Shown: in pieces, positions 1-64,000 of the stretch
How the letters are laid out: every line of letters begins with the position of its first letter
How positions within the stretch are numbered: position 1 is the stretch's first letter
NCBI GenBank assembly: GCA_947652925.1
Contig: CANTEW010000004.1
Span: forward strand, 34,028-98,027
Direction of reading: 5' to 3'
DNA from: an uncultured Lachnospiraceae bacterium
GTDB taxonomy: Bacteria > Bacillota > Clostridia > Lachnospirales > Lachnospiraceae
Length of the DNA stretch: 64,000 nt
Notes under the pieces: model-generated
The model's input: only the letters and a program-made list of their open reading frames with translations
Databases searched by the model: none
Told to the model about the DNA's origin: nothing
Program-made: the position numbers and the translations under genes

Positions 1-1134
1 GCTGGGATAGCTGTAAGTTTTTTTTGTGATCTTGATATGGGCAAATGGGGAGATTGTATTGAAAATGTAACGATAATCTCACCGTTTGAGATAGGATATA
101 GAAAATTTAGTGATAACAGGATCATATATATGATAGCATGTGTTGAACAGCCACAAGAAGTGATAAATTTATTCAGATATATGAGATTGGGTAATGTACA
201 AATTATAACTTACTGGGGAATAAGAATGGCGTTATACCTAAATAAGGAACATTTATATGGAAAAGGATCGAAAGAAGCGAATGCATTTCAGATAGAAAAG
301 ATAAAGAGGAGAAATAGATTTATCAATCTGGGATTTTCTTTTATGCATACAATGTTAACCGCTCCGGATGATGCAGTATGGATTTTGCAGCCAGGCAAAA
401 CAGCGTCATCCACATTAGTGAGAAGATTAGAAGAAAAAAAAGTTTCATATGTTAAACTGCATAGCTTGGAATATCCTCAACATATTTTAGGCGAAGAATT
501 TAGTGAAGTATGGAAAAACATGGTCAATGAAAGGATGAAAAAGCCGTTTAAGATCATAACAGCAGTGCGTGAGCCTATAAGCAGAGATTATTCCGCTTTT
601 TGGCAAGCGTTTTCAGATGACAATGAGATGGCGATGGAAATGTCAATCTTAAATAAGGACTTTCAGAAAACATATAATAAATATATAGATTTGATCTTAT
701 CAGGAAATGAGCATATGAAAAAAATTCTTGGAATGTCTATGATATTTCCTTGGGGAGAACAATTTGAATGGTTTGATGAACAGATAAAAAAATATTTAGA
801 TATAGATGTGTTTAAATATCCTTTTGATAAAATAAAAGGATATACGATAATAAAAAAAGGTAATGTTGAATTATTATTGTATAAGGTAGAAAAGATGGAG
901 AGTATATTAGATACGATTGCTTCATTTGTAGGTACTGCAGGATTATCTAAGACGAATGAGAATGTAGGTGGAGGGAAATGGTATGGGTTAGCATCCTCAC
1001 AGTTTCGCAGAGAATTAAAAATATCGAGACAGTATACAGATCATTACTATCGTGAGAATCCTAAAATGGATCATTTTTATTCTTTAGAAGAAAAAGAGTG
1101 TTTCTTGGAGAAATGGGAAGAAAATATTATATAA
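1..1134 (+). CDS. NKWYS-like sulfotransferase with N-terminal Rossmann-like module, 5'-truncated by window edge
   Basis: The frame is open to base 1 and the first in-frame ATG is at 37, but the residues before it (FFCDLDMGKWGD) continue a Rossmann-like module seen complete in neighbouring genes, so the true start lies outside the window. The second half (from about base 370) resembles the putative capsular polysaccharide synthesis / NKWYS family of sulfotransferase-like proteins: a 5'-phosphosulfate-type loop WILQPGKTASSTL near 379 and a 3'-phosphate-type motif VREPISRDYSAF near 566. A PAPS-dependent transfer of sulfate to a surface glycan is inferred from these motifs and from the neighbouring glycosyltransferases. 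It is paralogous to the gene at 2449; both end with a similar HFY..EE tail. Codon use is AT-rich like the rest of the island. Confidence 0.75.
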   Translation, partial: AGIAVSFFCDLDMGKWGDCIENVTIISPFEIGYRKFSDNRIIYMIACVEQPQEVINLFRYMRLGNVQIITYWGIRMALYLNKEHLYGKGSKEANAFQIEKIKRRNRFINLGFSFMHTMLTAPDDAVWILQPGKTASSTLVRRLEEKKVSYVKLHSLEYPQHILGEEFSEVWKNMVNERMKKPFKIITAVREPISRDYSAFWQAFSDDNEMAMEMSILNKDFQKTYNKYIDLILSGNEHMKKILGMSMIFPWGEQFEWFDEQIKKYLDIDVFKYPFDKIKGYTIIKKGNVELLLYKVEKMESILDTIASFVGTAGLSKTNENVGGGKWYGLASSQFRRELKISRQYTDHYYRENPKMDHFYSLEEKECFLEKWEENII

Positions 1135-1163
1135 ATTATTTGGAAGTGGGGTAATGATATAAA

Positions 1164-2333
1164 TTGAGTAAGATAGATTTGAGTATTATGGCTGGAGTGG
1201 AATATCAGGGAAAAGTTTATGCGTCAACAAGGGAGATAAATGGGCTATTTCAATTGGATCCGATCACGCAAAAAATGGTTTTTTTAAAAAGATTTTGTAA
1301 CGAAAGAACAGAATTAGTAATTTACAGAATGGCATTCTTATATAAAAACGAGATGTGGCTTATCCCAGGTATGGGTGAACATATTACAGTCGTCAATTTA
1401 GAGACTTTAGTTATGGATCATTATGAATTACCATTTAAGAGGATTGATAGAAAGACTTTATCGCAAAATAAAGGGATTTATTCATCTGTCTACTCTTCGG
1501 CAGGAATGATAGCAGATAGATTTTTGTATCTTATACCAGGGAATATTGATACTTTACTGCTTATCGATATGCAGACAAGAGAGTTTTATCCATATTACGA
1601 TATAGCAAAACCGCAAGATTTTTTGATAAACGGAATTTACGCTAAAGGGAGTATTTATTTGTTGCCTGTAAGAGGAAACGGGTTAATAAAAGTGGATCTT
1701 AGTACTAAAAAAAGGGATGAGTGTTTTCGAAAATTGTGTTGTAAAATATATAATGGACTTCAATTTTATGATAATAAATTGTGGAGTGTTTCTTCTAGTG
1801 GTGATCATATTATTAATATGGATTTGGATACGCAAAAGAGTCAAAAAAATTTTTTGCCAATATCCCATGATGGAGGAGTCATGTATCACGACATATTTAT
1901 AGATGAAAATGAATTATTTATACTTCCGCTCTGTGCAAAGAGAATATTAAGATATAATATGGATAATGGAAAAGTGAAGAGTGTGGATTTAGATTGTAAG
2001 TATTTAAAAAATGGAAATATAATATTGAGGAAGATTTTTTCTAAAAAAAGGATTATACTGGATTCGCCAAAAAATAAGAAATTGTTATTGTATGATAAAA
2101 AAAAGGATTTATTACAGGAGATTAGATTAAAAATTGATAAAAAAATATTACTGAATAGATTGGAAGAGGAAAATATCTTTATAAATAGAGAAGGTTTTTT
2201 ATATAATGGTTATAATAAAGAAAATATTTTAGATATTAAAAATCTTATTGGATGGATTGTTTCTCAAAATGATATAGAGAAAAAAACGTATGATAATATC
2301 GGAAATGATATATGGGATGCCGTGAAAGTATAA
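1164..2333 (+). CDS. Beta-propeller-like protein of unknown function in glycan island
   Basis: A 389-residue protein starting at TTG 1164, preceded by GGAAGTGGGG at 1142-1151; an upstream ATG at 1154 stops at once, so TTG is the best start. There is no signal peptide or membrane segment. The sequence shows repeated blocks of short beta-strand-like segments with the pattern hydrophobic-x-D-(L/M)-x-T-(K/Q/R) (for example NLETLVMDHYELP, DMQTREFYPYYD, DLSTKKRD, DLDTQKSQ, NMDNGKVKSVDL), typical of six- or seven-bladed propellers of the kelch/YVTN type. I do not recognise a specific family. It is the only gene of the island without the shared Rossmann-like module. Its place between two sulfotransferase-like genes suggests a role in binding or assembling the glycan, but nothing in the sequence proves it. 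Confidence 0.6.
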   Translation: MSKIDLSIMAGVEYQGKVYASTREINGLFQLDPITQKMVFLKRFCNERTELVIYRMAFLYKNEMWLIPGMGEHITVVNLETLVMDHYELPFKRIDRKTLSQNKGIYSSVYSSAGMIADRFLYLIPGNIDTLLLIDMQTREFYPYYDIAKPQDFLINGIYAKGSIYLLPVRGNGLIKVDLSTKKRDECFRKLCCKIYNGLQFYDNKLWSVSSSGDHIINMDLDTQKSQKNFLPISHDGGVMYHDIFIDENELFILPLCAKRILRYNMDNGKVKSVDLDCKYLKNGNIILRKIFSKKRIILDSPKNKKLLLYDKKKDLLQEIRLKIDKKILLNRLEEENIFINREGFLYNGYNKENILDIKNLIGWIVSQNDIEKKTYDNIGNDIWDAVKV

Positions 2334-2448
2334 AGATTAATTTTTTATAGATTTAAAATGTGGTAAGGAGTGTATTTCGGATTTAGGAGTAATTAAAAAA
2401 GAAAAGCCGTGTTAATAGAGCATAACATTGGATAGGAGAAAATGACAT

Positions 2449-3678
2449 ATGTTGAAGATTAAAGACGTGGACATGTTAAATAATGTGGATCTTGTATATG
2501 ATAATAAGATTTTTTTGTATGGGGCAGGGGATTATGGCTACAGGGCGGTCAAATTATTGAATCAGTTAGAGATACCTATTTATGGTATAAGCGATAGTGA
2601 CGAGAGATTGTGGGGAACATTTATAAAAGGACATGAGATCCAATCTGTTAAAGAATGGGTGGAGTTATGTAAAAAAGAACCTGTTACAGTCGTTATCACA
2701 GTCGCTGATCCAAATAGTATTGAACAAATATTACAAGTATTGGAGGGGTATAGGCTGTTAAATGCAGATTTTTACACATATTTTGCATTAAAGACGACTA
2801 TTGAACTTCATTTATGTGATTCGAGGATCAAGGAAACGTTTAGAGAAGATTTTCTTATTGCAAAAAGAACATATTATGATTTTATAAAGAATGATCTGGA
2901 AGATAGGGCAAGAGAATTTATATTTTCTGTAATGTTACATGATTTGATCGTAGTGTGGCAACCGGGGAAAGTTGGTTCAACGTCTATAGCAAGGAGTTTG
3001 AAAGCGATGGGAATCCATTATACCCATATGCATTGTTTAGCATTTCATAACTGGGTGGATTTGGAGCTTCGTAATGCATGCGGTATATCACATTATTGGG
3101 AGAGTGAGCCAATAGAAAAATTGGATATTTTAAAAAAATCAGAAAAAGTAAAAATCATTTCATTGGTCCGGGATCCAATCGCCAGGTCTGTGGCTGATTA
3201 TTTTGAAGGACTTGGGACACTATATTCTAAATATGATAATATAGACCGGGGCGTTTATCAGGAATTGAATGATTTTATAGGGCGGGAAGCGGAGCTAGGC
3301 GAATGTGGATATATTTTTGAGTGGTTCAATCAAGAGATTAAAGCATTTTTTGATATAGATGTCTATCAGTATCCTTTTGATAAAGAGAAAGGATATCAGG
3401 TTGTCTGCAAAGATAACGTGGAATTATTGTTGATCAAGACCGAAAAATTGTCTGGAAGCCAAGACATATTAGGTCAGTTTATTGGAAATAAAGATTTTAA
3501 ATTATTAGATAGTAATGTAGGGAATCAAAAGACATATAAATTTGCATATGAAGAGGTAAAAAATACGATAAGGATTCCTGAACATATTATAGATTTTTAT
3601 TATAGGGGAAATAAGGCTATGGATCATTTTTATACAGAAGAGGAGAAAAAAAGGCTGATCCAAAAATGGTGTCATTAA
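2449..3678 (+). CDS. Rossmann-like module fused to NKWYS-like sulfotransferase
   Basis: This 409-residue protein has two parts. Residues 20-110 form a Rossmann-like unit with FLYGAGDYG, then GISDSDERLWG and GHEIQSVKEW, the same layout as the modules in neighbouring genes. From about residue 165 it resembles sulfotransferases: VVWQPGKVGSTSIARSL matches a PAPS 5'-phosphosulfate loop and LVRDPIARSVADYF matches the 3'-phosphate motif. It is a paralogue of the gene ending at 1134. The start ATG follows GGATAGGAG at 2429-2437. The likely role is sulfation, or another transfer from PAPS, on a cell-surface polysaccharide; acceptor unknown. No PAPS-synthesis genes (cysC, cysD, cysN) are in the window, so the donor must come from elsewhere. 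Confidence 0.75.
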   Translation: MLKIKDVDMLNNVDLVYDNKIFLYGAGDYGYRAVKLLNQLEIPIYGISDSDERLWGTFIKGHEIQSVKEWVELCKKEPVTVVITVADPNSIEQILQVLEGYRLLNADFYTYFALKTTIELHLCDSRIKETFREDFLIAKRTYYDFIKNDLEDRAREFIFSVMLHDLIVVWQPGKVGSTSIARSLKAMGIHYTHMHCLAFHNWVDLELRNACGISHYWESEPIEKLDILKKSEKVKIISLVRDPIARSVADYFEGLGTLYSKYDNIDRGVYQELNDFIGREAELGECGYIFEWFNQEIKAFFDIDVYQYPFDKEKGYQVVCKDNVELLLIKTEKLSGSQDILGQFIGNKDFKLLDSNVGNQKTYKFAYEEVKNTIRIPEHIIDFYYRGNKAMDHFYTEEEKKRLIQKWCH

Positions 3679-3917
3679 AATTGGATTTTTCTTGAATCCC
3701 CACAATATTTGTAGACAGTTCGATAAATTTGTGCTAAGATCTAGGCAGGATTAAGGTTGCTTTTTTAAAGAATAATGCCATTTTAATATACGAATAGATA
3801 TTGGTTTATTTATCTAGCAAATCAAAGAGCAAAGGATTGGTTTGGTAAATAATAGTGCTGTATGTGTGAGATTCACTTATTTATGTCTGGATGGAATGAA
3901 AGGAATGTGAGTTCAGG
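3679..3917 (+). other. AT-rich intergenic spacer in glycan island
   Basis: The spacer separates the second sulfotransferase-like gene from the GT2 gene. I see no reading frame, tRNA or strong hairpin with a T-run. It may hold a promoter for the downstream genes, but no convincing -35/-10 pair stands out. Confidence 0.4.
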
Positions 3918-5024
3918 ATGGAAAAGGTAAAAGTATCCATTATAACACCGTGTTTTAACAGTAAGAGGACGATACGAAAAACAATTGAAAATGTGTTATA
4001 TCAAACTTATCAAAATATTGAATATATAATCATAGATGGTGGCTCTACAGATTCTACAGTTGATATAATACGGGAATATTTAGAGGCATTTAATGGTCGT
4101 TTAAAATATATTTCTGAGCCTGATTCTGGGATTTATAATGCAATGAATAAAGGGATTAAAATGGCAAGAGGTGGTCTTATAGGTATTATCAACAGCGATG
4201 ATTTTTATGAAACAGACACTGTAAAAAAAGTTGTTGATCATATGACAGATGATATGTATCAAGTCATATATGGATATTGTAATATTATGAGAAAGGGAAG
4301 ATATGTTAGGACGGATACGACAGGGTATAAAGAACTGGATAAGCGGATGATACCGCATCCTACATGTTTTGTCACGAGAAAAACCTATTGTAGATATGGT
4401 ATGTTTTTAGAGTGGTTGAAAATAGCGTCTGACCATGAGCTGATGTTAAGATTAGCAAAAGAGAAAGATGTAAATTTTATACAGATAGAAGATATACTTG
4501 CGAATTTTAGTGAAGGTGGAGTTTGTACACAGCCTGAATCACAGCAGAGATTTGAAAGAGAACGTTTGATTCTTTTGTGCATGCATGGGATTATCACTAA
4601 ACGGTATTTTATAAGGAATTATTTCACTAGTTTTAACCAAAGCAAAAGTCAAATGGCTTATAATAATTATAATTTATTTATGTTGATGGAACGCTGGGTG
4701 AAAATAAAACAACAGGGAAAAAATATAGCGGAATATTTAAAAAAAGAAAGATATTATGAGATTGCAATATATGGAATGAGTTATGTTGGAAAACGTCTTT
4801 TAGATGAATTAACTCAGAGTGACATAAAAGTTAAATACGGAATAGATCGATATGCAGGATCGATCAAATCATCTATTCCTGTTTTTTTTCCAGAGGATAA
4901 GTTAGATGTAGTTTCAGCTGTTATTGTTACGGCTGTATATTATTTTGATGAAATTAAAGAGGAGATGGAAAAGAAAATAAGCTGTCCAATCCTATCTCTG
5001 GAAGACATATTATATGAAATGTGA
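3918..5024 (+). CDS. GT2 family glycosyltransferase with C-terminal Rossmann-like module
   Basis: The N-terminal 220 residues are a GT-A fold family 2 glycosyltransferase: SIITPCFNSKRTIRKTIENV at the start, IIIDGGSTDSTVDII for nucleotide binding, GIYNAMNKGI, and the metal-binding acidic motif INSDDFYE near residue 93. A later PHPTCFVTRK and ASDHELMLRL fit the acceptor region of GT2 enzymes of the WcaA type. It would transfer a sugar from a nucleotide-sugar donor to a growing surface glycan on the cytoplasmic face. The last 90 residues (IAIYGMSYVGKRLLDEL, then YGIDRYAG) are a copy of the Rossmann-like module found in the neighbours, here at the C terminus. The next gene begins 15 bp downstream, so these are probably co-transcribed. 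Confidence 0.85.
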   Translation: MEKVKVSIITPCFNSKRTIRKTIENVLYQTYQNIEYIIIDGGSTDSTVDIIREYLEAFNGRLKYISEPDSGIYNAMNKGIKMARGGLIGIINSDDFYETDTVKKVVDHMTDDMYQVIYGYCNIMRKGRYVRTDTTGYKELDKRMIPHPTCFVTRKTYCRYGMFLEWLKIASDHELMLRLAKEKDVNFIQIEDILANFSEGGVCTQPESQQRFERERLILLCMHGIITKRYFIRNYFTSFNQSKSQMAYNNYNLFMLMERWVKIKQQGKNIAEYLKKERYYEIAIYGMSYVGKRLLDELTQSDIKVKYGIDRYAGSIKSSIPVFFPEDKLDVVSAVIVTAVYYFDEIKEEMEKKISCPILSLEDILYEM

Positions 5025-5039
5025 AAGGATAGTATTATA

Positions 5040-6251
5040 GTGAAAAAAGTATATGTATGGGGGGCTGGATACTATTCGGGCTTGCTTTATTCAGTGATAG
5101 ATAAGGCATCATGTATGGTAAAAGGTTTTATTGATAATGATAAGAGAAAGCAGGGGATATTATGGGATGATTCTTTGATGATATATAAACCTGAAATATT
5201 AAAAACAGCTGAATTCGATTATATTTTTATCTCACCTATAGATTATAAGGAAATTGAGCAGGTGTGTTTGGATATGGGGATACCAAAAGAAAAACTGATC
5301 ATCTATTGGAAAGATTCGGCATCGGAAGGATTATTTAAGAATAGAGGCTTAACACTTATAGATGTAGTAAAATACAAATACCGTTTAGAAAATGCTCCTT
5401 ACGAATGGGGATTAAAGCCCATACCGACGATAAGGTCAGGAGAAGAATTGCTCAAAAAAATACTTCTAGAAGGGAACTCTTTATGTCGCTTTGGAGATGG
5501 GGAATTTGAGATCATGAGGGGAAGGGAACGACCTTGGTTCCAGAATGTCGAAAAAAATCTTTCAAAACGTTTATGTGAGATTATCAGGAGCCATAAATCT
5601 GATATCATTATCACAATCCCAGCAAATTTTGGCGATCTAAGTATGTATAAGGAAGAGAGCGCGGATGATATAAGAGCATATATGGCGGACGGGACTAGGG
5701 AGAGTATTATGGGATATATAGATCCAGATGGTGTATATTATGATGCATATGTGTCAAGGCCATATATTATTTATAAGGATTGTATGATTGCAGATAAGAT
5801 ATTTCTTCTTTTTAAAGCAATATGGGAAGGTCGGAATGTGATCCTTGTTGAGGGACGATATGCAAGGAATGGGATGGGAAATAATTTGTTTGCAGGCGCT
5901 AGATCGGTAAAGAGGATTTTATGCCCCACTGTCAATGCATGGGATGTATATGATCAGATTCTTTCATCTGTTTTGGATGTAGCGGGTGGGGAAGATCTGA
6001 TCTGTATCTCTCTGGGGCCAACAGCGACTGTAATGGCGTACGATTTGGGAGAGAAAGGGTTTCAGGCACTAGATATCGGACAATTGGATAACGAATATGA
6101 ATGGTATATACGAGGGACGCAAGAGAGGATACTCATACCAGGGAAAATGGTGGCTGAGATAAAAGGTCGTCATGTAGAAAAAGATTTATATGATGACGAG
6201 TATAAAGCACAGATTTGTAAGATTATAGGTGGAGATGGGGAAACTTTATAA
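5040..6251 (+). CDS. GT-D fold glycosyltransferase (DUF1792-like) with N-terminal Rossmann-like module
   Basis: The start is GTG 5040 preceded by GAAAGGAT. Residues 1-100 are the island's Rossmann-like module (VYVWGAGYYSG, GFIDNDKRKQG, MIYKPEIL). From about residue 125 the protein matches the GT-D type glycosyltransferases (DUF1792), known from the serine-rich-repeat glycoprotein pathway of streptococci: the signature SLCRFGDGEFEIMRG near 5482-5526, then SRPYIIYKD, NVILVEGRYARNGMG and the C-terminal GPTATVMAYDLGEKGFQALD. It probably adds a hexose to a glycan. The fusion of this fold to the N-terminal module is also part of the island pattern. Family assignment is by motif memory; donor and acceptor are unknown. 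Confidence 0.75.
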   Translation: MKKVYVWGAGYYSGLLYSVIDKASCMVKGFIDNDKRKQGILWDDSLMIYKPEILKTAEFDYIFISPIDYKEIEQVCLDMGIPKEKLIIYWKDSASEGLFKNRGLTLIDVVKYKYRLENAPYEWGLKPIPTIRSGEELLKKILLEGNSLCRFGDGEFEIMRGRERPWFQNVEKNLSKRLCEIIRSHKSDIIITIPANFGDLSMYKEESADDIRAYMADGTRESIMGYIDPDGVYYDAYVSRPYIIYKDCMIADKIFLLFKAIWEGRNVILVEGRYARNGMGNNLFAGARSVKRILCPTVNAWDVYDQILSSVLDVAGGEDLICISLGPTATVMAYDLGEKGFQALDIGQLDNEYEWYIRGTQERILIPGKMVAEIKGRHVEKDLYDDEYKAQICKIIGGDGETL

Positions 6252-6278
6252 AAAACATTATGTAGGGAAGGAGAGCAT

Positions 6279-7358
6279 ATGGAACGGGTGTTTTGCTGGG
6301 GAACGGGTGAAATGGCAACTGCCGCAATGTCATATATTAATATATCCAAAATATGTGAAGTATTGGGGTTTATAGACAATGATACAAATAAACAAAAGAC
6401 TTCTTTTTTTGGTAAAACTGTATTCTCTCCACAGATATTAAGAGAAAAAAAATGTAGTAAGATTATAGTTTTAACGAGTCATTATGATGAGATTAGGGAA
6501 CAGATTGAAGACATGCATTTGTCTTATGATATCACGGTAGAAAAGATTAATTATATATATGGAAAAAGTATACTAAAACGGTATGAAGAAGATCAGGATG
6601 GTGAGATTGATAAGATCTTAAGATATGTTGAAGAGAATGGCTTACAGATTTTTAATTATGATTTTGTGGAAAAATATGTGGATAAACATATTACACCGGT
6701 ATATGATAGTAGATGTCAGATGTATTATATATGGCATAAGAGAAAACGCATGTATTTTGCAAAATATTTAGATACAGCCGAAAAAGTAGAAAGATATTAT
6801 AGAAATATATTGATAGAACAGGATGAACATTCACCACATAGATATCTGGATGATAATTTTACAGTTGATGAGGGAGATATTGTAGTAGACGCAGGTGTAG
6901 CCGAAGGGAATTTTGCGATTGATATTATAGATGAAGTGTCTAAGATATATTTGATCGAAGCAGATGAACGATGGGTAGAAGCGTTAAAACAGACATTCAG
7001 CGCATATATGGATAAAGTAGTCATTATACCGAAATATCTCTCTTGTGTAGATGAAGGGAAGTATACAACGTTGGATCGACTGGTCACAGGACCGGTGGAT
7101 TTTATTAAAATGGATATAGAAGGGTACGAATGTGATGCATTGCTTGGTGCATATGGATTATTTGAGGATTCAAAAAGGCTAAAATGTGCAGTATGTTCAT
7201 ACCATAATGATCACGATGAGGTTGTGATCAAACATATTTTAGGTGACTATGGTATGGAATGTGGACATACAGATGGCTATATGTGGTTTCCATATTTATG
7301 TAGAAAAAATTATATTTCTACAAAACTCTGCAGGGGGATTGTTCGAGGAAAAAAATAA
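6279..7358 (+). CDS. FkbM family SAM-dependent methyltransferase with N-terminal Rossmann-like module
   Basis: Translation starts at ATG 6279 behind GGGAAGGAGAG. Residues 1-95 are the shared module (VFCWGTGEMA, GFIDNDTNKQ, VFSPQILREKK). The C-terminal part is a FkbM-type methyltransferase: DIVVDAGVAEGNFAIDI is the SAM-binding motif I near 6878-6930, IYLIEADERWVEAL is motif II, and VDFIKMDIEGYECDAL near 7094 is the FkbM hallmark. Enzymes of this family usually O-methylate sugar hydroxyls, so this one is expected to cap or modify the island's polysaccharide. Length (359 aa) fits a FkbM domain of about 230 residues plus the extra module. Confidence 0.82.
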   Translation: MERVFCWGTGEMATAAMSYINISKICEVLGFIDNDTNKQKTSFFGKTVFSPQILREKKCSKIIVLTSHYDEIREQIEDMHLSYDITVEKINYIYGKSILKRYEEDQDGEIDKILRYVEENGLQIFNYDFVEKYVDKHITPVYDSRCQMYYIWHKRKRMYFAKYLDTAEKVERYYRNILIEQDEHSPHRYLDDNFTVDEGDIVVDAGVAEGNFAIDIIDEVSKIYLIEADERWVEALKQTFSAYMDKVVIIPKYLSCVDEGKYTTLDRLVTGPVDFIKMDIEGYECDALLGAYGLFEDSKRLKCAVCSYHNDHDEVVIKHILGDYGMECGHTDGYMWFPYLCRKNYISTKLCRGIVRGKK

Positions 7359-7379
7359 AAGATATGGAGATGTCTATTT

Positions 7380-7526
7380 ATGGAGAGGATATGTATATAT
7401 GTAACATATGACCCAGAAGGTATCGTAGATGGATATATAAGCTATATATTAAAAGAGTTGAAGACATGTATAGAGTGTCTGATTGTGGTCTCTAACAACG
7501 GAGAGATTGTCTGTGGAAGCAGGTGA
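7380..7526 (+). pseudogene. Displaced N-terminus of the RgpF-like gene (frameshift upstream part)
   Basis: From ATG 7380 the frame encodes 48 residues beginning MERICIYVTYDPEGIVDGY and continuing through ECLIVVSNN, which is the expected start of a RgpF-type protein, and then stops at 7524-7526. The remainder of the family homology continues in the frame that starts at 7483, one base out of phase. The two frames overlap only between 7483 and 7523, and a single extra base near 7500 (AACGGAG) would join them as VVSNN then ERLSVEAG. Either the gene is broken, the frame is recoded, or this is a sequencing error. Confidence 0.7.
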
Positions 7527-9324
7527 TTCGCCTGGCGTTGAAAAATATGCTGAAAAAGTCTTTTATAGAGAAAATAAAGGTTTTGATGCAGGGGCGTTTA
7601 AAGATACATTATGCACATTTATAGGATGGGAAACGGTTTTAAGATATGATGAGTTGATATTGGTAAATGATTCAATGTTTGGACCTTTTCGTCCGATGAA
7701 AGATATATTTAGGGAAATGGATCAAAAGTCTGTTGATTTTTGGGGGTTGACAAAACATAGAGGTTACAAAAAGAATGGTTATGAAGGGTTTGAGGAACAT
7801 ATACAATCTTTTTTCCTAACGATACGTACAGATATGTTACATAGCGATCATTTTAGATCTTATTGGGAAAATATGCCGTATTATGAATCTTACGATAAAG
7901 TAGTCAGAGAATATGAGATGAAATTTACTGCGCATTTTTTTGATTTGGGATATAAGTATGATGTTCTGGCAGATATGGATGCGAATGATTCGGATGTTTT
8001 AGAGAATAATTATATCCAGTTTGAAACAATCTCCTATGAGCTGATAAAAAAACGTAATTTTCCTTTTTTAAAAAAACAGCAGATTTCCTACAATACGCTA
8101 GATAAACAGACACAGGAGAATTTACGTCAGGCGATCGCCTATATAGATGAAGAAACAGATTATGACATAAATCTCATATGGGATAATATTATAAGGACAT
8201 TGAATATATCTGATTTGCAGAGGAGTCTCCATTTCCAATATATCATTCCCCCAGGACAGGGACGATACAGATATCATATTGCGGTCGTGATTTTTGTTTC
8301 TCATAAAGATGCGGCACAGTATGTGTTGGAATATCTGCAAAGATTGGATAGATATCAAGTTATAAAAATCATTACTCATGATTACGAGCTGATGCGGCTT
8401 TACCAAGAACAAGGCTATATGTGTGAATTGATCGAGTATGCAAAATTTTTGAAATCCCTTGTTCCTTTTAGGGTTTATGATTTGGTGTGTATACTGCACG
8501 ATGTTGATATGACATCAAAAAAAAGGTATAGTTGTATTGGCAAATCATATTTTTATAATATTTGGGAAAATCTTATAAAAAATAAGGAACATGTTCAAGG
8601 AATCCAAGAACTTTTTGAGAAAGAAAAAAGGCTTGGATTTATAGCACCTCCCCAACCAAATTTTTCGGGATATTTTGGAGAGATTGGAAAGGGGTGGGGG
8701 GAGGAACTTGAAGGAGTTTGCAATGTTGTCAAAAGATTAAACATACATTGTCAGATTTCGGAAGAGATTCCGCCTTTTTGTGTATCAGATGATTTTTGGA
8801 TCCGTGGATGTGTTTTGAAACGTTTAGAGGATATGAAAGAGGAAGATTTCCAGTATCTGCCTTATCTTTGGGGATATCTGGCACAGGATGCAGGATATTA
8901 TGCAGGAGTTGTGGAGAGTATGGACTATGCCTCTATGAACGAAGTGAATATGCATTATTATATGAGTCGGATCCTGGATCGGATAAGGCAGCAATATGGA
9001 GGATTTGAGGATATTATTGAGATGGAAAAAATATTATCTCGTTCAGCCTTACGAGAATTCTGCGAGAAATATCCTCGTATCTTTATTTATGGAACGGGTT
9101 ATACGGCGAGACGATATAGGGATATTTTGTCGTATGTCGAGGCTTATATAGTATCAGATGGAGAAGTGAAGGAAAAAGAGTTGGATGGGATACCGATAAA
9201 ATTTTTATCAGAAATAACAATGACAGACGATTGTGGGATAATTGTCTGCTTGAAAAAAAGAAATATGATACAAGTAAAGAAACTTTTAAGAGAGCGAGGG
9301 ATAGGGCATTACTTGTGTATGTGA
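7483..9324 (+). CDS. RgpF-like (rhamnan synthesis protein F family) glycan protein, N-terminus out of frame, with C-terminal Rossmann-like module
   Basis: The main frame encodes most of a RgpF family protein: FYRENKGFDAGAFKD near 7561-7605, ELILVNDSMFGPFRP near 7651-7695, VDFWGLTKHRG, and FFLTIRTDML are characteristic of the family, which takes part in export or synthesis of rhamnose-containing cell-wall polysaccharides. A second RgpF-like block follows from about 8280 (HIAVVIFVSHKDAAQYV, VCILHDVDMT). The final 90 residues carry the island module (IFIYGTGYTARRYRDIL). The apparent TTG start at 7483 is not the original one: the first 34-40 residues lie in another frame at 7380. Whether a functional protein is made depends on that frame break. 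The next gene starts 48 bp downstream. Confidence 0.75.
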   Translation: MWSLTTERLSVEAGDSPGVEKYAEKVFYRENKGFDAGAFKDTLCTFIGWETVLRYDELILVNDSMFGPFRPMKDIFREMDQKSVDFWGLTKHRGYKKNGYEGFEEHIQSFFLTIRTDMLHSDHFRSYWENMPYYESYDKVVREYEMKFTAHFFDLGYKYDVLADMDANDSDVLENNYIQFETISYELIKKRNFPFLKKQQISYNTLDKQTQENLRQAIAYIDEETDYDINLIWDNIIRTLNISDLQRSLHFQYIIPPGQGRYRYHIAVVIFVSHKDAAQYVLEYLQRLDRYQVIKIITHDYELMRLYQEQGYMCELIEYAKFLKSLVPFRVYDLVCILHDVDMTSKKRYSCIGKSYFYNIWENLIKNKEHVQGIQELFEKEKRLGFIAPPQPNFSGYFGEIGKGWGEELEGVCNVVKRLNIHCQISEEIPPFCVSDDFWIRGCVLKRLEDMKEEDFQYLPYLWGYLAQDAGYYAGVVESMDYASMNEVNMHYYMSRILDRIRQQYGGFEDIIEMEKILSRSALREFCEKYPRIFIYGTGYTARRYRDILSYVEAYIVSDGEVKEKELDGIPIKFLSEITMTDDCGIIVCLKKRNMIQVKKLLRERGIGHYLCM

Positions 9325-9372
9325 TACATATGAGTGTTCTGTACTTGATAAAAATTTGGAGATAGAGTAAAA

Positions 9373-11439
9373 ATGTCCGATTTAGTCCGAGAATTTCAAA
9401 AATATAAACACAGTAACATTGCTATATATGGTTTGAGTACAGAGACAAAAAAAGTTTTGGATGAGATTAAAGAAGAGTTTTCTATTGTAGGTTTGTTAGA
9501 TGGATATAAAAACACTGGCATGCTTTACGGTAAACCAATCATTTCGATAGAGAAGGCTATTGAGTATCAGGTAAAACTTATTTTAGTTGTTGCAAGGCCA
9601 GGATCCTGTAGAGCGATAGCAAAACGTATAAAAAAGGTATGTATAGAAAATCAGATTGATCTTTTTGATATTAGAGGACGCAATCTGAGTGTTCAAAAAA
9701 GTGTAGTGTACAATTTTAAAGGGGTCAATGGAATTAAAAAAAATGATCTCTTTCAGGTTATTGGTAAGTATGATGTTGTCAGTATTGATTTATTTGATAC
9801 ATTGATCATGCGGCAGATAGTTTTTTCTTCGGATGTCTTTGAATTGGTTGAATGCAGATTAAAGGAGCAAGGAATTTTTATAAAAGATTTTGCTGCAAAA
9901 CGCCTAGAGGCCGAAAAATATCTGTCAAAGATAACTGCGCCAACACTTAGAGATATTTATGAATATATGATAAGAGTTTATTCTATTGAGGGAATAACAG
10001 TTGATGAGTTAAAAATGTTGGAATGGGAAATAGACCGTGATTTAATCATTCCTAGATGGGATATGTGCAAGCTTATATCAGATATATATTATGGTGGAAA
10101 AGAAGTATATATAGTTTCAGACACATTTTATAGAAAAAGAGAACTTGAAAAAATATTAAAGAAATGGGATATCGTTTTTTTTACAGATATATACGCTTCA
10201 TGTGAATATGGCATGAGTAAATCACAGGGGCTTTTTCATAAATTACAAAATAAACTTGCCGGTAAAACATGCGTACATATAGGTGATGATATTTTTGCTG
10301 ATATAGAGTGTGCGGAGAAAAATTTTATACCGGCGTGTCATATATATAGCGGCCTTGATCTATTAGAAATGTTGGGTTACCTGGATTTATGGGATTATAT
10401 AAATGATATATCGAGCAAGATCAAAGTCGGAATGTTTATGTCAAAACTTTTTAATAGTCCTTTCCAGTTTGAAACAGAAGAACGGAAAATTGAAGTAAAA
10501 ACTGCATATGAGATTGGATATCTGTTTTTTGCACCTATCGTTAGGGATTTTCTTATCTGGTTCGATAGGCAAGTTCGGGATAACAACCTACAAAATGTTT
10601 GGTTTTGTGCCAGAGATGGATATCTATTAAAAAAAATATATGATAAATGGAAACATGGTACATCATCGGTTTACTTTTTGACATCACGTACAGCGGCAAT
10701 CTGCGCGGGTGTAGAGACGGAAGAGGATCTTCGTCATATTGAAAAAATGAGATTTAGTGGGACTATACAAGAACATTTAGAAAAACGTTTTGGTCTTTCG
10801 ATTGAAAAAAAGAAAGGAGGAGATTTTTCTTCAGATACTTTGTTGGACTATTCAGTGGAGATATTAGATAAGACCACTGTAGATAGGGAAAATTATAAGA
10901 AATATATTCAACAGCTGAATATTAGGAAAGGAGATATTGCCTTTTTTGATTTCGTTGCAAAAGGAACGAGCCAGATGTATATCCAACGTTTGGTCACAAA
11001 TCATTTGACAGGTTTATATTTTTTGCGATTAGGAAAGGAGGATAAAGAAAGTGAGGGATTGGATATCTTATCTTTTTATAGTAATGAGGAGATAGATGAT
11101 AATGGCATTTATGATGATTATTATATATTGGAAACTGTATTGACATCTTTTATGCCTTCTGTTAAGGGATTTGACGGACAAGGGAGGGTACATTATGAAG
11201 AAGAGACAAGAGATGAGGGGAGTTTAGCATGTATTTTGTCTGTCCAAAATGGTATATTTGATTATTTTATGGAATATCTAAAAATCTGTCCAGATATGGA
11301 TGAGGGAATAGATAAAGGATTGGATGAGCTGTTTTTGAAATTGATACATAAAACTGCTATTGTTGATAAAGATTTTTTGAATCTAATGGTCGAGGATCCT
11401 TTTTTTAATCGGGAAACTCATATGACAGAGTTATTATAA
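9373..11439 (+). CDS. Large HAD-superfamily hydrolase-like protein with N-terminal Rossmann-like module
   Basis: The 688-residue protein starts at ATG 9373 behind GGAGATAGAG. Residues 10-110 are the shared module (IAIYGLSTETKK, GLLDGYKNTGMLYG, PIISIEKAIE). From residue 135 a HAD phosphohydrolase domain is readable with all four motifs: SIDLFDTLIM (nucleophile motif), VSDTFY (motif II), a lysine in GMSKSQG (motif III) and HIGDDIFADIE (motif IV). It resembles the large HAD-type predicted hydrolases of polysaccharide loci (COG5610-like). The C-terminal 300 residues are not assignable by eye; they contain WFCARDGYLLKKIYDKW and LTSRTA, often seen in these long forms. It is the last gene of the AT-rich island. 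It may dephosphorylate a sugar phosphate or a glycan-linked phosphate. Confidence 0.75.
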   Translation: MSDLVREFQKYKHSNIAIYGLSTETKKVLDEIKEEFSIVGLLDGYKNTGMLYGKPIISIEKAIEYQVKLILVVARPGSCRAIAKRIKKVCIENQIDLFDIRGRNLSVQKSVVYNFKGVNGIKKNDLFQVIGKYDVVSIDLFDTLIMRQIVFSSDVFELVECRLKEQGIFIKDFAAKRLEAEKYLSKITAPTLRDIYEYMIRVYSIEGITVDELKMLEWEIDRDLIIPRWDMCKLISDIYYGGKEVYIVSDTFYRKRELEKILKKWDIVFFTDIYASCEYGMSKSQGLFHKLQNKLAGKTCVHIGDDIFADIECAEKNFIPACHIYSGLDLLEMLGYLDLWDYINDISSKIKVGMFMSKLFNSPFQFETEERKIEVKTAYEIGYLFFAPIVRDFLIWFDRQVRDNNLQNVWFCARDGYLLKKIYDKWKHGTSSVYFLTSRTAAICAGVETEEDLRHIEKMRFSGTIQEHLEKRFGLSIEKKKGGDFSSDTLLDYSVEILDKTTVDRENYKKYIQQLNIRKGDIAFFDFVAKGTSQMYIQRLVTNHLTGLYFLRLGKEDKESEGLDILSFYSNEEIDDNGIYDDYYILETVLTSFMPSVKGFDGQGRVHYEEETRDEGSLACILSVQNGIFDYFMEYLKICPDMDEGIDKGLDELFLKLIHKTAIVDKDFLNLMVEDPFFNRETHMTELL

Positions 11440-11559
11440 TAAACAATAAATGAGCAAATATTGAAATGTGTATAAACTACCTGATAATCTTAGGATATTC
11501 TCAAGTGACACAACATTTTTTATTAGCCGGTGCAGATTACTAAGCAGTTCTGTTTTAAC

Positions 11560-12735
11560 TAGATTTTGAAAACACAGGTATCCTTTCTCAGAAGCACAGT
11601 ATTTCCCGAATGTATACAGTACATGTAATGGACTATGATATGATTAGCTGGTACCGCTGGATTTTCTGTGTGGTCGTTCCGACATTGATAGATAATAAAT
11701 ATCCTCAATGCTTTTGGATTTCTGAAATCTTCTTCTGGATAATTGAGGATAACTGCAACATTTGGAATATCATTGAGTTTTCTCTTCACGTTGGTACACA
11801 TAAAACTTATGGCTATTACCGACCACGAGGCTGGCCTTTCGCTTTATTGTCTTTATAAGGGGGTTAAACCCCTTGCCTTAAGGTCAACCCTATAGCTTCA
11901 GGTTTACAAATAAATATTTCACGAAAGTTGCAGATGGGATATAAAGAACTGAACAAACAATTTTTGGGACGGCATATGTGGGTGAGAAGATATTTTGTGA
12001 CAAGTAACGGAAATGTAACAGATGATGTGATAAAAGAGTATATCAAAACCAAGATCTGCAAGAAAAGAACAACTCCGGTAACTTCGAGATAGGATAAAAT
12101 ACACGTACAAGGGATAACTTTGAATGGAGACAACTTTAGGCTATTTCAGCAGCTCACCGAACCTATCGGTTTTAGTCGGTAATGGTTCAGTTTCCTCAGA
12201 TGAAGGGGCGCACTTACTGGCTTTTTAATGGGTCCTGCCCGGATAGATGTTCCGATTCGTCTTTAGTGTTCCGATTGTGTAAAAACCTTTCTGGATAAAG
12301 CTGTCTACAACTTTTTATAGAAGTATTCCAGATGTCACAAAGAAAATAGGATACGATTGGTGCTGTAGCAAGTTAGTCTGTAATTTCCTGGACAATTTGG
12401 ATTTTCGACTTCAATTTATCATACAGAATGATAGCGTAATTCAAAGTGATTCCGTTACAGGAAAGTATAGCAGTAACAGTCTGATGCCCGTGAGTTTTGC
12501 AGCTTTTAAGTTGGATTTTTTAAAGTGTCCTGAAGAGCAGTGCCAATGATAAGAACTTATTTTAGAGAGTATTTGAAAAATACCAGATATTCGTCAATAT
12601 GCTGAAAATAGGTAAAAATAATACCTTGAAATGTTTGCTTTTCTACGTTTCAATACCTGATTTCCTGTACTTCCCGGCATAATTTGTGACTATTTTCATC
12701 TGATTATGTGCATACTTTAACTTTCAAACACGTTC
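11560..12735 (-). mobile_element. Decayed IS4-type DDE transposase remnant
   Basis: No intact frame exists, but the minus strand yields ordered transposase fragments in shifting frames: AIILYDKLKSKIQIVQEIT near 12400-12450 (cf. the DDxLYDRxRSKKVELLA block), then DSFIQKGFYTIGTLKTNR near 12245-12300 (cf. DSWY..KGFHxIGALKTNR), then YPEEDFRNPKALRIFI near 11690-11740 and VGTTTQKIQRY in another frame (the region before the YxxRWxIE motif). This order matches DDE transposases of the IS4/IS701 kind. The frames are broken by many stops. A plus-strand IS200-like fragment lies in the middle. Family name is by remembered motifs. Confidence 0.55.
11857..12092 (+). mobile_element. IS200/IS605-like TnpA C-terminal fragment
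   Basis: The plus-strand frame ending with TAG at 12090-12092 encodes RKLQMGYKELNKQF then GRHMWVRRYFVTSNGN and VTDDVIKEYI, which is the C-terminal part of IS200-type Y1 transposases (cf. WGRHLWARGYFV..SGNVTDE.I.EYI). The catalytic HUH and tyrosine region upstream is missing. An 18-bp palindrome AAGGGGGTTAAACCCCTT at 11857-11874 lies just upstream and resembles the subterminal hairpins of this family. The piece sits within the decayed IS4-type remnant and is itself a fragment. Confidence 0.65.
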
Positions 12736-14004
12736 TAATGTATTGACAGATTAACTTCTATAATGAAAGGTGGTATCATTTGATCACTATATAAAAGAGG
12801 AGAAAAATGGGATACCAAGTACAATATAAAGTATCACTTGACCAGGATGAAGGATTAAAACTGGAGGCCATGAGTAAAGACAACCAACTTTCTGCGCGTA
12901 TCTTAAAACGTATCTCATCCTCTTTGCTCTGGATAAAAGGGCAGATACTGGACTGGACTATAAACAGATCGCATCCTCATTGGATGCAACAGCCGCGACC
13001 GTTGCGAGAGTCGCAAAAGACTATGCTACCAATGGGTTAGACTATACTGTATCCTATCATTATAACCCTGCATCACGCAGAAGGGCAAAAGTGAATGGAG
13101 AACTGGAAGCCTATGTGATACAGCTCGCATGCGGGAAAGCCCCGGAAGGCTATGTAGACTGGACGCTGGAACTCCTGACCCGTGGAGCTAATAAAAAAGG
13201 TGTCGCAGAGCCTGTCTCTAAAGAAACAATCTGTGTCATGTTTAAAAAAATGGACTCAAACCTCGGAAAGATGAGTATTGGTGCATCCCCCCCCTAAAGA
13301 GAACGCTGCATTCGTAGCCTGTATGGAAGATATCCTGCATATATACTCACTGCCCTCTGCCCCCGAGGTCCCTGTCATCTGTATGGATGAAAGACCATAT
13401 CAGCTGATCGGTGAGGCAAGAGAGCCATTGGCGGCAAGACCTGGTGATATCAAAAAACTGGATGCGGAGTATAAACGCTGTGGGACTTGTAGCATCTTTG
13501 TGTCCACAGAAGCCCTCGCTGGATGGCGCCACGTCAGTGTACGGGAACGCCGGACAAAGCTGGACTGGGCAATGGAGATAAGATATATATATATTGACAG
13601 AAGTATATCCTGATAAGGAAAAGATCATCCTTGTGATGGATAACCTGAACACCCATACAAAAGCCTCCCTATACCAGGCATTCCCCGCCGCAGGAGCGGC
13701 GGCACTGGCAAACCGCTTGGAGATCCACTATACCCCTAAGCATGGGAGCTGGCTGAACATAGCTGAGATAGAGCTGAACGCGATGACACACCAGTGCCTG
13801 GACCGGAGGATAGATGATATCGATATCCTGCGCCGGGAGCTGTCCATATGGGAGAGTGAACGCAACGAAAAATGTAAGTCGGTTGACTGGCAGTTTACCG
13901 CAGAAGATGCACGTATCAGACTGAGATCATTATATCTAAAGATCATTTTTTGATCATATGATTAATAGGATTGTCGTTATAGAAGTCAGCTTGTCGATAC
14001 ACTA
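12736..14004 (+). mobile_element. IS630-family insertion sequence with 28-bp inverted repeats and TA flanks
   Basis: Imperfect terminal inverted repeats are visible at 12739-12766 and 13974-14001 (22 of 28 positions match; inner core ACTTCTATAA identical). One base outside each repeat lies a TA dinucleotide (12736-12737 and 14003-14004), as expected for IS630/Tc1-type TA target duplication. The element encloses one transposase gene in three or four frame pieces. The right end stops 25 bp before the ATG of the AAA ATPase gene. Confidence 0.8.
12807..13953 (+). pseudogene. IS630 transposase, broken by three frameshifts
   Basis: Four consecutive pieces add up to one IS630-family transposase. 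The first begins at ATG 12807; it shifts near 12915 into a frame reading LDYKQIASSLDATAATVARV; the second shift is at the C8 tract 13287-13294; the third is at the TA repeat near 13583-13592. The DDE residues are still readable: the first D in VICMDERPYQ, the second in [11 protein letters not shown], and the E in [15 protein letters not shown]. The helix-turn-helix region is at the N terminus. As it stands no full-length transposase can be made without recoding. Two of the breaks lie in simple repeats, so slippage or sequencing error is possible for these. Confidence 0.8.
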
Positions 14005-14025
14005 GTAGATGAAAGAAATATACAT

Positions 14026-15594
14026 ATGATCATAAAAGAACTACACGTAAAAAATTTTGGAAAATTACAAGACACAAGAGTACCGTTCACAGAAGGGCTG
14101 AATCTCATATATGGAGCGAATGAGAGCGGTAAGACCACGCTCCACACGTTTTTAAAATGCATGTTGTTCGGTATCCGTCGTTCTCGTGGGCGGGCGGCGG
14201 CAAAAGATGTCTACAGTCGCTATGAACCATGGGAATACGGGCATTATTATGCGGGTTCTATGCGTTTTATGAGTGGAGGAAAGGAATTTTACCTCGACAG
14301 GAATTTTCAAAAAGATAATGTGCGTGCGGAACTTTTCTGTGTGACGGACGGGGAGAGATTGTCAGTGAAGCATGGGGATCTCTCTATGCTCCTGGGAAAT
14401 ATAAGTGAGATCGTTTATGACAATACCATATCTGTCGGACAGACGAAGGGTGTCACAGATCAAGATCTTGCCTTGGAGCTTAAGAATTACATGGCAAATT
14501 ATCAGGGGACCGGAGATAGTGATCTGGATCTGGAGAAGGCTATACAGATCTTAAAGAGTCAGAAAAAAGCTTTTCAGGGTGAGTTAAAGCTCAAACGGTC
14601 GCGTGAAGATTCGAAAAAAAACGAAACAACTTCCAAAGTACTCTATTTGAGGGAAGAGATAAAAGAATTGGAGAAGAGGCTCCAGGTGGGGGAACATCAG
14701 CTTGCGCAGCTGGAACGGCAAAAGGAGGCTTTGCTGAAAGATCCCAGCGTGCTGGAAAAAATAAAAGAACAAGTATCCAAACGGAGGAGGCTGGATATTT
14801 TATCAGCAATCCTGGCTGTGTTTCTGATCTTGGCTGTTGTTTTATTGCCAGGGATATATAAAACAGGGGTTTTGCCTGCGGGTATATTGCTCCTAGGTGT
14901 CTATTGCCTCAACCGCAGGAAGATGAAGAAAAAGATATCGGCGATCCAGGGCGGCTTGCAGGGTGACCGGGAGGCACTGACACGCCAGACTGATCGGGTG
15001 AAAGGACGGGTACATACCCAGCAGGAGGATCTTAAGGAAAAACGGCTGAGCCAGGAGGCATTGCTCCAGAGATTGCACGATCATGGCCAGGAAGTGAGCG
15101 GGAATGTCTTGCGTGGAAAGGATCCCATCGAAGAAGAGATCGAAGGGATCGAGATGGCGATGGATGCGATAGGAGTGATCACGAAACGTTTGCAGAATGA
15201 GATTGGGGGCCAGATCCGTGACCGGACTTCAGAAATATTGGCGGAACTTACCGGGGGGAAGTATCATCGGGTGGTGATCGATAAGGATCTGCAGATGGGT
15301 GTCAGTACGCGGGAGCGATATATCCCGGTGGAGCAATTGAGCAGGGGCACGATGGAACAGGTGTATTTTGCCCTGCGCATGGCAGTGGGGGATGTCCTGT
15401 GCGGCCAGGAACCTATGCCAGTGGTACTGGATGATGTTTTTGCCATGTATGATGAAGAACGGCTGATGGAGACTCTGCAGTGGCTGATCCAGCATAAGGA
15501 GCAGATCTTGCTCTTTACCTGCCATAAAAGAGAGGGAGAGATACTCAATGCGTATGGGATGCCTTTTCACCGGGTGGCGGTGTTCGATCCGTGA
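14026..15594 (+). CDS. YhaN-like AAA/SMC-type ATPase with central membrane hairpin
   Basis: The 522-residue protein has the layout of SMC-like ATPases. The N-terminal Walker A is GANESGKTTL at residues 30-39. A coiled-coil stretch runs from about 175 to 245. Two hydrophobic segments (LAVFLILAVVLLPGIY and AGILLLGVYCLN, about 14800-14915) form a membrane hairpin, then a second coil follows. The C-terminal half has an ABC-like signature LSRGTMEQVYFALRMA and Walker B PVVLDDVFAMYD. YhaN-like ATPases usually pair with a SbcD-like metallophosphatase gene upstream; here that place is taken by the IS630 element. The start ATG has only a weak site (GAAAG). It likely acts in DNA metabolism at the membrane, but this is inferred from the family. 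Confidence 0.75.
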   Translation: MIIKELHVKNFGKLQDTRVPFTEGLNLIYGANESGKTTLHTFLKCMLFGIRRSRGRAAAKDVYSRYEPWEYGHYYAGSMRFMSGGKEFYLDRNFQKDNVRAELFCVTDGERLSVKHGDLSMLLGNISEIVYDNTISVGQTKGVTDQDLALELKNYMANYQGTGDSDLDLEKAIQILKSQKKAFQGELKLKRSREDSKKNETTSKVLYLREEIKELEKRLQVGEHQLAQLERQKEALLKDPSVLEKIKEQVSKRRRLDILSAILAVFLILAVVLLPGIYKTGVLPAGILLLGVYCLNRRKMKKKISAIQGGLQGDREALTRQTDRVKGRVHTQQEDLKEKRLSQEALLQRLHDHGQEVSGNVLRGKDPIEEEIEGIEMAMDAIGVITKRLQNEIGGQIRDRTSEILAELTGGKYHRVVIDKDLQMGVSTRERYIPVEQLSRGTMEQVYFALRMAVGDVLCGQEPMPVVLDDVFAMYDEERLMETLQWLIQHKEQILLFTCHKREGEILNAYGMPFHRVAVFDP

Positions 15595-15628
15595 ATTTTA
15601 TCCATCGCAGAGCATATACTGAACATAT

Positions 15629-15801
15629 GCTATAGAGTACTCCCGGAAAGTCCCCTGCACCCATCTTTCAGGCCGATCTTCCGCCAGCCGCCCTAAATTT
15701 GATCGACGTACACACTGTGTACGCCTTATAAATTTGTGCATATCTGAAAAAAATCTGCGCAGGGATCTGGGTACAAAGACTTTCTGAGAGTACTCGCTAT
15801 A
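15629..15801. repeat. MITE-like 161-bp inverted-repeat element with 6-bp flanking direct repeats
   Basis: Bases 15635-15795 form an imperfect palindrome centred exactly on 15715. The ends are GAGTACTCCCGGAAAGTC (left) and its near-complement GAGTACTCTCAGAAAGTC read from the right (16 of 18). The centre is the perfect GTACACACTGTGTAC (15708-15722), flanked symmetrically by AAATTT on both sides. The hexamer GCTATA occurs immediately outside both ends (15629-15634 and 15796-15801), as expected for a target-site duplication. It holds no gene and lies directly before the subtilase. Confidence 0.75.
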
Positions 15802-15811
15802 AAGAAAAGGG

Positions 15812-17554
15812 GTGTCCGTCATAGAAAATCAGAAAACTGATGATCTGTTGAATCTGGCCGTGGATGCTACGGCTGAAGAGAGGGAGAGATCCCTGGAATT
15901 GGATGTGGGTTATGAGCCGCAGACCCGCATGTGGGATGTGATAATAAAGTATTCAGGCGATCTTTCAACTTTAGATATGGAAAGGGTAACAGTCGTTCCG
16001 TTGCTCAATGGATATGCAGTCGCTACTGTTCCGCAGGATCTTCTGGATGCATTCATCGATCTGCCGTTTATTGAATATGTAGAAAAACCAAAGAGGCTGT
16101 CCTTTGCCGTAAATCAGGCAAGGGCAGCCTCTTGTATCACTCCGGTCCAGATCCCGCCATGGGAGCTGGATGGACAGGGGGTCCTTGTGGGGATCGTAGA
16201 TTCAGGTATTGATTATCGTCATCCGGATTTTATCAAGGAGGATGGTACGACGCGCATCCTGCGCCTCTGGGATCAGAGTGTGGAGGGGGATCCCCCCCAA
16301 GGCTATGCTCTGGGCAGCGAATATGTGTCTGGGCAGATAGATCAGGCATTGAAAGCGTCAACGCAGCAGGAAGCCTACAAGATCGTGCCCAGCAGAGACA
16401 GTAGCGGCCACGGAACGGCAGTCGCGGGGATCGCAGCAGGAAACGGCAGGACCTCGGATGGGATCTATCGAGGTGTGGCGGCGGAGAGTTCTCTTCTGGT
16501 AGTAAAATTGGGTGACCCCAGAAAAGATTCATTTCCCAGGACGACAGAGCTTATCCAGGGTGTAGATTACGTGATCCGTCAGGCTGTGTCTATGGGGATG
16601 CCATTGGCTTTGAACCTGAGTTTTGGAAATAATTATGGTTCACACAGGGGGGATACTTTACTGGAGACATATCTCAACAGTGTGGCTAACTTGGGGAAAA
16701 ATTCTATCTGTGTGGGTATGGGAAATAACGGGGCAGATGGCCTGCATACTTCCGGACAGCTGGAAATGGGGCGTTCCAGGTTGGTAGAAGTGTCTATAGG
16801 GGAGTATGAGCCGTCTTTGAATATCCAGTTATGGAAAAACTATGCTGATCAGATAAATATTTATCTAACCCATCCAAATGGCAGTACAGTGGGACCTTTA
16901 TATGAAGAGCTTGGTCCGCAGCGTTATCGGCTGGGGGAGACTGAGCTTTTGATCTATTATGGGAAGCCGTCCCCTTATAGTACTTCCCAGGAGATCTATT
17001 TTGACTTTATCTCTCGAGGGAGTTACGTGGATGCGGGGATCTGGACGATCACGCTGGATCCCCGGACGATAGTGGAAGGAGGGTATGATCTGTGGCTGCC
17101 AGGCGGAGGTGTACTCAATCCCGGAACGAGATTTTATTTTCAGACACCAGAGGCTACTCTTACGATACCCTCGGCGGCATCCCGCGTGATCAGCGTGGGG
17201 GCATATAATTCCAGGATACAGGCGTATGCAGAATTCTCAGGAAGGGGTTTTAAAGATGCGGCAAACAGGGTGAAGCCAGATCTGGTGGCGCCGGGTGTCA
17301 ATATCAGGACGACTCAGGTAGGGGGTGGGTATACGACTGTTACGGGGACATCTTTTGCGACACCTTTTGTTACGGGAGGGGCGGCTCTTTTGATGGAATG
17401 GGGGATCGTGAGGGGAAATGATCCTTATTTGTATGGGGAGAAGGTCAAAGCGTATCTCAGACGTGGGGCGAGGCCGCTGCCAGGGTTTGACGCGTATCCC
17501 AATCCGCAGGTGGGGTATGGGGCGCTTTGTGTGAAGGACAGTTTGCCTATCTGA
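15812..17554 (+). CDS. S8 family serine peptidase (CspB-like subtilase)
   Basis: A 580-residue subtilisin-like protease with an intact triad: Asp in VGIVDSGIDYRHPDF (about residue 129), His in SSGHGTAVAGIAAGNG (about 199) and Ser in TGTSFATPFVTGGAAL (about 511). The large insert between His and Ser and the N-terminal start with DDLLNLAVDATAEERE match the clostridial Csp-like subtilases, some of which process the spore cortex hydrolase during germination. There is no signal peptide, so a cytoplasmic or spore-compartment location is likely. GTG 15812 is the family-consistent start, but the purine-rich AAGAAAAGG sits almost against it, and a MITE-like element ends 10 bp upstream. Confidence 0.85.
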   Translation: MSVIENQKTDDLLNLAVDATAEERERSLELDVGYEPQTRMWDVIIKYSGDLSTLDMERVTVVPLLNGYAVATVPQDLLDAFIDLPFIEYVEKPKRLSFAVNQARAASCITPVQIPPWELDGQGVLVGIVDSGIDYRHPDFIKEDGTTRILRLWDQSVEGDPPQGYALGSEYVSGQIDQALKASTQQEAYKIVPSRDSSGHGTAVAGIAAGNGRTSDGIYRGVAAESSLLVVKLGDPRKDSFPRTTELIQGVDYVIRQAVSMGMPLALNLSFGNNYGSHRGDTLLETYLNSVANLGKNSICVGMGNNGADGLHTSGQLEMGRSRLVEVSIGEYEPSLNIQLWKNYADQINIYLTHPNGSTVGPLYEELGPQRYRLGETELLIYYGKPSPYSTSQEIYFDFISRGSYVDAGIWTITLDPRTIVEGGYDLWLPGGGVLNPGTRFYFQTPEATLTIPSAASRVISVGAYNSRIQAYAEFSGRGFKDAANRVKPDLVAPGVNIRTTQVGGGYTTVTGTSFATPFVTGGAALLMEWGIVRGNDPYLYGEKVKAYLRRGARPLPGFDAYPNPQVGYGALCVKDSLPI

Positions 17555-17577
17555 AAGACATTCAACAAATGGTCTAG

Positions 17578-17722
17578 TACTCCATCCGGCCAGAAATCAT
17601 AGTCTGACTCCGTCTGCTCCGCACCATTGCGTTGTTAAAATTTCTAACCGATGCCACCGCATCGCTGTCAAAATTTTGCCTAGCACTGGTGCCAGACCAG
17701 GCAAAGTCAAACACGCTCTAGG
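17578..17722 (+). repeat. Intergenic repeat family, copy A
   Basis: Begins TACTCCATCCGGCCAGA, contains CGCACCATTGCGTT, TTAAAATTTCTA, CCGATGCCACCGCATCGCTG and ends with AACACGCTCTAGG. The same blocks in the same order recur at 33619-33844, and in opposite orientation and degraded form at 51107-51242. It does not encode a protein. Confidence 0.75.
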
Positions 17723-17778
17723 AAAAACTCATGTTGCAAAAAACTACTGGGTCACTACACTGGATCATCCGCAGGTAT

Positions 17779-18012
17779 TTATCCACAGTTTTCCAAAAAG
17801 TTTTACTCTGTGTGCCTAAAACCAGCTGTTTTTACACCAGATACAGCATAAATATGGGATAACACATGGCTAAATTGGGGGGATGATCGTGGATAATGTG
17901 GATAACTTGGTGTATAACTCTATTTTTAGGGGGCTGGGGACTGTTAAAATGTGGATAACTTTTTGGATGGAAAGGGGGTATTTCTACACCCTTTGACAAT
18001 ATCTGTGGATAT
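17779..18012. promoter_or_regulatory. Cluster of DnaA boxes between subtilase and trxB
   Basis: Three perfect DnaA boxes occur within 180 bp: TTATCCACA at 17779-17787 (plus) and TGTGGATAA at 17897-17905 and 17950-17958 (minus orientation). Two single-mismatch boxes accompany them: CGTGGATAA at 17888-17896, adjoining the next box head to tail, and TGTGGATAT at 18004-18012. No dnaA, dnaN or other origin gene is nearby. This suggests a DnaA-binding cluster such as a titration or regulatory locus rather than the main origin. Confidence 0.65.
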
Positions 18013-18031
18013 CTGCCAGATATTGCGGCAG

Positions 18032-18952
18032 TCACAGTTTTTCCACATATTCCAACACAGATGCCACTGCATTGGCTCCATCTGCAGCCGCTGTTATGAT
18101 CTGGCGGAGTGTTTTAGTGCGGATATCTCCAGCGGCGAAGACTCCGGGGGTACTGGTCTTGCAGTCTTCCCCGGCGATGTAATAGCCTGCCCGGTCTACA
18201 GCGGCGATCTGTTCCAGTCCCTGGTTGTTAGGGAGGATACCTACCGCTATGAATATCCCGTCTACGTCCAGGCGGCTGCGGCTGTTTTTTTGCTTATCAT
18301 ATATCTCGATCCCTGTGACTTGCCGGTCGCCCACGATCTCTTTCACTTCATGGTCCCAGCATATCTCCACATTTTCCAGCTGCATCAGCCTGTACTGTAA
18401 GATCTTAGCCGCTCGGAGTTTATCCCTCCTGTGTATCAGATAGACTTTTTTGCAGATCCGGGACAGGAATATGGCGTCTTCTACGGCCACATCCCCGCCG
18501 CCCACGACGGCTGTGATCCCATCTTTGAAGAAAGCGCCATCGCAGGTGGCACAGTAAGAGACACCTCTCCCAATGAGCTCTTTTTCTCCCGGGATGTTCA
18601 GCAGCCGATGGCGGGCTCCTGTGGCGATGATCACAGTGTGTGTCTGATAGGTGTCCTGCTCTGTCTCAATACGAAAACCGCCATCTGCGGAAGTGATCCC
18701 TGTGGCTTCCCCCTGTTCGATAGGCAGTCCTGTCTCTCTGGCATGTTTTTCAAAGGCTTCCCCCAATCCTATCCCCGAGATCAGGGGCATACCTGGATAG
18801 TTATCCACTTCGAATGTGTTGAGTACCTGTCCTCCAGTCACATATCCTTTTTCCAGGAGCAATGTGTTGAGCTTTGCACGCATGGCATAGATCCCTGCCG
18901 TGATGCCGGCAGGACCGGATCCAAGGATCACCAGATCATATTTTTTCTTCAT
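18032..18952 (-). CDS. trxB: Thioredoxin-disulfide reductase
   Basis: A 306-residue FAD enzyme that reduces thioredoxin with NADPH. FAD-binding GSGPAG is at residues 11-16, the redox-active pair is Cys134 and Cys137 in CATCDG, NADPH-binding GGGDVAVEDAIFLS follows, and the C-terminal FAD motif is FAAGDIRTKTLRQI. Length and order are those of low-molecular-weight bacterial TrxB. The start ATG at 18952 has AAAGGAG 10 bp upstream; the frame stays open further upstream, but those residues are not family-like. The gene stands alone on the minus strand with DnaA boxes just beyond its 3' end. No thioredoxin gene is adjacent. Confidence 0.95.
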   Translation of the reverse strand: MKKKYDLVILGSGPAGITAGIYAMRAKLNTLLLEKGYVTGGQVLNTFEVDNYPGMPLISGIGLGEAFEKHARETGLPIEQGEATGITSADGGFRIETEQDTYQTHTVIIATGARHRLLNIPGEKELIGRGVSYCATCDGAFFKDGITAVVGGGDVAVEDAIFLSRICKKVYLIHRRDKLRAAKILQYRLMQLENVEICWDHEVKEIVGDRQVTGIEIYDKQKNSRSRLDVDGIFIAVGILPNNQGLEQIAAVDRAGYYIAGEDCKTSTPGVFAAGDIRTKTLRQIITAAADGANAVASVLEYVEKL

Positions 18953-19036
18953 ATAACGTACTCCTTTACATGACATAGATATATGTTTTTGCCAATAAGA
19001 TATAGAAAGCTTGTAATATCCAAATGAGAGGATCTT

Positions 19037-20794
19037 ATGAAAAAAAAGAAAACCCTCAAGTTCATCGCCATTGCCCTGGGATTGTGTCTGGTACTCGCAC
19101 TGGGGGTATTGGCAGGTTATGGTCAAAAGCATTGGGCATTTACAGAAAACGGCCGTTTTGTAAAGTTTGCAGATGATCTGTTCCTGGGAGAAGTAGCTGC
19201 CAACACTCTGAATCTGCACTACACTCTGGCGCATCCAGAAGAATACGGGATCACAGACTATGCCATCTCCCTGGGGGCCATGTCTGCGGCTCCGGATGCG
19301 GGACAGTACGAGAAGATGGAGGAATGTATAAATACACTCAAAAAATTTGAATACAAAAAACTCTCTTCAGAAAATCAAGTGACCCTCGACATGCTGCTCC
19401 TCTATTTCACCACAGAAAGGACGTCGAGAAAATTCTATTATCTGGATGAACCTCTGGGGGAGACGTTAGGTATCCAGGCGCAGCTCCCTGTCCTCCTAGC
19501 AGAATATACGTTTTATGACAGGCAGGATATCGCTGATTATCTGAGGCTTCTGGGGACCATCGATCCTTACTTTAAAGATATCCTGGAATTTGAGAAGGCC
19601 AAAGTCCAGCAGGGGTTGTTTATGGGAGAACGTTCTCTGGAAGGTATTATATCCCAATGCCGGGAATTTATCGCTGATCCTCACAATAATTTCCTATCGG
19701 AGGTCTTTCGGGACAAATTAGAAGAGTTCTCTCGGGATAAGGAAAAACTTTCATTAGAAGAAATACAGAACTTTCAGACAGCCCATCAGCAGATGATGGA
19801 GAAACACGTGATCCCTGCCTACGAGATGCTCATCCAGGGATTGGAGGCCATGAGAGGTGCAGGACAAAATGAGAACGGGCTGCGCCATTACGAAAATGGG
19901 CGTTCCTATTATCAATATCTCCTCCGGAGTGACGTGGGTGTCTATACGACAGTGGGTGCGATCGAAAAACAGCTGTATGATCAGCTCATGGCAGATTATC
20001 GTGAATTGGGGGATCTGCTGAAAAAAGATCCTTCTCTGATCACTTCCGTTTACCACAATGATTTTGAACTGGACTCTCCACAGGCGGCGCTGCAGACGCT
20101 GGAAAAAGCGTATACCCAACATTTTCCGGCTCTCGCGGAGACCAGCTATCAGGTAAAGTATGTACATCCTTCCCTGTCTGCTTTTTTAAGCCCTGCTTTT
20201 TATCTGAACCCGCCTAAAGATACTCTGTCCCCGAATACGATCTACATCAACAAGGCCAGCCAGGCTTCAGATCTGGAACTTTTTGCCACGCTCGCCCATG
20301 AAGGGTTCCCTGGGCATTTATATCAATCTCTATATTTCCAAAAGAGCGATCCCCATGCGATCCGCAGTATCATGGGCTTTGGAGGGTATATCGAAGGATG
20401 GGCCACTTACATTGAGCCGTACGGTTATAGATATGCGCCGGTGGATGCGGATCTGACCCGGCTGCTCTGGCTGAATCGTTCTGTCAATCTGTGTATCTAT
20501 TCCCTGCTGGATGTGGGCGTGCATTATTATGGATGGACACTCTCCAATGCGGCACAGTATTTAAGACCCTTTGGGATCACAGATGAGAAGATCATAGAGG
20601 AGATCTTCCAGTCTGTGGTGGAGGCTCCGGCAAATTATCTGCGCTATTATCTGGGGTCCCTGAACTTTAAGCAGCTCCGGCAGGAGATGCAGGAGAAGGA
20701 GGGGGAGAAGTTCGATATCCGCCGATTCCATGAAAGGGTCCTGAAGATCGGGCCTGTACAATTCCCCGTACTCAGAAAACATTTGGGGTTGTGA
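19037..20794 (+). CDS. DUF885 family putative metallopeptidase, membrane-anchored
   Basis: The 585-residue protein begins with a positively charged stretch and a hydrophobic segment (FIAIALGLCLVLALGVLAGY), which looks like an uncleaved signal anchor. The body matches the DUF885 family: the hallmark LAHEGFPGHLYQ near residue 418 gives a HExxPGH-like zinc motif, followed by GGYIEGWATYIE, the second family block. The family is related to M32-type carboxypeptidases, and the protein probably acts on peptides outside the membrane; no substrate can be read from the sequence. It is divergent from trxB, with 84 bp between starts. Confidence 0.8.
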   Translation: MKKKKTLKFIAIALGLCLVLALGVLAGYGQKHWAFTENGRFVKFADDLFLGEVAANTLNLHYTLAHPEEYGITDYAISLGAMSAAPDAGQYEKMEECINTLKKFEYKKLSSENQVTLDMLLLYFTTERTSRKFYYLDEPLGETLGIQAQLPVLLAEYTFYDRQDIADYLRLLGTIDPYFKDILEFEKAKVQQGLFMGERSLEGIISQCREFIADPHNNFLSEVFRDKLEEFSRDKEKLSLEEIQNFQTAHQQMMEKHVIPAYEMLIQGLEAMRGAGQNENGLRHYENGRSYYQYLLRSDVGVYTTVGAIEKQLYDQLMADYRELGDLLKKDPSLITSVYHNDFELDSPQAALQTLEKAYTQHFPALAETSYQVKYVHPSLSAFLSPAFYLNPPKDTLSPNTIYINKASQASDLELFATLAHEGFPGHLYQSLYFQKSDPHAIRSIMGFGGYIEGWATYIEPYGYRYAPVDADLTRLLWLNRSVNLCIYSLLDVGVHYYGWTLSNAAQYLRPFGITDEKIIEEIFQSVVEAPANYLRYYLGSLNFKQLRQEMQEKEGEKFDIRRFHERVLKIGPVQFPVLRKHLGL

Positions 20795-20814
20795 AAGATC
20801 TTATGTTCCGGATG

Positions 20815-20841
20815 AGGGTGGCGTAGCAGGCTACGGCACCC
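20815..20841 (+). terminator. Stem-loop after the DUF885 gene, possible terminator
   Basis: GGGTGGCGTAGC and GCTACGGCACCC pair with one mismatch around a very short loop. There is no T-run after it, so it may be a weak or factor-dependent terminator, or an mRNA 3'-end protector. Confidence 0.35.
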
Positions 20842-20961
20842 GGATAAGGGGCATATATCCCGCAGAGTGGGTGTACAGGCGGCATGGGTGATATCTGGAG
20901 ACATGCAGAGTATCATTGGACGGTCATGGACGATCTTCGACTATCTTCTTTGTCCAGTATC

Positions 20962-20970
20962 TGATATAAT
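20962..20970 (+). promoter_or_regulatory. Extended -10 promoter for the CapA-like gene
   Basis: TGATATAAT is a perfect extended -10 (TGnTATAAT). No good -35 is visible. Transcription would start near 20977, which supports the start codon at 21007 rather than the in-frame ATG at 20980. Confidence 0.5.
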
Positions 20971-21006
20971 GTTGGAGATATGTTTTTAAGAAAGGAAGAG
21001 ATCTAT

Positions 21007-22434
21007 ATGAAACGGAATAATATACCATTAGAGATCATAGAAGAGAACAGGGCGAAGATCAGTCTGGCCCTCTCTATCGTGACGCTGGCCGTCCTCTGTC
21101 TGATCATCACGCAGGTAGACAAGGCTTTTGTATCGGCGGAAAAAAAGGCTGCTTCTGTCTCCAGCCAGGAAGAAGGGAAAGAGGAAGTGCTGGAGACTTC
21201 CACCTCTTCTGTCCGTATCATAGCTGCAGGCAATAATATATTTGATGATAACATCCTGGCTGCTGGACAAGCAAATGGAGAGACCTGGAATTATGATCAG
21301 ATATACAGCCTTGTAAAAGACCAGATCGGACAGGCTGACTTGTCTATCGTTACCCAGGAGTCTCCATTTACCACGGATCATGCTCTTGTCAGCGGCGGTC
21401 CTGTGTATTCCACTCCTGTAGAGGTAGCCAATGCACTGGTCAATGCCGGCTTTGATATCATCGCCAGTGCCACTGAACATGCCGATGATTTTGGTTCGGA
21501 GTACATCAACAATACTCTGGGGTTCTGGCAGTCTACACACCCACAGATCACAGTGCTGGGTCTCCATGGTACCCAGGAGGATGCCGCCGGCGTCCGTGTG
21601 GTAGAGGTAAATGGTATCAAGATCGCGCTCCTCGATCATTCATTTGGCTCTAACACTGATTCGATAAAGAATGATGCCCCGTTTATGGTGGATTATCTGG
21701 AAAAAGAAAAAGTGGCGAACGCCATCGCCCAGGCAAAAGGAGTCAGCGATTGTATCATTTTTCTGGCCCACTGGGGGACGGTGGACAATGCTGTACCTAA
21801 TGTATATCAGGACCAGTGGACGCAATTTTTGCTGCAGCAGGGGGTAAAAGTCGTCATCGGCTCCCATCCGCAGGTACTGCAGCCATGCCAGCTGCTCACG
21901 GATATGGATGGAAATGAGATGTTGGTATATTATTCTCTGGGGAATCTTGTTTCTGGTGCGCAGACGGCACCGGAGTTATTGGGAGGATTGGCTGGATTTA
22001 CGCTGGAAAAGACAGTCACTGGCGATCAGAGTACGGTGAAGGTCGTATCGAATGAACTCACGCCCGTGGTCATGCATTATTCAGAAAACCTTAATATATG
22101 TAATGTATATCCTTTGTCCGCTTATACAGACGCTCTTGCCCAGGGACATGGTGTCTTGGCTGTGGATCCCTATGCGACGATGAGCCTGGCTTCGCTCCAG
22201 GATCTGTTCAACTATATCATGGGTATCCAGGTCCAGCCGTCTGGCGATACCAACCTTTTGGACTATACATTTAATCCGGATACGACTCTCACGGGTCCCG
22301 ACGGGAGTATCTTATATCCAGGAGAGATACAGGCTGCAAATGCTGCGGATGGGACGTTGGATACTCTGATACAGGTGATGTCCGGCGCAGGGACGCAAGA
22401 AGGGATGGATACAGGATCATTGCAGGCCGAATAG
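21007..22434 (+). CDS. CapA family protein (poly-gamma-glutamate capsule type metallophosphatase-like)
   Basis: ATG 21007 is preceded by AAAGGAAG at 20991-20998; an in-frame ATG at 20980 has its GGAG only 2 bp away. The 476-residue protein has one membrane segment near residues 20-40 (LSIVTLAVLCLIITQVD) and an external domain of the CapA/PGA_cap family: AAGNNIFDDNI at the start, ADLSIVTQESPF, ANALVNAGFDIIASATEHADD, FLAHWGTVDNAVPN, and VVIGSHPQVLQPCQLL with YYSLGNLVSGAQ, which correspond to the calcineurin-like fold blocks of this family. Many such proteins are encoded outside capsule loci and their substrate is unknown; no other pgs/cap genes are nearby. Its 3' end overlaps the convergent TatD gene by 18 bp. 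Confidence 0.82.
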   Translation: MKRNNIPLEIIEENRAKISLALSIVTLAVLCLIITQVDKAFVSAEKKAASVSSQEEGKEEVLETSTSSVRIIAAGNNIFDDNILAAGQANGETWNYDQIYSLVKDQIGQADLSIVTQESPFTTDHALVSGGPVYSTPVEVANALVNAGFDIIASATEHADDFGSEYINNTLGFWQSTHPQITVLGLHGTQEDAAGVRVVEVNGIKIALLDHSFGSNTDSIKNDAPFMVDYLEKEKVANAIAQAKGVSDCIIFLAHWGTVDNAVPNVYQDQWTQFLLQQGVKVVIGSHPQVLQPCQLLTDMDGNEMLVYYSLGNLVSGAQTAPELLGGLAGFTLEKTVTGDQSTVKVVSNELTPVVMHYSENLNICNVYPLSAYTDALAQGHGVLAVDPYATMSLASLQDLFNYIMGIQVQPSGDTNLLDYTFNPDTTLTGPDGSILYPGEIQAANAADGTLDTLIQVMSGAGTQEGMDTGSLQAE

Positions 22435-23187
22435 CCTTTTTGCATTGGAAGTTGTGACGTCTATGACCTGGTCATAGGGGATGCCCTTTATATTGGCGAG
22501 TTCTTTGGCGATATAGGGCAGGTTCAGGGAAGAATTGCGTTTTCCTCTGTTGGGGACTGGGGAGAGATAGGGACTGTCTGTCTCCAGGACGATCTGCTCT
22601 AAAGGGGCATAAGAAGCGACTTCTTTTAGTTTTTTTGCATTGGGGAATGTGAGGACCCCGCCGATGCCTAAGAGAAGGCCCATATCCAGGTATTCCCTGG
22701 CGATCTCCACAGAGTAAGAAAAACAGTGGATGATCCCTCCAGACATCTCTCCTGCCCGGAGTCCCTTCATGGTGTCCAGGGTATCTGCCGCTGCGTCCCT
22801 GCTGTGTATGATGAAGGGTTTCTTCTCCTGGCGGGCGATCTCCATCTGGGCGCAGAACCATTTTTTTTGTGTATCATGGCTTTCTGTGTCCCAATGATAG
22901 TCCAGTCCGATCTCTCCGATGGCGACAGCTTTTTCGTGGCGGGAGAGCCTTTGGATCTTTTCTAAGATCTGGTCGTCCATACCGCCCACTTCATCGGGGT
23001 GTATGCCGACGGCTCCATATATAAAAGGGTATCTCTCCATCAGACGGGCCGTGTCATCCAGACTGTCGATAGAGGCGCATACGTTCACTACAGTTTCGAT
23101 ACCATGATCTGGCAGAGAATCTAAAAGCTCGTCACGGTCCGGGTCAAAAGCTCCATCATCGTAATGTGCATGGCTCTCAAATATCAT
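22417..23187 (-). CDS. TatD family metal-dependent hydrolase / 3'-5' DNase
   Basis: The 256-residue protein starts at ATG 23187 with AAAGGAG upstream (the frame extends further but without homology). Metal ligands of the TatD TIM barrel are present: HAHYDD at the start (HxH), GEIGLDYHW with the Glu ligand, PFIIHSRDA, IIHCFSYS and LETDSPYLSP. The protein has the normal family length. The usual role is a Mg2+-dependent deoxyribonuclease in DNA repair or turnover. The second gene upstream on the same strand is a small membrane protein at 23261, separated by a hairpin. Confidence 0.93.
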   Translation of the reverse strand: MIFESHAHYDDGAFDPDRDELLDSLPDHGIETVVNVCASIDSLDDTARLMERYPFIYGAVGIHPDEVGGMDDQILEKIQRLSRHEKAVAIGEIGLDYHWDTESHDTQKKWFCAQMEIARQEKKPFIIHSRDAAADTLDTMKGLRAGEMSGGIIHCFSYSVEIAREYLDMGLLLGIGGVLTFPNAKKLKEVASYAPLEQIVLETDSPYLSPVPNRGKRNSSLNLPYIAKELANIKGIPYDQVIDVTTSNAKRLFGLQ

Positions 23188-23217
23188 GATCGAGGCTCCT
23201 TTCTTTAAAATCTCAGA

Positions 23218-23262
23218 CCGCCCAACAGCCGTGCGGTACTGCAGGCTGTTGGGCGGTTTTTT
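23218..23262 (+). terminator. Strong hairpin with T6, terminator in plus direction
   Basis: A perfect 13-bp stem CCGCCCAACAGCC / GGCTGTTGGGCGG with a 13-nt loop is followed by TTTTTT at 23257-23262 on the plus strand. Both adjacent genes are on the minus strand, where the stem is followed only by TCTGAGATTTT. It may stop CapA transcripts that read antisense through tatD, and weakly stop minus-strand transcripts. Confidence 0.75.
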
Positions 23263-23701
23263 ATTTGGATCCGCGGGATCTGGATAGAAATCCTTTTTTC
23301 TTGGCGGGTGTCTCCAACGGTCCCCGCACACCTTTGACGCCTACGATATAGATCCCGCTGACCTCAGCTTTGACTTCTTTCTTCACAGGGATCAGTTCGA
23401 AGATCTTCTCGTCACTGATCAGGGTCGTGATCCTGGGTCCTACTTTTGCCTTGACTACGGGCAGTTTCATCCTGCGCATCATCTTAGGGGTCTGGTCGAT
23501 CACCATCTGGGGAAGACCGGTTTCCTTTAAAGGCATCCTTTTTTTATCAATGATCAGCATCGAGATCGTCTGCTTGGCAGCTTCTATCTGTGCTTGCTGT
23601 GCTTCCTGCTTTTTCTGGGCCTTTTTGCCAAGAAAATAAAGGACAGCCAGCACGATCACCAGAATGACCAGAATGATCAGCAGTACCATCCAAAGTTTCA
23701 T
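23261..23701 (-). CDS. Small single-pass membrane protein of unknown function
   Basis: Start ATG 23701 has a very strong site, AAAGGAGGAGAAAT. A minus-strand promoter just upstream (23736-23764) also supports this start over the in-frame ATGs further upstream. The 146-residue product has a strongly hydrophobic helix at residues 3-23 (WMVLLIILVILVIVLAVLYF), a charged coiled segment (KKAQKKQEAQQAQIEAAKQ), and a soluble domain with KAKVGPRITTLISDEK and VSGIYIVGVKGVRG, ending in a basic tail. I recognise no named family. The architecture suggests a membrane-anchored cytoplasmic protein. The stop codon lies inside the T-run of the adjacent hairpin. Confidence 0.75.
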   Translation of the reverse strand: MKLWMVLLIILVILVIVLAVLYFLGKKAQKKQEAQQAQIEAAKQTISMLIIDKKRMPLKETGLPQMVIDQTPKMMRRMKLPVVKAKVGPRITTLISDEKIFELIPVKKEVKAEVSGIYIVGVKGVRGPLETPAKKKGFLSRSRGSK

Positions 23702-23735
23702 ATTTCTCCTCCTTTTTACCCGGATATCCTTGTCC

Positions 23736-23764
23736 ATTTTAGCATTCTTTTCTATAAAAGGCAA
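23736..23764 (-). promoter_or_regulatory. Promoter of the small membrane protein gene
   Basis: On the minus strand TTGCCT (23759-23764) and TAAAAT (23736-23741) are 17 bp apart, with TGC before the -10 (extended -10). It is back to back with the plus-strand promoter at 23773. Confidence 0.55.
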
Positions 23765-23772
23765 ATAGAAAG

Positions 23773-23800
23773 TTGAAAATGTTCGGATCTATGCTATAAT
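23773..23800 (+). promoter_or_regulatory. Promoter of the first deacetylase-like gene
   Basis: TTGAAA (23773-23778), a 16-bp spacer, and TATAAT (23795-23800) preceded by TGC give a good extended sigma-A type promoter. It would drive the four-gene run from 23925 to 29347. Confidence 0.65.
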
Positions 23801-23924
23801 AAGAGTGTACAGAAAGATCCAAGTATATAAACAGGTGTGCCGGCAGGCCGTTTTTATGGCTTTCATGAATGTCCGGGCATACTTTGGCATACCATGAACA
23901 AAGGATATGAAGGAGATAAATTGG

Positions 23925-25388
23925 ATGGATCAAAATGAGCAGCCTATCAGCTATGATGAGCAAAGAAGGCGCAAGGTAGCCATCCAGAGGGAACGCCGTG
24001 AAGCACAGGTGCGCAGGAACAGGCGCATCATAGGCGGAGCCGTCGCAGCGACAGTTGTCGTGATCGTGGCTGCGGGACTATACCCGGTCACAGGAGGGTT
24101 TGGGATACATAAGAAAGGCAGAGCATCGCAGCCGGTCCATAAAGAGGCGTCTGCACATGTAGAAGAGGCATCCGGGAAAAAAGAAGCAGAGGCGCCAAAG
24201 ATATTGGAACAGGCGGACAGGCTGGCAGCTATGTACGATTATGATGGAGCGGTCGCTCTGCTGCAGGGGCAAAAGGATTACCAGGGGAACAGCCAGATGC
24301 AGCAGAAGGTGAGCCAGTATCAGGAGACGAAGGACTCCTGTGTATCCTGGCCGATCGAGGAAGTGACCCATGTATTTTACCATACATTGATCGCTGACCC
24401 GTCCAGAGCTTTTGACGGAGACAGCAAAGCAGCCGGATATAACCAGGTCATGACCACGATCGACGAGTTCAATGCGATCACCCAGTCTATGTATGACAAA
24501 GGGTTTGTCATGGTCAGCCTCAAAGACATGGCGACTGTGTCTGTGGATGGAGCAGGTTACCATAATATGCAAAGGGGAGAGATCTTACTGCCGCCGGGAA
24601 AACAGCCTTTTGTGCTTTCCCAGGATGATGTGAGTTATTACCATTATATGGATGGGGATGGCTGTGCGCGGAAATTGGTGGTGGATCAAAATGGGGATAT
24701 CAAGAACGAATATGTAAATGGAGATGGGACGGTGGAGATCGGAGATTATGATATGGTCCCGCTGATCGACCGGTTCGTAGAGCAGCATCCGGATTTTTCA
24801 TACCGGGGGGCGAAAGGCATCATAGCCCTGACCGGATATAACGGTGTGCTGGGCTATTATACGGACGGAGTCTATAAGACCCGGGAGGATCTGGATGAGA
24901 ACCAGGTCAGATATCTCCAGGACAATCCGGATTTTGACTATGAGGAACAAGTGGAGGAGGCAAAAAAGGTTGCCCAGGCCATGCGGGAGGATGGATGGGA
25001 GTTTGCCAGCCATACATGGGGACATATTAACGTAGGGGAACGGTCATTGGAGGATCTGCAGACGGATACCCAGAAGTGGCTGGACTATGTCAAGCCCATC
25101 GTGGAACCGGTGGATACTATCATCTTTGCTTTCGGTTCGGATATCTGTGGTCCGGAGGATTATTCGGGAGAAAAATTTGACTATCTGAAGAGCCAGGGAT
25201 TTGATTATTATTGTAATGTAGATTCAAGCCAATATTGGGTACAGCTCAGGGATACATATCTGCGGATGGGGCGCAGGAATCTGGATGGATACAGGATGTA
25301 TTACCATCCGGAGCTGCTGGCGGATCTGTTCGACGCCGCGGCTGTTTTTGATAAGACACGTCCTGTGCCTGTACCGCCAATGGGTTGA
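23925..25388 (+). CDS. Membrane-anchored polysaccharide-deacetylase-like protein, first of a tandem pair
   Basis: ATG 23925 follows AAGGAG at 23910-23915. The 487-residue protein has a basic N-terminus, one hydrophobic anchor (GAVAATVVVIVAAGLYP, about residues 38-55), a short TPR-like helix pair (DRLAAMYDYDGAVALLQGQ) and a large extracytoplasmic domain. That domain looks like the NodB/polysaccharide deacetylase superfamily: the acidic pair in FVLSQDDVSYYHYM and the metal-binding histidines in FASHTWGHINV (HxxxH). A sugar amide hydrolysis on peptidoglycan or another glycan is inferred only. It is closely similar over most of its length to the next gene, from which it differs by having a transmembrane anchor instead of a lipobox. 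Confidence 0.75.
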   Translation: MDQNEQPISYDEQRRRKVAIQRERREAQVRRNRRIIGGAVAATVVVIVAAGLYPVTGGFGIHKKGRASQPVHKEASAHVEEASGKKEAEAPKILEQADRLAAMYDYDGAVALLQGQKDYQGNSQMQQKVSQYQETKDSCVSWPIEEVTHVFYHTLIADPSRAFDGDSKAAGYNQVMTTIDEFNAITQSMYDKGFVMVSLKDMATVSVDGAGYHNMQRGEILLPPGKQPFVLSQDDVSYYHYMDGDGCARKLVVDQNGDIKNEYVNGDGTVEIGDYDMVPLIDRFVEQHPDFSYRGAKGIIALTGYNGVLGYYTDGVYKTREDLDENQVRYLQDNPDFDYEEQVEEAKKVAQAMREDGWEFASHTWGHINVGERSLEDLQTDTQKWLDYVKPIVEPVDTIIFAFGSDICGPEDYSGEKFDYLKSQGFDYYCNVDSSQYWVQLRDTYLRMGRRNLDGYRMYYHPELLADLFDAAAVFDKTRPVPVPPMG

Positions 25389-25429
25389 TGGTCAATGGAT
25401 GAAATAGGGGAAAAGGGGAGAACATAAAG

Positions 25430-26875
25430 ATGAAGAAAGGATGGTCGATCGCAGCTACCGTGCTGTGCCTGGGTCTTGCCGGCACAGCATTTGGCGGCTG
25501 TCAGCATATCATGCCATTTTCTGAGGATCTGGCCACTTCCGGGACGGTACCGGAGGAGAGTACCACATCTTCCAATACCGGGATCGCGTTTAAGAGCAGA
25601 CCCCGGGACAGCGGAGAGTCTTCGGGAAAAGCTGTGGCAGAGGACACCAGTGATGTATCTGTATCCGGGGATCGGGCAGATGATCGGGATAAAGAAGAGA
25701 AGGATGGGATCTTACAGCAGGCGCAGAGACTGGCGGCCATGTATGACTATGACAATGCCATCGCTCTGCTGCAGGGACAGCCGGAGGAGCCGGGATATGC
25801 CCAGGCGATCGGGCAGATGGAGGAGATCCGGGATTCCTGTGTCCCATGGACACCGGAGCAGGTGACCCATGTGTTTTATCATACGTTGATCAAAGACACT
25901 GCATTGGCTTTTGATGGGGATAGTGATTCCGCCGGATATGACCAGGTCATGACCACGATCGACGAGTTCAATGCGATCACCCAGTCCATGTATGAGAGAG
26001 GATTTGTGATGGTGTCACTGGAGGATCTGGCCGTAAAAGATGAGAACGGCAATATGGTCCCCAAAGAGATCTTGCTGCCGCCGGGGAAACAGCCTTTCGT
26101 GCTGTCTCAGGATGATGTGAGTTATTATCACTATATGGACGGCGACGGGATGGCCAGCCGCCTTGTGGTGGATGAGGACGGACAGGTGAAGGCGGAATAT
26201 GTGGGAGCAGATGGGAGTGTGTCAGTGGGGGACTATGATATGGTGCCCCTGATCGATGCGTTCGTGGAAGAGCATCCGGATTTTTCGTACCGGGGAGCGA
26301 AAGGGATCATAGCCCTGACCGGGTATGAAGGGGTCTTAGGGTACAGGACCGACGGCGTGTATGAGACACGCCAGGAATTGGACGAGCTGCAGCAGGTATA
26401 TCTGGACACACATCCGGATTTTGATCACGAGGCGGAAGTGGCCCGAGCCACAGAGACGGCCAACGCCATGAAAGAAAACGGCTGGGCATTTGCCAGCCAT
26501 ACATGGGGACATATCAACGTGGGAGAGAGTTCCCTGGAGCGTCTGAAGACCGATACAGAAAAGTGGCTGACTTATGTGGCGCCCATCGTGGGCGGATCTG
26601 ATAAGATCATCTTTGCCTTCGGGGCGGATCTGTCCGGAGCGGAAGGTTACTCTGGGGAAAAGTTTGACTACCTGAAAGCACAGGGATTTGATTATTACTG
26701 CAATGTGGATTCCAGTCAGTACTGGGTGCAGATCACACCAGGTTATCTCCGCATGGGGCGCCGAAATCTGGATGGGTACAGGATGTACTACAACCCGGAA
26801 CTTTTGAGCGATCTGTTTGATGCAGAGAAGGTGTTCGATCCGGCCAGGCCTACACCGGTGCCGGAGATGTCATAA
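25430..26875 (+). CDS. Polysaccharide-deacetylase-like lipoprotein, second of a tandem pair
   Basis: The 481-residue protein starts at ATG 25430 behind GGGGAG. A signal peptide with a lipobox-like end (GLAGTAFGGC, Cys about residue 24) points to a lipoprotein. After a Ser/Thr-rich linker comes the same helix pair (LAAMYDYDNAIALLQGQ) and the same deacetylase-like domain as in the preceding gene: FVLSQDDVSYYHYMDGDG, FSYRGAKGIIALTGY, FASHTWGHINVGE, FDYYCNVDSSQYWVQ and LRMGRRNLDGYRMYY are shared almost word for word. The pair is a recent or conserved tandem duplication with the anchor changed. Function is not certain; metal ligands Asp and two His are kept in both. Confidence 0.75.
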   Translation: MKKGWSIAATVLCLGLAGTAFGGCQHIMPFSEDLATSGTVPEESTTSSNTGIAFKSRPRDSGESSGKAVAEDTSDVSVSGDRADDRDKEEKDGILQQAQRLAAMYDYDNAIALLQGQPEEPGYAQAIGQMEEIRDSCVPWTPEQVTHVFYHTLIKDTALAFDGDSDSAGYDQVMTTIDEFNAITQSMYERGFVMVSLEDLAVKDENGNMVPKEILLPPGKQPFVLSQDDVSYYHYMDGDGMASRLVVDEDGQVKAEYVGADGSVSVGDYDMVPLIDAFVEEHPDFSYRGAKGIIALTGYEGVLGYRTDGVYETRQELDELQQVYLDTHPDFDHEAEVARATETANAMKENGWAFASHTWGHINVGESSLERLKTDTEKWLTYVAPIVGGSDKIIFAFGADLSGAEGYSGEKFDYLKAQGFDYYCNVDSSQYWVQITPGYLRMGRRNLDGYRMYYNPELLSDLFDAEKVFDPARPTPVPEMS

Positions 26876-26895
26876 TATAGAGGAGAGCATTTATC

Positions 26896-28071
26896 ATGAA
26901 GAGAAAATTATGTGTGTTACTGTTATCTGTGTGTGTGGCTTGTACCGCGGCAGGATGCGGCGGGGCAGAAGATCAGTCTGGGAAGGGCAAGACAGAGGCG
27001 TCTTCCGGCGTGCGGCTGGTATCCGTATCCCAAAAAGAGATGGAAGCCCATGTAGAGCTGGGCGAGTACAAGGGCATCACAGTGGAAAAGACTGTCCAGG
27101 ATGTGACAGAGGATGATATCGATCTTCAGATAAACAACATATTGCAAACATTGCCGGAAGAAGTAGATGAGCCGGAAAAGCAGGTGGAAGAAGGCGATAT
27201 CGCGAACATCGATTATGTTGGAAAGAAAGATGGGGAAGCATTTGACGGCGGCACGGCCCAGGATTATGATCTGACGATCGGCAGCGGTCAGTTTATCGAG
27301 GGATTTGAGGATGGGCTGATAGGGGCAAAAAAGGGCGAGACGAAGGAATTGAACCTGACATTTCCTGAAGACTATCCCAGCGAGGATCTGGCTGGACAGG
27401 AAGTGGTGTTCACCGTGAGTGTGAATGCGATCAAACAGATCCCTGCATTTACAGAGGAGTGGGTGGCCGCGAATACGGAATATGACACCATAGATGCTTA
27501 CAGACAGAGTGTCCGGGAGGATCTGGAAGAGAGCAATGAGCAGAGTGCCGAATCCTCGGTGAAAAATACGGCCTGGAACCAGGTGCTCACAGACAGTGAG
27601 GTCAAGGAATATCCGGATGAGGATCTTAAAGCGGTCAAGGAAGAGTATGAAGAGTCTATCAATACTTATGCAGAACAGATGGGGCAATCAGTAGATGAAT
27701 TCCTGGAAGCTCAGAATATGACCAAGGAACAGCTTGATGAACAGAACCAGCAGTATGCAGAGTATAAATTAAAACAGAATCTGGTCCTGCAGGCGATCAT
27801 GGATAAAGAAGGACTGAGCCTGGACGATGAGGAGAGCAAGAAAGCAGAAGAGCAGATGGAGAAAGACTATGGCATGACCATGGACGAGATGATAGAACAG
27901 TACGGGGAAGCTTCCGTGAGAGAGACCATAGCTCTTTCCAGGGTCATGGATCTTATCATAGATCATGCAGAGGTGGATACGATAGCGGATTCCTCCGATG
28001 GGAAAGAAGGTATCCTTACTGATGAGGACGGAGAAAATGCAGAAGATGGTGAGAGTACACAAGAAGATTAA
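26896..28071 (+). CDS. Trigger-factor-like FKBP-type peptidyl-prolyl isomerase lipoprotein
   Basis: The first 20 residues are a signal peptide ending in the lipobox CTAAGC. The FKBP domain follows at about residues 95-175 (GDIANIDYVGKKDGEAFDGG, FIEGFEDGLIGAKKGETK, LAGQEVVFTVSVNAIK). After it comes a long helical region like the trigger factor C-terminal domain (QSVDEFLEAQNMTKEQLDEQ), and an acidic tail. It lacks the ribosome-binding N-terminal domain of trigger factor. A role in folding exported proteins on the outer face of the membrane, similar to PrsA, is inferred. The gene overlaps the next one (start inside its last codons), so the two are probably translationally coupled. Confidence 0.85.
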   Translation: MKRKLCVLLLSVCVACTAAGCGGAEDQSGKGKTEASSGVRLVSVSQKEMEAHVELGEYKGITVEKTVQDVTEDDIDLQINNILQTLPEEVDEPEKQVEEGDIANIDYVGKKDGEAFDGGTAQDYDLTIGSGQFIEGFEDGLIGAKKGETKELNLTFPEDYPSEDLAGQEVVFTVSVNAIKQIPAFTEEWVAANTEYDTIDAYRQSVREDLEESNEQSAESSVKNTAWNQVLTDSEVKEYPDEDLKAVKEEYEESINTYAEQMGQSVDEFLEAQNMTKEQLDEQNQQYAEYKLKQNLVLQAIMDKEGLSLDDEESKKAEEQMEKDYGMTMDEMIEQYGEASVRETIALSRVMDLIIDHAEVDTIADSSDGKEGILTDEDGENAEDGESTQED

Positions 28072-29347
28072 GATATCCCTGGCTATGCTGGCGATGGCGG
28101 TATGCGTATGCGCATGCTGTCCATGGCCGGTCTATGCTGTGGAGGAGGGGGCGCAGGAAGAAGGAGTCACGCAAGAGAACGTTCAAGAGCCAGATCCAGC
28201 TGTCTCCGCAAACGAGCCGGAGGAGACACCGGATCCATATCCGCCTTCCTACTACCTCCCCATAGAATCCAATGAGATACCCGGATGGCCCCAAGGGCCC
28301 CAGGTGCAGGCAGAATCTGCGGTCTTGATGGATGTGGATTACGGTGTATGTCTATATGAAAAAAATATGCATCAGAGACAATACCCGGCCAGTATCACCA
28401 AGATCATGACGGCGCTCTTGACCATCGAAAATGCCGATCTTTCGGATGTGGTGACTTTTTCGGAAAATGCTGTATACGGTATCGAACCAGGGAGTAGTCA
28501 CATCGGCATCGATGTGGGTGAGGAACTGACTGTAGAGCAGAGCCTGTATGGCCTGATGCTGGCCTCGGCTAACGAGGTGGCTATGGGGCTTGCAGAACAT
28601 GTGGCTGGATCGGTGGAGGCGTTTGTGGAGATGATGAACGAGAGGGCCGAAGAGCTGGGATGTGAAGATACGCATTTTGTCAATCCCCATGGCCTGCATG
28701 ATGAAGAGCATTATGTCACCGCTTATGATATGGCTCTGATCGCACGGGAAGCCTATCAGAACCCCACATTCCGGAAGGTGACAGGAACGGCCACATATGA
28801 GATCCCAAAGACAAATAAGGAAGAAGAGACACGTTATCTCATAAACAATCAGAAGCTCCTTTCAGACGAGTATTGGTACTATGCAGACTGCCGGGGCGGC
28901 AAGACTGGATTTACAGACCAGGCATTGAATACATTAGTCACCTATGCAAAACGGGATAACCGTACTTTAGTATGTGTGGATCTGAAGACCAACGGGATAC
29001 CTGTCATATACCCGGATACGACCGCTCTCTTAGACTATGGTTTTGGGTATTTCACCTGGGAGCATCCGGAAAAGGAAGAGGATGTGAGATTCCAGGCGCC
29101 TTTTGGCTGTATGCAGCAGTTTTACAGTGGCCTGGAAAATGCCTGCTGGCTGCGTTCATATACCCCCGGATGGGTACTCCTGCCCCAGGGTATCTCGACA
29201 AATGATCTGGAGAAAAAGAAAGCCACGGAACCGAATGCCGTCGGACCATGGCGTATAAAGACATCCTATTATTGCGGGGGGCAGTATATGGGATACTCCT
29301 ATCAGTATGAAGATCAGTTATTGCGATCCTTGTCCCTGATGGAGTGA
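28046..29347 (+). CDS. D-alanyl-D-alanine carboxypeptidase (PBP5/DacA type)
   Basis: All three active-site motifs of S11 penicillin-binding proteins are intact: SxxK in PASITKIMTALL (about residue 115), SxN in LMLASANEVAMG (about 174), and KTG in CRGGKTGFTDQA (about 286). It trims the terminal D-Ala from peptidoglycan pentapeptides outside the membrane. A signal peptide (ISLAMLAMAVCVCACC) precedes a Glu/Pro-rich linker. The frame is open to ATG 27998; I chose ATG 28046 because GGAG lies 12 bp upstream and the signal peptide then begins normally; 28022 and 28037 are alternatives. All overlap the preceding lipoprotein gene. The 3' end overlaps the convergent exonuclease gene by 30 bp. Confidence 0.9.
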   Translation: MVRVHKKIKISLAMLAMAVCVCACCPWPVYAVEEGAQEEGVTQENVQEPDPAVSANEPEETPDPYPPSYYLPIESNEIPGWPQGPQVQAESAVLMDVDYGVCLYEKNMHQRQYPASITKIMTALLTIENADLSDVVTFSENAVYGIEPGSSHIGIDVGEELTVEQSLYGLMLASANEVAMGLAEHVAGSVEAFVEMMNERAEELGCEDTHFVNPHGLHDEEHYVTAYDMALIAREAYQNPTFRKVTGTATYEIPKTNKEEETRYLINNQKLLSDEYWYYADCRGGKTGFTDQALNTLVTYAKRDNRTLVCVDLKTNGIPVIYPDTTALLDYGFGYFTWEHPEKEEDVRFQAPFGCMQQFYSGLENACWLRSYTPGWVLLPQGISTNDLEKKKATEPNAVGPWRIKTSYYCGGQYMGYSYQYEDQLLRSLSLME

Positions 29348-30289
29348 CTTGCGGTGGAGCCGCCGTTTGGCGCAGAGGAGTTCTTTTTTTTCAAGGATCT
29401 TCTTTGCGTCTTTTTCGTCTATCAGGGAAGTCGTTTTTTCTACATAGAATCTTCCCTCGTCTGTTTTCTTCATCCGGACTTTTCCTTTCACATATCCATG
29501 TTCTCTGCACATGGATACGCTGAAATATCTCCTGGCATTTACGGAGAACCACTGTATCTTCCGCTTGGTCGGCCTGTGGCACAGGGGGCAGCAGGTACTG
29601 CTCACTTCTCGGTCGCCGATAGCGGCTTCTTTACTGGAAAATTCCCTGGAAATGAATTTTATATGGTCATCGTAAAAGATGTGGATCTCGTCCTTTTTTT
29701 CTTTCGGGTTCTGGTATGCGTCCATAGAAAAATTCTTCTCTATGCATTCTGTCCCCAGCTGCATAAAGACTGCCGCTGTATAATGGGCGTCAGACAGAGC
29801 GCGGTGGAAATTCTCGGTCTTTGCCAGGTCCAGATGATCGACAGCATATTCCAGGGCTTTGCGGGATCTGCCGTCTTCGTAGTAGAGGCTGAATAATTTC
29901 TGTACATCATAATATTCCATGGGACCGGGCAGGAGGTCTTCCAGACCGTAGTATTTCAGATTTCTCTGCATCTCCAGAAGATCTTGGTTGCCCCAGGTGC
30001 AGAATTTTGGGTCTTTCCCGCACCATTCGAAGAACTGGCGCGCCGCCTGGGGGAATGGCGTCCCATCTTTCAGACTATTGTGGTCAAGGTGGATGATCTC
30101 CCGGGTCTTGCTGTTGATCCAGCGGTATACTTTTGGCTTGATCATCCGATGGAATTCTGCCAGCACTTTTCGGTCTTTATTTAATTTTACAGCCCCGATC
30201 TCTATGATCTCAAAAGGGAGCTGGGCATCTTCTGCTCCTCGTCCGTTTGGACATTGGTTCCATTCCAGATCAAAAACTATATAATCCAT
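29318..30289 (-). CDS. DEDD-type 3'-5' exonuclease (KapD-like)
   Basis: The 323-residue protein begins with the exonuclease motif I IVFDLEWNQ (D and E ligands), then EIIEIGAVKL, and continues with CTWGNQDLLEMQ (motif II) and RALSDAHYTAAVF (motif III with H and D), the pattern of DEDDh exonucleases related to KapD / the KinA-pathway inhibitor family. It has a C-terminal extension of about 120 residues with a CPLCHRPTKRK zinc-ribbon-like motif and a basic tail, which may bind nucleic acid. The substrate (RNA or DNA) is not shown by sequence. The gene stands alone on the minus strand and its end overlaps dac by 30 bp. Confidence 0.85.
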   Translation of the reverse strand: MDYIVFDLEWNQCPNGRGAEDAQLPFEIIEIGAVKLNKDRKVLAEFHRMIKPKVYRWINSKTREIIHLDHNSLKDGTPFPQAARQFFEWCGKDPKFCTWGNQDLLEMQRNLKYYGLEDLLPGPMEYYDVQKLFSLYYEDGRSRKALEYAVDHLDLAKTENFHRALSDAHYTAAVFMQLGTECIEKNFSMDAYQNPKEKKDEIHIFYDDHIKFISREFSSKEAAIGDREVSSTCCPLCHRPTKRKIQWFSVNARRYFSVSMCREHGYVKGKVRMKKTDEGRFYVEKTTSLIDEKDAKKILEKKELLCAKRRLHRKSLHQGQGSQ

Positions 30290-30595
30290 GTAACCTATTG
30301 TACCCTATTCTCTCGTGGAGTGCAATGGAGATGTGAAAATGGAAAGGAATGCCGGTGCGCATGACGCGCACCAGCGTATGAAAAAGAATTTGTTTGAAAA
30401 GGGTTTATCCTTAACGCTTTCTAAGTATAACGAAAAAATGTGTAAAAAGTGTGATCTTCAAGTGAAGGATATGTGAAGGCACAAAGCAAAAAAATACAGA
30501 CTATTCATAAAATGTTCATAACTCTTTGTTAAAGTATAAGAAGCTGGACTATTTTTCCCAGAAAAAACTGTTGATACAAACAGGAGGATCTTCGT
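30290..30595 (+). other. Intergenic region with hairpin and probable promoter of the HtrA-like gene
   Basis: A 7-bp stem GGTGCGC/GCGCACC (30354-30372) is visible near the exonuclease start. The rest is AT-rich and must hold the promoter for the HtrA-like gene; TTGTTA near 30525 and GTATAA-like tracts are present but no clear 17-bp pair. AGGAGG at 30582-30587 is the ribosome binding site. Confidence 0.4.
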
Positions 30596-31873
30596 ATGGG
30601 GGATCATAAAGGAACTTCAGATACGCAAGGATACCGTTTTATGAAGGAGACGATCAAAAACAGGCCGACCGACCGGAGGAGTCTGTTCTTTCGGGTTGTC
30701 TTTCTCATAGGCGGAGCGGTCATATTCGGTGTAGTGGCTGCGGTCGTCTTTTCACTGGTATGCCCTGTGGCGCTCCGGCGGTCTGGCGGACGGCAGGCCG
30801 AGAGCCGGGAAGTGGAGATCCCAAAAGATGAATTGAAAGAGACGGGTGTGCCCGGAGAGACGGATACTCCTACCCCCCAGGTCGTTGAAGTCCCCCGTAA
30901 GATCACACTGGATGACTATGATAAGATCTATAATGAGATCCTTGCGATCTCCGCAGGACCGAGGAAAGCTCTGGTCCATGTATCCGGTATCCAGGGAGAG
31001 GAAGACCTGTTGGACAATACAGTACTCTCTTCTGGTGAGACGGAAGGGATCATTTTTGAAGAAAATGAGAGTGAGTTATTCATATTGACAGGACTGTCAG
31101 CTATCCTGGATGCTGAAGAGGTGAAAGTGAGCTTTACGGATGGATCGACTGTGCAGGCAGTCCAGATCAAAGGGGATCCGGCAACGGGGCTGGCTGTGGT
31201 CAGAGTCCCGAGGGCATCTATGAAAAAGAAGACACTCACAGAGATAGAAGTCGCATCTTTGGGCAATTCTTATAGTCTGGTACAGGGAAAATCAGTGATC
31301 GCCATCGGCTGTCCCACAGGATATAATGATCCTGTACTCTATGGGCATGTGACATCTGTATCAAACAAGGTCCCTGTCACAGATATGGAATACAATCTGT
31401 TGACTACGGATATCTTGGGCAGTGGGACTGGCAGCGGTGTACTCCTGGATACGGCGGGCAGTATCATAGGGATCATCGCCATGTCCTATGGGCCGGAAGA
31501 TACCCGTACTATGGTGAAAGCTCTGTCTGTATCTCAGTTAAAACCTTTGATCGAGAATCTGTCCAATGGAAAGGACATCGCTTATATGGGGATACGGGGA
31601 CAGGAAGTCTCAGAAGAGATGGCCCAGAGTACACAGATCTCCGGGGGGATCTTCGTGGAAAAGGTAGAGGAGGAGTCTCCTGCTATGAAAGCAGGTATCC
31701 AGAGAGGTGACGTGATCACTGCATTTAACAAAAAAAATATACACACCATGCAGCGTTTCTACACAGAGCTGCAAAAATGCGCGAAAGGACAGAAAGTACA
31801 GGTAGCCATTGTGCGTAAGGGTGCGGAAGGTTACGGCCAGACAAAGATAAATGTAACATTGGATGTTAAATAG
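30596..31873 (+). CDS. Membrane-anchored HtrA-like protein with PDZ domain and degenerate catalytic triad
   Basis: The 425-residue protein has a membrane helix at residues 30-57 (VVFLIGGAVIFGVVAAVVFS), a linker, a trypsin-like domain and a C-terminal PDZ domain (GGIFVEKVEEESPAMKAGI, GDVITAFNKK). The fold is HtrA-like throughout (SFTDGSTVQAVQIKGDPATG, IAIGCPTGYNDPVLYGHVTS), but the three catalytic positions look changed: TNxHV is replaced by ILTGLSAI (His lost), TDLAV by TGLAV (Asp lost), and GNSGGP by GSGTGSG (Ser displaced). It is therefore probably not a protease but a PDZ-bearing sensor or scaffold at the membrane. It is followed after 13 bp by a YhaM-type exoribonuclease. Confidence 0.82.
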   Translation: MGDHKGTSDTQGYRFMKETIKNRPTDRRSLFFRVVFLIGGAVIFGVVAAVVFSLVCPVALRRSGGRQAESREVEIPKDELKETGVPGETDTPTPQVVEVPRKITLDDYDKIYNEILAISAGPRKALVHVSGIQGEEDLLDNTVLSSGETEGIIFEENESELFILTGLSAILDAEEVKVSFTDGSTVQAVQIKGDPATGLAVVRVPRASMKKKTLTEIEVASLGNSYSLVQGKSVIAIGCPTGYNDPVLYGHVTSVSNKVPVTDMEYNLLTTDILGSGTGSGVLLDTAGSIIGIIAMSYGPEDTRTMVKALSVSQLKPLIENLSNGKDIAYMGIRGQEVSEEMAQSTQISGGIFVEKVEEESPAMKAGIQRGDVITAFNKKNIHTMQRFYTELQKCAKGQKVQVAIVRKGAEGYGQTKINVTLDVK

Positions 31874-31886
31874 AGAGGGAGGAGAA

Positions 31887-32834
31887 ATGAAATTTATAAA
31901 TGAGCTGCGTGAAGGGGAACGGGTAGGTGAGATCTACCTGTGTAAACAGAAACAGTCAGCCGTGACAAAGAATGGGAAACCTTACGAGAGTCTGATCTTG
32001 CAGGATAAGACGGGTACGATAGATGCGAAGATCTGGGATCCAAATTCCCAGGGGATCGATGATTTTGGTGTGCTGGACCATATATCGATCGTGGGGGACG
32101 TGAACAGTTTTGCAGGGGCGCTCCAGATCAGTGTGAAGCGGGCGCGCCGGGCGAAAGAAGGAGAATATCAGGTATCGGATTATCTGCCTGTGAGTGAGAA
32201 TAATGTGGATGAGATGGCTGAGAGATTGATGGATCATATCTGTTCAGTGGAGAATCCGTATCTCCGGGAACTCCTGGAGATATTGTTTATAGAGGACGAG
32301 GGATTTTTGCAGGCTTTTAAAGGCCATTCCGCAGCAAAGACGGTACATCATGGATTTGTGGGAGGACTCTTAGAGCATACGATCAGTGTGGCGGATCTGT
32401 GCGATCACTATGCCAGGACCTATCCCATCTTAAACAGGGATCTTCTGATCACAGCAGCGCTCTGCCATGATATAGGAAAGACCAGGGAGCTGGCTCCTTT
32501 TCCGTTGAATGACTATACAGATGACGGCCAGCTTCTGGGGCATATCGTGATCGGGACAGAGATGATCCATGATATCATCCGGGGGATACCTGATTTTCCG
32601 GCATTGCTGGAGAGTGAGTTAAAACACTGCATATTGTCCCATCATGGCGAGTTGGAATATGGTTCTCCGAAAAAACCTGCGCTGGCGGAGGCTGTTGCAT
32701 TGAATCTGGCTGATAATACAGACGCCCGTATGGAGACCTTGACAGAACTTTTTGGGTCGAAAGGGGCGAAAAAAGACTGGCTGGGCTATAACCGGTTGTT
32801 TGAATCGAATCTAAGAAAAACCGAGGACGTATGA
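31887..32834 (+). CDS. YhaM-type 3'-5' exoribonuclease (OB-fold plus HD domain)
   Basis: ATG 31887 has GGGAGGAG 4-11 bp upstream; an in-frame ATG at 31863 overlaps the end of the previous gene and lacks a site. The 315-residue product has an N-terminal OB-fold (ILQDKTGTIDAKIWDPN) and a central HD domain with HHGFVGGLLEHTISVADLC and AALCHDIGKTRELAPF (metal-binding HD), then HCILSHHGELEYGSPKKP and LADNTDARM. This is the architecture of YhaM, a 3'-5' exoribonuclease of Gram-positive bacteria involved in RNA and DNA turnover. It is probably co-transcribed with the HtrA-like gene and ends in a terminator that overlaps its stop codon. Confidence 0.9.
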   Translation: MKFINELREGERVGEIYLCKQKQSAVTKNGKPYESLILQDKTGTIDAKIWDPNSQGIDDFGVLDHISIVGDVNSFAGALQISVKRARRAKEGEYQVSDYLPVSENNVDEMAERLMDHICSVENPYLRELLEILFIEDEGFLQAFKGHSAAKTVHHGFVGGLLEHTISVADLCDHYARTYPILNRDLLITAALCHDIGKTRELAPFPLNDYTDDGQLLGHIVIGTEMIHDIIRGIPDFPALLESELKHCILSHHGELEYGSPKKPALAEAVALNLADNTDARMETLTELFGSKGAKKDWLGYNRLFESNLRKTEDV

Positions 32835-32847
32835 TCCCCGGTTTTTT
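32815..32847 (+). terminator. Rho-independent terminator overlapping the yhaM stop
   Basis: ACCGAGG and CCCCGGT (one mismatch) pair around the stop codon (TGA 32832-32834), followed by TTTTTT at 32842-32847. Also has A-run upstream, so it may act on the convergent minus-strand gene as well. Confidence 0.65.
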
Positions 32848-32852
32848 ACCGT

Positions 32853-33476
32853 TTATTTCTTTTCTGGTTTTTTGTCGGTGGGTTGGGATCTGCCGCTCAT
32901 ATCGTCGATGATCTTTTCCAAAAGCATTTTTTTTACATAAACGTCAAAACTGAGCAGGCAGAGAAAAGAAAACAGCTGCAGATAGCCCTGGTCTTCTTCA
33001 GGAGCCTGCTGGAAAGTCCTGCTGGCTATATTATAGCGTTTGACCAGGTCTTTCTGCAGGTATTCGATCTGCCCTTTTTCCATACTGAAGACTTCTGAAT
33101 AGATATCCTGCAGATCCCAGCCGTCTGTATTTTTAAAATATTTGTCGGTTATAGGTTTTAACAGGGATTGGATATCGCTGATGGAAAAGATATTCTTAAA
33201 ATAATAGATAAAGATCAACAGCAATAGATGTTCCTTGCTGTACTTCTTCTTTTCCGGCGGCGGGAGCAGATGGTTCTTGGTGTAGTTGTTGATCATTGTC
33301 TTGGTCAGGATCTTGTCCTGGGGATAACGTTTGGTGGATGCGAGCTGGGCATCCATGAATGTGGTCACCTGATCCATGTATAAGTGGATATTGGGCAGAT
33401 CCTCGGGTCTGATATGATCGATCTTGAAAACGCTTTTTAAGATACTGTTTATGATGTCTTTGTTATCTATGTTCAT
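32853..33476 (-). CDS. DUF1836 domain protein
   Basis: A 207-residue acidic-to-basic soluble protein starting at ATG 33476 with AAGGTGGAG 4 bp upstream; a TTG at 33509 is an alternative. The middle resembles DUF1836: the LTKTMINNYTKNHLLPPPEKKKY block followed by HLLLLIFIYYFKNIFSISDIQSLLKPI, typical of a winged-helix MerR-like DNA-binding fold in Firmicutes. No ligand domain is visible. The gene lies alone on the minus strand, convergent with yhaM; its role is unknown but a transcription regulator is plausible. Confidence 0.8.
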   Translation of the reverse strand: MNIDNKDIINSILKSVFKIDHIRPEDLPNIHLYMDQVTTFMDAQLASTKRYPQDKILTKTMINNYTKNHLLPPPEKKKYSKEHLLLLIFIYYFKNIFSISDIQSLLKPITDKYFKNTDGWDLQDIYSEVFSMEKGQIEYLQKDLVKRYNIASRTFQQAPEEDQGYLQLFSFLCLLSFDVYVKKMLLEKIIDDMSGRSQPTDKKPEKK

Positions 33477-33618
33477 TTTCTCCACCTTGCAGTCATTGGT
33501 CTGGTCCAACTATGGGATCGTGACCTTATCGTTGGACCCATTTGCTACTTTTTTATAGATTATAGCATGATATACTAAAGATCTCCACAAAAAATCTGAT
33601 GCGGGTCATATTTCCTGA

Positions 33619-33844
33619 TACTCCATCCGGCCAGAGATCAGAGTGATGCTTTGCCGGACCCGCACCATCGCGTCATTAAAATTTCTATCCGATGCCACCG
33701 CATCGCTGTCAAAAGTACCAAAGGCGCCGGGGGATCACGGATCTCACCCGGACTCCATAAAACGCTGTTTTTGGAATGTACGCATCTATTATTTGCAGAT
33801 TTTCTGTAATTTAAGGATATTTGAGGTTTTCGAACACGCTCTGG
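33619..33844 (+). repeat. Intergenic repeat family, copy B
   Basis: Starts TACTCCATCCGGCCAGA as copy A, and shares TTAAAATTTCTA, GATGCCACCGCATCGCTGTC and the end AACACGCTCT. It carries an extra central block (AAAAGTACCAAAGGCGCCGG, GGATCACGGATCTCACC) that copy A lacks but copy C at 51194 has. It lies between the DUF1836 gene and pcrA. Confidence 0.75.
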
Positions 33845-33869
33845 GGGGATGGATATATGTATCTTTGTG

Positions 33870-33878
33870 TGATATAAT
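33870..33878 (+). promoter_or_regulatory. Extended -10 promoter for pcrA
   Basis: TGATATAAT, a perfect extended -10, lies 53 bp before the pcrA ATG. The -35 region is weak (TGGATA at 33850). Transcription would start near 33885. Confidence 0.5.
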
Positions 33879-33930
33879 GATCCAAATGTTTTTATTCCGA
33901 CAGAGTAGATAAGGGAAGCAGGAGAAAAAA

Positions 33931-36144
33931 ATGGATACATACTGTGGTTTGAATGAGAAGCAGACAGAAGCCGTCCTGCAGACGGAAGGGCCGGTGCTGA
34001 TCCTGGCGGGGGCGGGTTCTGGGAAGACCCGTGTGCTGACGCACAGAGTGGCTTATCTGATAGAGGAAAAACAGGTGGAACCCTGGAATATCCTTGCCAT
34101 TACTTTTACCAACAAGGCAGCAGGGGAGATGAGGGAGCGGGTGGATCAGATCGTGGGGCCTGGCAGCGGGGGTGTATGGGTCAGCACGTTCCACTCTGCC
34201 TGCGTGCGTTTTTTACGCCGTTTTATAGACCGTCTGGGTTATGAAGATAATTTTACCATTTACGATGGTGACGACCAGAAGTCCATGATCAGGGATATAT
34301 GTAAAAGGCTGCAGCTGGATACAAAGGTCTATAAAGAGAGGGCGCTGATGGCGGCCATATCAGCGGCAAAGGATGAACTGATCGGGCCGGAAGCTTATGA
34401 GCGGATCAATGGAGGGGACTTTAAGAAAGAAAAGATCGCGCAGGTATATATAGAATACCAGGCGCAGTTAAAGAAGAGCAACGCTCTGGATTTTGACGAT
34501 CTGATCATGAAGACAGTGGAATTGTTCCAGTCCTGTCCGGATGTGCTGGAATATTACCAGGACAGGTTCCGTTATCTGATGGTGGACGAGTACCAGGACA
34601 CCAATACGGCTCAGTTCCACCTGATCCGCCTGCTGGCTGAAAAATACAGGAATCTGTGTGTGGTGGGGGACGACGACCAGTCTATCTACAAATTCCGCGG
34701 GGCGAATATCGGCAACATCCTGGGATTCGAGAAGGTCTTTCCCGATGCGGTGGTGATCCGTCTGGAACAGAATTACCGCTCCACACAGAACATCTTAAAT
34801 TCTGCAAATGAGGTGATCCGCAATAACAGGGGCAGGAAGAGCAAGACCCTCTGGACAGAGAATGAGAAAGGGGAGCCTGTCCATTTCCGGAAATTCCTGA
34901 CCGGATTCGAGGAGGCGGAGTATATCGTGGGCAATATCTCCAGAAAGGTGGGCAACGGGACCTGCAAGTACAGTGACTGCGCCATTTTGTACAGGACAAA
35001 TGCCCAGTCCCGGCTTTTTGAGGAAAAACTGCTGATGGGGAATATCCCTTATAAGTTAGTGGGGGGTGTAAACTTTTACGCAAGGAAAGAGATCAAAGAC
35101 CTTCTGTCCTATCTGAAGACGGTGGACAATGCCCGGGACGACCTGGCCGTGAGCCGGATCATCAACGTGCCGAAACGGGGGATCGGGGCGACCACCATCG
35201 GGCGTGTGCAGACATACGCGGCGGAACAGGGCATCACCTTCTATGAGGCTCTGAAAATGGCGGAGGAGATCCCTGGGCTGGGCAGGGGCGCTGTAAAAGT
35301 ACAGCCTTTCGTCACGTTTATCCAGACTCTGCGCAGCCAGGTGGGGTATCTGTCTGTCTCCCAGATCTTAAAAGAGATCATTGAGCAGACGGGCTATGTG
35401 AGTGAACTGGAGGCAGAAGGGACGGATGAGGCAAAAGGGCGTATAGAAAATATTGATGAATTGATCTCTAAGGCGGCTGCCTATGACGAGGTGACAGAAC
35501 ATCCCCAGCTGAGCGAGTTCCTGGAGGAAGTGGCGCTGGTGGCTGAGATCGACGCGGTGGATGATGAGCAGGACCGGGTACTCCTGATGACCCTGCACAG
35601 TGCAAAAGGGCTGGAATTCCCCCAGGTCTATCTGGCGGGTATGGAAGACGGTATCTTCCCCAGCTATATGACGATCATGTCCGACGATCCTGATGAACTG
35701 GAGGAAGAACGGCGTCTGTGCTACGTGGGGATCACGCGGGCGATGAAGGATCTCACATTGACCTGCGCACAGCAACGGATGATCCGGGGGGAGACACAAT
35801 ATAATAAAGTATCCCGTTTCGTGCGGGAGATCCCCAGGGAACTGGTGGAGCTGGGCAAAGACCGGGCAAAAAGCCAGGCAGAGCCGTCGCCGGCCAGATC
35901 CAGCTATGATAAGCTCAAACGGGATCTTCGTGCAAAGATCTTCCAGCAGCCGGAGCCGTTTAAAGTGAACACTGGCCAGCCGTTGGATTATCAGGCCGGC
36001 GACCGGGTACAGCACAGGAAGTTCGGTATAGGGACGGTGAAGGAGATCGTGGGCGGCGGCAAGGACTATGAGGTGACTGTGGATTTTGAAAAAGTAGGCA
36101 TTAAGAAGATGTTTGCAGGTTTTGCAAAACTAAAAAAAGTATAA
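33931..36144 (+). CDS. pcrA: ATP-dependent DNA helicase PcrA/UvrD
   Basis: The 737-residue SF1A helicase unwinds DNA 3'-5' in repair and rolling-circle replication. The start ATG has CAGGAG upstream. Readable motifs: Q motif GLNEKQTEAV, motif I LAGAGSGKTRVLTHR, Ia ITFTNKAAGEM, II VDEYQDTNTAQ, III VVGDDDQSIYKFRGA, IV LEQNYRST, V LMTLHSAKGLEFPQVYL, VI RRLCYVGITRA. The C-terminal Tudor-like tail (GDRVQHRKFGIGTVKEI) is the RNA polymerase-binding region typical of PcrA, so PcrA is preferred over Rep or UvrD. Confidence 0.96.
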   Translation: MDTYCGLNEKQTEAVLQTEGPVLILAGAGSGKTRVLTHRVAYLIEEKQVEPWNILAITFTNKAAGEMRERVDQIVGPGSGGVWVSTFHSACVRFLRRFIDRLGYEDNFTIYDGDDQKSMIRDICKRLQLDTKVYKERALMAAISAAKDELIGPEAYERINGGDFKKEKIAQVYIEYQAQLKKSNALDFDDLIMKTVELFQSCPDVLEYYQDRFRYLMVDEYQDTNTAQFHLIRLLAEKYRNLCVVGDDDQSIYKFRGANIGNILGFEKVFPDAVVIRLEQNYRSTQNILNSANEVIRNNRGRKSKTLWTENEKGEPVHFRKFLTGFEEAEYIVGNISRKVGNGTCKYSDCAILYRTNAQSRLFEEKLLMGNIPYKLVGGVNFYARKEIKDLLSYLKTVDNARDDLAVSRIINVPKRGIGATTIGRVQTYAAEQGITFYEALKMAEEIPGLGRGAVKVQPFVTFIQTLRSQVGYLSVSQILKEIIEQTGYVSELEAEGTDEAKGRIENIDELISKAAAYDEVTEHPQLSEFLEEVALVAEIDAVDDEQDRVLLMTLHSAKGLEFPQVYLAGMEDGIFPSYMTIMSDDPDELEEERRLCYVGITRAMKDLTLTCAQQRMIRGETQYNKVSRFVREIPRELVELGKDRAKSQAEPSPARSSYDKLKRDLRAKIFQQPEPFKVNTGQPLDYQAGDRVQHRKFGIGTVKEIVGGGKDYEVTVDFEKVGIKKMFAGFAKLKKV

Positions 36145-36201
36145 TATGGACCAGACAAAAATTTAATAAAGAAAAACGTGGTAAAATCCTATATAAGGTG
36201 G

Positions 36202-36207
36202 TATAAT
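36202..36207 (+). promoter_or_regulatory. Possible -10 (TATAAT) upstream of the palindrome and small gene
   Basis: TATAAT at 36202-36207 with TGGTAA at 36179-36184, 17 bp apart, is a modest promoter. If used, the 141-bp palindrome would be in the 5' leader of the small acidic protein gene. Confidence 0.4.
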
Positions 36208-36240
36208 ATACCCTACCAGTAATGATGATGTTCCAGGAGA

Positions 36241-36381
36241 GTACAGCATTGCGTAGATAATAGTGGATGATACGCCTGTTATTTTTAGGAAGGCAATGCG
36301 GTGACGTGGCCGATCGACAGCGATGCGGTCCCGTCATAAATGTCAGGTGCCATATCCACCGTTGTTTATGCAATGCTGTAC
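36241..36381. repeat. 141-bp near-palindromic intergenic element
   Basis: The ends GTACAGCATTGC (36241-36252) and GCAATGCTGTAC (36370-36381) are perfect inverted repeats of 12 bp. Partial pairing (GTGGAT/ATCCAC and beyond) continues along about 50-bp arms. It contains GACAGCGATGCGGT (36316-36329), the reverse complement of the 14-bp core ACCGCATCGCTGTC of the dispersed repeats at 17656 and 33697. No clear target duplication is seen. It would fold into a long stem if transcribed. Confidence 0.65.
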
Positions 36382-36414
36382 TAGGACAGTAAAGGAGAGA
36401 GGAAGGTCGTGACT

Positions 36415-36633
36415 ATGAATAAAATTGATGATCTAGTAACTGCACTGAAGAAGAAGGAAGAAGAGAAAACGAGAAATACAGTCCTTTGGATCCTTGCTAT
36501 CATAGGGGCGGTAGCAGCAGTCGCAGGGATCGCCTATGGTGTGTACCGCTTTTTCACGCCGGATTATCTGGAAGATTTTGAAGAAGATTTTGACGATGAC
36601 TTTGATGATTACTTCGAAGATGAGGAAGAATAG
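36415..36633 (+). CDS. Small membrane protein with acidic C-terminal tail
   Basis: A 72-residue protein; ATG 36415 is placed 8 bp after GGAAGG (an in-frame GTG at 36409 is too close to the site). The start is followed by a charged KKKEEEKTR stretch, one strongly hydrophobic helix (VLWILAIIGAVAAVAGIAYGV, residues 24-44) and a run of Asp/Glu (from residue 51, LEDFEEDFDDDFDDYFEDE). No named family comes to mind. Such acidic single-pass proteins are common in Lachnospiraceae and may act as membrane-bound regulators or ion-binding proteins. It precedes rlmD by 90 bp. Confidence 0.6.
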   Translation: MNKIDDLVTALKKKEEEKTRNTVLWILAIIGAVAAVAGIAYGVYRFFTPDYLEDFEEDFDDDFDDYFEDEEE

Positions 36634-36723
36634 AGCAACGGATAAATGCAGTGGACGGCAATGGGCAGAGTTCTTAGAGACTCTGTCCATTTGCTGTATC
36701 AGGATATATCGGGAGGGGTGGAT

Positions 36724-38088
36724 ATGAAAAAAGGAGAGACATATGAAGGCATTGTGGAGAAAGTGCTTTTTCCCAACAAGGGCCTTGTCAAGATAGAGGA
36801 TGTATATGTGACAGTGAAAAATGTGATCCCTGGTCAGAAGGTGCGCTTTTATGTGAAAAAAAAGCGAAAAGGAAAAGCGGAGGGACAGCTCCTTGAAGTC
36901 CTGGAGCCGTCCCCCCTTGAGCAGCGGCCGCCTGCGTGCAGTATTTTTCCTGCGTGTGGGGGCTGCCTGTACCAGACGATGACTTACGAGGCGCAGTTGG
37001 AGATGAAAGAGGCTCAAGTCAAAGAGGTGCTGGATGCTGTGATCCAGGGGGGATATGAGTTCCAGGGTATCCGCAGGAGCCCGGAAGAGTTTGGATACCG
37101 CGGCAAGATGGAATTTTCCTTCGGGGATGCGGAAAAAGATGGGCCGCTCACCTTGGGACTGCACCGTAAGGGAAGCTGGCATGATATCCTCACTGCAGGG
37201 GATTGTAGATTGGTCCATAAGGATGTGACGGATATCCTGAACTGTACGCTGGAGTATTTTACAGAGAAGGAGATAGGCTATTACCATAAGATGAGACGGG
37301 AGGGATATCTGCGCCATCTGATGATCCGCCGGGGCAGTGCTACAGGAGAGATATCAGTCAACTTGGTGACTACGACCCTGGAGCAGCATGACCTGTCCCC
37401 TTGGACAGAACGGCTGTTGGCATTGCCGCTGGAAGGGAAGATCACAGGAGTCCTCCACATCTTAAATGATTCCCTCTCGGATGTAGTGCAGAGCGATGGC
37501 GTGGAGCTTCTCTATGGACGGGAACATATCTATGAGCGGCTGCTGGGATTGTCTTTTAAGATCACGCCTTTTTCTTTCTTCCAGCCCAATCCAAAGGCGG
37601 CGGAGGTACTTTACAGCCTGGTGAGGGAGTATCTGGGGGATGCCCGCGATATGACTGTGTATGACCTCTACAGTGGGACAGGCACGATCGCGCAGGCGGT
37701 GGCCGCTGTGGCAAAAGAAGTGATCGGGGTGGAGATCGTGGAGGAGGCTGTGGGAGCAGCCAGGGAGAATGCTGCGCTCAACGGTATCCGCAATTGCCGT
37801 TTCCTGGCGGGAGATGTGCTGAAAGTGCTTGATGAGATCAGTGAAAAACCTGATATCATCATATTAGACCCGCCCCGCGATGGCATACACCCGAAGGCGC
37901 TGCCTAAGATATTGGATCTTGGAGTAGAGAAGATCATCTATATCTCTTGTAAACCAGTCAGCCTTGCCAGGGATATTGTGGTGATGCAGGAGAGAGGGTA
38001 TGTGGTGGAGAAATGTGTTTGTTTGGATCAGTTTGCTGAGACAGCACACACAGAATGTGTGGTGGGAATGCAGAGGAAACATAGATAG
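36724..38088 (+). CDS. rlmD: 23S rRNA (uracil-C5)-methyltransferase RlmD-like (RumA family)
   Basis: Start ATG 36724 follows GGGAGGGGTGG (longer in-frame starts lack a site). The 454-residue enzyme has an N-terminal TRAM domain (GETYEGIVEKVLFPNKGLV), the iron-sulfur cysteines in PACSIFPACGGCLYQ, and a SAM methyltransferase domain with DLYSGTGTIAQ, VIGVEIVEEAV, IILDPPRDGIHPKAL and the catalytic Cys in YISCKPVSLARD. RNA m5U methyltransferases of this class include RlmCD and RlmD; which uridine is methylated is not fixed by the sequence. No terminator is evident before the tRNA region, though a GC-rich stem near 38133-38181 is possible. Confidence 0.88.
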   Translation: MKKGETYEGIVEKVLFPNKGLVKIEDVYVTVKNVIPGQKVRFYVKKKRKGKAEGQLLEVLEPSPLEQRPPACSIFPACGGCLYQTMTYEAQLEMKEAQVKEVLDAVIQGGYEFQGIRRSPEEFGYRGKMEFSFGDAEKDGPLTLGLHRKGSWHDILTAGDCRLVHKDVTDILNCTLEYFTEKEIGYYHKMRREGYLRHLMIRRGSATGEISVNLVTTTLEQHDLSPWTERLLALPLEGKITGVLHILNDSLSDVVQSDGVELLYGREHIYERLLGLSFKITPFSFFQPNPKAAEVLYSLVREYLGDARDMTVYDLYSGTGTIAQAVAAVAKEVIGVEIVEEAVGAARENAALNGIRNCRFLAGDVLKVLDEISEKPDIIILDPPRDGIHPKALPKILDLGVEKIIYISCKPVSLARDIVVMQERGYVVEKCVCLDQFAETAHTECVVGMQRKHR

Positions 38089-38300
38089 AGATCCTTTGTT
38101 TTAGGCAGTTTTATAGGCGCTTTGTGTTTGCGGGAGATGGGAAGGGCGCGTCTTTTGAGCCGCCTTTTGCCCTCTCGCTAAGTGAGATCATGACCATCTG
38201 CGTTGTTTTTCACTTGTCTGGATACCGGACATCCAAAGCACAGGGGCGGCATAGTTTTAGATCACTGTGATAAAAAAATTAAAAAAGATCAAAAAAGTAC

Positions 38301-38329
38301 TTGCATTCTCGGACGAGATGATATATAAT
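38301..38329 (+). promoter_or_regulatory. Promoter of the tRNA-Gln gene
   Basis: TTGCAT (38301-38306), a 17-bp spacer and TATAAT (38324-38329) give a near-consensus sigma-A promoter about 18 bp before the tRNA 5' end, as is usual for stable RNA genes. Confidence 0.7.
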
Positions 38330-38346
38330 TCTTTTTGTCACGAAAT

Positions 38347-38418
38347 TGGGCTATCGCCAAATGGTAAGGCAACGGACTCTGACTCCGTCATTTCAAGGTT
38401 CGAATCCTTGTAGCCCAG
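38347..38418 (+). tRNA. tRNA-Gln (anticodon CTG)
   Basis: Acceptor stem TGGGCTA/TAGCCCA (38347-38353 and 38411-38417), D arm GCC..GGC, anticodon stem ACGGA/TCCGT around CTCTGAC, hence anticodon CTG, and T arm CAAGG TTCGAAT CCTTG (38394-38410). Discriminator is G38418; CCA is not encoded. The cloverleaf is complete at 72 nt. Confidence 0.95.
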
Positions 38419-38495
38419 CTCACCGAAGGCTGTTGCAGGATCTGCAGCAGCCTTTTCTTTTTGAAAGAGCGCAACAGTGGAGAGGATGGAGAGTT

Positions 38496-39356
38496 ATGAT
38501 CGTATTAGGAGAAAAACAGAAGCTGACAGTCGTACAGAGAGTGGACTTTGGAGTTTACCTAGCGGATGGGATGCAGGAGCATCCGGAGGAGAAAGTACTC
38601 CTTCCGGGCAGGCAGGTGCCGGAGGATACCCGGGAGGGGGATGGACTGACGGTATTTATCTATCGGGATTCCAAGGACAGGCTGATCGCCACGGTCAATG
38701 AACCCTTTCTGGAGAAAGGACAGACAGCGGTCCTGGAAGTGGTAGATACGGGCCGGATCGGGGCGTTTCTGGACTGGGGGCTGGAGAAGGATCTTCTGCT
38801 GCCGTTCAGGGAGCAGACCATGCCGGTGCAAAAGGGGGATAAATGTCTGGTGGCCCTCTATGAGGACAAGAGCCACAGGCTGTGCGCTACGATGAAAGTC
38901 TACCACTATCTCAGCACCCAGTCTCCCTATCAGACAGGCGATACAGTAAAGGGACGGGTCTATGAGTTGAGCAAGAATTTCGGGGTGTTCGTGGCGGTGG
39001 ACGACAGATATTCCGCATTGATCCCGAAGAGCGAGGCCCAGGGCGGCTACCAGGTCAACGAGGTCCTGGATCTTCGGGTGACCAGGGTGAAAGAAGACGG
39101 AAAATTAAATGTGAGCGCCAGGAAGAAGGTGCGTCTCCAGTTGGAGGAGGATGCCCAGAAGATATATAGTGTGATGGAGCAGTCGGGCGGCATGCTGCCC
39201 CTGGACGACAGATCCGAGCCGGCGCAGATCAAAGCGCGGCTGGGACTGAGCAAAGCGGCTTTTAAACGGGCAGTGGGCCATTTGATGAAAGAGGGGAAGA
39301 TCCTCCAGGAGCCGGGGAGGATCATGATAAGAGGGATACAAAAGGAAGAGCGATAG
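38496..39356 (+). CDS. CvfB-like S1-domain RNA-binding protein
   Basis: Start ATG 38496 is preceded by GATGGAGAG; the frame continues open through the tRNA upstream but those residues are not coding. The 286-residue product contains repeated S1/OB-type modules (VVDTGRIGAFLDWGLEKDLLLP, VYELSKNFGVFVAVDDRYSALI with VTRVKEDGKLNVSARKK) and a C-terminal winged helix (LGLSKAAFKRAVGHLMKEG). This is the CvfB/YitL layout, where the protein binds RNA and affects virulence-gene expression in other Firmicutes. It is separated from dnaE by 19 bp. Confidence 0.85.
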   Translation: MIVLGEKQKLTVVQRVDFGVYLADGMQEHPEEKVLLPGRQVPEDTREGDGLTVFIYRDSKDRLIATVNEPFLEKGQTAVLEVVDTGRIGAFLDWGLEKDLLLPFREQTMPVQKGDKCLVALYEDKSHRLCATMKVYHYLSTQSPYQTGDTVKGRVYELSKNFGVFVAVDDRYSALIPKSEAQGGYQVNEVLDLRVTRVKEDGKLNVSARKKVRLQLEEDAQKIYSVMEQSGGMLPLDDRSEPAQIKARLGLSKAAFKRAVGHLMKEGKILQEPGRIMIRGIQKEER

Positions 39357-39375
39357 AAAAGAGCGGGGGATCGGG

Positions 39376-42300
39376 ATGGATTTTACACATCTGCATGTGC
39401 ATACAGAATACAGCCTTCTGGACGGCTCCAATAAGATCGAGGAGTATGTCTCCAGGGTAAAAGAATTGGGGATGGACAGCGCGGCGATCACAGATCACGG
39501 CGCAATGTATGGGTGCATTGACTTTTATAAAGCGGCCAAGGCAGCGGGCATCCGTCCGATCCTGGGATGTGAAGTCTATGTGGCTCCCGGGTCCCGGTTT
39601 GACCGGGATGTGGGGGATCAGGAGGACAAATATTATCATCTGGTGCTGTTGGCGGAAAACAATAAGGGATACAGTAACCTGATGAAGATCGTATCCAGGG
39701 GATTTGTGGAGGGTTTTTATTACAAGCCCCGGGTGGACATGGAGCTGTTGGAAAAGTATCACGAGGGGCTGATCGCCCTGAGCGCATGTCTGGCGGGGGA
39801 GGTCCCCCGCTATCTGGCCAGGGGGATGTACGAGGATGCGAAGGCGGCGGCCCTGCGCCATCAGGAGATCTTCGGGGAGGGGAATTATTTTCTGGAACTG
39901 CAAGATCACGGCATCCCGGAGCAGCAGCTGGTAGATCAGCAGCTCATGCGCATCCACCAGGAGACAGGGATCGATCTTGTGGCGACGAACGACGTCCATT
40001 ACACCTATGCCCAGGATGCCACGGCCCATGATATCCTGCTCTGTATCCAGACGGCGAAGAAGCTGGAAGATGAGGACAGGATGCGCTACGAGGGCGGCCA
40101 GTATTATGTGAAATCCCAGGAAGAGATGGCACAGCTTTTCCCCTATGCCCTGGAAGCCCTGGAGAATACCCATAAGATCGCCATGCGCTGTAACGTGGAG
40201 ATCGAGTTCGGGGTGACGAAACTGCCCAGGTTCGACGTGCCGGAAGGCTATACCTCCTGGGAATATCTCAATAAGCTGTGCCGGGAAGGGATGGAGCGTC
40301 TGTATGATCCGGTGACGGAGGAGCTTAAAGAGCGTCTCAGATATGAGCTGGATACCATCTCCAATATGGGGTATGTGGATTATTTTCTGATCGTGTGGGA
40401 TTTTATCCGGTATGCCCGCGACCATGAGATCATGGTGGGGCCGGGCCGGGGATCGGCGGCGGGGAGCCTGGTGTCCTATACACTGGGGATCACTCAGTTG
40501 GATCCGATCCGGTACAGCCTGCTTTTTGAACGGTTCTTAAATCCGGAGCGGGTATCCATGCCGGATATCGACATCGACTTCTGCTTCGAACGGCGGCAGG
40601 AAGTCATCGACTATGTGGTGGAGAAATATGGCAAGGACCGGGTGGTGCAGATCGTGACCTTCGGGACCATGGCGGCCAGGAATGTCCTCCGGGATGTGGG
40701 GCGTGTGCTGGGGATGCCCTATTCCCAGGTGGATACGGTGGCGAAGATGATCCCAGTGGAACAGAATAAGCCTCTCACCATCGAACAGGCGTTGAAACGC
40801 AATCCGGAGTTTTCCAAGATCTACCAGGAGGATCCAGAGATCCATCATCTGGTGGATATGGCAAAGCGGCTGGAAGGTCTGCCCCGCCATACGTCCATGC
40901 ACGCGGCGGGCGTGGTGATCAGCCAGAAAGAGGTAGATGAATATGTACCCCTTTCCCGTGCATCTGACGGATCGATCACCACCCAGTTTACGATGACTAC
41001 GTTGGAGGAACTGGGACTGCTGAAAATGGATTTCCTGGGGCTGCGCACCTTGACGGTGATCCAGGATACGGTCAAACTGGTGGAAAAAAATAAGGGCGTC
41101 TGTGTGGACATGGACACGATCGACTACAACGATCCCCAGGTGCTGGCGTCCATAGGCTCCGGCAGGACGGAAGGGGTGTTCCAGTTGGAGAGCGCGGGCA
41201 TGAAAAACTTTATGAAAGAGTTAAAGCCCCAGAGCCTGGAAGACATCATAGCGGGTGTCGCACTCTACCGCCCGGGGCCCATGGATTTTATCCCTCAGTA
41301 TATCCGGGGGAAAAAGAACGCAGAGATGGTCACCTATGACTGCCCCCAGCTGAGGCCCATCCTGGAATCCACCTATGGATGTATCGTATACCAGGAGCAG
41401 GTCATGCAGATCGTGCGGGATCTGGGCGGGTATACCATGGGGCGCAGCGACCTCCTGCGCAGGGCCATGTCCAAGAAGAAAGCTTCTGTGATGGAAAAGG
41501 AGCGGCAGAATTTTGTATACGGGAACGAAGAAGACGGTATCCCCGGCTGTATCAAAAACGGCATCGACGGGAAAACGGCGAACAGGATCTATGATGAGAT
41601 GATCGATTTTGCCAAATATGCTTTCAATAAATCCCATGCGGCCGCCTATGCGGTGGTGGCGTACCAGACGGCTTATCTGAAATACTACTATCCACTCCAA
41701 TATATGGCCGCGCTGATGACTTCGGTCATTGATTTTCCCACCAAGGTATCTGGCTACATCCTCCATTGCAGGCAGATCGATATCGACATCCTGCCCCCGG
41801 ATATCAACTGTGGGGACAGCTGTTTCTCTGTGGATGGAAAAGGCATCCGCTACGGGCTTTCCGCGATCAAGAGTGTAGGAAAGTCTGTGATCGAGGATAT
41901 CGTGGCAGAGCGGGAACTGGGCGGACTCTATACCACCCTCAACAGTTTTGTGTCCAGGATGTCGGGAAAAGAAGTCAATAAACGGGTGGTAGAGAACCTG
42001 ATCAAAGCCGGGGCGCTGGATTGCCTGGAAGGCAACCGGAAACAGAAACTTTTGGTCTATCAGCGGGTGATGGACAGCGTGCAGCAGGAGAAGAAGAACT
42101 CCATGGAAGGGCAGCTGTCCCTGTTGGATATCGTAGGCGAGGAGGAGAAAAAGGATTACGTCATACAGCTCCCAGCTGTAGGAGAATACGAGAAAGAAGA
42201 ACTCCTTGCTCTGGAAAAAGAGGTGCTGGGCATCTACATCAGCGGCCATCCCCTGGAACAGTACACGGGCATGATGGAACGCAACGCCACGGCCATAACA

Positions 42301-42849
42301 ACAGATTTCCTGCCTGATGAGGATACAGGACTGCCTCATCTGGCGGATGGCTCGAAGGTGGTCGTGGGCGGTATGATCACCAATAAGACCATAAAATATA
42401 CGAAGCACAACCAGGTCATGGCTTTCCTCACGGTGGAGGATCTGGTGGGGACCGTAGAAGTGATCGTATTCCCCAGGGATTATGAGCGGAATGTGGATAT
42501 GCTGGCAGAGGAAAATAAAGTGTTCATCCGGGGAAAAGTGGCGGCGGAAGACGATAAGGCCAGCAAGCTGATCTGTGAGAAGATCTGGCTGTTCGCGGAG
42601 AAGCCCCGGGAATTGTGGATCCAGTTCGCATCAAAGGAAGAATACCAGGAAAAAGAAGAGGGGCTTTTGGGCGCGCTCAGCGGGGCCGGCGGGAAAGACG
42701 CGGTAGTGGTCTACCTGAAAAAAGAACGCGCGATGAAAAAACTCCCGCCGGGGCAGAGAGTCTCCATCGCTTCCCTGGATATGGAAAGGCTGCGGGAGGC
42801 GTTCGGCGGGGGGAACGTGAAGGTTCTGGAAAAGAGTATCGGGAAATGA
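39376..42849 (+). CDS. dnaE: DNA polymerase III subunit alpha (DnaE)
   Basis: The 1157-residue replicative polymerase starts at ATG 39376, which follows GGGGGATCGGG. N-terminal PHP domain: FTHLHVHTEYSLLDG and SAAITDHGAMYG. Polymerase palm: GPGRGSAAGSLVSYTLGI, the catalytic PDIDIDFCFERRQEVI near residues 395-411, and further GVFQLESAGM. A beta-binding and OB-fold C-terminus (VVVGGMITNKTIKYTKHNQ) follows. There is no DEDD exonuclease insert, so this is the DnaE type and not PolC. It extends primers at the fork in low-GC Gram-positives together with PolC. Ends without an obvious own terminator. Confidence 0.97.
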   Translation: MDFTHLHVHTEYSLLDGSNKIEEYVSRVKELGMDSAAITDHGAMYGCIDFYKAAKAAGIRPILGCEVYVAPGSRFDRDVGDQEDKYYHLVLLAENNKGYSNLMKIVSRGFVEGFYYKPRVDMELLEKYHEGLIALSACLAGEVPRYLARGMYEDAKAAALRHQEIFGEGNYFLELQDHGIPEQQLVDQQLMRIHQETGIDLVATNDVHYTYAQDATAHDILLCIQTAKKLEDEDRMRYEGGQYYVKSQEEMAQLFPYALEALENTHKIAMRCNVEIEFGVTKLPRFDVPEGYTSWEYLNKLCREGMERLYDPVTEELKERLRYELDTISNMGYVDYFLIVWDFIRYARDHEIMVGPGRGSAAGSLVSYTLGITQLDPIRYSLLFERFLNPERVSMPDIDIDFCFERRQEVIDYVVEKYGKDRVVQIVTFGTMAARNVLRDVGRVLGMPYSQVDTVAKMIPVEQNKPLTIEQALKRNPEFSKIYQEDPEIHHLVDMAKRLEGLPRHTSMHAAGVVISQKEVDEYVPLSRASDGSITTQFTMTTLEELGLLKMDFLGLRTLTVIQDTVKLVEKNKGVCVDMDTIDYNDPQVLASIGSGRTEGVFQLESAGMKNFMKELKPQSLEDIIAGVALYRPGPMDFIPQYIRGKKNAEMVTYDCPQLRPILESTYGCIVYQEQVMQIVRDLGGYTMGRSDLLRRAMSKKKASVMEKERQNFVYGNEEDGIPGCIKNGIDGKTANRIYDEMIDFAKYAFNKSHAAAYAVVAYQTAYLKYYYPLQYMAALMTSVIDFPTKVSGYILHCRQIDIDILPPDINCGDSCFSVDGKGIRYGLSAIKSVGKSVIEDIVAERELGGLYTTLNSFVSRMSGKEVNKRVVENLIKAGALDCLEGNRKQKLLVYQRVMDSVQQEKKNSMEGQLSLLDIVGEEEKKDYVIQLPAVGEYEKEELLALEKEVLGIYISGHPLEQYTGMMERNATAITTDFLPDEDTGLPHLADGSKVVVGGMITNKTIKYTKHNQVMAFLTVEDLVGTVEVIVFPRDYERNVDMLAEENKVFIRGKVAAEDDKASKLICEKIWLFAEKPRELWIQFASKEEYQEKEEGLLGALSGAGGKDAVVVYLKKERAMKKLPPGQRVSIASLDMERLREAFGGGNVKVLEKSIGK

Positions 42850-42991
42850 TATGGTAAATAGAGTGGATCCCCCTCATGAGAGGCATTTCCGATGGACATC
42901 TGCAGATACGCCCCTTAAAGGGCAGCGGACGATGGGGACCGTGCCGTTGGAGGAGCTTTGGCTATATCCCGTGGATTGGTTTTGGGTCTTT

Positions 42992-43031
42992 AAAAAAGGG
43001 ATGTGTAAGGGAAAGAGGTCTTACACATCCC
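42992..43031 (-). terminator. Rho-independent terminator of the yfhO operon
   Basis: A perfect 12-bp stem (GGGATGTGTAAG / CTTACACATCCC; 42998-43009 and 43020-43031) is followed on the minus strand by TTTTTT (42992-42997). It lies 10 bp after the yfhO stop and also faces dnaE, which it might stop weakly in the other direction. Confidence 0.8.
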
Positions 43032-43040
43032 GTTTGGTAT

Positions 43041-45416
43041 TTAAAGTCGGTCTTTTTTCTTATGGGAGCCATATACCAATACAGAGGATATAAAACAGGA
43101 GAGGATACTGACCACCACTCCCTGGGGATATCCAGGGGCCTGGTATCTCAGTTCTACCTGGTGGGTGCCTTTTTTCACAGAGATGCCCTGGAAGGCGATG
43201 TTTGCCCGGTAGATCTTCTGTTCCTCTCCGTCCAGGTAGATCCGCCAGCCTTTCTCGTAGGGTATGGCGAACATGACATAGCCGTCTTGGGGAGCGTCTA
43301 TGGTCCCCTGCAGACGATCGTCCCTGGCGGGGGCGTCTATGGTGACGGCTGTGGATGAAGCCTTTGTGGTGCTGGGTATGGAGTCGCCCCCCGGCGGCCC
43401 GTCCAGGACCAGATGATCCAAGATCAGGTCCTGGGTCTCCTGCCTCCCGTTCTCTTCCAGATAGCTGTCGAACCTTTCCCGGGTGATGGCGTCCGGGTAG
43501 AAACGTCCCAGGGATACGGCGTCCTCGTTCTCGTAGACTTGGATTTGGCCGAACTTGCGGAGGAGGCGGTTGCCCTTCTTGTCAAAGGGATCGTTCTCCT
43601 CGCCGCCCCGGGACAGCAGGTAGCGGATGCCGCACAGATCGGCGAACTCATGCTCGTGCTTCACCATGCGGAAGCGGTAATGGTTCTTGTCCCCGTACCA
43701 GAAGTCCGGGTAGAGCACGGAGGTAAACTCCAGGATGTTCCGGTTGATGGTGGAGTTATAGGTGCTCACGCCCCGGTATCCCTGGGGGAGGGAGTCCATG
43801 CAGATGGAGCTCACGTCAAAATCCTTTTCTACCCGGTAGAACTGTGGATCTTGCTCCTTCAGCCAAGCCAGGGCGTCTTGTACGTCCTGGCTGTAGACGT
43901 CCCCGAAATACTGGGTGTTGTCTTTTCGCAGTGTGAGCCGCTCCAGGGTGGAGGTATACCCTTCCGACACCATGTTCACCACGGTCAGGCACAGCAGGAG
44001 TCCACATAGGATGTTCTGGATGTCCTTCCTGCGGCATCTTGCCAGGCAGAGGAGGACGCACAGCATGAGGAGTCCGGTCAGGCTCAGGATCAGCAGGTTG
44101 CGCTTGTGGGACAGGAAGGTGATCGTATTGTATTTCCGTATGAAGGTAAAGCCGATCAGTAAGAAGGCGGCGCCGAGCCCTAGGTAGCTGAAGATCTGTC
44201 TTGACAGGAGCGTGTCCAGCATCTGTGCCATGATCAGGCAGAAAAAGGGCATCATGAGGAACGTATGCCGGTTGATCGTGGTGGAGAACCCGTTCATCAC
44301 CAGGCCGCAGAAGGGCAGTGCCAGACAGAAGGCCAGGAGGGCCAGGAGCCCATAGCGGAGCTTTTTCTGCCCCTTGGATAAAGGCAGCCTATGGAGACAG
44401 CAGATATACTGGCATCCCAATATGATAGATAAAGTGGAGCAGAATACATTGGGATCCTCGTAATAATTGGTGGCTCCGGTATACTGGACATTGGTCTCTG
44501 CCACCTGTGTCAGCCCCTCCAGGTAGCTGGAGAAGAATTTATAGAACAAAGTCTTGTAATGGATGCCTTGATAAGGGAGCAGGGAGTTGCCGATCCGTGC
44601 AGGGAAGCTTGCCTGTCCCTCCAGCCTGCCTGAGATCCCGAAGATCGTGAAGGCGGAGGGGAACAGGGTGAACGCGCCCATCCCCATGCCCAACAACATA
44701 GAACCGTAGAGGATCCCCAGCATCCGGAGCTTTTTGCCCAGGGACTGGGTCTGCATGCCAAAGAGACGCACCAATATGTAAAAGCCCAGGCAGACGAACA
44801 TCATATAGCTCAAGTAGGTATTGTAGACGGCGGCCAGCCAGCAGGCCAGGACCATGGGGGCGTGGAAACGCTGTCTGCACATGCAGCGCTCCGCGCCCCA
44901 GAGCAGCAAGGGCAGGCAGACGGCCGCCATGCCGAACTGATAATGCTGTCCCCAGACCATCAAAAAGCCGTTCAGCCCATAGATGTAGGCGACGATGCAC
45001 TTGGTCTTCCTTGAGAAAGAAAAACAGGACAGATAGTGGTAGAAAAAAAGTCCGGACAACAGGATCTGGGCTATCTGCACATAGATCAGGTACCAGGCGA
45101 TGTGCTCCGGCCCGAAGGCTACACCCAGGGCGTAGACCACCATCAGGGCGGGATTGGACAGGCTCAGGTTGAACATGTTTGTCCCAGGCCCATTATTGAA
45201 ATCCCAGAATGAGAAGGTGCCTTCCCGGAGATGGCCTACGATGGTGTTGTAATGCTGCAGGTATTGTTGGACGGTGTCGGAGCCGATATCCAGCCCTACG
45301 AATACCCAGAGTTCATCCCCGAACAGGAAGCGGCGGTAGATGAAGAGCGCGCTGGCCAGGAGCAGCAGGACGACCAGGAAAGGCGCCTGTTTTTGTTTCC
45401 ATATAAATTTATCCAT
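43041..45416 (-). CDS. YfhO family multi-pass membrane protein (GT-C type)
   Basis: Start ATG 45416 follows AGAGGTGATC (the frame extends to 45476 through the end of the GT2 gene). The 791-residue protein has about a dozen hydrophobic segments (first at residues 11-30), and the family blocks FVGLDIGSDTVQQYLQHY, FNNGPGTNMFNLSLSNPAL and the C-terminal VMFAIPYEKGWRIYLDGE, which mark YfhO. YfhO-type proteins act as GT-C glycosyltransferases that glycosylate lipoteichoic or wall teichoic acids using undecaprenyl-phosphate-linked sugars, as in Listeria and Staphylococcus. The last gene of the operon, it sits 13 bp after the GT2 stop. Confidence 0.88.
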   Translation of the reverse strand: MDKFIWKQKQAPFLVVLLLLASALFIYRRFLFGDELWVFVGLDIGSDTVQQYLQHYNTIVGHLREGTFSFWDFNNGPGTNMFNLSLSNPALMVVYALGVAFGPEHIAWYLIYVQIAQILLSGLFFYHYLSCFSFSRKTKCIVAYIYGLNGFLMVWGQHYQFGMAAVCLPLLLWGAERCMCRQRFHAPMVLACWLAAVYNTYLSYMMFVCLGFYILVRLFGMQTQSLGKKLRMLGILYGSMLLGMGMGAFTLFPSAFTIFGISGRLEGQASFPARIGNSLLPYQGIHYKTLFYKFFSSYLEGLTQVAETNVQYTGATNYYEDPNVFCSTLSIILGCQYICCLHRLPLSKGQKKLRYGLLALLAFCLALPFCGLVMNGFSTTINRHTFLMMPFFCLIMAQMLDTLLSRQIFSYLGLGAAFLLIGFTFIRKYNTITFLSHKRNLLILSLTGLLMLCVLLCLARCRRKDIQNILCGLLLCLTVVNMVSEGYTSTLERLTLRKDNTQYFGDVYSQDVQDALAWLKEQDPQFYRVEKDFDVSSICMDSLPQGYRGVSTYNSTINRNILEFTSVLYPDFWYGDKNHYRFRMVKHEHEFADLCGIRYLLSRGGEENDPFDKKGNRLLRKFGQIQVYENEDAVSLGRFYPDAITRERFDSYLEENGRQETQDLILDHLVLDGPPGGDSIPSTTKASSTAVTIDAPARDDRLQGTIDAPQDGYVMFAIPYEKGWRIYLDGEEQKIYRANIAFQGISVKKGTHQVELRYQAPGYPQGVVVSILSCFISSVLVYGSHKKKDRL

Positions 45417-45429
45417 AAGATCACCTCTT

Positions 45430-46380
45430 TTATTTGGGAGCCGGTTGTTTCCGGTTTCTTTTATTTTCGTAGGCACGGTGCAGTTCCATCTCGAAGTCCT
45501 GGCGGTTTTTCTGGATCATCGTCTCCAGTGTCAGGCCGGCAAAGAACGATTGGATGGATGCGATCATGGTAAAGCCGCATACGATCAGTGTGGGGAAGTT
45601 GGGCACGGACCCGGTCCTGAGATACGTATGCACGATGGGGATGAAGAATACCGCGGCGACCAGAGCCATCAAAAGGGCGATCGTCCCGAAAAAACCGATG
45701 GGCCGGTATGTGCGGTAGAGCCTGACGATCGTGCGCAGGACTTTCAGCCCATCGGAGTATGTATTTAATTTGGATTTGCTCCCTTCCGGACGGTCGCGGT
45801 AATCGATCACGATATTCTCCACAGACATGTTCTTGTCGATCGCGTGGATGCTCATCTCCGTCTCGATCTCAAAGCCCTTGGAGAGTACGGGGAATGTCTT
45901 TACGAATCCGTAGCTGAACGCCCGATATCCAGTCATGATGTCCTTTATGTCATTTTGGAATAGGACATTGATACTCTTGCGCACCAGGAGATTCCCGAAA
46001 TTGTGGAAGGAGCGTTTGTTTTCTGTGAAATATGTAGAAGACAGCCTGTCTCCGATAACCATGTCCATATCCCGCATGAAGACCGCGTCGGCCATTTCTA
46101 GGGCTGTCTCCGCGGGGTATGTGTCGTCGCCGTCGGTCATGATATAACATTCGGCGTCGATCTCGCGGAACATCCGGCGGATCACATTCCCTTTTCCCTG
46201 CTGATGCTCATGGCGGACGATGGCGCCATGGCTCTCGGCTATCTGCGCGGTATCGTCTGAGCTGTTGTTGTTGTATACGTAGACGACGGCCTCCGGCAGG
46301 ATCTTTTTGAAATCCGAGACGACTTTTCCGATCGTCTTGCTCTCGTTGTAACAGGGGATCAATACTGCTATCTTATCCAT
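45430..46380 (-). CDS. GT2 glycosyltransferase, polyprenyl-phosphate sugar synthase-like
   Basis: A 316-residue GT2 enzyme with VLIPCYNESKTIGKVV at the start, VYNNNSSDDTA, the metal motif MTDGDDTYP (D-x-D), GDRLSSTYF and GFEIETEMSIHA. Two C-terminal membrane helices (IALLMALVAAVFFIPIV and LIVCGFTMIASIQSFFAGL) match DPM1/GtrB-type enzymes that transfer a sugar from a nucleotide donor to polyprenyl phosphate. This supplies lipid-linked sugar to YfhO and the DUF2142 protein in the same operon. Start ATG 46380 lies 18 bp after the DUF2142 stop. Confidence 0.88.
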   Translation of the reverse strand: MDKIAVLIPCYNESKTIGKVVSDFKKILPEAVVYVYNNNSSDDTAQIAESHGAIVRHEHQQGKGNVIRRMFREIDAECYIMTDGDDTYPAETALEMADAVFMRDMDMVIGDRLSSTYFTENKRSFHNFGNLLVRKSINVLFQNDIKDIMTGYRAFSYGFVKTFPVLSKGFEIETEMSIHAIDKNMSVENIVIDYRDRPEGSKSKLNTYSDGLKVLRTIVRLYRTYRPIGFFGTIALLMALVAAVFFIPIVHTYLRTGSVPNFPTLIVCGFTMIASIQSFFAGLTLETMIQKNRQDFEMELHRAYENKRNRKQPAPK

Positions 46381-46398
46381 GTGTTGTCCTCCTCCCGA

Positions 46399-48312
46399 TC
46401 ACGCGCCCGCCAGATAGTATTGGATCATATCCAAGATCGTGATACCATTGAGCGTTAAAAGGATCATGTAGTGATATCTTCCGCGTGCATCAGATGTGAT
46501 GATATATCGCGTATCTCTTTTCTTTTTGTCATTGTTATAGATGATCAAGAGGGCAGGGAAGATGAACAGGGGTATGAAGTATCTCCCTTGGATCCCTTCG
46601 ATGATCTGGTCTTTAAAAGGCGTCCATTGGACGTACAGGCTCGTACAGATCAGTCCGACACCGCCCAGAGTGATCAGGGACATGACTGTCCGATCCCATT
46701 TATGGGGGATCACCTCGAGCCTTTTATAGTTGAGGATCTCAAAGAGCAAAAAGACCAAAAATGCGATCCATAGGCTGGGGGTCGTCTCGATGCACAGCGC
46801 GCCCATAAGGGCGCCGAGCATTGTCTGTATGTAGAAATCACCTTTCTCTATGACCGACCGGATGACGGTCCCATAGAAAGTCCCCATATCAGACAGGATA
46901 TACTGGATCTGTCTCGGAGTATCCACGCCAGGCGTAAATTCCACCAGGTATCCGGATGAGATCTTCAGCCAGAGCAGATTCAGGAGGACGGACGCGCCCA
47001 GGATGCCGGACTTGGCCCACATCCACTCTCTTTTCATCCCAAACTTCTTGTTCGGGATGGCGAAGATCAGCAGTACCAAGACGATGTAGACGATCTTGCA
47101 TAAGGAGAGGGTCACGCTGAGGGCGGCGATCACAGCGATGTCTCTTTTTCGGAGCTTTTCCCGACTGCTGTAGCTGACATGGAAGACATATGCCGTAAAC
47201 GCCATGCTCAGAGAGATCGTGAATCCGTCGGGGGCCAGGGAGATCATCTCCTGCAGGGCCATTGGCAATGTCATGATCAGGAAAAGGATCTTTTTCCCGA
47301 AAGGCATCAGGTAGAGGGCGGATAAGCATAAAAAGATGCTGACGAGGAAATTTCCCCATCTCCCGGCGGAGAAGATCGTCGGGACATCGTCTGTGAAAAA
47401 GCGGGCGATCTTGATCCCTGTTACCTGGGGCAGATAACTGACAGGTGCGTATAAGGACATATTTGTGAAGATAAAGCATTTTGTATCCTCCCAGTCTATG
47501 GTGTCAGAGTCAGAGAAGTAGGACAGCGCAGAAGGCAGCACATTTCCTCCGTCCTTCCCTTCGATGTGCGGTGACGTGAGGTCCCCGCAGGAGATCTCAA
47601 AAGCCCGATAAAAATGTGTTTCTTCGTCGGGAGCCATATATAAAGGGCATGCCCACATATATATACATCCCAGCAGGACGAAGATCCCGCTCATGAGCAG
47701 CGTCTCGTTTACATGAAATAAGAGCAGGACGGCGACCGCTGAGAAGATGACCGCAGATACCAGGACTACTTTTTTTTGCAGGTCTAAGTCGGTGAGCGTC
47801 ACTTGGTGGCACAGGGATCCTTTTTTTAGAGGCATGCCGTTGTAAAAGCATGCGCCTCTTGTCTCAAGGGAAGTCCAGACGGCTATGGCGTTGTCTCCCC
47901 TAAAATTTTCTGAGATATGTATAGAATAAGAATTTTTATGGTCTGTCTTTAAAGGCGTATCCAAAGGGAACTTATGGTATGTATTATCGATCAGACCGGC
48001 CGTATCGAGCTGCCAATGGACGGTGGACCGCCCATTTTCATAAAGCTGGACGTGTAAGGTCCCTTTATTTTTTTTATCGTATGTGCCGAATTGGATCTGG
48101 ATTTCTGTGAGAAAAGTGTCTTTGTCTATGTTGAGCTCCTGCACGATCTTGTCGCCGGGCTTGAGCATGATCGCCTCCTGGATATCCATCGGCTCGTCCG
48201 TGACGTCAAACGAATGCTCTGCATGGACAAAAAAGAATGAGATAATGAACAAAAATAAGAGTACAGACAGCAGGATGTCCTTGTGTTTTAAGAGGGCACG
48301 TATCTTTTCCAT
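46399..48312 (-). CDS. DUF2142 family multi-pass membrane protein
   Basis: ATG 48312 follows GGAG at 7 bp spacing; TTG 48330 upstream is less likely. The 637-residue protein starts with a membrane helix (LSVLLFLFIISFFFVHA), then a 150-residue extracytoplasmic beta-rich part (FLTEIQIQFGTYDKKNKGTL, LYENGRSTVHWQL), then about ten helices. YMAPDEETHFYRAFEI and GIQGRYFIPLFIFPAL are DUF2142 family signatures; these proteins are probable GT-C-type glycosyltransferases. The operon DUF2142-GT2-YfhO suggests a system that modifies surface polymers with polyprenyl-linked sugars. Confidence 0.85.
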   Translation of the reverse strand: MEKIRALLKHKDILLSVLLFLFIISFFFVHAEHSFDVTDEPMDIQEAIMLKPGDKIVQELNIDKDTFLTEIQIQFGTYDKKNKGTLHVQLYENGRSTVHWQLDTAGLIDNTYHKFPLDTPLKTDHKNSYSIHISENFRGDNAIAVWTSLETRGACFYNGMPLKKGSLCHQVTLTDLDLQKKVVLVSAVIFSAVAVLLLFHVNETLLMSGIFVLLGCIYMWACPLYMAPDEETHFYRAFEISCGDLTSPHIEGKDGGNVLPSALSYFSDSDTIDWEDTKCFIFTNMSLYAPVSYLPQVTGIKIARFFTDDVPTIFSAGRWGNFLVSIFLCLSALYLMPFGKKILFLIMTLPMALQEMISLAPDGFTISLSMAFTAYVFHVSYSSREKLRKRDIAVIAALSVTLSLCKIVYIVLVLLIFAIPNKKFGMKREWMWAKSGILGASVLLNLLWLKISSGYLVEFTPGVDTPRQIQYILSDMGTFYGTVIRSVIEKGDFYIQTMLGALMGALCIETTPSLWIAFLVFLLFEILNYKRLEVIPHKWDRTVMSLITLGGVGLICTSLYVQWTPFKDQIIEGIQGRYFIPLFIFPALLIIYNNDKKKRDTRYIITSDARGRYHYMILLTLNGITILDMIQYYLAGA

Positions 48313-48333
48313 GAATTTTCTCCATATCAATAA

Positions 48334-48520
48334 GTCTACTTTTTGACACGGGGACTGTTATGCCCGCTTTATAGGATTTTTTAAGATTGTATGGATTTTT
48401 AAAAGAGTTTGTGATAATATCATTTCATAGATGATCCTATAGTTAAAAAAATATAGAGATCTTAGCATTTCTGCCATGCCTTTTGGTGTGTCAAAAAGTA
48501 GACATTTTGAGACAGTCCCC
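48334..48520. repeat. Inverted-repeat pair flanking a 130-bp AT-rich spacer
   Basis: GTCTACTTTTTGACAC plus GGGGACTGT at 48334-48358, and the inverse GTGTCAAAAAGTAGAC (48488-48503) plus ACAGTCCCC (48512-48520). The 16-bp cores are perfectly complementary. The GGGGACTGT blocks face outward/inward in a shifted order, so this is not a simple hairpin but a pair of the same short repeat in opposite orientations. It lies between the divergent operon start and pfkA. Confidence 0.65.
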
Positions 48521-48607
48521 TCTGATGCCCAAGATCTTCCGCATAGTGCGCGTCTGTGCATGATCCGCCCTGATAATGTGTATGAGAAATGTTTTATGCC
48601 CCATGTC

Positions 48608-48636
48608 TTGCATTTACCGTGAAAATGCATTAAAAT
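48608..48636 (+). promoter_or_regulatory. Promoter of pfkA
   Basis: TTGCAT (48608-48613), a 17-bp spacer and TAAAAT (48631-48636) form a good sigma-A promoter 48 bp before the pfkA start. Confidence 0.6.
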
Positions 48637-48683
48637 CTATGTGATGAACCATCAAGGGGAAAGGAACACACAAGGAGGATAGA

Positions 48684-49682
48684 ATGGCTGCTATGGATAA
48701 GAAGATCAGTGTGATCGGCGTATTGACAAGTGGAGGAGATGCACCAGGGATGAACGCGGCTATCCGTGCGGTGGTCCGCAGAGGCTTGAGCAATGGTCTG
48801 AAAGTAAAAGGGATCTATAAAGGTTACAACGGTCTGCTCAATGAAGAGATCGTTGATATGCAGGCGCAGGATGTGTCAGATACGATAGAGCGGGGCGGGA
48901 CGATCCTGTATACGGCCCGGTGTGCAGAATTCCGCACAGAGGAAGGCCAGAGATGGGGCGCCCAGGTATGCAGGAAGCATGGGATCGAAGGCCTGGTGGT
49001 CATCGGCGGGGACGGTTCCTTTGCCGGGGCGCAGAAACTGGCGAATCTGGGGATCAATACGATCGGCGTCCCAGGGACGATCGATCTTGATATCGGCTGC
49101 ACAGAATATACGATCGGGTTTGATACGGCGGTAAATACAGCGATGCAGGCGATCGATAAAGTGCGCGATACGTCCACATCCCATGAGCGGTGCAGTATCA
49201 TCGAGGTCATGGGGCGGGGCGCGGGATATATCGCCCTGTGGTGCGGGATCGCCAACGGTGCGGAGGATGTGCTGCTGCCGGAAAAATATGATTACGATGA
49301 ACAGAAGATCATCAACAACATCATCGAGAACCGGAAAAAAGGAAAGAAGCACCACATCATCATCAATGCGGAGGGTATAGGCCATTCAGAGGCCATGGCA
49401 AAACGGATTGAGGCGGCGACAGGCATTGAGACGAGGGCCACGATCCTGGGCCATATGCAGCGCGGCGGCAGCCCCACCTGCAAGGACCGTGTCTATGCGT
49501 CCATCATGGGTGCGAAGGCTGTGGATCTGTTGATAGAGGGCAAGACGCAGAGGGTCGTGGGCTATAAGAACGGCGCTTACGTGGATTTTGACATCAATGA
49601 AGCCCTTTCCATGAAAAAGCAGTTGTCCGAATATCAGTTTGAAGTCTGTAATTCACTGTCTCATAATTATATGAAAAAATAG
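48684..49682 (+). CDS. pfkA: ATP-dependent 6-phosphofructokinase
   Basis: The 332-residue enzyme phosphorylates fructose-6-phosphate in glycolysis. ATG 48684 has AGGAGG 6 bp upstream. Motifs: VLTSGGDAPGMNAAIRAVV, YKGYNGLL, IGGDGSFAGA (Gly after GGD is the ATP-type residue, not the PPi-type Asp), GVPGTIDLDIG (catalytic Asp pair; the middle residue is Leu where most PfkA have Asn), VMGRGAGYIAL and LGHMQRGGSPT. Subunit length fits PfkA. ktrB begins 2 bp after the stop, so the two share an mRNA. Confidence 0.95.
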   Translation: MAAMDKKISVIGVLTSGGDAPGMNAAIRAVVRRGLSNGLKVKGIYKGYNGLLNEEIVDMQAQDVSDTIERGGTILYTARCAEFRTEEGQRWGAQVCRKHGIEGLVVIGGDGSFAGAQKLANLGINTIGVPGTIDLDIGCTEYTIGFDTAVNTAMQAIDKVRDTSTSHERCSIIEVMGRGAGYIALWCGIANGAEDVLLPEKYDYDEQKIINNIIENRKKGKKHHIIINAEGIGHSEAMAKRIEAATGIETRATILGHMQRGGSPTCKDRVYASIMGAKAVDLLIEGKTQRVVGYKNGAYVDFDINEALSMKKQLSEYQFEVCNSLSHNYMKK

Positions 49683-49684
49683 AT

Positions 49685-51028
49685 ATGGATCTTCATAAAT
49701 TAAGTTCCGCTCAGATCATCACGCTTGGGTTTGCGGGCGTGATCCTGCTGGGCGGGATCATCTTATGGCTCCCTGTGTGCGCGGCGCCAGGGGAGCAGAC
49801 GAGTTTTATCGATGCTCTGTTCACGGCAGCTACATCTGTCTGTGTGACAGGGCTTGTGACAGTCACCACGGCCGCCCACTGGTCGGTGGTGGGAAAATGT
49901 GTGATCCTGCTCCTTATCCAGTTGGGCGGGCTGGGTGTGATCGCGGTGGGGATGTCCCTTTTCCTCCTGGCAGGACGCCGGCTTACGTTAAAAGGGAGGA
50001 AGCTGATACAGGAGACGTATAATCTGGATACCCTCTCGGGTATGGCGGAGGTGATCAAGAAAGTGGTGGTCTGTACGCTGGGCGCGGAAGCTCTGGGCGC
50101 GGTCTGCTATGCCTTTGCCTTTGTGCCGGGATATGGCTGGAAAAAAGGGATCATACAGTCTGTGTTCACTTCGGTATCTGCTTTTTGCAATGCGGGGATC
50201 GATATCCTGGGAGAGGAAAGTCTGGCGCCCTATGTGACAGATCCGCTGGTGAATGTGGTGACGATGGTATTGATCATATCCGGCGGGCTGGGTTTCCTTG
50301 TCTGGTGGGATCTCTACCGGGTGGCAAAAAAACGGTCAGGCTGGAAGCGGCTGAAGATACACTCAAAATTGGCGGTCACAGTCACGGCGCTGCTGGTACT
50401 GGGAGGCGGACTCCTCTTTCTGATATTTGAATACGACAATCCGGAGACTCTGCGCGGTATGTCCGTGGGGGGAAAGGTCCAGGCGGCTATGTTCCAGTCG
50501 GTGACCACAAGGACGGCGGGATTTTTCACCATAGACCAGAGCTGTCTCACAGATGCTTCCATAGTACTGACCCTGTTTTTGATGTTCACAGGCGGTTCCC
50601 CTATGGGGACGGCGGGGGGTGTCAAGACCACTACCCTGGCGATCCTGGTCTTGACGGTGGCGGCTTATCTGAAAGGGAAGGGCGATACAGAAGTGTTCAA
50701 CAGGAAGATCAAAGAGCAGAATATACGCACGGCGATTGTGGTCACTATGCTGGGGTTCACAGTCCTTTTGGTCAGCGGGATGGCTCTGTCCATGACGATG
50801 GATGCATCTTTCATAGATGTGATCTTCGAGACAGTCTCCGCATTGGGGACGGCGGGCCTGTCCAGGGGGATCACAGGCGATCTGACGCTGATCGGGAAGA
50901 TCATCATCATCCTGGACATGTATCTGGGACGCATCGGGCCGATCACACTGGCGACTGCGATCGTCATGCGGGCGAGAAATGCGAACCAGAATGTGCATCT
51001 GGCAGAAGAGAATATCCTGATCGGGTGA
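49685..51028 (+). CDS. ktrB: KtrB/TrkH family potassium uptake channel subunit
   Basis: The 447-residue membrane protein has the four pore-loop repeats of the superfamily, each with a filter glycine: ATSVCVTGLVTV, VSAFCNAGIDI, SVTTRTAGFF and TVSALGTAGLSRG. GGSPMGTAGGVKTTTLA is the KtrB hallmark that forms the intramembrane gate loop region. It brings K+ (often Na+-dependent) into the cell. A KtrA/TrkA RCK partner normally accompanies it but none is in this window. It is co-transcribed with pfkA, start 2 bp after that stop, a coupling of glycolysis and ion homeostasis genes that may be incidental. Confidence 0.9.
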   Translation: MDLHKLSSAQIITLGFAGVILLGGIILWLPVCAAPGEQTSFIDALFTAATSVCVTGLVTVTTAAHWSVVGKCVILLLIQLGGLGVIAVGMSLFLLAGRRLTLKGRKLIQETYNLDTLSGMAEVIKKVVVCTLGAEALGAVCYAFAFVPGYGWKKGIIQSVFTSVSAFCNAGIDILGEESLAPYVTDPLVNVVTMVLIISGGLGFLVWWDLYRVAKKRSGWKRLKIHSKLAVTVTALLVLGGGLLFLIFEYDNPETLRGMSVGGKVQAAMFQSVTTRTAGFFTIDQSCLTDASIVLTLFLMFTGGSPMGTAGGVKTTTLAILVLTVAAYLKGKGDTEVFNRKIKEQNIRTAIVVTMLGFTVLLVSGMALSMTMDASFIDVIFETVSALGTAGLSRGITGDLTLIGKIIIILDMYLGRIGPITLATAIVMRARNANQNVHLAEENILIG

Positions 51029-51075
51029 GTGGATAGGATGGTAAGATGTAAAATATAGATATGATAAAATATGGC

Positions 51076-51103
51076 GGGGCAAGTCTTTCATAGGACTTGC
51101 CCC
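51076..51103 (+). terminator. Hairpin after ktrB, possible terminator
   Basis: GGGGCAAGTC and GACTTGCCCC form a perfect 10-bp stem with an 8-nt loop. There is no T-run, so it may stop transcription only weakly. Confidence 0.4.
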
Positions 51104-51106
51104 TGC

Positions 51107-51242
51107 TGTCTGAGACAGCGATGTGGCATTGGGCGCGCACAAGTCCCGATCTTGTCTCCCCAGTCATGTTTTTCTATGTACTTTTCTACGAGAAAAGTAC
51201 CAAAAGCGCCGGGGGATCACGGATCTCACCTGGATGGAGTAT
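51107..51242 (-). repeat. Intergenic repeat family, degraded copy C (inverse orientation)
   Basis: Reads GACAGCGATGTGGCATTGGG at 51115-51134, a shortened inverse of the A/B block GATGCCACCGCATCGCTGTC, then AAAAGTACCAAAAGCGCC and GGATCACGGATCTCACC (51194-51230) as in copy B, and ends GGATGGAGTA, inverse of TACTCCATCC. It also contains a perfect 10-bp stem GTACTTTTCT / AGAAAAGTAC at 51178-51200. It lies between convergent ktrB and the exonuclease gene. Confidence 0.65.
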
Positions 51243-52258
51243 CAGTGTAGTGACAGACAATGCCGTACATAAGCTTCTACCTTCTCCCTATCCTGCATAA
51301 AATCTAAGGAACAGGGAAAGCGTGTATAGCAGGTCTGTGCAGTGGCCTGCCTCCGGTGTCTTTTATCCACGTAAGCGCCCACGCTCTTATGTACAGCGGT
51401 ATCCTCCTCCGGAAGGTAGTGATAGTCTTTAGGATCAGGGTAGAACATCTTCAGATACCCATTTTCCGCAAGGATATCCATCTGGATCTGGGAGCCGGCG
51501 CCCCTGATGGACCAGGGTCTGGGAGCAAGATCCAGGGAAAGGGGGTTGGGCAGCGGGATCTGGAGCTGCAGGGTGCAGGACAAGATGTTTCCATTGAGCC
51601 GGCATTTTTCCAATTGGAAATGTCCCTGGAAAAATGCGGGGTAGGCCAGGGCCTGTATCCCATGCAGGAGACTGGTGAGATCTTGCTGGTTGTGGGCGAG
51701 GAGCAGTTCTTTCTGGGCGGGATCTTTTTCCAGCAGGTATCTCTGGTAGATCGAGACGCATTTTTTTCCAGAAAGCTGTATAGATCCAGGGGATCCCAGG
51801 AAGGTATCCAGGTCTGTCAGCCGCAGGTGTGCAAGGCCCAGGAGTTCCTGGTAGGGGCGCAGGGTCTGGTACAGATCCAGCTGTCCCCAGGTACTGCACG
51901 GATCCGGGAGACCGGCTATCTGGCGGCGGCCTGCGAGGAAGGGGAGGTCAAAGGTGTGGCCGTTGTAATGTACGAGGAATGTTTTTTTTGCCAGGGCGGT
52001 GGAAAACTGTTCCAATAGTCTTTTTTCATCGGATGGATCCTCTGCAAACCACTGTTCCAGGCGCCATATCCCATTTTTTGCAATTTTTTCCATATCTTTC
52101 TTTAAGAAGCCGATCAGGAAGACCGCAGAGTCTTTCCACGAGAAACCTGTGGTCTCTATGTCAAAAAACAACAGATCTTCTACTGATATTTTAGAGAAGA
52201 TCGACAAGATCTTTTCGTGTGCCGGAAAAAGATCCATGTAAATTACCCTGGAGTCCAT
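51242..52258 (-). CDS. YprB-like ribonuclease H-fold exonuclease domain protein
   Basis: The 338-residue protein starts at ATG 52258 behind AAAAGGAG. It shows the RNase H-like 3'-5' exonuclease fold: FFDIETTGFSW (DxE motif I), FLVHYNGHTFDLPFL (motif II) and LLAHNQQDLTSLLHG (motif III), matching the YprB / ribonuclease_H_2 family. The C-terminal 140 residues are not assignable and carry short aromatic-rich segments. It probably trims nucleic acid ends; substrate unknown. It is convergent with ktrB and divergent from rnfC. Confidence 0.8.
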   Translation of the reverse strand: MDSRVIYMDLFPAHEKILSIFSKISVEDLLFFDIETTGFSWKDSAVFLIGFLKKDMEKIAKNGIWRLEQWFAEDPSDEKRLLEQFSTALAKKTFLVHYNGHTFDLPFLAGRRQIAGLPDPCSTWGQLDLYQTLRPYQELLGLAHLRLTDLDTFLGSPGSIQLSGKKCVSIYQRYLLEKDPAQKELLLAHNQQDLTSLLHGIQALAYPAFFQGHFQLEKCRLNGNILSCTLQLQIPLPNPLSLDLAPRPWSIRGAGSQIQMDILAENGYLKMFYPDPKDYHYLPEEDTAVHKSVGAYVDKRHRRQATAQTCYTRFPCSLDFMQDREKVEAYVRHCLSLH

Positions 52259-52391
52259 AGGGGATTTTCTCCTTTTAGAAATTTTTTTTAATATTATAGC
52301 AAAAAAAACAAAGAAAATAGTGATTTTTTTCTGATTTTTTAGTATGATAGAGAGGTGAGTTAGTGTATGGCAAAGAGAAGGAGGAGTAACA

Positions 52392-53714
52392 ATGGGACTT
52401 TTGACGTTTAAAGGCGGCGTTCATCCTTACGATGGCAAAGAGTTATCGAAGGACAAGCCAATCAAGTCAGTTTCGCCCAAGGGAGATCTAGTCTATCTGT
52501 TATCCCAGCATATCGGTGCCCCCGCTAAGCCGATCGTGGCAAAAGGGGATCGGGTGTTGGCAGGGCAGAAAATCGCAGAGCCTGGCGGTTTCGTGTCCTC
52601 ACCAGTCCATGCATCGGTATCCGGGACAGTGAAAGCCATTGAGCCGCACCTTACGGTGACAGGTGCGATGGTGCCAGCCATTGTTGTGGAAAATGACCAA
52701 AAATATGAAGAAGTGGAATTTTCCAGCGTGGAGAAGGTGGAAGACCTGACGAAGGAAGAAGTGATCAAGCGTATCCAGGAAGGCGGGGTCGTAGGTATGG
52801 GCGGAGCTGGATTCCCCACCCATGTAAAATTGTCGCCGAAGGATCCGGATAAGATCGAGTATGTGCTGATCAACGGTGCAGAGTGTGAGCCTTATATCAC
52901 TTCAGATTACAAGCGTATGATGGATGAGCCGCAGCTGGTGATCGCAGGGCTCAAGACGATCCTGTATCTGTTCGACAATGCGAAAGGCTACATATGTATC
53001 GAGGATAATAAGCCCGACTGTATCAAGAAGATGGAAGAATTAGTGAAGAGTGAGCCGCGCATCGAAGTAAAGGCCCTGCAGACCAAATACCCGCAGGGTG
53101 CAGAGCGTTCACTGATCTATGCCACTACCGGGCGGGAGGTCAACTCCAGTATGCTGCCTGCAGATGCAGGATGTGTGGTAGACAATGTGGAAACAGCAGT
53201 GGCTGCTTACAAAGCTGTAGTCCTGGGCAGGCCGCTGATGCATAAGATCATCACGGTGACAGGGGATGCTGTGGCAAACCCGCAGAATTTTGCAGTCTGT
53301 ACTGGGACGATCTACGAAGAATTGGTGGAGGAAGCCGGCGGCTTCCAACAGGAGCCGGAAAAGATCATCTCCGGTGGTCCGATGATGGGACAGGGTCTGT
53401 TCTCTATGCAGGTGCCGGTCACAAAGAGTTCCTCTGCGCTGTTGTGTCTGACGAAGGATGAAGTGTCGGCGAACAAGGAGACCGCATGTATCAACTGCGG
53501 GAGGTGTGTATCTGTCTGTCCGGCCCGTCTTGTTCCTTCCAGGCTGGCTACTTTTGCCGACCACCAGGATGAAGAGGCTTTTGTAAAATGGGAAGGTATG
53601 GAGTGCGTGGCCTGCGGATGCTGCAGTTTCACCTGTCCAGCCAAACGGCATCTGACCCAGTCCATTAAGTCCATGCGTGCGATGGTCTTAAATAATCGGA
53701 AGAAGAATGCGTAG
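52392..53714 (+). CDS. rnfC: Rnf complex subunit RnfC
   Basis: First gene of rnfCDGEAB. The 440-residue peripheral subunit takes electrons to NAD+ and carries flavin and iron-sulfur sites. GGVHPYDGKELSKDKPI is the family start, GMGGAGFPTHVKLSP is the NADH/FMN-binding block, INGAECEPYITSDY follows, and two [4Fe-4S] motifs lie in CINCGRCVSVCP and CVACGCCSFTCP. RBS is AAGGAGGAG. The complex couples ferredoxin oxidation by NAD+ to export of Na+ or H+. Confidence 0.96.
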   Translation: MGLLTFKGGVHPYDGKELSKDKPIKSVSPKGDLVYLLSQHIGAPAKPIVAKGDRVLAGQKIAEPGGFVSSPVHASVSGTVKAIEPHLTVTGAMVPAIVVENDQKYEEVEFSSVEKVEDLTKEEVIKRIQEGGVVGMGGAGFPTHVKLSPKDPDKIEYVLINGAECEPYITSDYKRMMDEPQLVIAGLKTILYLFDNAKGYICIEDNKPDCIKKMEELVKSEPRIEVKALQTKYPQGAERSLIYATTGREVNSSMLPADAGCVVDNVETAVAAYKAVVLGRPLMHKIITVTGDAVANPQNFAVCTGTIYEELVEEAGGFQQEPEKIISGGPMMGQGLFSMQVPVTKSSSALLCLTKDEVSANKETACINCGRCVSVCPARLVPSRLATFADHQDEEAFVKWEGMECVACGCCSFTCPAKRHLTQSIKSMRAMVLNNRKKNA

Positions 53715-53730
53715 AGGAGGAGGATAAGAC

Positions 53731-54702
53731 ATGAGTGATTTAATGAACGTATCATCTTCGCCGCATGTCCGGTCTAAGGTGAACACAAGCAACCTGATGC
53801 TGATGGTAGTCATCGCGCTGCTGCCAGCCAGTTTATTCGGTGTATATAATTTCGGTGTCCATGCACTGCTGGTGATCCTTATATCTGTGGCAGCCTGTGT
53901 GCTGACAGAGTGGCTTTACAATAAAGGCATGAAGAAGACACAGACAGTGGGGGATTACAGCGCGATCGTGACAGGGATCTTGTTAGCCCTCAATATGCCC
54001 CCGGCGATCTCTCTGTGGATACCGGCTCTGGGCGGTGTCTTTGCGATCTTAGTCGTAAAACAGCTTTTCGGCGGTCTGGGACAGAACTTTATGAACCCGG
54101 CGCTGGCAGGGAGATGTTTCCTGATGATCTCTTTTACAGGGAAGATGACAGATTTCACGCTTCCAGCGGGAGCTTCCAGCAAAGTTGTCGTGGATGCGGT
54201 CACAGCGGCGACCCCGCTGGCGAATGTAAAAGCTGGTGAGAGCGTAGACGTGATGAGCATGTTCGTAGGGAATATCCAGGGTACGATCGGTGAGACTTCT
54301 GTGATCGCGATCTTGATCGGCGCAGCGTTCCTGCTGTTCATGAAAGTCATCGATCTTCGTATCCCGCTCACATACATAGGGAGTTTTACAGTCTTTGTCG
54401 CGATCTATTCGATGGCTGCAAAAGGCGGTCTGGACGTCAACTATATCGCAGCCCATCTCTGCGGCGGTGGTCTGATGCTGGGCGCATGGTTCATGGCTAC
54501 AGATTATGTGACGACGCCCATCACTAAGAACGGTCAGTTGGTCTATGGCTGTCTGCTGGGTATCGTGACTGCCGTATTCCGTATCTTTGGCGGTTCTGCA
54601 GAGGGCGTATCCTATGCGATCATTTTCTGTAACCTGTTGATCCCGCTCATCGAGCGTGCCACCATACCAACGGCGTTGGGTAAAGGAGGGCAGAAGGCAT
54701 GA
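53731..54702 (+). CDS. rnfD: Rnf complex subunit RnfD
   Basis: The 323-residue membrane subunit has about nine hydrophobic helices and the covalent-flavin motif region AVTAATPLANVK (FMN on the Thr). SSPHVRSKVNTSNLML is the family start. It forms part of the ion channel. Its stop codon overlaps the start of rnfG (ATGA at 54699-54702), a sign of translational coupling. Confidence 0.95.
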   Translation: MSDLMNVSSSPHVRSKVNTSNLMLMVVIALLPASLFGVYNFGVHALLVILISVAACVLTEWLYNKGMKKTQTVGDYSAIVTGILLALNMPPAISLWIPALGGVFAILVVKQLFGGLGQNFMNPALAGRCFLMISFTGKMTDFTLPAGASSKVVVDAVTAATPLANVKAGESVDVMSMFVGNIQGTIGETSVIAILIGAAFLLFMKVIDLRIPLTYIGSFTVFVAIYSMAAKGGLDVNYIAAHLCGGGLMLGAWFMATDYVTTPITKNGQLVYGCLLGIVTAVFRIFGGSAEGVSYAIIFCNLLIPLIERATIPTALGKGGQKA

Positions 54703-55307
54703 AAAATACTATTGTAAAAGATACGATCGCGATCACGCTGATCACATTAGTCGCAGGTCTGGCGCTCGGAGGCGTCCAGGGCATCACGGCAGAGCCGATC
54801 GCCAAACAGCGGCAGCTGGCTAAAGATGAGGCGTATAAGGCGGTATTTGCGGATGCAGATACTTTTGAGATGGTCGTAGAGGCGGAAGATCCGGAGATCG
54901 AAGCATATCTGGATGAGAACGGCTATCCGTCCCAGACCATCAACGAAGTAGTACAGGCGATGGATGCCAGCGGGAATCCCCTGGGTTATGCATTCACCGT
55001 GACTTCATCAGAAGGCTACGGCGGGGATATCCAGTTTGCTATGGGCGTGAAAGACGACAACACATTGAACGGCATATCGATCCTGTCCATTGCTGAGACA
55101 GCCGGTCTTGGTATGAAAGCGGATACGGATGAGTTCAAAGGCCAGTTCGCTGATAAAAATGTAGAAAAATTCGAGTATACAAAGAACGGCGCGACTCAGG
55201 ACGGCGAGATCGATGCCCTGAGCGGCGCTACGATCACCACCAATGCGATGGTGAACGGGGTGAATGCAGGTCTTTGCGCATTTACCTATGAGAAAGGGGG
55301 AAATTGA
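54699..55307 (+). CDS. rnfG: Rnf complex subunit RnfG
   Basis: A 202-residue protein with one N-terminal membrane helix (AITLITLVAGLALGGVQGI) and an external FMN-binding domain. The flavinylation motif is DALSGATITTNAMV (Thr is the FMN site). YGGDIQFAMGVKDDNTL matches the family. The start overlaps rnfD. The ApbE flavin transferase needed to attach FMN is not in the window. Confidence 0.94.
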   Translation: MKNTIVKDTIAITLITLVAGLALGGVQGITAEPIAKQRQLAKDEAYKAVFADADTFEMVVEAEDPEIEAYLDENGYPSQTINEVVQAMDASGNPLGYAFTVTSSEGYGGDIQFAMGVKDDNTLNGISILSIAETAGLGMKADTDEFKGQFADKNVEKFEYTKNGATQDGEIDALSGATITTNAMVNGVNAGLCAFTYEKGGN

Positions 55308-55309
55308 TC

Positions 55310-56005
55310 ATGCAGAAAAATACTCCTGCTGAACGGTTATATAATGGTATCATTGCGGAGAACCCCACATTCAGCCTGATGCTGGGTATGTGTCCCACCC
55401 TTGCGGTCACCACATCCGGGATAAACGGTATCGGGATGGGCCTGACGACAACGGTGATCCTGACGGCGTCCAACATGCTGATCTCTATATTGCGTAAAGT
55501 GATCCCGGACAAAGTGCGTGTGCCTGCGTTCATCGTAGTCGTGGCGTCCTTCGTGACGATCGTACAGTTTTTGCTGGAAGGTTTTATCCCCAGCCTGAAC
55601 GCGGCGCTGGGTATCTATATCCCGCTCATCGTGGTAAACTGTATCATCTTAGGCCGTGCGGAGTCTTATGCGTCTAAGAATAAAGTCATCCCGTCTATAT
55701 TCGACGGTATCGGCATGGGGCTGGGATTTACCGTGTCCATCACGATCTTAGGGCTCATCCGTGAATTTATCGGCGCAGGGACTTTGTTCAACGTTGATAT
55801 CCTTGGCGGTGTGGGATATGAGCCTGTATCGATCTTTATCCTGGCGCCGGGCGCTTTCTTAGTGCTGGCGTTTTTGGCGGCTTTACAGAACAAGTTCAAA
55901 GTCGGGGCTGCCAAGAGGGGCATCGATCCCAGTAACCCGACGACTTGCGGCGAAGGCTGTTCAAGCTGCGGGAACATCATGTGTAAAGGAAGGAGCGGAA
56001 AATAA
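55310..56005 (+). CDS. rnfE: Rnf complex subunit RnfE
   Basis: ATG 55310 is preceded by GAAAGGGGGA; the TTG at 55304 sits inside the end of rnfG. A 231-residue membrane protein of six helices: TPAERLYNGIIAENPTFSL is the start, LMLGMCPTLAVTTSGING follows, and a Cys-rich C-terminus CGEGCSSCGNIMC is present. It pairs with RnfA as the inverted-topology membrane core of the complex and binds an iron-sulfur cluster between them. Confidence 0.94.
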   Translation: MQKNTPAERLYNGIIAENPTFSLMLGMCPTLAVTTSGINGIGMGLTTTVILTASNMLISILRKVIPDKVRVPAFIVVVASFVTIVQFLLEGFIPSLNAALGIYIPLIVVNCIILGRAESYASKNKVIPSIFDGIGMGLGFTVSITILGLIREFIGAGTLFNVDILGGVGYEPVSIFILAPGAFLVLAFLAALQNKFKVGAAKRGIDPSNPTTCGEGCSSCGNIMCKGRSGK

Positions 56006-56007
56006 TA

Positions 56008-56583
56008 ATGAAAGAATTATTTATCATAGCCATTGGCTCAGCCATGGTGAACAACGTAGTCTTGAGCCAGTTCCTGGGTCTGTGTCCGTTCTTCGGTGTT
56101 TCCAAGAAGATTGAAACAGCAACAGGTATGAGCGCGGCGGTCGTCTTCGTTATCACGCTGTCCTCCTTTGTGGCCAGTCTGATCTATAAGTTCATCCTGG
56201 TACCAGCGGATGTTACATATCTGCAGACTATCGTGTTCATCTTGGTCATCGCTGCCCTGGTGCAGTTCGTGGAGATGTTCTTGAAAAAGGCGATGCCGCC
56301 GCTCTATCAGAGTCTGGGCGTGTATCTGCCCCTGATCACCACCAACTGTGCGGTATTGGGCGTGGCGCTCACAAACGTCCAGAAAGAATATGGTATCTTG
56401 AGCAGTACCATCAACGGTCTGGCCACAGCATTGGGATTTGGTATCGCCATTGTGATCTTAGCCGGACTGCGTGAAAAAATGGAAACTAACGACATACCAA
56501 AAGCATTTCAGGGATTCCCCCATGTGTTGCTGACAGCTTGTCTGATGGCGATCGCATTTTTCGGATTCTCAGGAATGATATAA
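56008..56583 (+). CDS. rnfA: Rnf complex subunit RnfA
   Basis: The 191-residue six-helix subunit starts 2 bp after rnfE. NNVVLSQFLGLCPFFGVSKK is a near-invariant family block, and LITTNCAVLGVALTN carries the conserved Cys of the membrane iron-sulfur site. It is related to RnfE by duplication. Confidence 0.95.
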   Translation: MKELFIIAIGSAMVNNVVLSQFLGLCPFFGVSKKIETATGMSAAVVFVITLSSFVASLIYKFILVPADVTYLQTIVFILVIAALVQFVEMFLKKAMPPLYQSLGVYLPLITTNCAVLGVALTNVQKEYGILSSTINGLATALGFGIAIVILAGLREKMETNDIPKAFQGFPHVLLTACLMAIAFFGFSGMI

Positions 56584-56595
56584 GGAGGCGGCGAG

Positions 56596-57378
56596 ATGGG
56601 ATTTATAATAGCGGCTTTAGTAGTAGGCGGGACCGGGCTCTTTATCGGTATATTCCTGGGAGTTGCCGGTATCAAATTCGCCGTGGAAGTAGATGAGAAA
56701 GAAGTAGCTGTCCGTGAAGCACTGCCAGGGAATAACTGCGGTGGCTGTGGTTTTCCAGGGTGTGACGGCCTGGCGGCTGCCATCGCAAAAGGAGAGGCGC
56801 CCGTAAATGCCTGTCCTGTGGGCGGTGAGCCTGCGGCAAATGAGATCGCTGCCATCATGGGACAGGAAGTAGGCGAGAGTGTACGCCAGGTAGCGTTCGT
56901 TAAATGTGCAGGAAATTGTGAGACTGCAAAAGATAATTATAAATACACAGGTGTCCAGGATTGTGAGATGATGGCATTCGTACCCTCTGGTGGGGCGAAG
57001 AAATGTAATTACGGCTGTCTTGGGTATGGTTCCTGTGTGAAGGCGTGCCCCTTTGATGCCATACATATCGTGAACGGGGTAGCTGTCGTTGATAAGGAAG
57101 CATGTAAGGCATGTGGAAAATGTATCGCTAAATGTCCGAAACAGCTGATCGAGCTTGTCCCATATGATCAGACAACCTTCGTACACTGCAGTTCGAAAGA
57201 TAAAGGTAAAGCAGTGACGAGCAGTTGCGATATCGGATGTATCGGATGTAAGAAATGTGAGAAAAATTGTGAGGCTGGTGCGATCACCATCACTGATTTT
57301 GTGGCGCACATTGATTACAGCAAATGTACAAATTGCGGTAAGTGTAAAGAAGAATGCCCACGTAACGTGATCTTCTAA
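56596..57378 (+). CDS. rnfB: Rnf complex subunit RnfB, multi-cluster ferredoxin type
   Basis: The 260-residue subunit accepts electrons from reduced ferredoxin. An N-terminal helix (FIIAALVVGGTGLFIGIFLG) anchors it. The cysteine motifs are NNCGGCGFPGC with a later Cys (first [4Fe-4S]), then CNYGCLGYGSCVKACP, CKACGKCIAKCP, CIGCKKCEKNCE and CTNCGKCKEECP, giving room for about five clusters. Its last place in the operon is usual in clostridia. AAGGAGG lies upstream of ATG 56596. Confidence 0.95.
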   Translation: MGFIIAALVVGGTGLFIGIFLGVAGIKFAVEVDEKEVAVREALPGNNCGGCGFPGCDGLAAAIAKGEAPVNACPVGGEPAANEIAAIMGQEVGESVRQVAFVKCAGNCETAKDNYKYTGVQDCEMMAFVPSGGAKKCNYGCLGYGSCVKACPFDAIHIVNGVAVVDKEACKACGKCIAKCPKQLIELVPYDQTTFVHCSSKDKGKAVTSSCDIGCIGCKKCEKNCEAGAITITDFVAHIDYSKCTNCGKCKEECPRNVIF

Positions 57379-57400
57379 AAGAGTTTTTATACTTAGTGAA

Positions 57401-57444
57401 AAATAGCAGCTGTGTCCGGGAAGGACACAGGCTGCTATTTTTTT
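57401..57444 (+). terminator. Bidirectional terminator of rnf operon and collagen-like gene
   Basis: ATAGCAGC-TGTGTCC pairs with GGACACA-G-GCTGCTAT, one bulge, and is followed by TTTTTTT on the plus strand. On the minus strand it is followed by TTTTT, so it can also end the convergent collagen-like gene. Confidence 0.85.
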
Positions 57445-57446
57445 CG

Positions 57447-58373
57447 TTAAGCGATCCGCTGCAGTAATATGGATGCATGGTTGACGGCTTGGTTGTCGAT
57501 ACCTGTTCCTGCCAGATGGTCTGTGGTGGAAGATCTGTTGCGCAGTGAGACAGTCGATCCTGCCGGGATTGAGGTGATGAACATCCCCGTGAGTCCAGTG
57601 CGCTGCGGATCTGCGTCTCCGTTCAGATAAGTCTCAAAAAATGATAAAGGGTCCTCCCGCCCATTGATGGCTACTGCATAGGCGATATTGATCGAGCCAG
57701 CGGCAGGGCGGGCGAGGACAGAGTAGTCTATCCGATAGATGCCGCCTGTGTTGACTGTGATCTCAGATGTATTTGGCGTAAAAGAAAAATCTCCAGATTG
57801 AAATGCCAGAAGGAAATCCACGGATCCGTCTGGGGGGACGTCTTGGTATCCTCCCTGCATGACGGCGTTAAAGTAGGCGGGTCTCACCCCGGGCCCCGGT
57901 TCACCCCGGGGTCCGGCAGGTCCAGTTTCCCCTTGAGGTCCCACGGGCCCAATCTCGCCTTGAGGTCCCGCAAGTCCAGAGCTTCCCACAGGTCCAGGGG
58001 GTCCCGGTTCTCCTTGGGGTCCCACAGGGCCCGGTCTTCCCTGAGCCCCAGGTTTCCCTTGGGGTCCGGCGGGTCCAGTTTCCCCTTGAGGTCCCATAGG
58101 TCCAGGGGGTCCTGGTTCTCCTTGGGGTCCGATAAGGCCAGTTTTCCCTTGAGATCCCATAGGTCCAGGGGGTCCTGGTTTCCCTTGGGGTCCCACAGGA
58201 CCCGGTCTTCCCTGAGGCCCAGGTTTCCCTTGGGGTCCGGCAGGCCCTGGTCTGCCTTGAGGTCCGGCGGGTCCAGTTTCCCCTTGAGGTCCCTGAGGCC
58301 CTGGTCCGCCTTGAGGTCCGGCGGGACCCCGGCAGCAGCAACGACAGCGGGGGCGTTTACGACGGTCATCCAT
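57447..58373 (-). CDS. Collagen-like repeat protein with C-terminal globular domain
   Basis: ATG 58373 is chosen since AAGGAG is 9 bp upstream; the GTG at 58382 overlaps the site. The 308-residue product begins with a basic Cys-rich start ([10 protein letters not shown]), then about 49 Gly-X-Y triplets without interruption (residues about 16-165), rich in GPQ, GPP and GET/GKP; it can form a triple helix. The C-terminal 140 residues look like a C1q/TNF-like or BclA_C jelly roll ([32 protein letters not shown]). There is no signal peptide or sortase motif. It is most like the collagen-like glycoproteins of clostridial spore exosporium, attached through its Cys-rich head; that is an inference. 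Confidence 0.88.
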
Positions 58374-58464
58374 TTTATCCACTCCTTCTAAATATACATG
58401 ATATATCTATTTTATGCGCAGGATCTTTGTATGTGCAGATCCTCTTGGAAGGTATAAACTAACC

Positions 58465-58493
58465 TTGATTTTATTGTGTTCCTGCTTTAAAAT
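58465..58493 (+). promoter_or_regulatory. Promoter of the FGGY kinase operon
   Basis: TTGATT (58465-58470), a 17-bp spacer and TAAAAT (58488-58493) make a fair sigma-A promoter. Confidence 0.5.
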
Positions 58494-58499
58494 ATAGTT

Positions 58500-58544
58500 C
58501 TACAGAGATCTGTACGGTCTCTACAGTATATAGATAGGATCTAT
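58500..58544. promoter_or_regulatory. Operator-like repeats just after the kinase promoter
   Basis: CTACAG occurs twice, 21 bp apart (58500-58505 and 58521-58526), with the partial inverted pair AGAGA / TCTCT between, and a perfect inverted repeat ATAGAT-AGG-ATCTAT follows at 58530-58544. The position next to the predicted transcription start fits a repressor site. The binding protein is unknown. Confidence 0.35.
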
Positions 58545-58609
58545 AGTATGATCTTTTTTAGGATACATGTGACAGATACGGATTTTTTTAAGAACAGGAG
58601 GGATCTTGG

Positions 58610-60217
58610 ATGAGCATGAGAGATAAAGATGTGAGGGCATCCATCGAAAGCGGCGATACTGCATTGGGCATTGAATTTGGCTCTACGCGGATCAAAGCGG
58701 TACTGGTAGGGGAAGATAATGTACCGATCGCTTCCGGGGCGCATGACTGGGAAAACCGTCTTGAAAACGGTATCTGGACATATGCGCTGGAGGACGTCTG
58801 GAAAGGGCTGCAGGACAGTTATCGGAAGATGGCAGACGATGTACAGGAAAGATATGGGGTAGTGTTGGAGAAGATCGGTGCTATCGGCTTCAGCGCTATG
58901 ATGCATGGCTATATGCCGTTTGATAAAGAGGGGGAGCTATTAGTACCTTTCCGCACCTGGCGCAACAATATCACGGAGCCGGCCTGTGAGAAACTTTCGG
59001 CTCTCTTTGGGCCGCATATCCCCCAGAGATGGAGCATCGCTCATCTCTACCAGGCGATCTTGAATGGGGAAGACCACGTAGCAGATATCGACTTCATGAC
59101 CACGCTGGACGGCTATGTACATTGGAAGCTGACTGGACAGAGGGTATTGGGTGTGGGGCAGGCATCCGGCATGTTCCCCATCGATTCGGAGACAAAAACG
59201 TATCATGCCGCAATGGTCCGGCAGTTCGACGAGCTGGTGGCGGAACACCACTATCCCTGGAAGATGCTAGATATCTTCCCGAAAGTCCTGGTGGCGGGAG
59301 AGGACGCGGGGATGCTCACAGAAGAAGGGGCAAAGCTTTTGGATCCAAGCGGCAGACTCCAGGCAGGGATCCCGTTGTGCCCGCCTGAAGGGGATGCGGG
59401 GACAGGCATGGCGGCAACCAACAGCGTAGCGGTGCGGACAGGCAACGTGTCGGCCGGGACGTCTGTGTTTGCCATGATCGTTTTGGAAAAGGATCTCTCC
59501 AGGCATTATCCGGAGATCGATCTGGTGACTACGCCTTCAGGGGATTCGGTGGCTATGGTGCATTGCCAGAACTGTACATCAGATCTGAATGCATGGGTAG
59601 GGCTGTTCAGAGAATTTGCCGAGACCTTTGATATGGATGTGGACATGGATAAGCTGTTCGGTACTTTGTACAGAAAAGCCATGGAAGGGGATGCAGACTG
59701 CGGCGGACTGTTGTCCTACTGTTATTTCTCCGGAGAACATATCACAGGTTTTGAGGAAGGCAGGCCGCTGTTCGTCCGCTCACCAGAGAGCAGATTTAAC
59801 CTGGCCAATTTTATGCGGGCGCATCTCTTTACCACCTTCGGCGCATTAAATACGGGGATGAAGATCCTGAACGGGGAGAAAGTGAAGATAGACAGGATCA
59901 CAGGACACGGCGGGATCTTCAAGACAAAAGGCGTGGCGCAGAAGATCCTTGCGGCTGCAGTGCAGGCGCCTGTGTCAGTGATGGAGACGGCGGGGGAAGG
60001 CGGAGCCTGGGGGATCGCGCTCCTGGCGTCTTATATGAAAAACCGTGCAGAAGGAGAGACCCTGGAAGCATATCTGGATAAAAATGTATTTACCGGGGAG
60101 GCTGGTATAGAAGAGCAGCCGGATTTGGCGGATGTGGCCGGTTATGAGAAGTTTATGGAGAGATACACAGAAGGGCTTATGATCGAACGGGCAGCGGTAG
60201 ACCATCTGCTGCAGTAG
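58610..60217 (+). CDS. FGGY-family carbohydrate kinase (probable pentulokinase)
   Basis: The 535-residue kinase shows the FGGY/actin-like fold: ATP-binding [15 protein letters not shown] at the start, [11 protein letters not shown] and [10 protein letters not shown], the sugar-binding and catalytic region [28 protein letters not shown] and the C-terminal [18 protein letters not shown] precedes ATG 58610. It probably phosphorylates a pentulose (ribulose or xylulose type) because it is 13 bp upstream of araD; the exact sugar cannot be read from sequence. Divergent from the collagen-like gene. Confidence 0.85.
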
Positions 60218-60230
60218 AAAGGCGGGCATC

Positions 60231-60917
60231 ATGTTAGAAGAGTTAAAGCAAAGAGTATATGAGGCAAATATGGATCTTCCCAAATATGGACTGGTGACGT
60301 TCACCTGGGGAAATGTGAGCGCCATAGACAGGGAGACCGGATATTTTGCCATAAAGCCCAGCGGAGTGGCCTATGAAGATCTGCGGCCGGAAGATATGGT
60401 GATCATGGATCTGGGGATGAACAAGATCGAGGGGACGATGAGGCCGTCTTCCGATACAGCCACGCACTGTGAATTGTATAAAGCGTTCCCATCCATCGGC
60501 GGTGTCGTACACACCCATTCCCCCTGGGCCACGAGCTGGGCACAGGCGGGACGTGGGATTCCCTGTTATGGGACGACCCATGCAGACTATATTTACGGGG
60601 AGGTCCCCTGTGTGCGGAACCTGACGAGAGAGGAATTAGAGGATTACGAGGCAAACACAGGGAGGCTGATCGTAGAACATTTTAAGAAAGCGGATGTGGA
60701 AGCAGTCCCCTGTGTCCTCTGTAAGAACCATGGCCCGTTCACATGGGGGAAAGACGCCCAGGAAGCCGTACACAACGCGGTGGTATTGGAAGAGGTGGCG
60801 AAGATGGCGGCCCGCTGCGAAGCTTTAGATCCCCAGGTACAGCCCGCGCCCCAGGAACTGCAGGATAAGCATTATTTCCGTAAGCACGGGGCAAATGCAT
60901 ATTATGGACAGAAATAG
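60231..60917 (+). CDS. araD: L-ribulose-5-phosphate 4-epimerase
   Basis: The 228-residue enzyme of the class II aldolase fold converts L-ribulose-5-P to D-xylulose-5-P. Motifs: [10 protein letters not shown] at the start, [11 protein letters not shown], the zinc-binding [17 protein letters not shown] (two His), [14 protein letters not shown] and the third His ligand in [10 protein letters not shown]. Together with the FGGY kinase it forms an L-arabinose/L-ribulose-type catabolic step without a transporter or isomerase in the window. Starts 13 bp after the kinase stop with AAAGG. Confidence 0.93.
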
Positions 60918-60925
60918 GAGGCGGT

Positions 60926-61417
60926 ATGCGGGCAGGCATCGGATATGATGTACACAAGCTGGTGGAAGGCCGGGATCTGGTCCTAGGGGGCGTTGAGATA
61001 CCGTATGAAAAGGGGCTTTTGGGTCATTCAGACGCGGATGTGCTCATCCATGCAGTCATGGACGCCCTGCTGGGAGCGGCGGCTCTGGGGGATATCGGGA
61101 CGCATTTTCCGGATACCCAGGAAGAGTACCGGGGGATCTCCAGTCTGGAGCTTCTGAGACGGGTGGGGGAGCTGTTGGAAAAAGAGCGCTATATGATCGA
61201 AAATATCGACGCGACCATCATCGCCCAACAGCCGAAGATGGCGCCCCACATCCCTCAGATGGAGAAGAATGTGGCGGAGGTCCTCTGTCTGGGGGATGAT
61301 CAGGTGAACATCAAGGCTACGACAGAGGAACGGCTGGGTTTTACAGGCAGGGGAGAGGGCATCGCGGCGCAGGCCATATGTTCTTTGCGCCCTGTGTTGG
61401 AAGAGCCGGAAAAGTAG
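60926..61417 (+). CDS. ispF: 2-C-methyl-D-erythritol 2,4-cyclodiphosphate synthase
   Basis: The 163-residue enzyme of the MEP isoprenoid pathway. [15 protein letters not shown] gives Asp8/His10 zinc ligands, [17 protein letters not shown] the third His, and [11 protein letters not shown] and [18 protein letters not shown] bind the substrate. Homotrimer is usual. RBS AGGAGGCGG lies before ATG 60926, 8 bp after araD. It is transcribed with the upstream sugar genes and followed by a terminator. Confidence 0.96.
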
Positions 61418-61430
61418 ACGGCAGATAAAA

Positions 61431-61478
61431 AGAAGACAGATCAAGGGGATACGGCACCTTGGTCTGTCTTCTCTTTTG
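61431..61478 (+). terminator. Rho-independent terminator after ispF
   Basis: AGAAGACAGATCAAGG pairs with CCTTGGTCTGTCTTCT over 16 bp (one G-T), loop GGATACGGCA, followed by CTTTTGTTTT. It ends the kinase-araD-ispF transcript. Confidence 0.85.
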
Positions 61479-61603
61479 TTTTGCTCATGCTGATATTATA
61501 CCATAAAATACGGAAAAATACAAGTCTAGTAAAGTTTTTGCACAGAATATATAATGGATTTCCATTGTAGTCTTTGTTCAGGATGATTCCAGGAGGTGTG
61601 AGT

Positions 61604-62140
61604 TTGGGACAAAAGGATTGGTTAGATATCATGTCGAAACAAACGCAGATCAGACAGGTTCTCGACACCAACGGATACACAGAAAAGTATGGGCTTGTCT
61701 TGTGTGCAGAGGAGGCGGAGCTCCTGGCGGAGGAGCGGGTCAATGTTTTAAAGAGTGAGCGCAGGATAGAATTTGGGCAGGGGATATTGCCGAAGATCAT
61801 ATATGCTTTTTGTGATTCTGCCTATATCACCCAGGACGATTATTGCGCTATATTACTGAGACTGCAGGAGATCTTTTATCTGTATAAAAACGAGATGCTG
61901 GATGAGATCACGGATGATGAACTTCTGGCATTTATGAGGGAACAATATGAAGATATCTGTTTTGGGGATCTGGATTATCTGGAGGGGACATGCCTGGATA
62001 TCTTTGCCCAAGCCATCCGTGCCGGGTATTCCGGACACAGGGCGACACAGGGACGGGAAGGATTTGAAAAGTTCGATATCGTAAAGCGTTGGGATGAAGG
62101 ATTGTACATGGAAACATTGAGAGAACTGACCTGGAGGTGA
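61604..62140 (+). CDS. Uncharacterised soluble protein (DUF6323-like), first of a pair
   Basis: TTG 61604 lies 7 bp after AGGAGG (61591-61596), while the in-frame GTG 61598 is too close; so the product has 178 residues. It is helical, acidic, with LCAEEAELLAEERVNVLKS, EFGQGILPKIIYAFCDSAYI and LRLQEIFYLYKNEMLDEITDDELL. No signal peptide or catalytic motif can be named. I associate it tentatively with DUF6323, which in other Clostridia sits next to a DUF6179 gene, like the partner here. The next gene begins in the last bases of this one. Confidence 0.6.
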   Translation: MGQKDWLDIMSKQTQIRQVLDTNGYTEKYGLVLCAEEAELLAEERVNVLKSERRIEFGQGILPKIIYAFCDSAYITQDDYCAILLRLQEIFYLYKNEMLDEITDDELLAFMREQYEDICFGDLDYLEGTCLDIFAQAIRAGYSGHRATQGREGFEKFDIVKRWDEGLYMETLRELTWR

Positions 62141-62145
62141 TCATT

Positions 62146-62763
62146 ATGGAGGAGATGGACTATCCGCTAGAAGAATTGATCCCGCTGGTGGCGGGATTGG
62201 CTGAGGGATATACAGGCTATGAGCATTCGTCCATTACTTATGAAAAGGCTGAAATGCTCATGGGAGCAGTGCTGTACTGCATCAATGAATGCAGGATGCA
62301 GGGAGGGGATCAGGTGTCTGCGGGGAGGATGCCCGCAAAAGAAGCGTATAGGATCGGACAAAAGATCGTGATCCAGAAAGTGAAAAAGCTGCACCGTCTA
62401 TATAACGACCTGATCTTGGACTTCCGCGATTATGGCCTGGAATGTCTGCGGGATACCATTGTCAAAGGGATGCCCCAGTTCTTACAGAGATATGATGTGA
62501 GATATGCGCCCCAGGAGACGCTCTTGATCTTGGATTATCCCATTTTGGAAGATCTTGGGACAATGTCTGGGATCGATGCTGTACTGACATATGTGGAGTG
62601 TATCTGTAAAGAGCAAAGATTACTCCGGGAATATGATGATATCTACGTCCTGGAGACTTTGAGGGCGTACCATCCTGAATATGAGATCCTTGTGGAAAAT
62701 ATCAGCAGCATCATAGCAGCGGCTGGTGCGGAGCGGCCTTCGTCTGTAGATATTGTCTTTTGA
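62146..62763 (+). CDS. Uncharacterised soluble protein (DUF6179-like), second of a pair
   Basis: ATG 62146 follows GGAGGTGATC; a GTG at 62137 overlaps the previous stop. The 205-residue product is helical with EKAEMLMGAVLYCINECR, IGQKIVIQKVKKLHRLYNDL and LLILDYPILEDLGTMSGIDA. It is similar to the C-terminal part of proteins I remember as DUF6179. Function unknown. Translational coupling with the preceding gene suggests that the two proteins act together. The stop is followed by about 190 bp with the rplM promoter. Confidence 0.6.
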   Translation: MEEMDYPLEELIPLVAGLAEGYTGYEHSSITYEKAEMLMGAVLYCINECRMQGGDQVSAGRMPAKEAYRIGQKIVIQKVKKLHRLYNDLILDFRDYGLECLRDTIVKGMPQFLQRYDVRYAPQETLLILDYPILEDLGTMSGIDAVLTYVECICKEQRLLREYDDIYVLETLRAYHPEYEILVENISSIIAAAGAERPSSVDIVF

Positions 62764-62816
62764 TGGATCATAGGGGAGAAAACTCGATCTTTAGGGTAAA
62801 ATTTTAGGAAAAGCGG

Positions 62817-62845
62817 TTGACATGTAATTTTTACTATAATATAAT
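62817..62845 (+). promoter_or_regulatory. Consensus promoter of rplM-rpsI
   Basis: TTGACA (62817-62822), exactly 17 bp spacer and TATAAT (62840-62845), a perfect sigma-A consensus, as expected for a ribosomal protein operon. Confidence 0.85.
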
Positions 62846-62851
62846 AAATCA

Positions 62852-62950
62852 GTATGAGATTACTGGAAAATGCTTTGACCACAGCCCCGGCAAATGCATT
62901 TTACATGATAGATGGCAAATGGATATTGATGTAAGATTTCAGGAGGGAAA
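62852..62950 (+). promoter_or_regulatory. Putative L13 leader (r-protein autoregulatory RNA)
   Basis: The 100-nt leader between the promoter and rplM contains pairing segments such as TTACAT (62901-62906) and ATGTAA (62931-62936) near the RBS AGGAGGG. L13 leaders are known before rplM in Firmicutes; location and length fit, but I could not verify the consensus by eye. Confidence 0.4.
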
Positions 62951-62953
62951 ACC

Positions 62954-63382
62954 ATGAAAACATATATGGCTAATCCAGATAAGATCGATCGGAAATGGTA
63001 TGTAGTGGATGCGGAAGGCTGCACATTAGGGCGTCTGGCATCTGAAGTGGCCAAGATCCTAAGAGGAAAAAATAAGCCGCAGTTCACTCCCCATATTGAT
63101 ACCGGGGACTATGTGATTATCACGAATGCTGAGAAGATTAAAGTGACAGGAAAGAAATTATCTCAGAAGATCTATTATCATCATTCTGGGTATGTAGGTG
63201 GGATGAAAGAGACTACGCTGAGCGAAATGTTGGCAAAGAAACCGGAAAGGGTATTAGAGCTTGCAATCAAAGGCATGCTTCCCAAAGGTCCGCTGGGAAG
63301 GAAGATGTATAAAAAATTGTTTGTGTATGCAGGACCGGAACATAAGCATGAAGCTCAAAAACCGGAGACATTGACATTTTAG
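62954..63382 (+). CDS. rplM: 50S ribosomal protein L13
   Basis: The 142-residue protein has the L13 signature blocks [59 protein letters not shown] and the C-terminal [27 protein letters not shown] lies 7 bp upstream. rpsI follows after 17 bp, the conserved bacterial pair. Confidence 0.98.
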
Positions 63383-63399
63383 TGAGGAGGTAGGGAAGA

Positions 63400-63792
63400 T
63401 TGGATAACGCAAGGTTTTATGGAACAGGAAGAAGGAAAAAATCAGTTGCTCGTGTATATTTGATACCAGGGACGGGAAAGATCACGATCAATAAGAGAGA
63501 TATTGATGATTATCTGAGAGAAGAGACTCTGAAGGTCGTAGTCCGTCAGCCGCTGGTGGCTACAGAGACTGTGGACAAGTATGATGTGTTGGTCAATGTC
63601 CATGGCGGCGGTTTTACGGGACAAGCCGGTGCTATCCGTCATGGCATCGCGCGTGCGCTCCTGGAAGCTGACGGCGACTTTAGGCCAGTGTTAAAATCAG
63701 CTGGATACCTGACAAGGGATCCAAGGATGAAAGAGCGTAAGAAATACGGCCTTAAGGCAGCGCGCCGTGCTCCGCAGTTCTCAAAGAGATAG
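63400..63792 (+). CDS. rpsI: 30S ribosomal protein S9
   Basis: The 130-residue protein begins at TTG 63400 with GAGGAGG 9 bp upstream. [38 protein letters not shown] and the basic tail [15 protein letters not shown] are diagnostic for S9; the C-terminal Arg contacts P-site tRNA. Confidence 0.98.
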
Positions 63793-63822
63793 TCCGAGCA
63801 AATGCTGCAAAAGAGAGACATT

Positions 63823-63853
63823 CCCCGGAAACAGCATGTTTCCGGGGTTTTCT
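63823..63853 (+). terminator. Rho-independent terminator after rpsI
   Basis: CCCCGGAAACA / TGTTTCCGGGG, 11 bp perfect, loop GCA, followed by TTTTCTT. Confidence 0.88.
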
Positions 63854-63936
63854 TATATCCTGAATTTCCTATGAGACAGTATAAGATCACACAAAATTTT
63901 CACGATAACTAACACGTAACTGACAAATGAAATGTG

Positions 63937-63971
63937 GTCTTGTGTAAGACTTTTGAAATCTTGTGCAAGAC
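63937..63971. repeat. Two near-identical 14-bp palindromic sites 21 bp apart
   Basis: GTCTTGTGTAAGAC (63937-63950) and ATCTTGTGCAAGAC (63958-63971) are direct copies, each an inverted repeat (GTCTT..AAGAC), spaced two helical turns. Each is followed by similar ACTTTT/CACTTTT bases. They look like operator sites upstream of a gene beyond the window. Confidence 0.5.
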
Positions 63972-64000
63972 ACTTTTCCGCAATAAAAAAAGGACGAATC

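What the first reader, a model, noticed from the sequence alone, without database searches (positions are those of the whole stretch)
1..11439. Same Rossmann-like module fused to seven different glycan enzymes, at either end
Seven of eight consecutive genes carry a GxGxxG-type block followed by a (F/I)xD-x-D...G segment and a P-x-E/I-L segment: N-terminal in the sulfotransferase genes (1-1134, 2449), GT-D (5040), FkbM (6279) and HAD (9373), C-terminal in GT2 (3918) and RgpF-like (7483). The glyco-domains are unrelated, but the module is the same. It may bind a common nucleotide or sugar ligand or dock the enzymes into one assembly. This goes beyond the usual one-enzyme-one-domain layout of capsule loci. 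The module resembles PglD-like or C-methyltransferase C-terminal domains, by memory.
Basis: partly seen in the sequence, partly recalled or inferred. Interest (0 to 1): 0.75.

Follow-up and report, generated by a model that had tools for sequence, protein, structure and literature searches.

The report
Shared plug-in module across glycan enzymes
In this gut bacterium and its relatives, one small Rossmann-type protein module is attached to many unrelated enzymes of certain surface-sugar gene clusters, and also exists as a separate, apparently membrane-anchored protein, which suggests a common part that assembles or co-regulates a sugar-making line.

Summary
Seven of eight genes at window 1-11439 carry one homologous module of about 100 residues; each is found (E 2e-9 to 2e-20) by models from other genomes without that gene's enzyme type. 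It belongs to the Rex / WbaP-DUF / PglD_N / CAC2185 group of Rossmann domains. It recurs by locus: in 40 selected regions of same-family genomes plus this contig, 295 of 748 ORFs match, at least two falsely. Representatives span 17 Pfam families, with a family-typical end. RgpF carries it in 19/19 cases in module-rich loci, 0/29 elsewhere; WbsX 15/19 against 0/34; GT-D 8/11 against 0/21 (few independent events). Two additions: standalone modules, 79 of 108 with a membrane-like helix, often after a module-less enzyme; and the eighth gene is a beta-propeller-like companion, in 8 of 20 module-rich and 0 of 77 module-poor enzyme-selected loci. Best reading: a docking and nucleotide-sensing domain that assembles glycan enzymes at the membrane. 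Homology and association are shown; function is inferred.

The parts
1..1134 (+). g1: NKWYS/sulfotransferase-like enzyme, 5' end outside the window; N-terminal module (aa 20-131 of 423), only its last part at window 1-255
   Evidence: full ORF L005:14890-16161; PF10364 E 8e-17; module E 7.9e-13
1164..2333 (+). g2: module-less beta-propeller-like companion protein, 389 aa (TTG start)
   Evidence: 56 matching ORFs, 0 with module; in 8 of 20 module-rich and 0 of 77 module-poor enzyme-selected loci; profile matches a G-beta/WD protein E 6e-5 and virginiamycin B lyase 9e-4
2449..3678 (+). g3: NKWYS/sulfotransferase-like enzyme
   Evidence: PF10364 E 5.7e-21
2503..2826 (+). module of g3 (N-terminal)
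   Evidence: E 8.3e-14
3918..5024 (+). g4: GT2 glycosyltransferase
   Evidence: PF00535 E 9.9e-32
4728..5018 (+). module of g4 (C-terminal), same subfamily as the standalone modules
   Evidence: E 1.9e-20; 28-47% identity to the 18 standalone modules aligned
5040..6251 (+). g5: GT-D glycosyltransferase (GTG start)
   Evidence: PF08759 E 1.3e-76
5043..5333 (+). module of g5 (N-terminal)
   Evidence: E 5.4e-19; PDB 2g6t E 0.0016
6279..7358 (+). g6: FkbM-type methyltransferase
   Evidence: PF05050 E 3.4e-5, above cut-off
6282..6599 (+). module of g6 (N-terminal)
   Evidence: E 1e-16
7483..9324 (+). g7: RgpF-type glycosyltransferase (TTG start)
   Evidence: PF05045 E 5.7e-100
9055..9303 (+). module of g7 (C-terminal)
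   Evidence: E 5.6e-13; 1.9e-9 with RgpF modules left out
9373..11439 (+). g8: HAD-like protein with a further C-terminal domain that matches 26 other ORFs of the set
   Evidence: PF00702 E 9.6e-4, below cut-off; C-terminal matches
9391..9684 (+). module of g8 (N-terminal), degenerate glycine loop (GLSTET)
   Evidence: E 2.3e-12; 1.6e-10 with HAD modules left out

Best explanation
The module is a shared assembly domain: a Rossmann-type nucleotide-site domain that lets enzymes of one glycan locus associate at the membrane, probably with nucleotide-dependent control. Fused copies travel on glycosyltransferases, methyltransferases, sulfotransferase-like proteins, radical-SAM and other modifying enzymes. 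Standalone copies, most with one N-terminal membrane-like helix, can tether the complex and serve a neighbouring enzyme that lacks its own copy; in some loci a beta-propeller-like protein (g2 here) belongs to the set. Precedent: the related WbaP domain contributes most of that enzyme's dimer contact and binds UMP/UDP/UTP (PMC10942596, passages). Shown: homology, breadth, locus-wise presence, standalone copies with hydrophobic N-termini, neighbour pattern, companion gene. Inferred: module-module contact, membrane assembly, ligand, effect on catalysis.
For: One module across 17 Pfam enzyme families, each over its cut-off in a representative. Presence goes with the locus: RgpF 19/19 vs 0/29, WbsX 15/19 vs 0/34, GT-D 8/11 vs 0/21, from all but 2 of the 143 matches of those families in 298 genomes, end-truncated and duplicate ORFs left out. 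All four WbsX exceptions touch or overlap a standalone module gene (starts are the mechanical first start codon). 79 of 108 unique standalone modules have a membrane-like helix before the module, against 2 of 302 fused modules with over 100 residues before them. The labelled enzyme just upstream of a standalone copy has a module in 7 of 48 cases, 25.8 expected. In 75 loci found with four standalone copies and the g4 C-terminus, 441 of 1047 other ORFs bear the module, in 73 loci. Companion propeller in 8/20 vs 0/77 loci. The nucleotide-site signature is incomplete in whole classes (acidic residue 0 of 27 in RgpF; all four features in 44% of 832), which fits a role that does not always need a ligand.
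Against: No interaction, structure or binding data; structure prediction was off. Within each tested family the module state changes only 2-3 times on the tree, so the locus statistics rest on few independent events. Many enzymes in these loci lack the module: GT2 73 of 221, GT4 91 of 140. 27 of the 48 upstream neighbours are module-less GT4 proteins, perhaps one conserved gene pair, and the downstream effect weakens after removing similar copies (P 0.057). 29 of 108 standalone modules show no such helix. No intact standalone copy was found in the window's genome, a draft of 100 contigs. Glycines and acidic residue are kept in most modules, which a pure docking domain would not need. Modules of one locus are only marginally more alike than across loci (17 of 300 permutations reach the value): no locus-specific pairing code is visible.
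Confidence: 0.42

Rival explanations
1. Nucleotide sensor without assembly: the enzymes carry the same allosteric domain, which reads UMP/UDP, an NDP-sugar or NAD(H) and throttles the pathway together, as proposed for the WbaP domain.
For: Closest solved relatives by profile include Rex, the WbaP domain and VioB; WbaP's domain is stabilised by UMP, UDP and UTP and UMP inhibits the enzyme (PMC10942596, passages); G1 96%, G3 78%, G/A6 77%, acidic residue 82% of 832 modules.
Against: Standalone copies have no catalytic domain to control; RgpF (0 of 27) and DUF4422 (10% of 21) modules lack the acidic residue at that column and only 44% have all four features.
Confidence: 0.32
2. Substrate handle: the module holds the nucleotide end of an NDP-linked intermediate while the fused domain works on the sugar, as in PglD-type acetyltransferases.
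For: In the PglD-type enzyme Pcryo_0637 this domain holds UDP, Asp40 at the ribose and Asp41 at the uracil (PMC8040287, passages); several partners are sugar-modifying enzymes.
Against: Many partners are glycosyltransferases, which bind a donor of their own; the base-reading second Asp is mostly Asn/Ser/Lys here (column 39); standalone copies unexplained.
Confidence: 0.13
3. Neutral hitch-hiker or stability domain: an old, easily fused fold that spread in these loci without a common task.
For: Modules follow partner type more than locus (0 of 300 permutations reach the partner effect) and module state changes rarely, so they were mostly inherited with their enzyme.
Against: Presence by locus in three unrelated families, standalone copies and their neighbour bias, companion gene.
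Confidence: 0.13

Closest known systems
WbaP/CpsE 'DUF' domain (PF13727, CoA_binding_3) of large phosphoglycosyl transferases
   Same: Related by profile (E 4e-4), in a membrane glycan enzyme; reported dimer contact and uridine-nucleotide binding (PMC10942596, passages)
   Different: There one enzyme type, one copy, dimer hairpin outside the matched stretch; here many enzyme families, either end, many copies per locus, standalone copies
PglD_N (PF17836), VioB, Pcryo_0637
   Same: Small Rossmann domain at the end of a sugar-modifying enzyme; weak sequence match (17 of 67 modules at E<=0.01; VioB E 7e-4)
   Different: Partner is a left-handed beta-helix acetyltransferase; second (base-reading) Asp mostly not kept
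CAC2185 N-terminal domain (PF22674; PDB 2g6t, the link between the two recalled)
   Same: Among the best matches (profile E 3e-8; 19 of 67 members); at the start of a 306-residue protein
   Different: Uncharacterised protein; one search listed no paper with CAC2185 or C2185-like, and three with the string 2g6t that I did not read
Rex repressor NAD(H) domain
   Same: Profile E 2.8e-9
   Different: Transcription factor; different partner and task
FkbM methyltransferase PDB 2py6
   Same: Weak match of the module profile to chain residues 54-117 (E 0.14): a possible solved module+FkbM protein
   Different: Match not significant
Docking domains of polyketide/peptide synthase lines (recalled)
   Same: Might work like them: shared end domains on different enzymes of one line
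   Different: No homology claimed; contact here unproven

Membership tests
PglD_N (PF17836) | Scores above Pfam's cut-off (23.4 bits) | tested here: not met
   g3 15.7 bits; the other seven proteins scanned gave no PglD_N match at E<=1, g1 being truncated; a third NKWYS paralog of this genome 22.9
PglD_N (PF17836) | Asp after strand 2 at the ribose, next Asp at the base | tested here: inconclusive
   First acidic residue in 82% of 832 modules; the next position is mostly Asn/Ser/Lys
C2185-like_N (PF22674) | Scores above Pfam's cut-off (27 bits) | tested here: not met
   g5 20.8 bits as whole protein, 24.2 as module alone; no match at E<=1 in the other seven proteins
CoA_binding_3 domain of WbaP type (PF13727) | Sequence relation to WbaP domain | tested here: met
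   Module profile finds four WbaP chains, E 4.2e-4 to 4.5e-4
CoA_binding_3 domain of WbaP type (PF13727) | Pfam PF13727 match | tested here: not met
   Not among the 16 families matched by 67 modules at E<=0.01
CoA_binding_3 domain of WbaP type (PF13727) | Uridine-nucleotide binding and dimer formation | not testable with these tools
   needs binding and structure work
Rossmann nucleotide-binding domain | GxGxx(G/A) loop and acidic residue after strand 2 | tested here: inconclusive
   Each 77-96% of 832 modules, all four 44%
Shared docking/assembly domain | Modules bind one another or an anchor | not testable with these tools
   Structure prediction switched off; only genomic evidence

The most novel reading that the evidence does not exclude
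A glycan assembly line held together by one interchangeable module: many unrelated enzymes dock through the same Rossmann domain onto membrane-anchored standalone copies, with a beta-propeller hub in some loci, so that whole capsule-like or protein-glycan pathways work as one membrane complex whose assembly may be switched by nucleotides.
Probability: 0.33. Interest if true: 0.92.

Novelty: new variant of a known kind. Interest (0 to 1): 0.75.

Why it matters
How bacterial glycan enzymes are kept in order is an old question, mostly answered by substrate specificity alone (recalled). A common module on many enzymes of a locus, present by locus and available in trans on an apparent membrane anchor, would give a genetic handle on a physical glycan assembly line in gut Lachnospiraceae, and a sequence mark for finding such loci and the unknown enzymes in them. 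Even the plain sensor reading would mean co-ordinated control of a pathway by one ligand.

Tried and rejected
Pairwise BLAST of the seven modules was too weak to settle homology; profiles did. Frequent swapping of modules within a locus was considered: the locus effect is marginal and the partner effect strong, so it is not supported. Two early hits were recognised as other Rossmann proteins (Gfo/Idh in L061, Rex in L078; my reading of the sequences) and dropped before the counts. One search also dropped a truncated g1, a truncated g3, modules under 65 residues and identical ones; a few end-truncated ORFs remain in the counts. Single hits of about 210-231 aa in the phylum search are probably Rex (by length). 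A4 uses 6 window modules and 61 of the 70 picked. Proteins upstream (L005:8114-14689) as possible glycan targets: related proteins lie in five other loci (L066, L071, L136, L145, L267); not pursued. Tree-based independence tests had too few changes to reach significance. GT-D exceptions: one fragmented gene (L228) and two without a recognised module (L088, L212). Literature searches listed no paper whose title or abstract start describes the multi-enzyme module; I read passages of three papers and none in full; subscription journals and preprints are not in that library.
Full report
WHAT IS THERE. The window lies in a 2.9 Mb draft genome (C4:34028-98027). Eight co-directional genes fill window 1-11439. 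Pfam names g1 and g3 NKWYS capsule-synthesis proteins (sulfotransferase-like: a third paralog matches Sulfotransfer_1 at E 0.006, below cut-off), g4 GT2, g5 GT-D, g6 FkbM methyltransferase, g7 RgpF, and g8 HAD-like below cut-off. Gene 1 is cut by the window edge; its full ORF at L005:14890-16161 restores the missing glycine loop.

IS IT MORE THAN CHANCE. Pairwise BLAST between the seven segments is weak, apart from g5-g6, g1-g3 and g4-g8. I therefore used profiles. A profile from 636 modules of other genomes (those with a labelled partner or standalone) finds all seven (E 1.9e-20 to 2.3e-12) and nothing else among the ORFs of the window and its upstream 34 kb except a truncated copy of g3. With the gene's own partner type left out, E is still 2e-20 (g4), 3.5e-18 (g5), 8.6e-17 (g6), 9e-14 (g3), 2e-12 (g1), 1.6e-10 (g8) and 1.9e-9 (g7). 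The 636 were collected by a search first seeded with the window's modules, so this is strong but not fully independent. Reversed and shuffled ORF sets gave no hit at E<=1.

WHAT THE MODULE IS. The profile A4 (6 window modules and 61 others) finds in the PDB: 3nkl (UDP-quinovosamine 4-dehydrogenase entry) 1.9e-9, Rex 2.8e-9, 2g6t 3e-8, WbaP 4e-4, VioB 7e-4 (the best five aligned; that 2g6t is CAC2185 is recalled). Taken singly, 19 of the 67 match C2185-like_N, 17 PglD_N, 6 Methyltransf_14 and 5 CoA_binding at E<=0.01; NCBIfam's NeuD_NnaD model also touches g3, g6 and g5 below its cut-off. It is thus a divergent branch of a known group of small Rossmann domains. Across 832 modules the first glycine is kept in 96%, the second in 78%, Gly/Ala at the third place in 77%, and an acidic residue after strand 2 in 82%; all four in 44%. 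RgpF modules have the acidic residue at that column in 0 of 27, DUF4422 in 10% of 21, and standalone modules keep the second glycine in 31% of 134. In the PglD-type enzyme Pcryo_0637 the two Asp residues here touch ribose and uracil (PMC8040287, passages); in our modules the second is mostly Asn, Ser or Lys.

HOW WIDE IT IS. In 298 genomes of the family, 134 have at least one match and 43 at least five (my count; at most 16 candidates scored per genome). In 398 genomes of the phylum, 22 have five or more, over 13 family labels (my count; at most 12 scored per genome; Rex gives background hits; I did not check that each set lies in one locus). I fetched 40 module-rich regions, chosen for having many matches. 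With the window and its upstream stretches they hold 748 ORFs, of which 295 match the module model (298 domains), at least two falsely. With the 75 loci there are 1867 distinct ORFs, 825 with the module. Ends: GT2 C-terminal 144, N-terminal 2, other 2; RgpF C 27; WbsX C 17; FkbM N 55, middle 5; Gly_transf_sug N 27; DUF4422 N 19, double 1; GT-D N 15; HAD N 14, C 2; radical SAM (one label) N 37, C 4; GT4 N 31, C 17, middle 1. The window obeys this. Not every enzyme there has it: 73 of 221 GT2, 91 of 140 GT4, 11 of 28 WbsX and 18 of 23 TagF-type ORFs lack it. Representatives score above the Pfam cut-off for 17 families. Labels come from iterated searches with one or two seeds per family; 183 module ORFs stay unassigned.

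PRESENCE BY LOCUS. To avoid choosing loci by the module, I took the matches of three enzyme families in the same 298 genomes (47 RgpF, 34 GT-D, 62 WbsX) and fetched the surroundings of all but two fragmentary WbsX matches in G045. End-truncated and identical ORFs were left out, and some contigs are short, which can hide neighbours. RgpF: 19 of 19 carry the module where at least two other ORFs of the locus do, 0 of 29 elsewhere. WbsX: 15 of 19 against 0 of 34. GT-D: 8 of 11 against 0 of 21. These counts are not independent: on trees of the enzyme domain alone the state changes 2, 2 and 3 times. The weight lies in the repeated gain by unrelated families that share these loci.

STANDALONE COPIES. 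The module also occurs alone, in proteins of about 158 residues. The C-terminus of window g4 is 28-47% identical to the 18 I aligned. Of 108 distinct complete standalone proteins in the 75 loci, 79 have a strongly hydrophobic 19-residue stretch before the module; the same test on the 60 residues before modules of fused proteins (those with over 100 residues ahead) is positive in 2 of 302. The 75 loci were found with four standalone copies and the g4 C-terminus (A3); 72 hold a complete standalone copy, 441 of their other 1047 ORFs carry the module, and 73 loci have at least one of these. All four module-less WbsX genes in module-rich loci touch or overlap a standalone module gene (exact overlaps depend on the mechanical choice of start codon). 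Over labelled enzymes directly upstream of a standalone copy, 7 of 48 carry a module where 25.8 are expected from type-specific rates; after removing similar copies 7 of 37 against 20.6. Downstream the effect is weak (22 of 44 against 29.8; after removal 18 of 34 against 22.6, P 0.057). 27 of the 48 upstream genes are module-less GT4 proteins. In the window's genome no intact standalone copy was found: the two matches to that subfamily lie in long ORFs.

THE EIGHTH GENE. Gene 2 (1164-2333) has 56 matching ORFs in the set, counting itself and a duplicate of itself, none with a module. In the enzyme-selected loci it occurs in 8 of 20 module-rich and 0 of 77 module-poor ones; in the other two sets in 16 of 40 and 29 of 72 module-rich loci, and 0 of 2 module-poor. 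Its profile matches beta-propellers weakly (G-beta 6e-5, virginiamycin B lyase 9e-4). I see no signal sequence by eye. It looks like part of the system, not an interruption, though most module-rich loci lack it.

MECHANISM. The WbaP domain, a sequence relative, contributes most of the dimer contact of that enzyme and is stabilised by UMP, UDP and UTP; the authors assign it nucleotide sensing (PMC10942596, passages). In another such enzyme, EpsZ, which lacks the hairpin, a partner protein is modelled to bring the domains of two chains together by strand pairing (PMC12802240, passages). From this and the trans pattern I infer a domain for assembly with nucleotide control, anchored by standalone copies. 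No binding or structure was measured; structure prediction was off. The sensor-only and substrate-handle readings remain open.

RELATION TO THE KNOWN. The fold group is known; the use as a module at either end of many enzymes of a locus, fused or separate, was not described in anything I could find (listings, and passages of three papers). I rate it a new variant of a known kind, with a bolder reading in the section on the most novel reading.

Noticed in passing
window 12980-13953: Three overlapping short ORFs in different frames just downstream of g8 look like the remains of a broken transposase (my reading of the translations; not searched).
   Followed up: no
L005:8114-11338 (-) and L005:13541-14689 (+), upstream of the window: Two related proteins with signal-like starts (1074 aa with repeats, 382 aa) lie beside the module genes; relatives sit in five other loci of the set (L066, L071, L136, L145, L267). 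They could be surface proteins served by these enzymes.
   Followed up: partly
L005:3-7832: The neighbouring glycan-type genes just upstream (glycosyltransferase-like, LicD-like, polymerase-like, ABC exporter-like; names by eye) carry no module, so this genome has a module-free and a module-bearing block side by side.
   Followed up: partly
G000:C6:36585-36899 (L203:8710-9948) and G000:C1:149538-149807 (L204:9536-10846): Two further module proteins elsewhere in the genome: a third NKWYS paralog with an N-terminal module and a 436-aa protein with a C-terminal module of the g4/standalone type.
   Followed up: partly
L086:13529-15217 and L057:11982-13664: Proteins with two modules in tandem, one pair at residues 291-492 of 562 and one pair at the N-terminus.
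   Followed up: no
window 9373-11439, residues 371-688 of g8: The C-terminal domain of the HAD protein has 27 matches including itself, some in proteins of over 900 aa that also match RgpF and have no module.
   Followed up: partly
window 57447-58382 (-): Collagen-like Gly-X-Y repeat protein of 311 aa.
   Followed up: no
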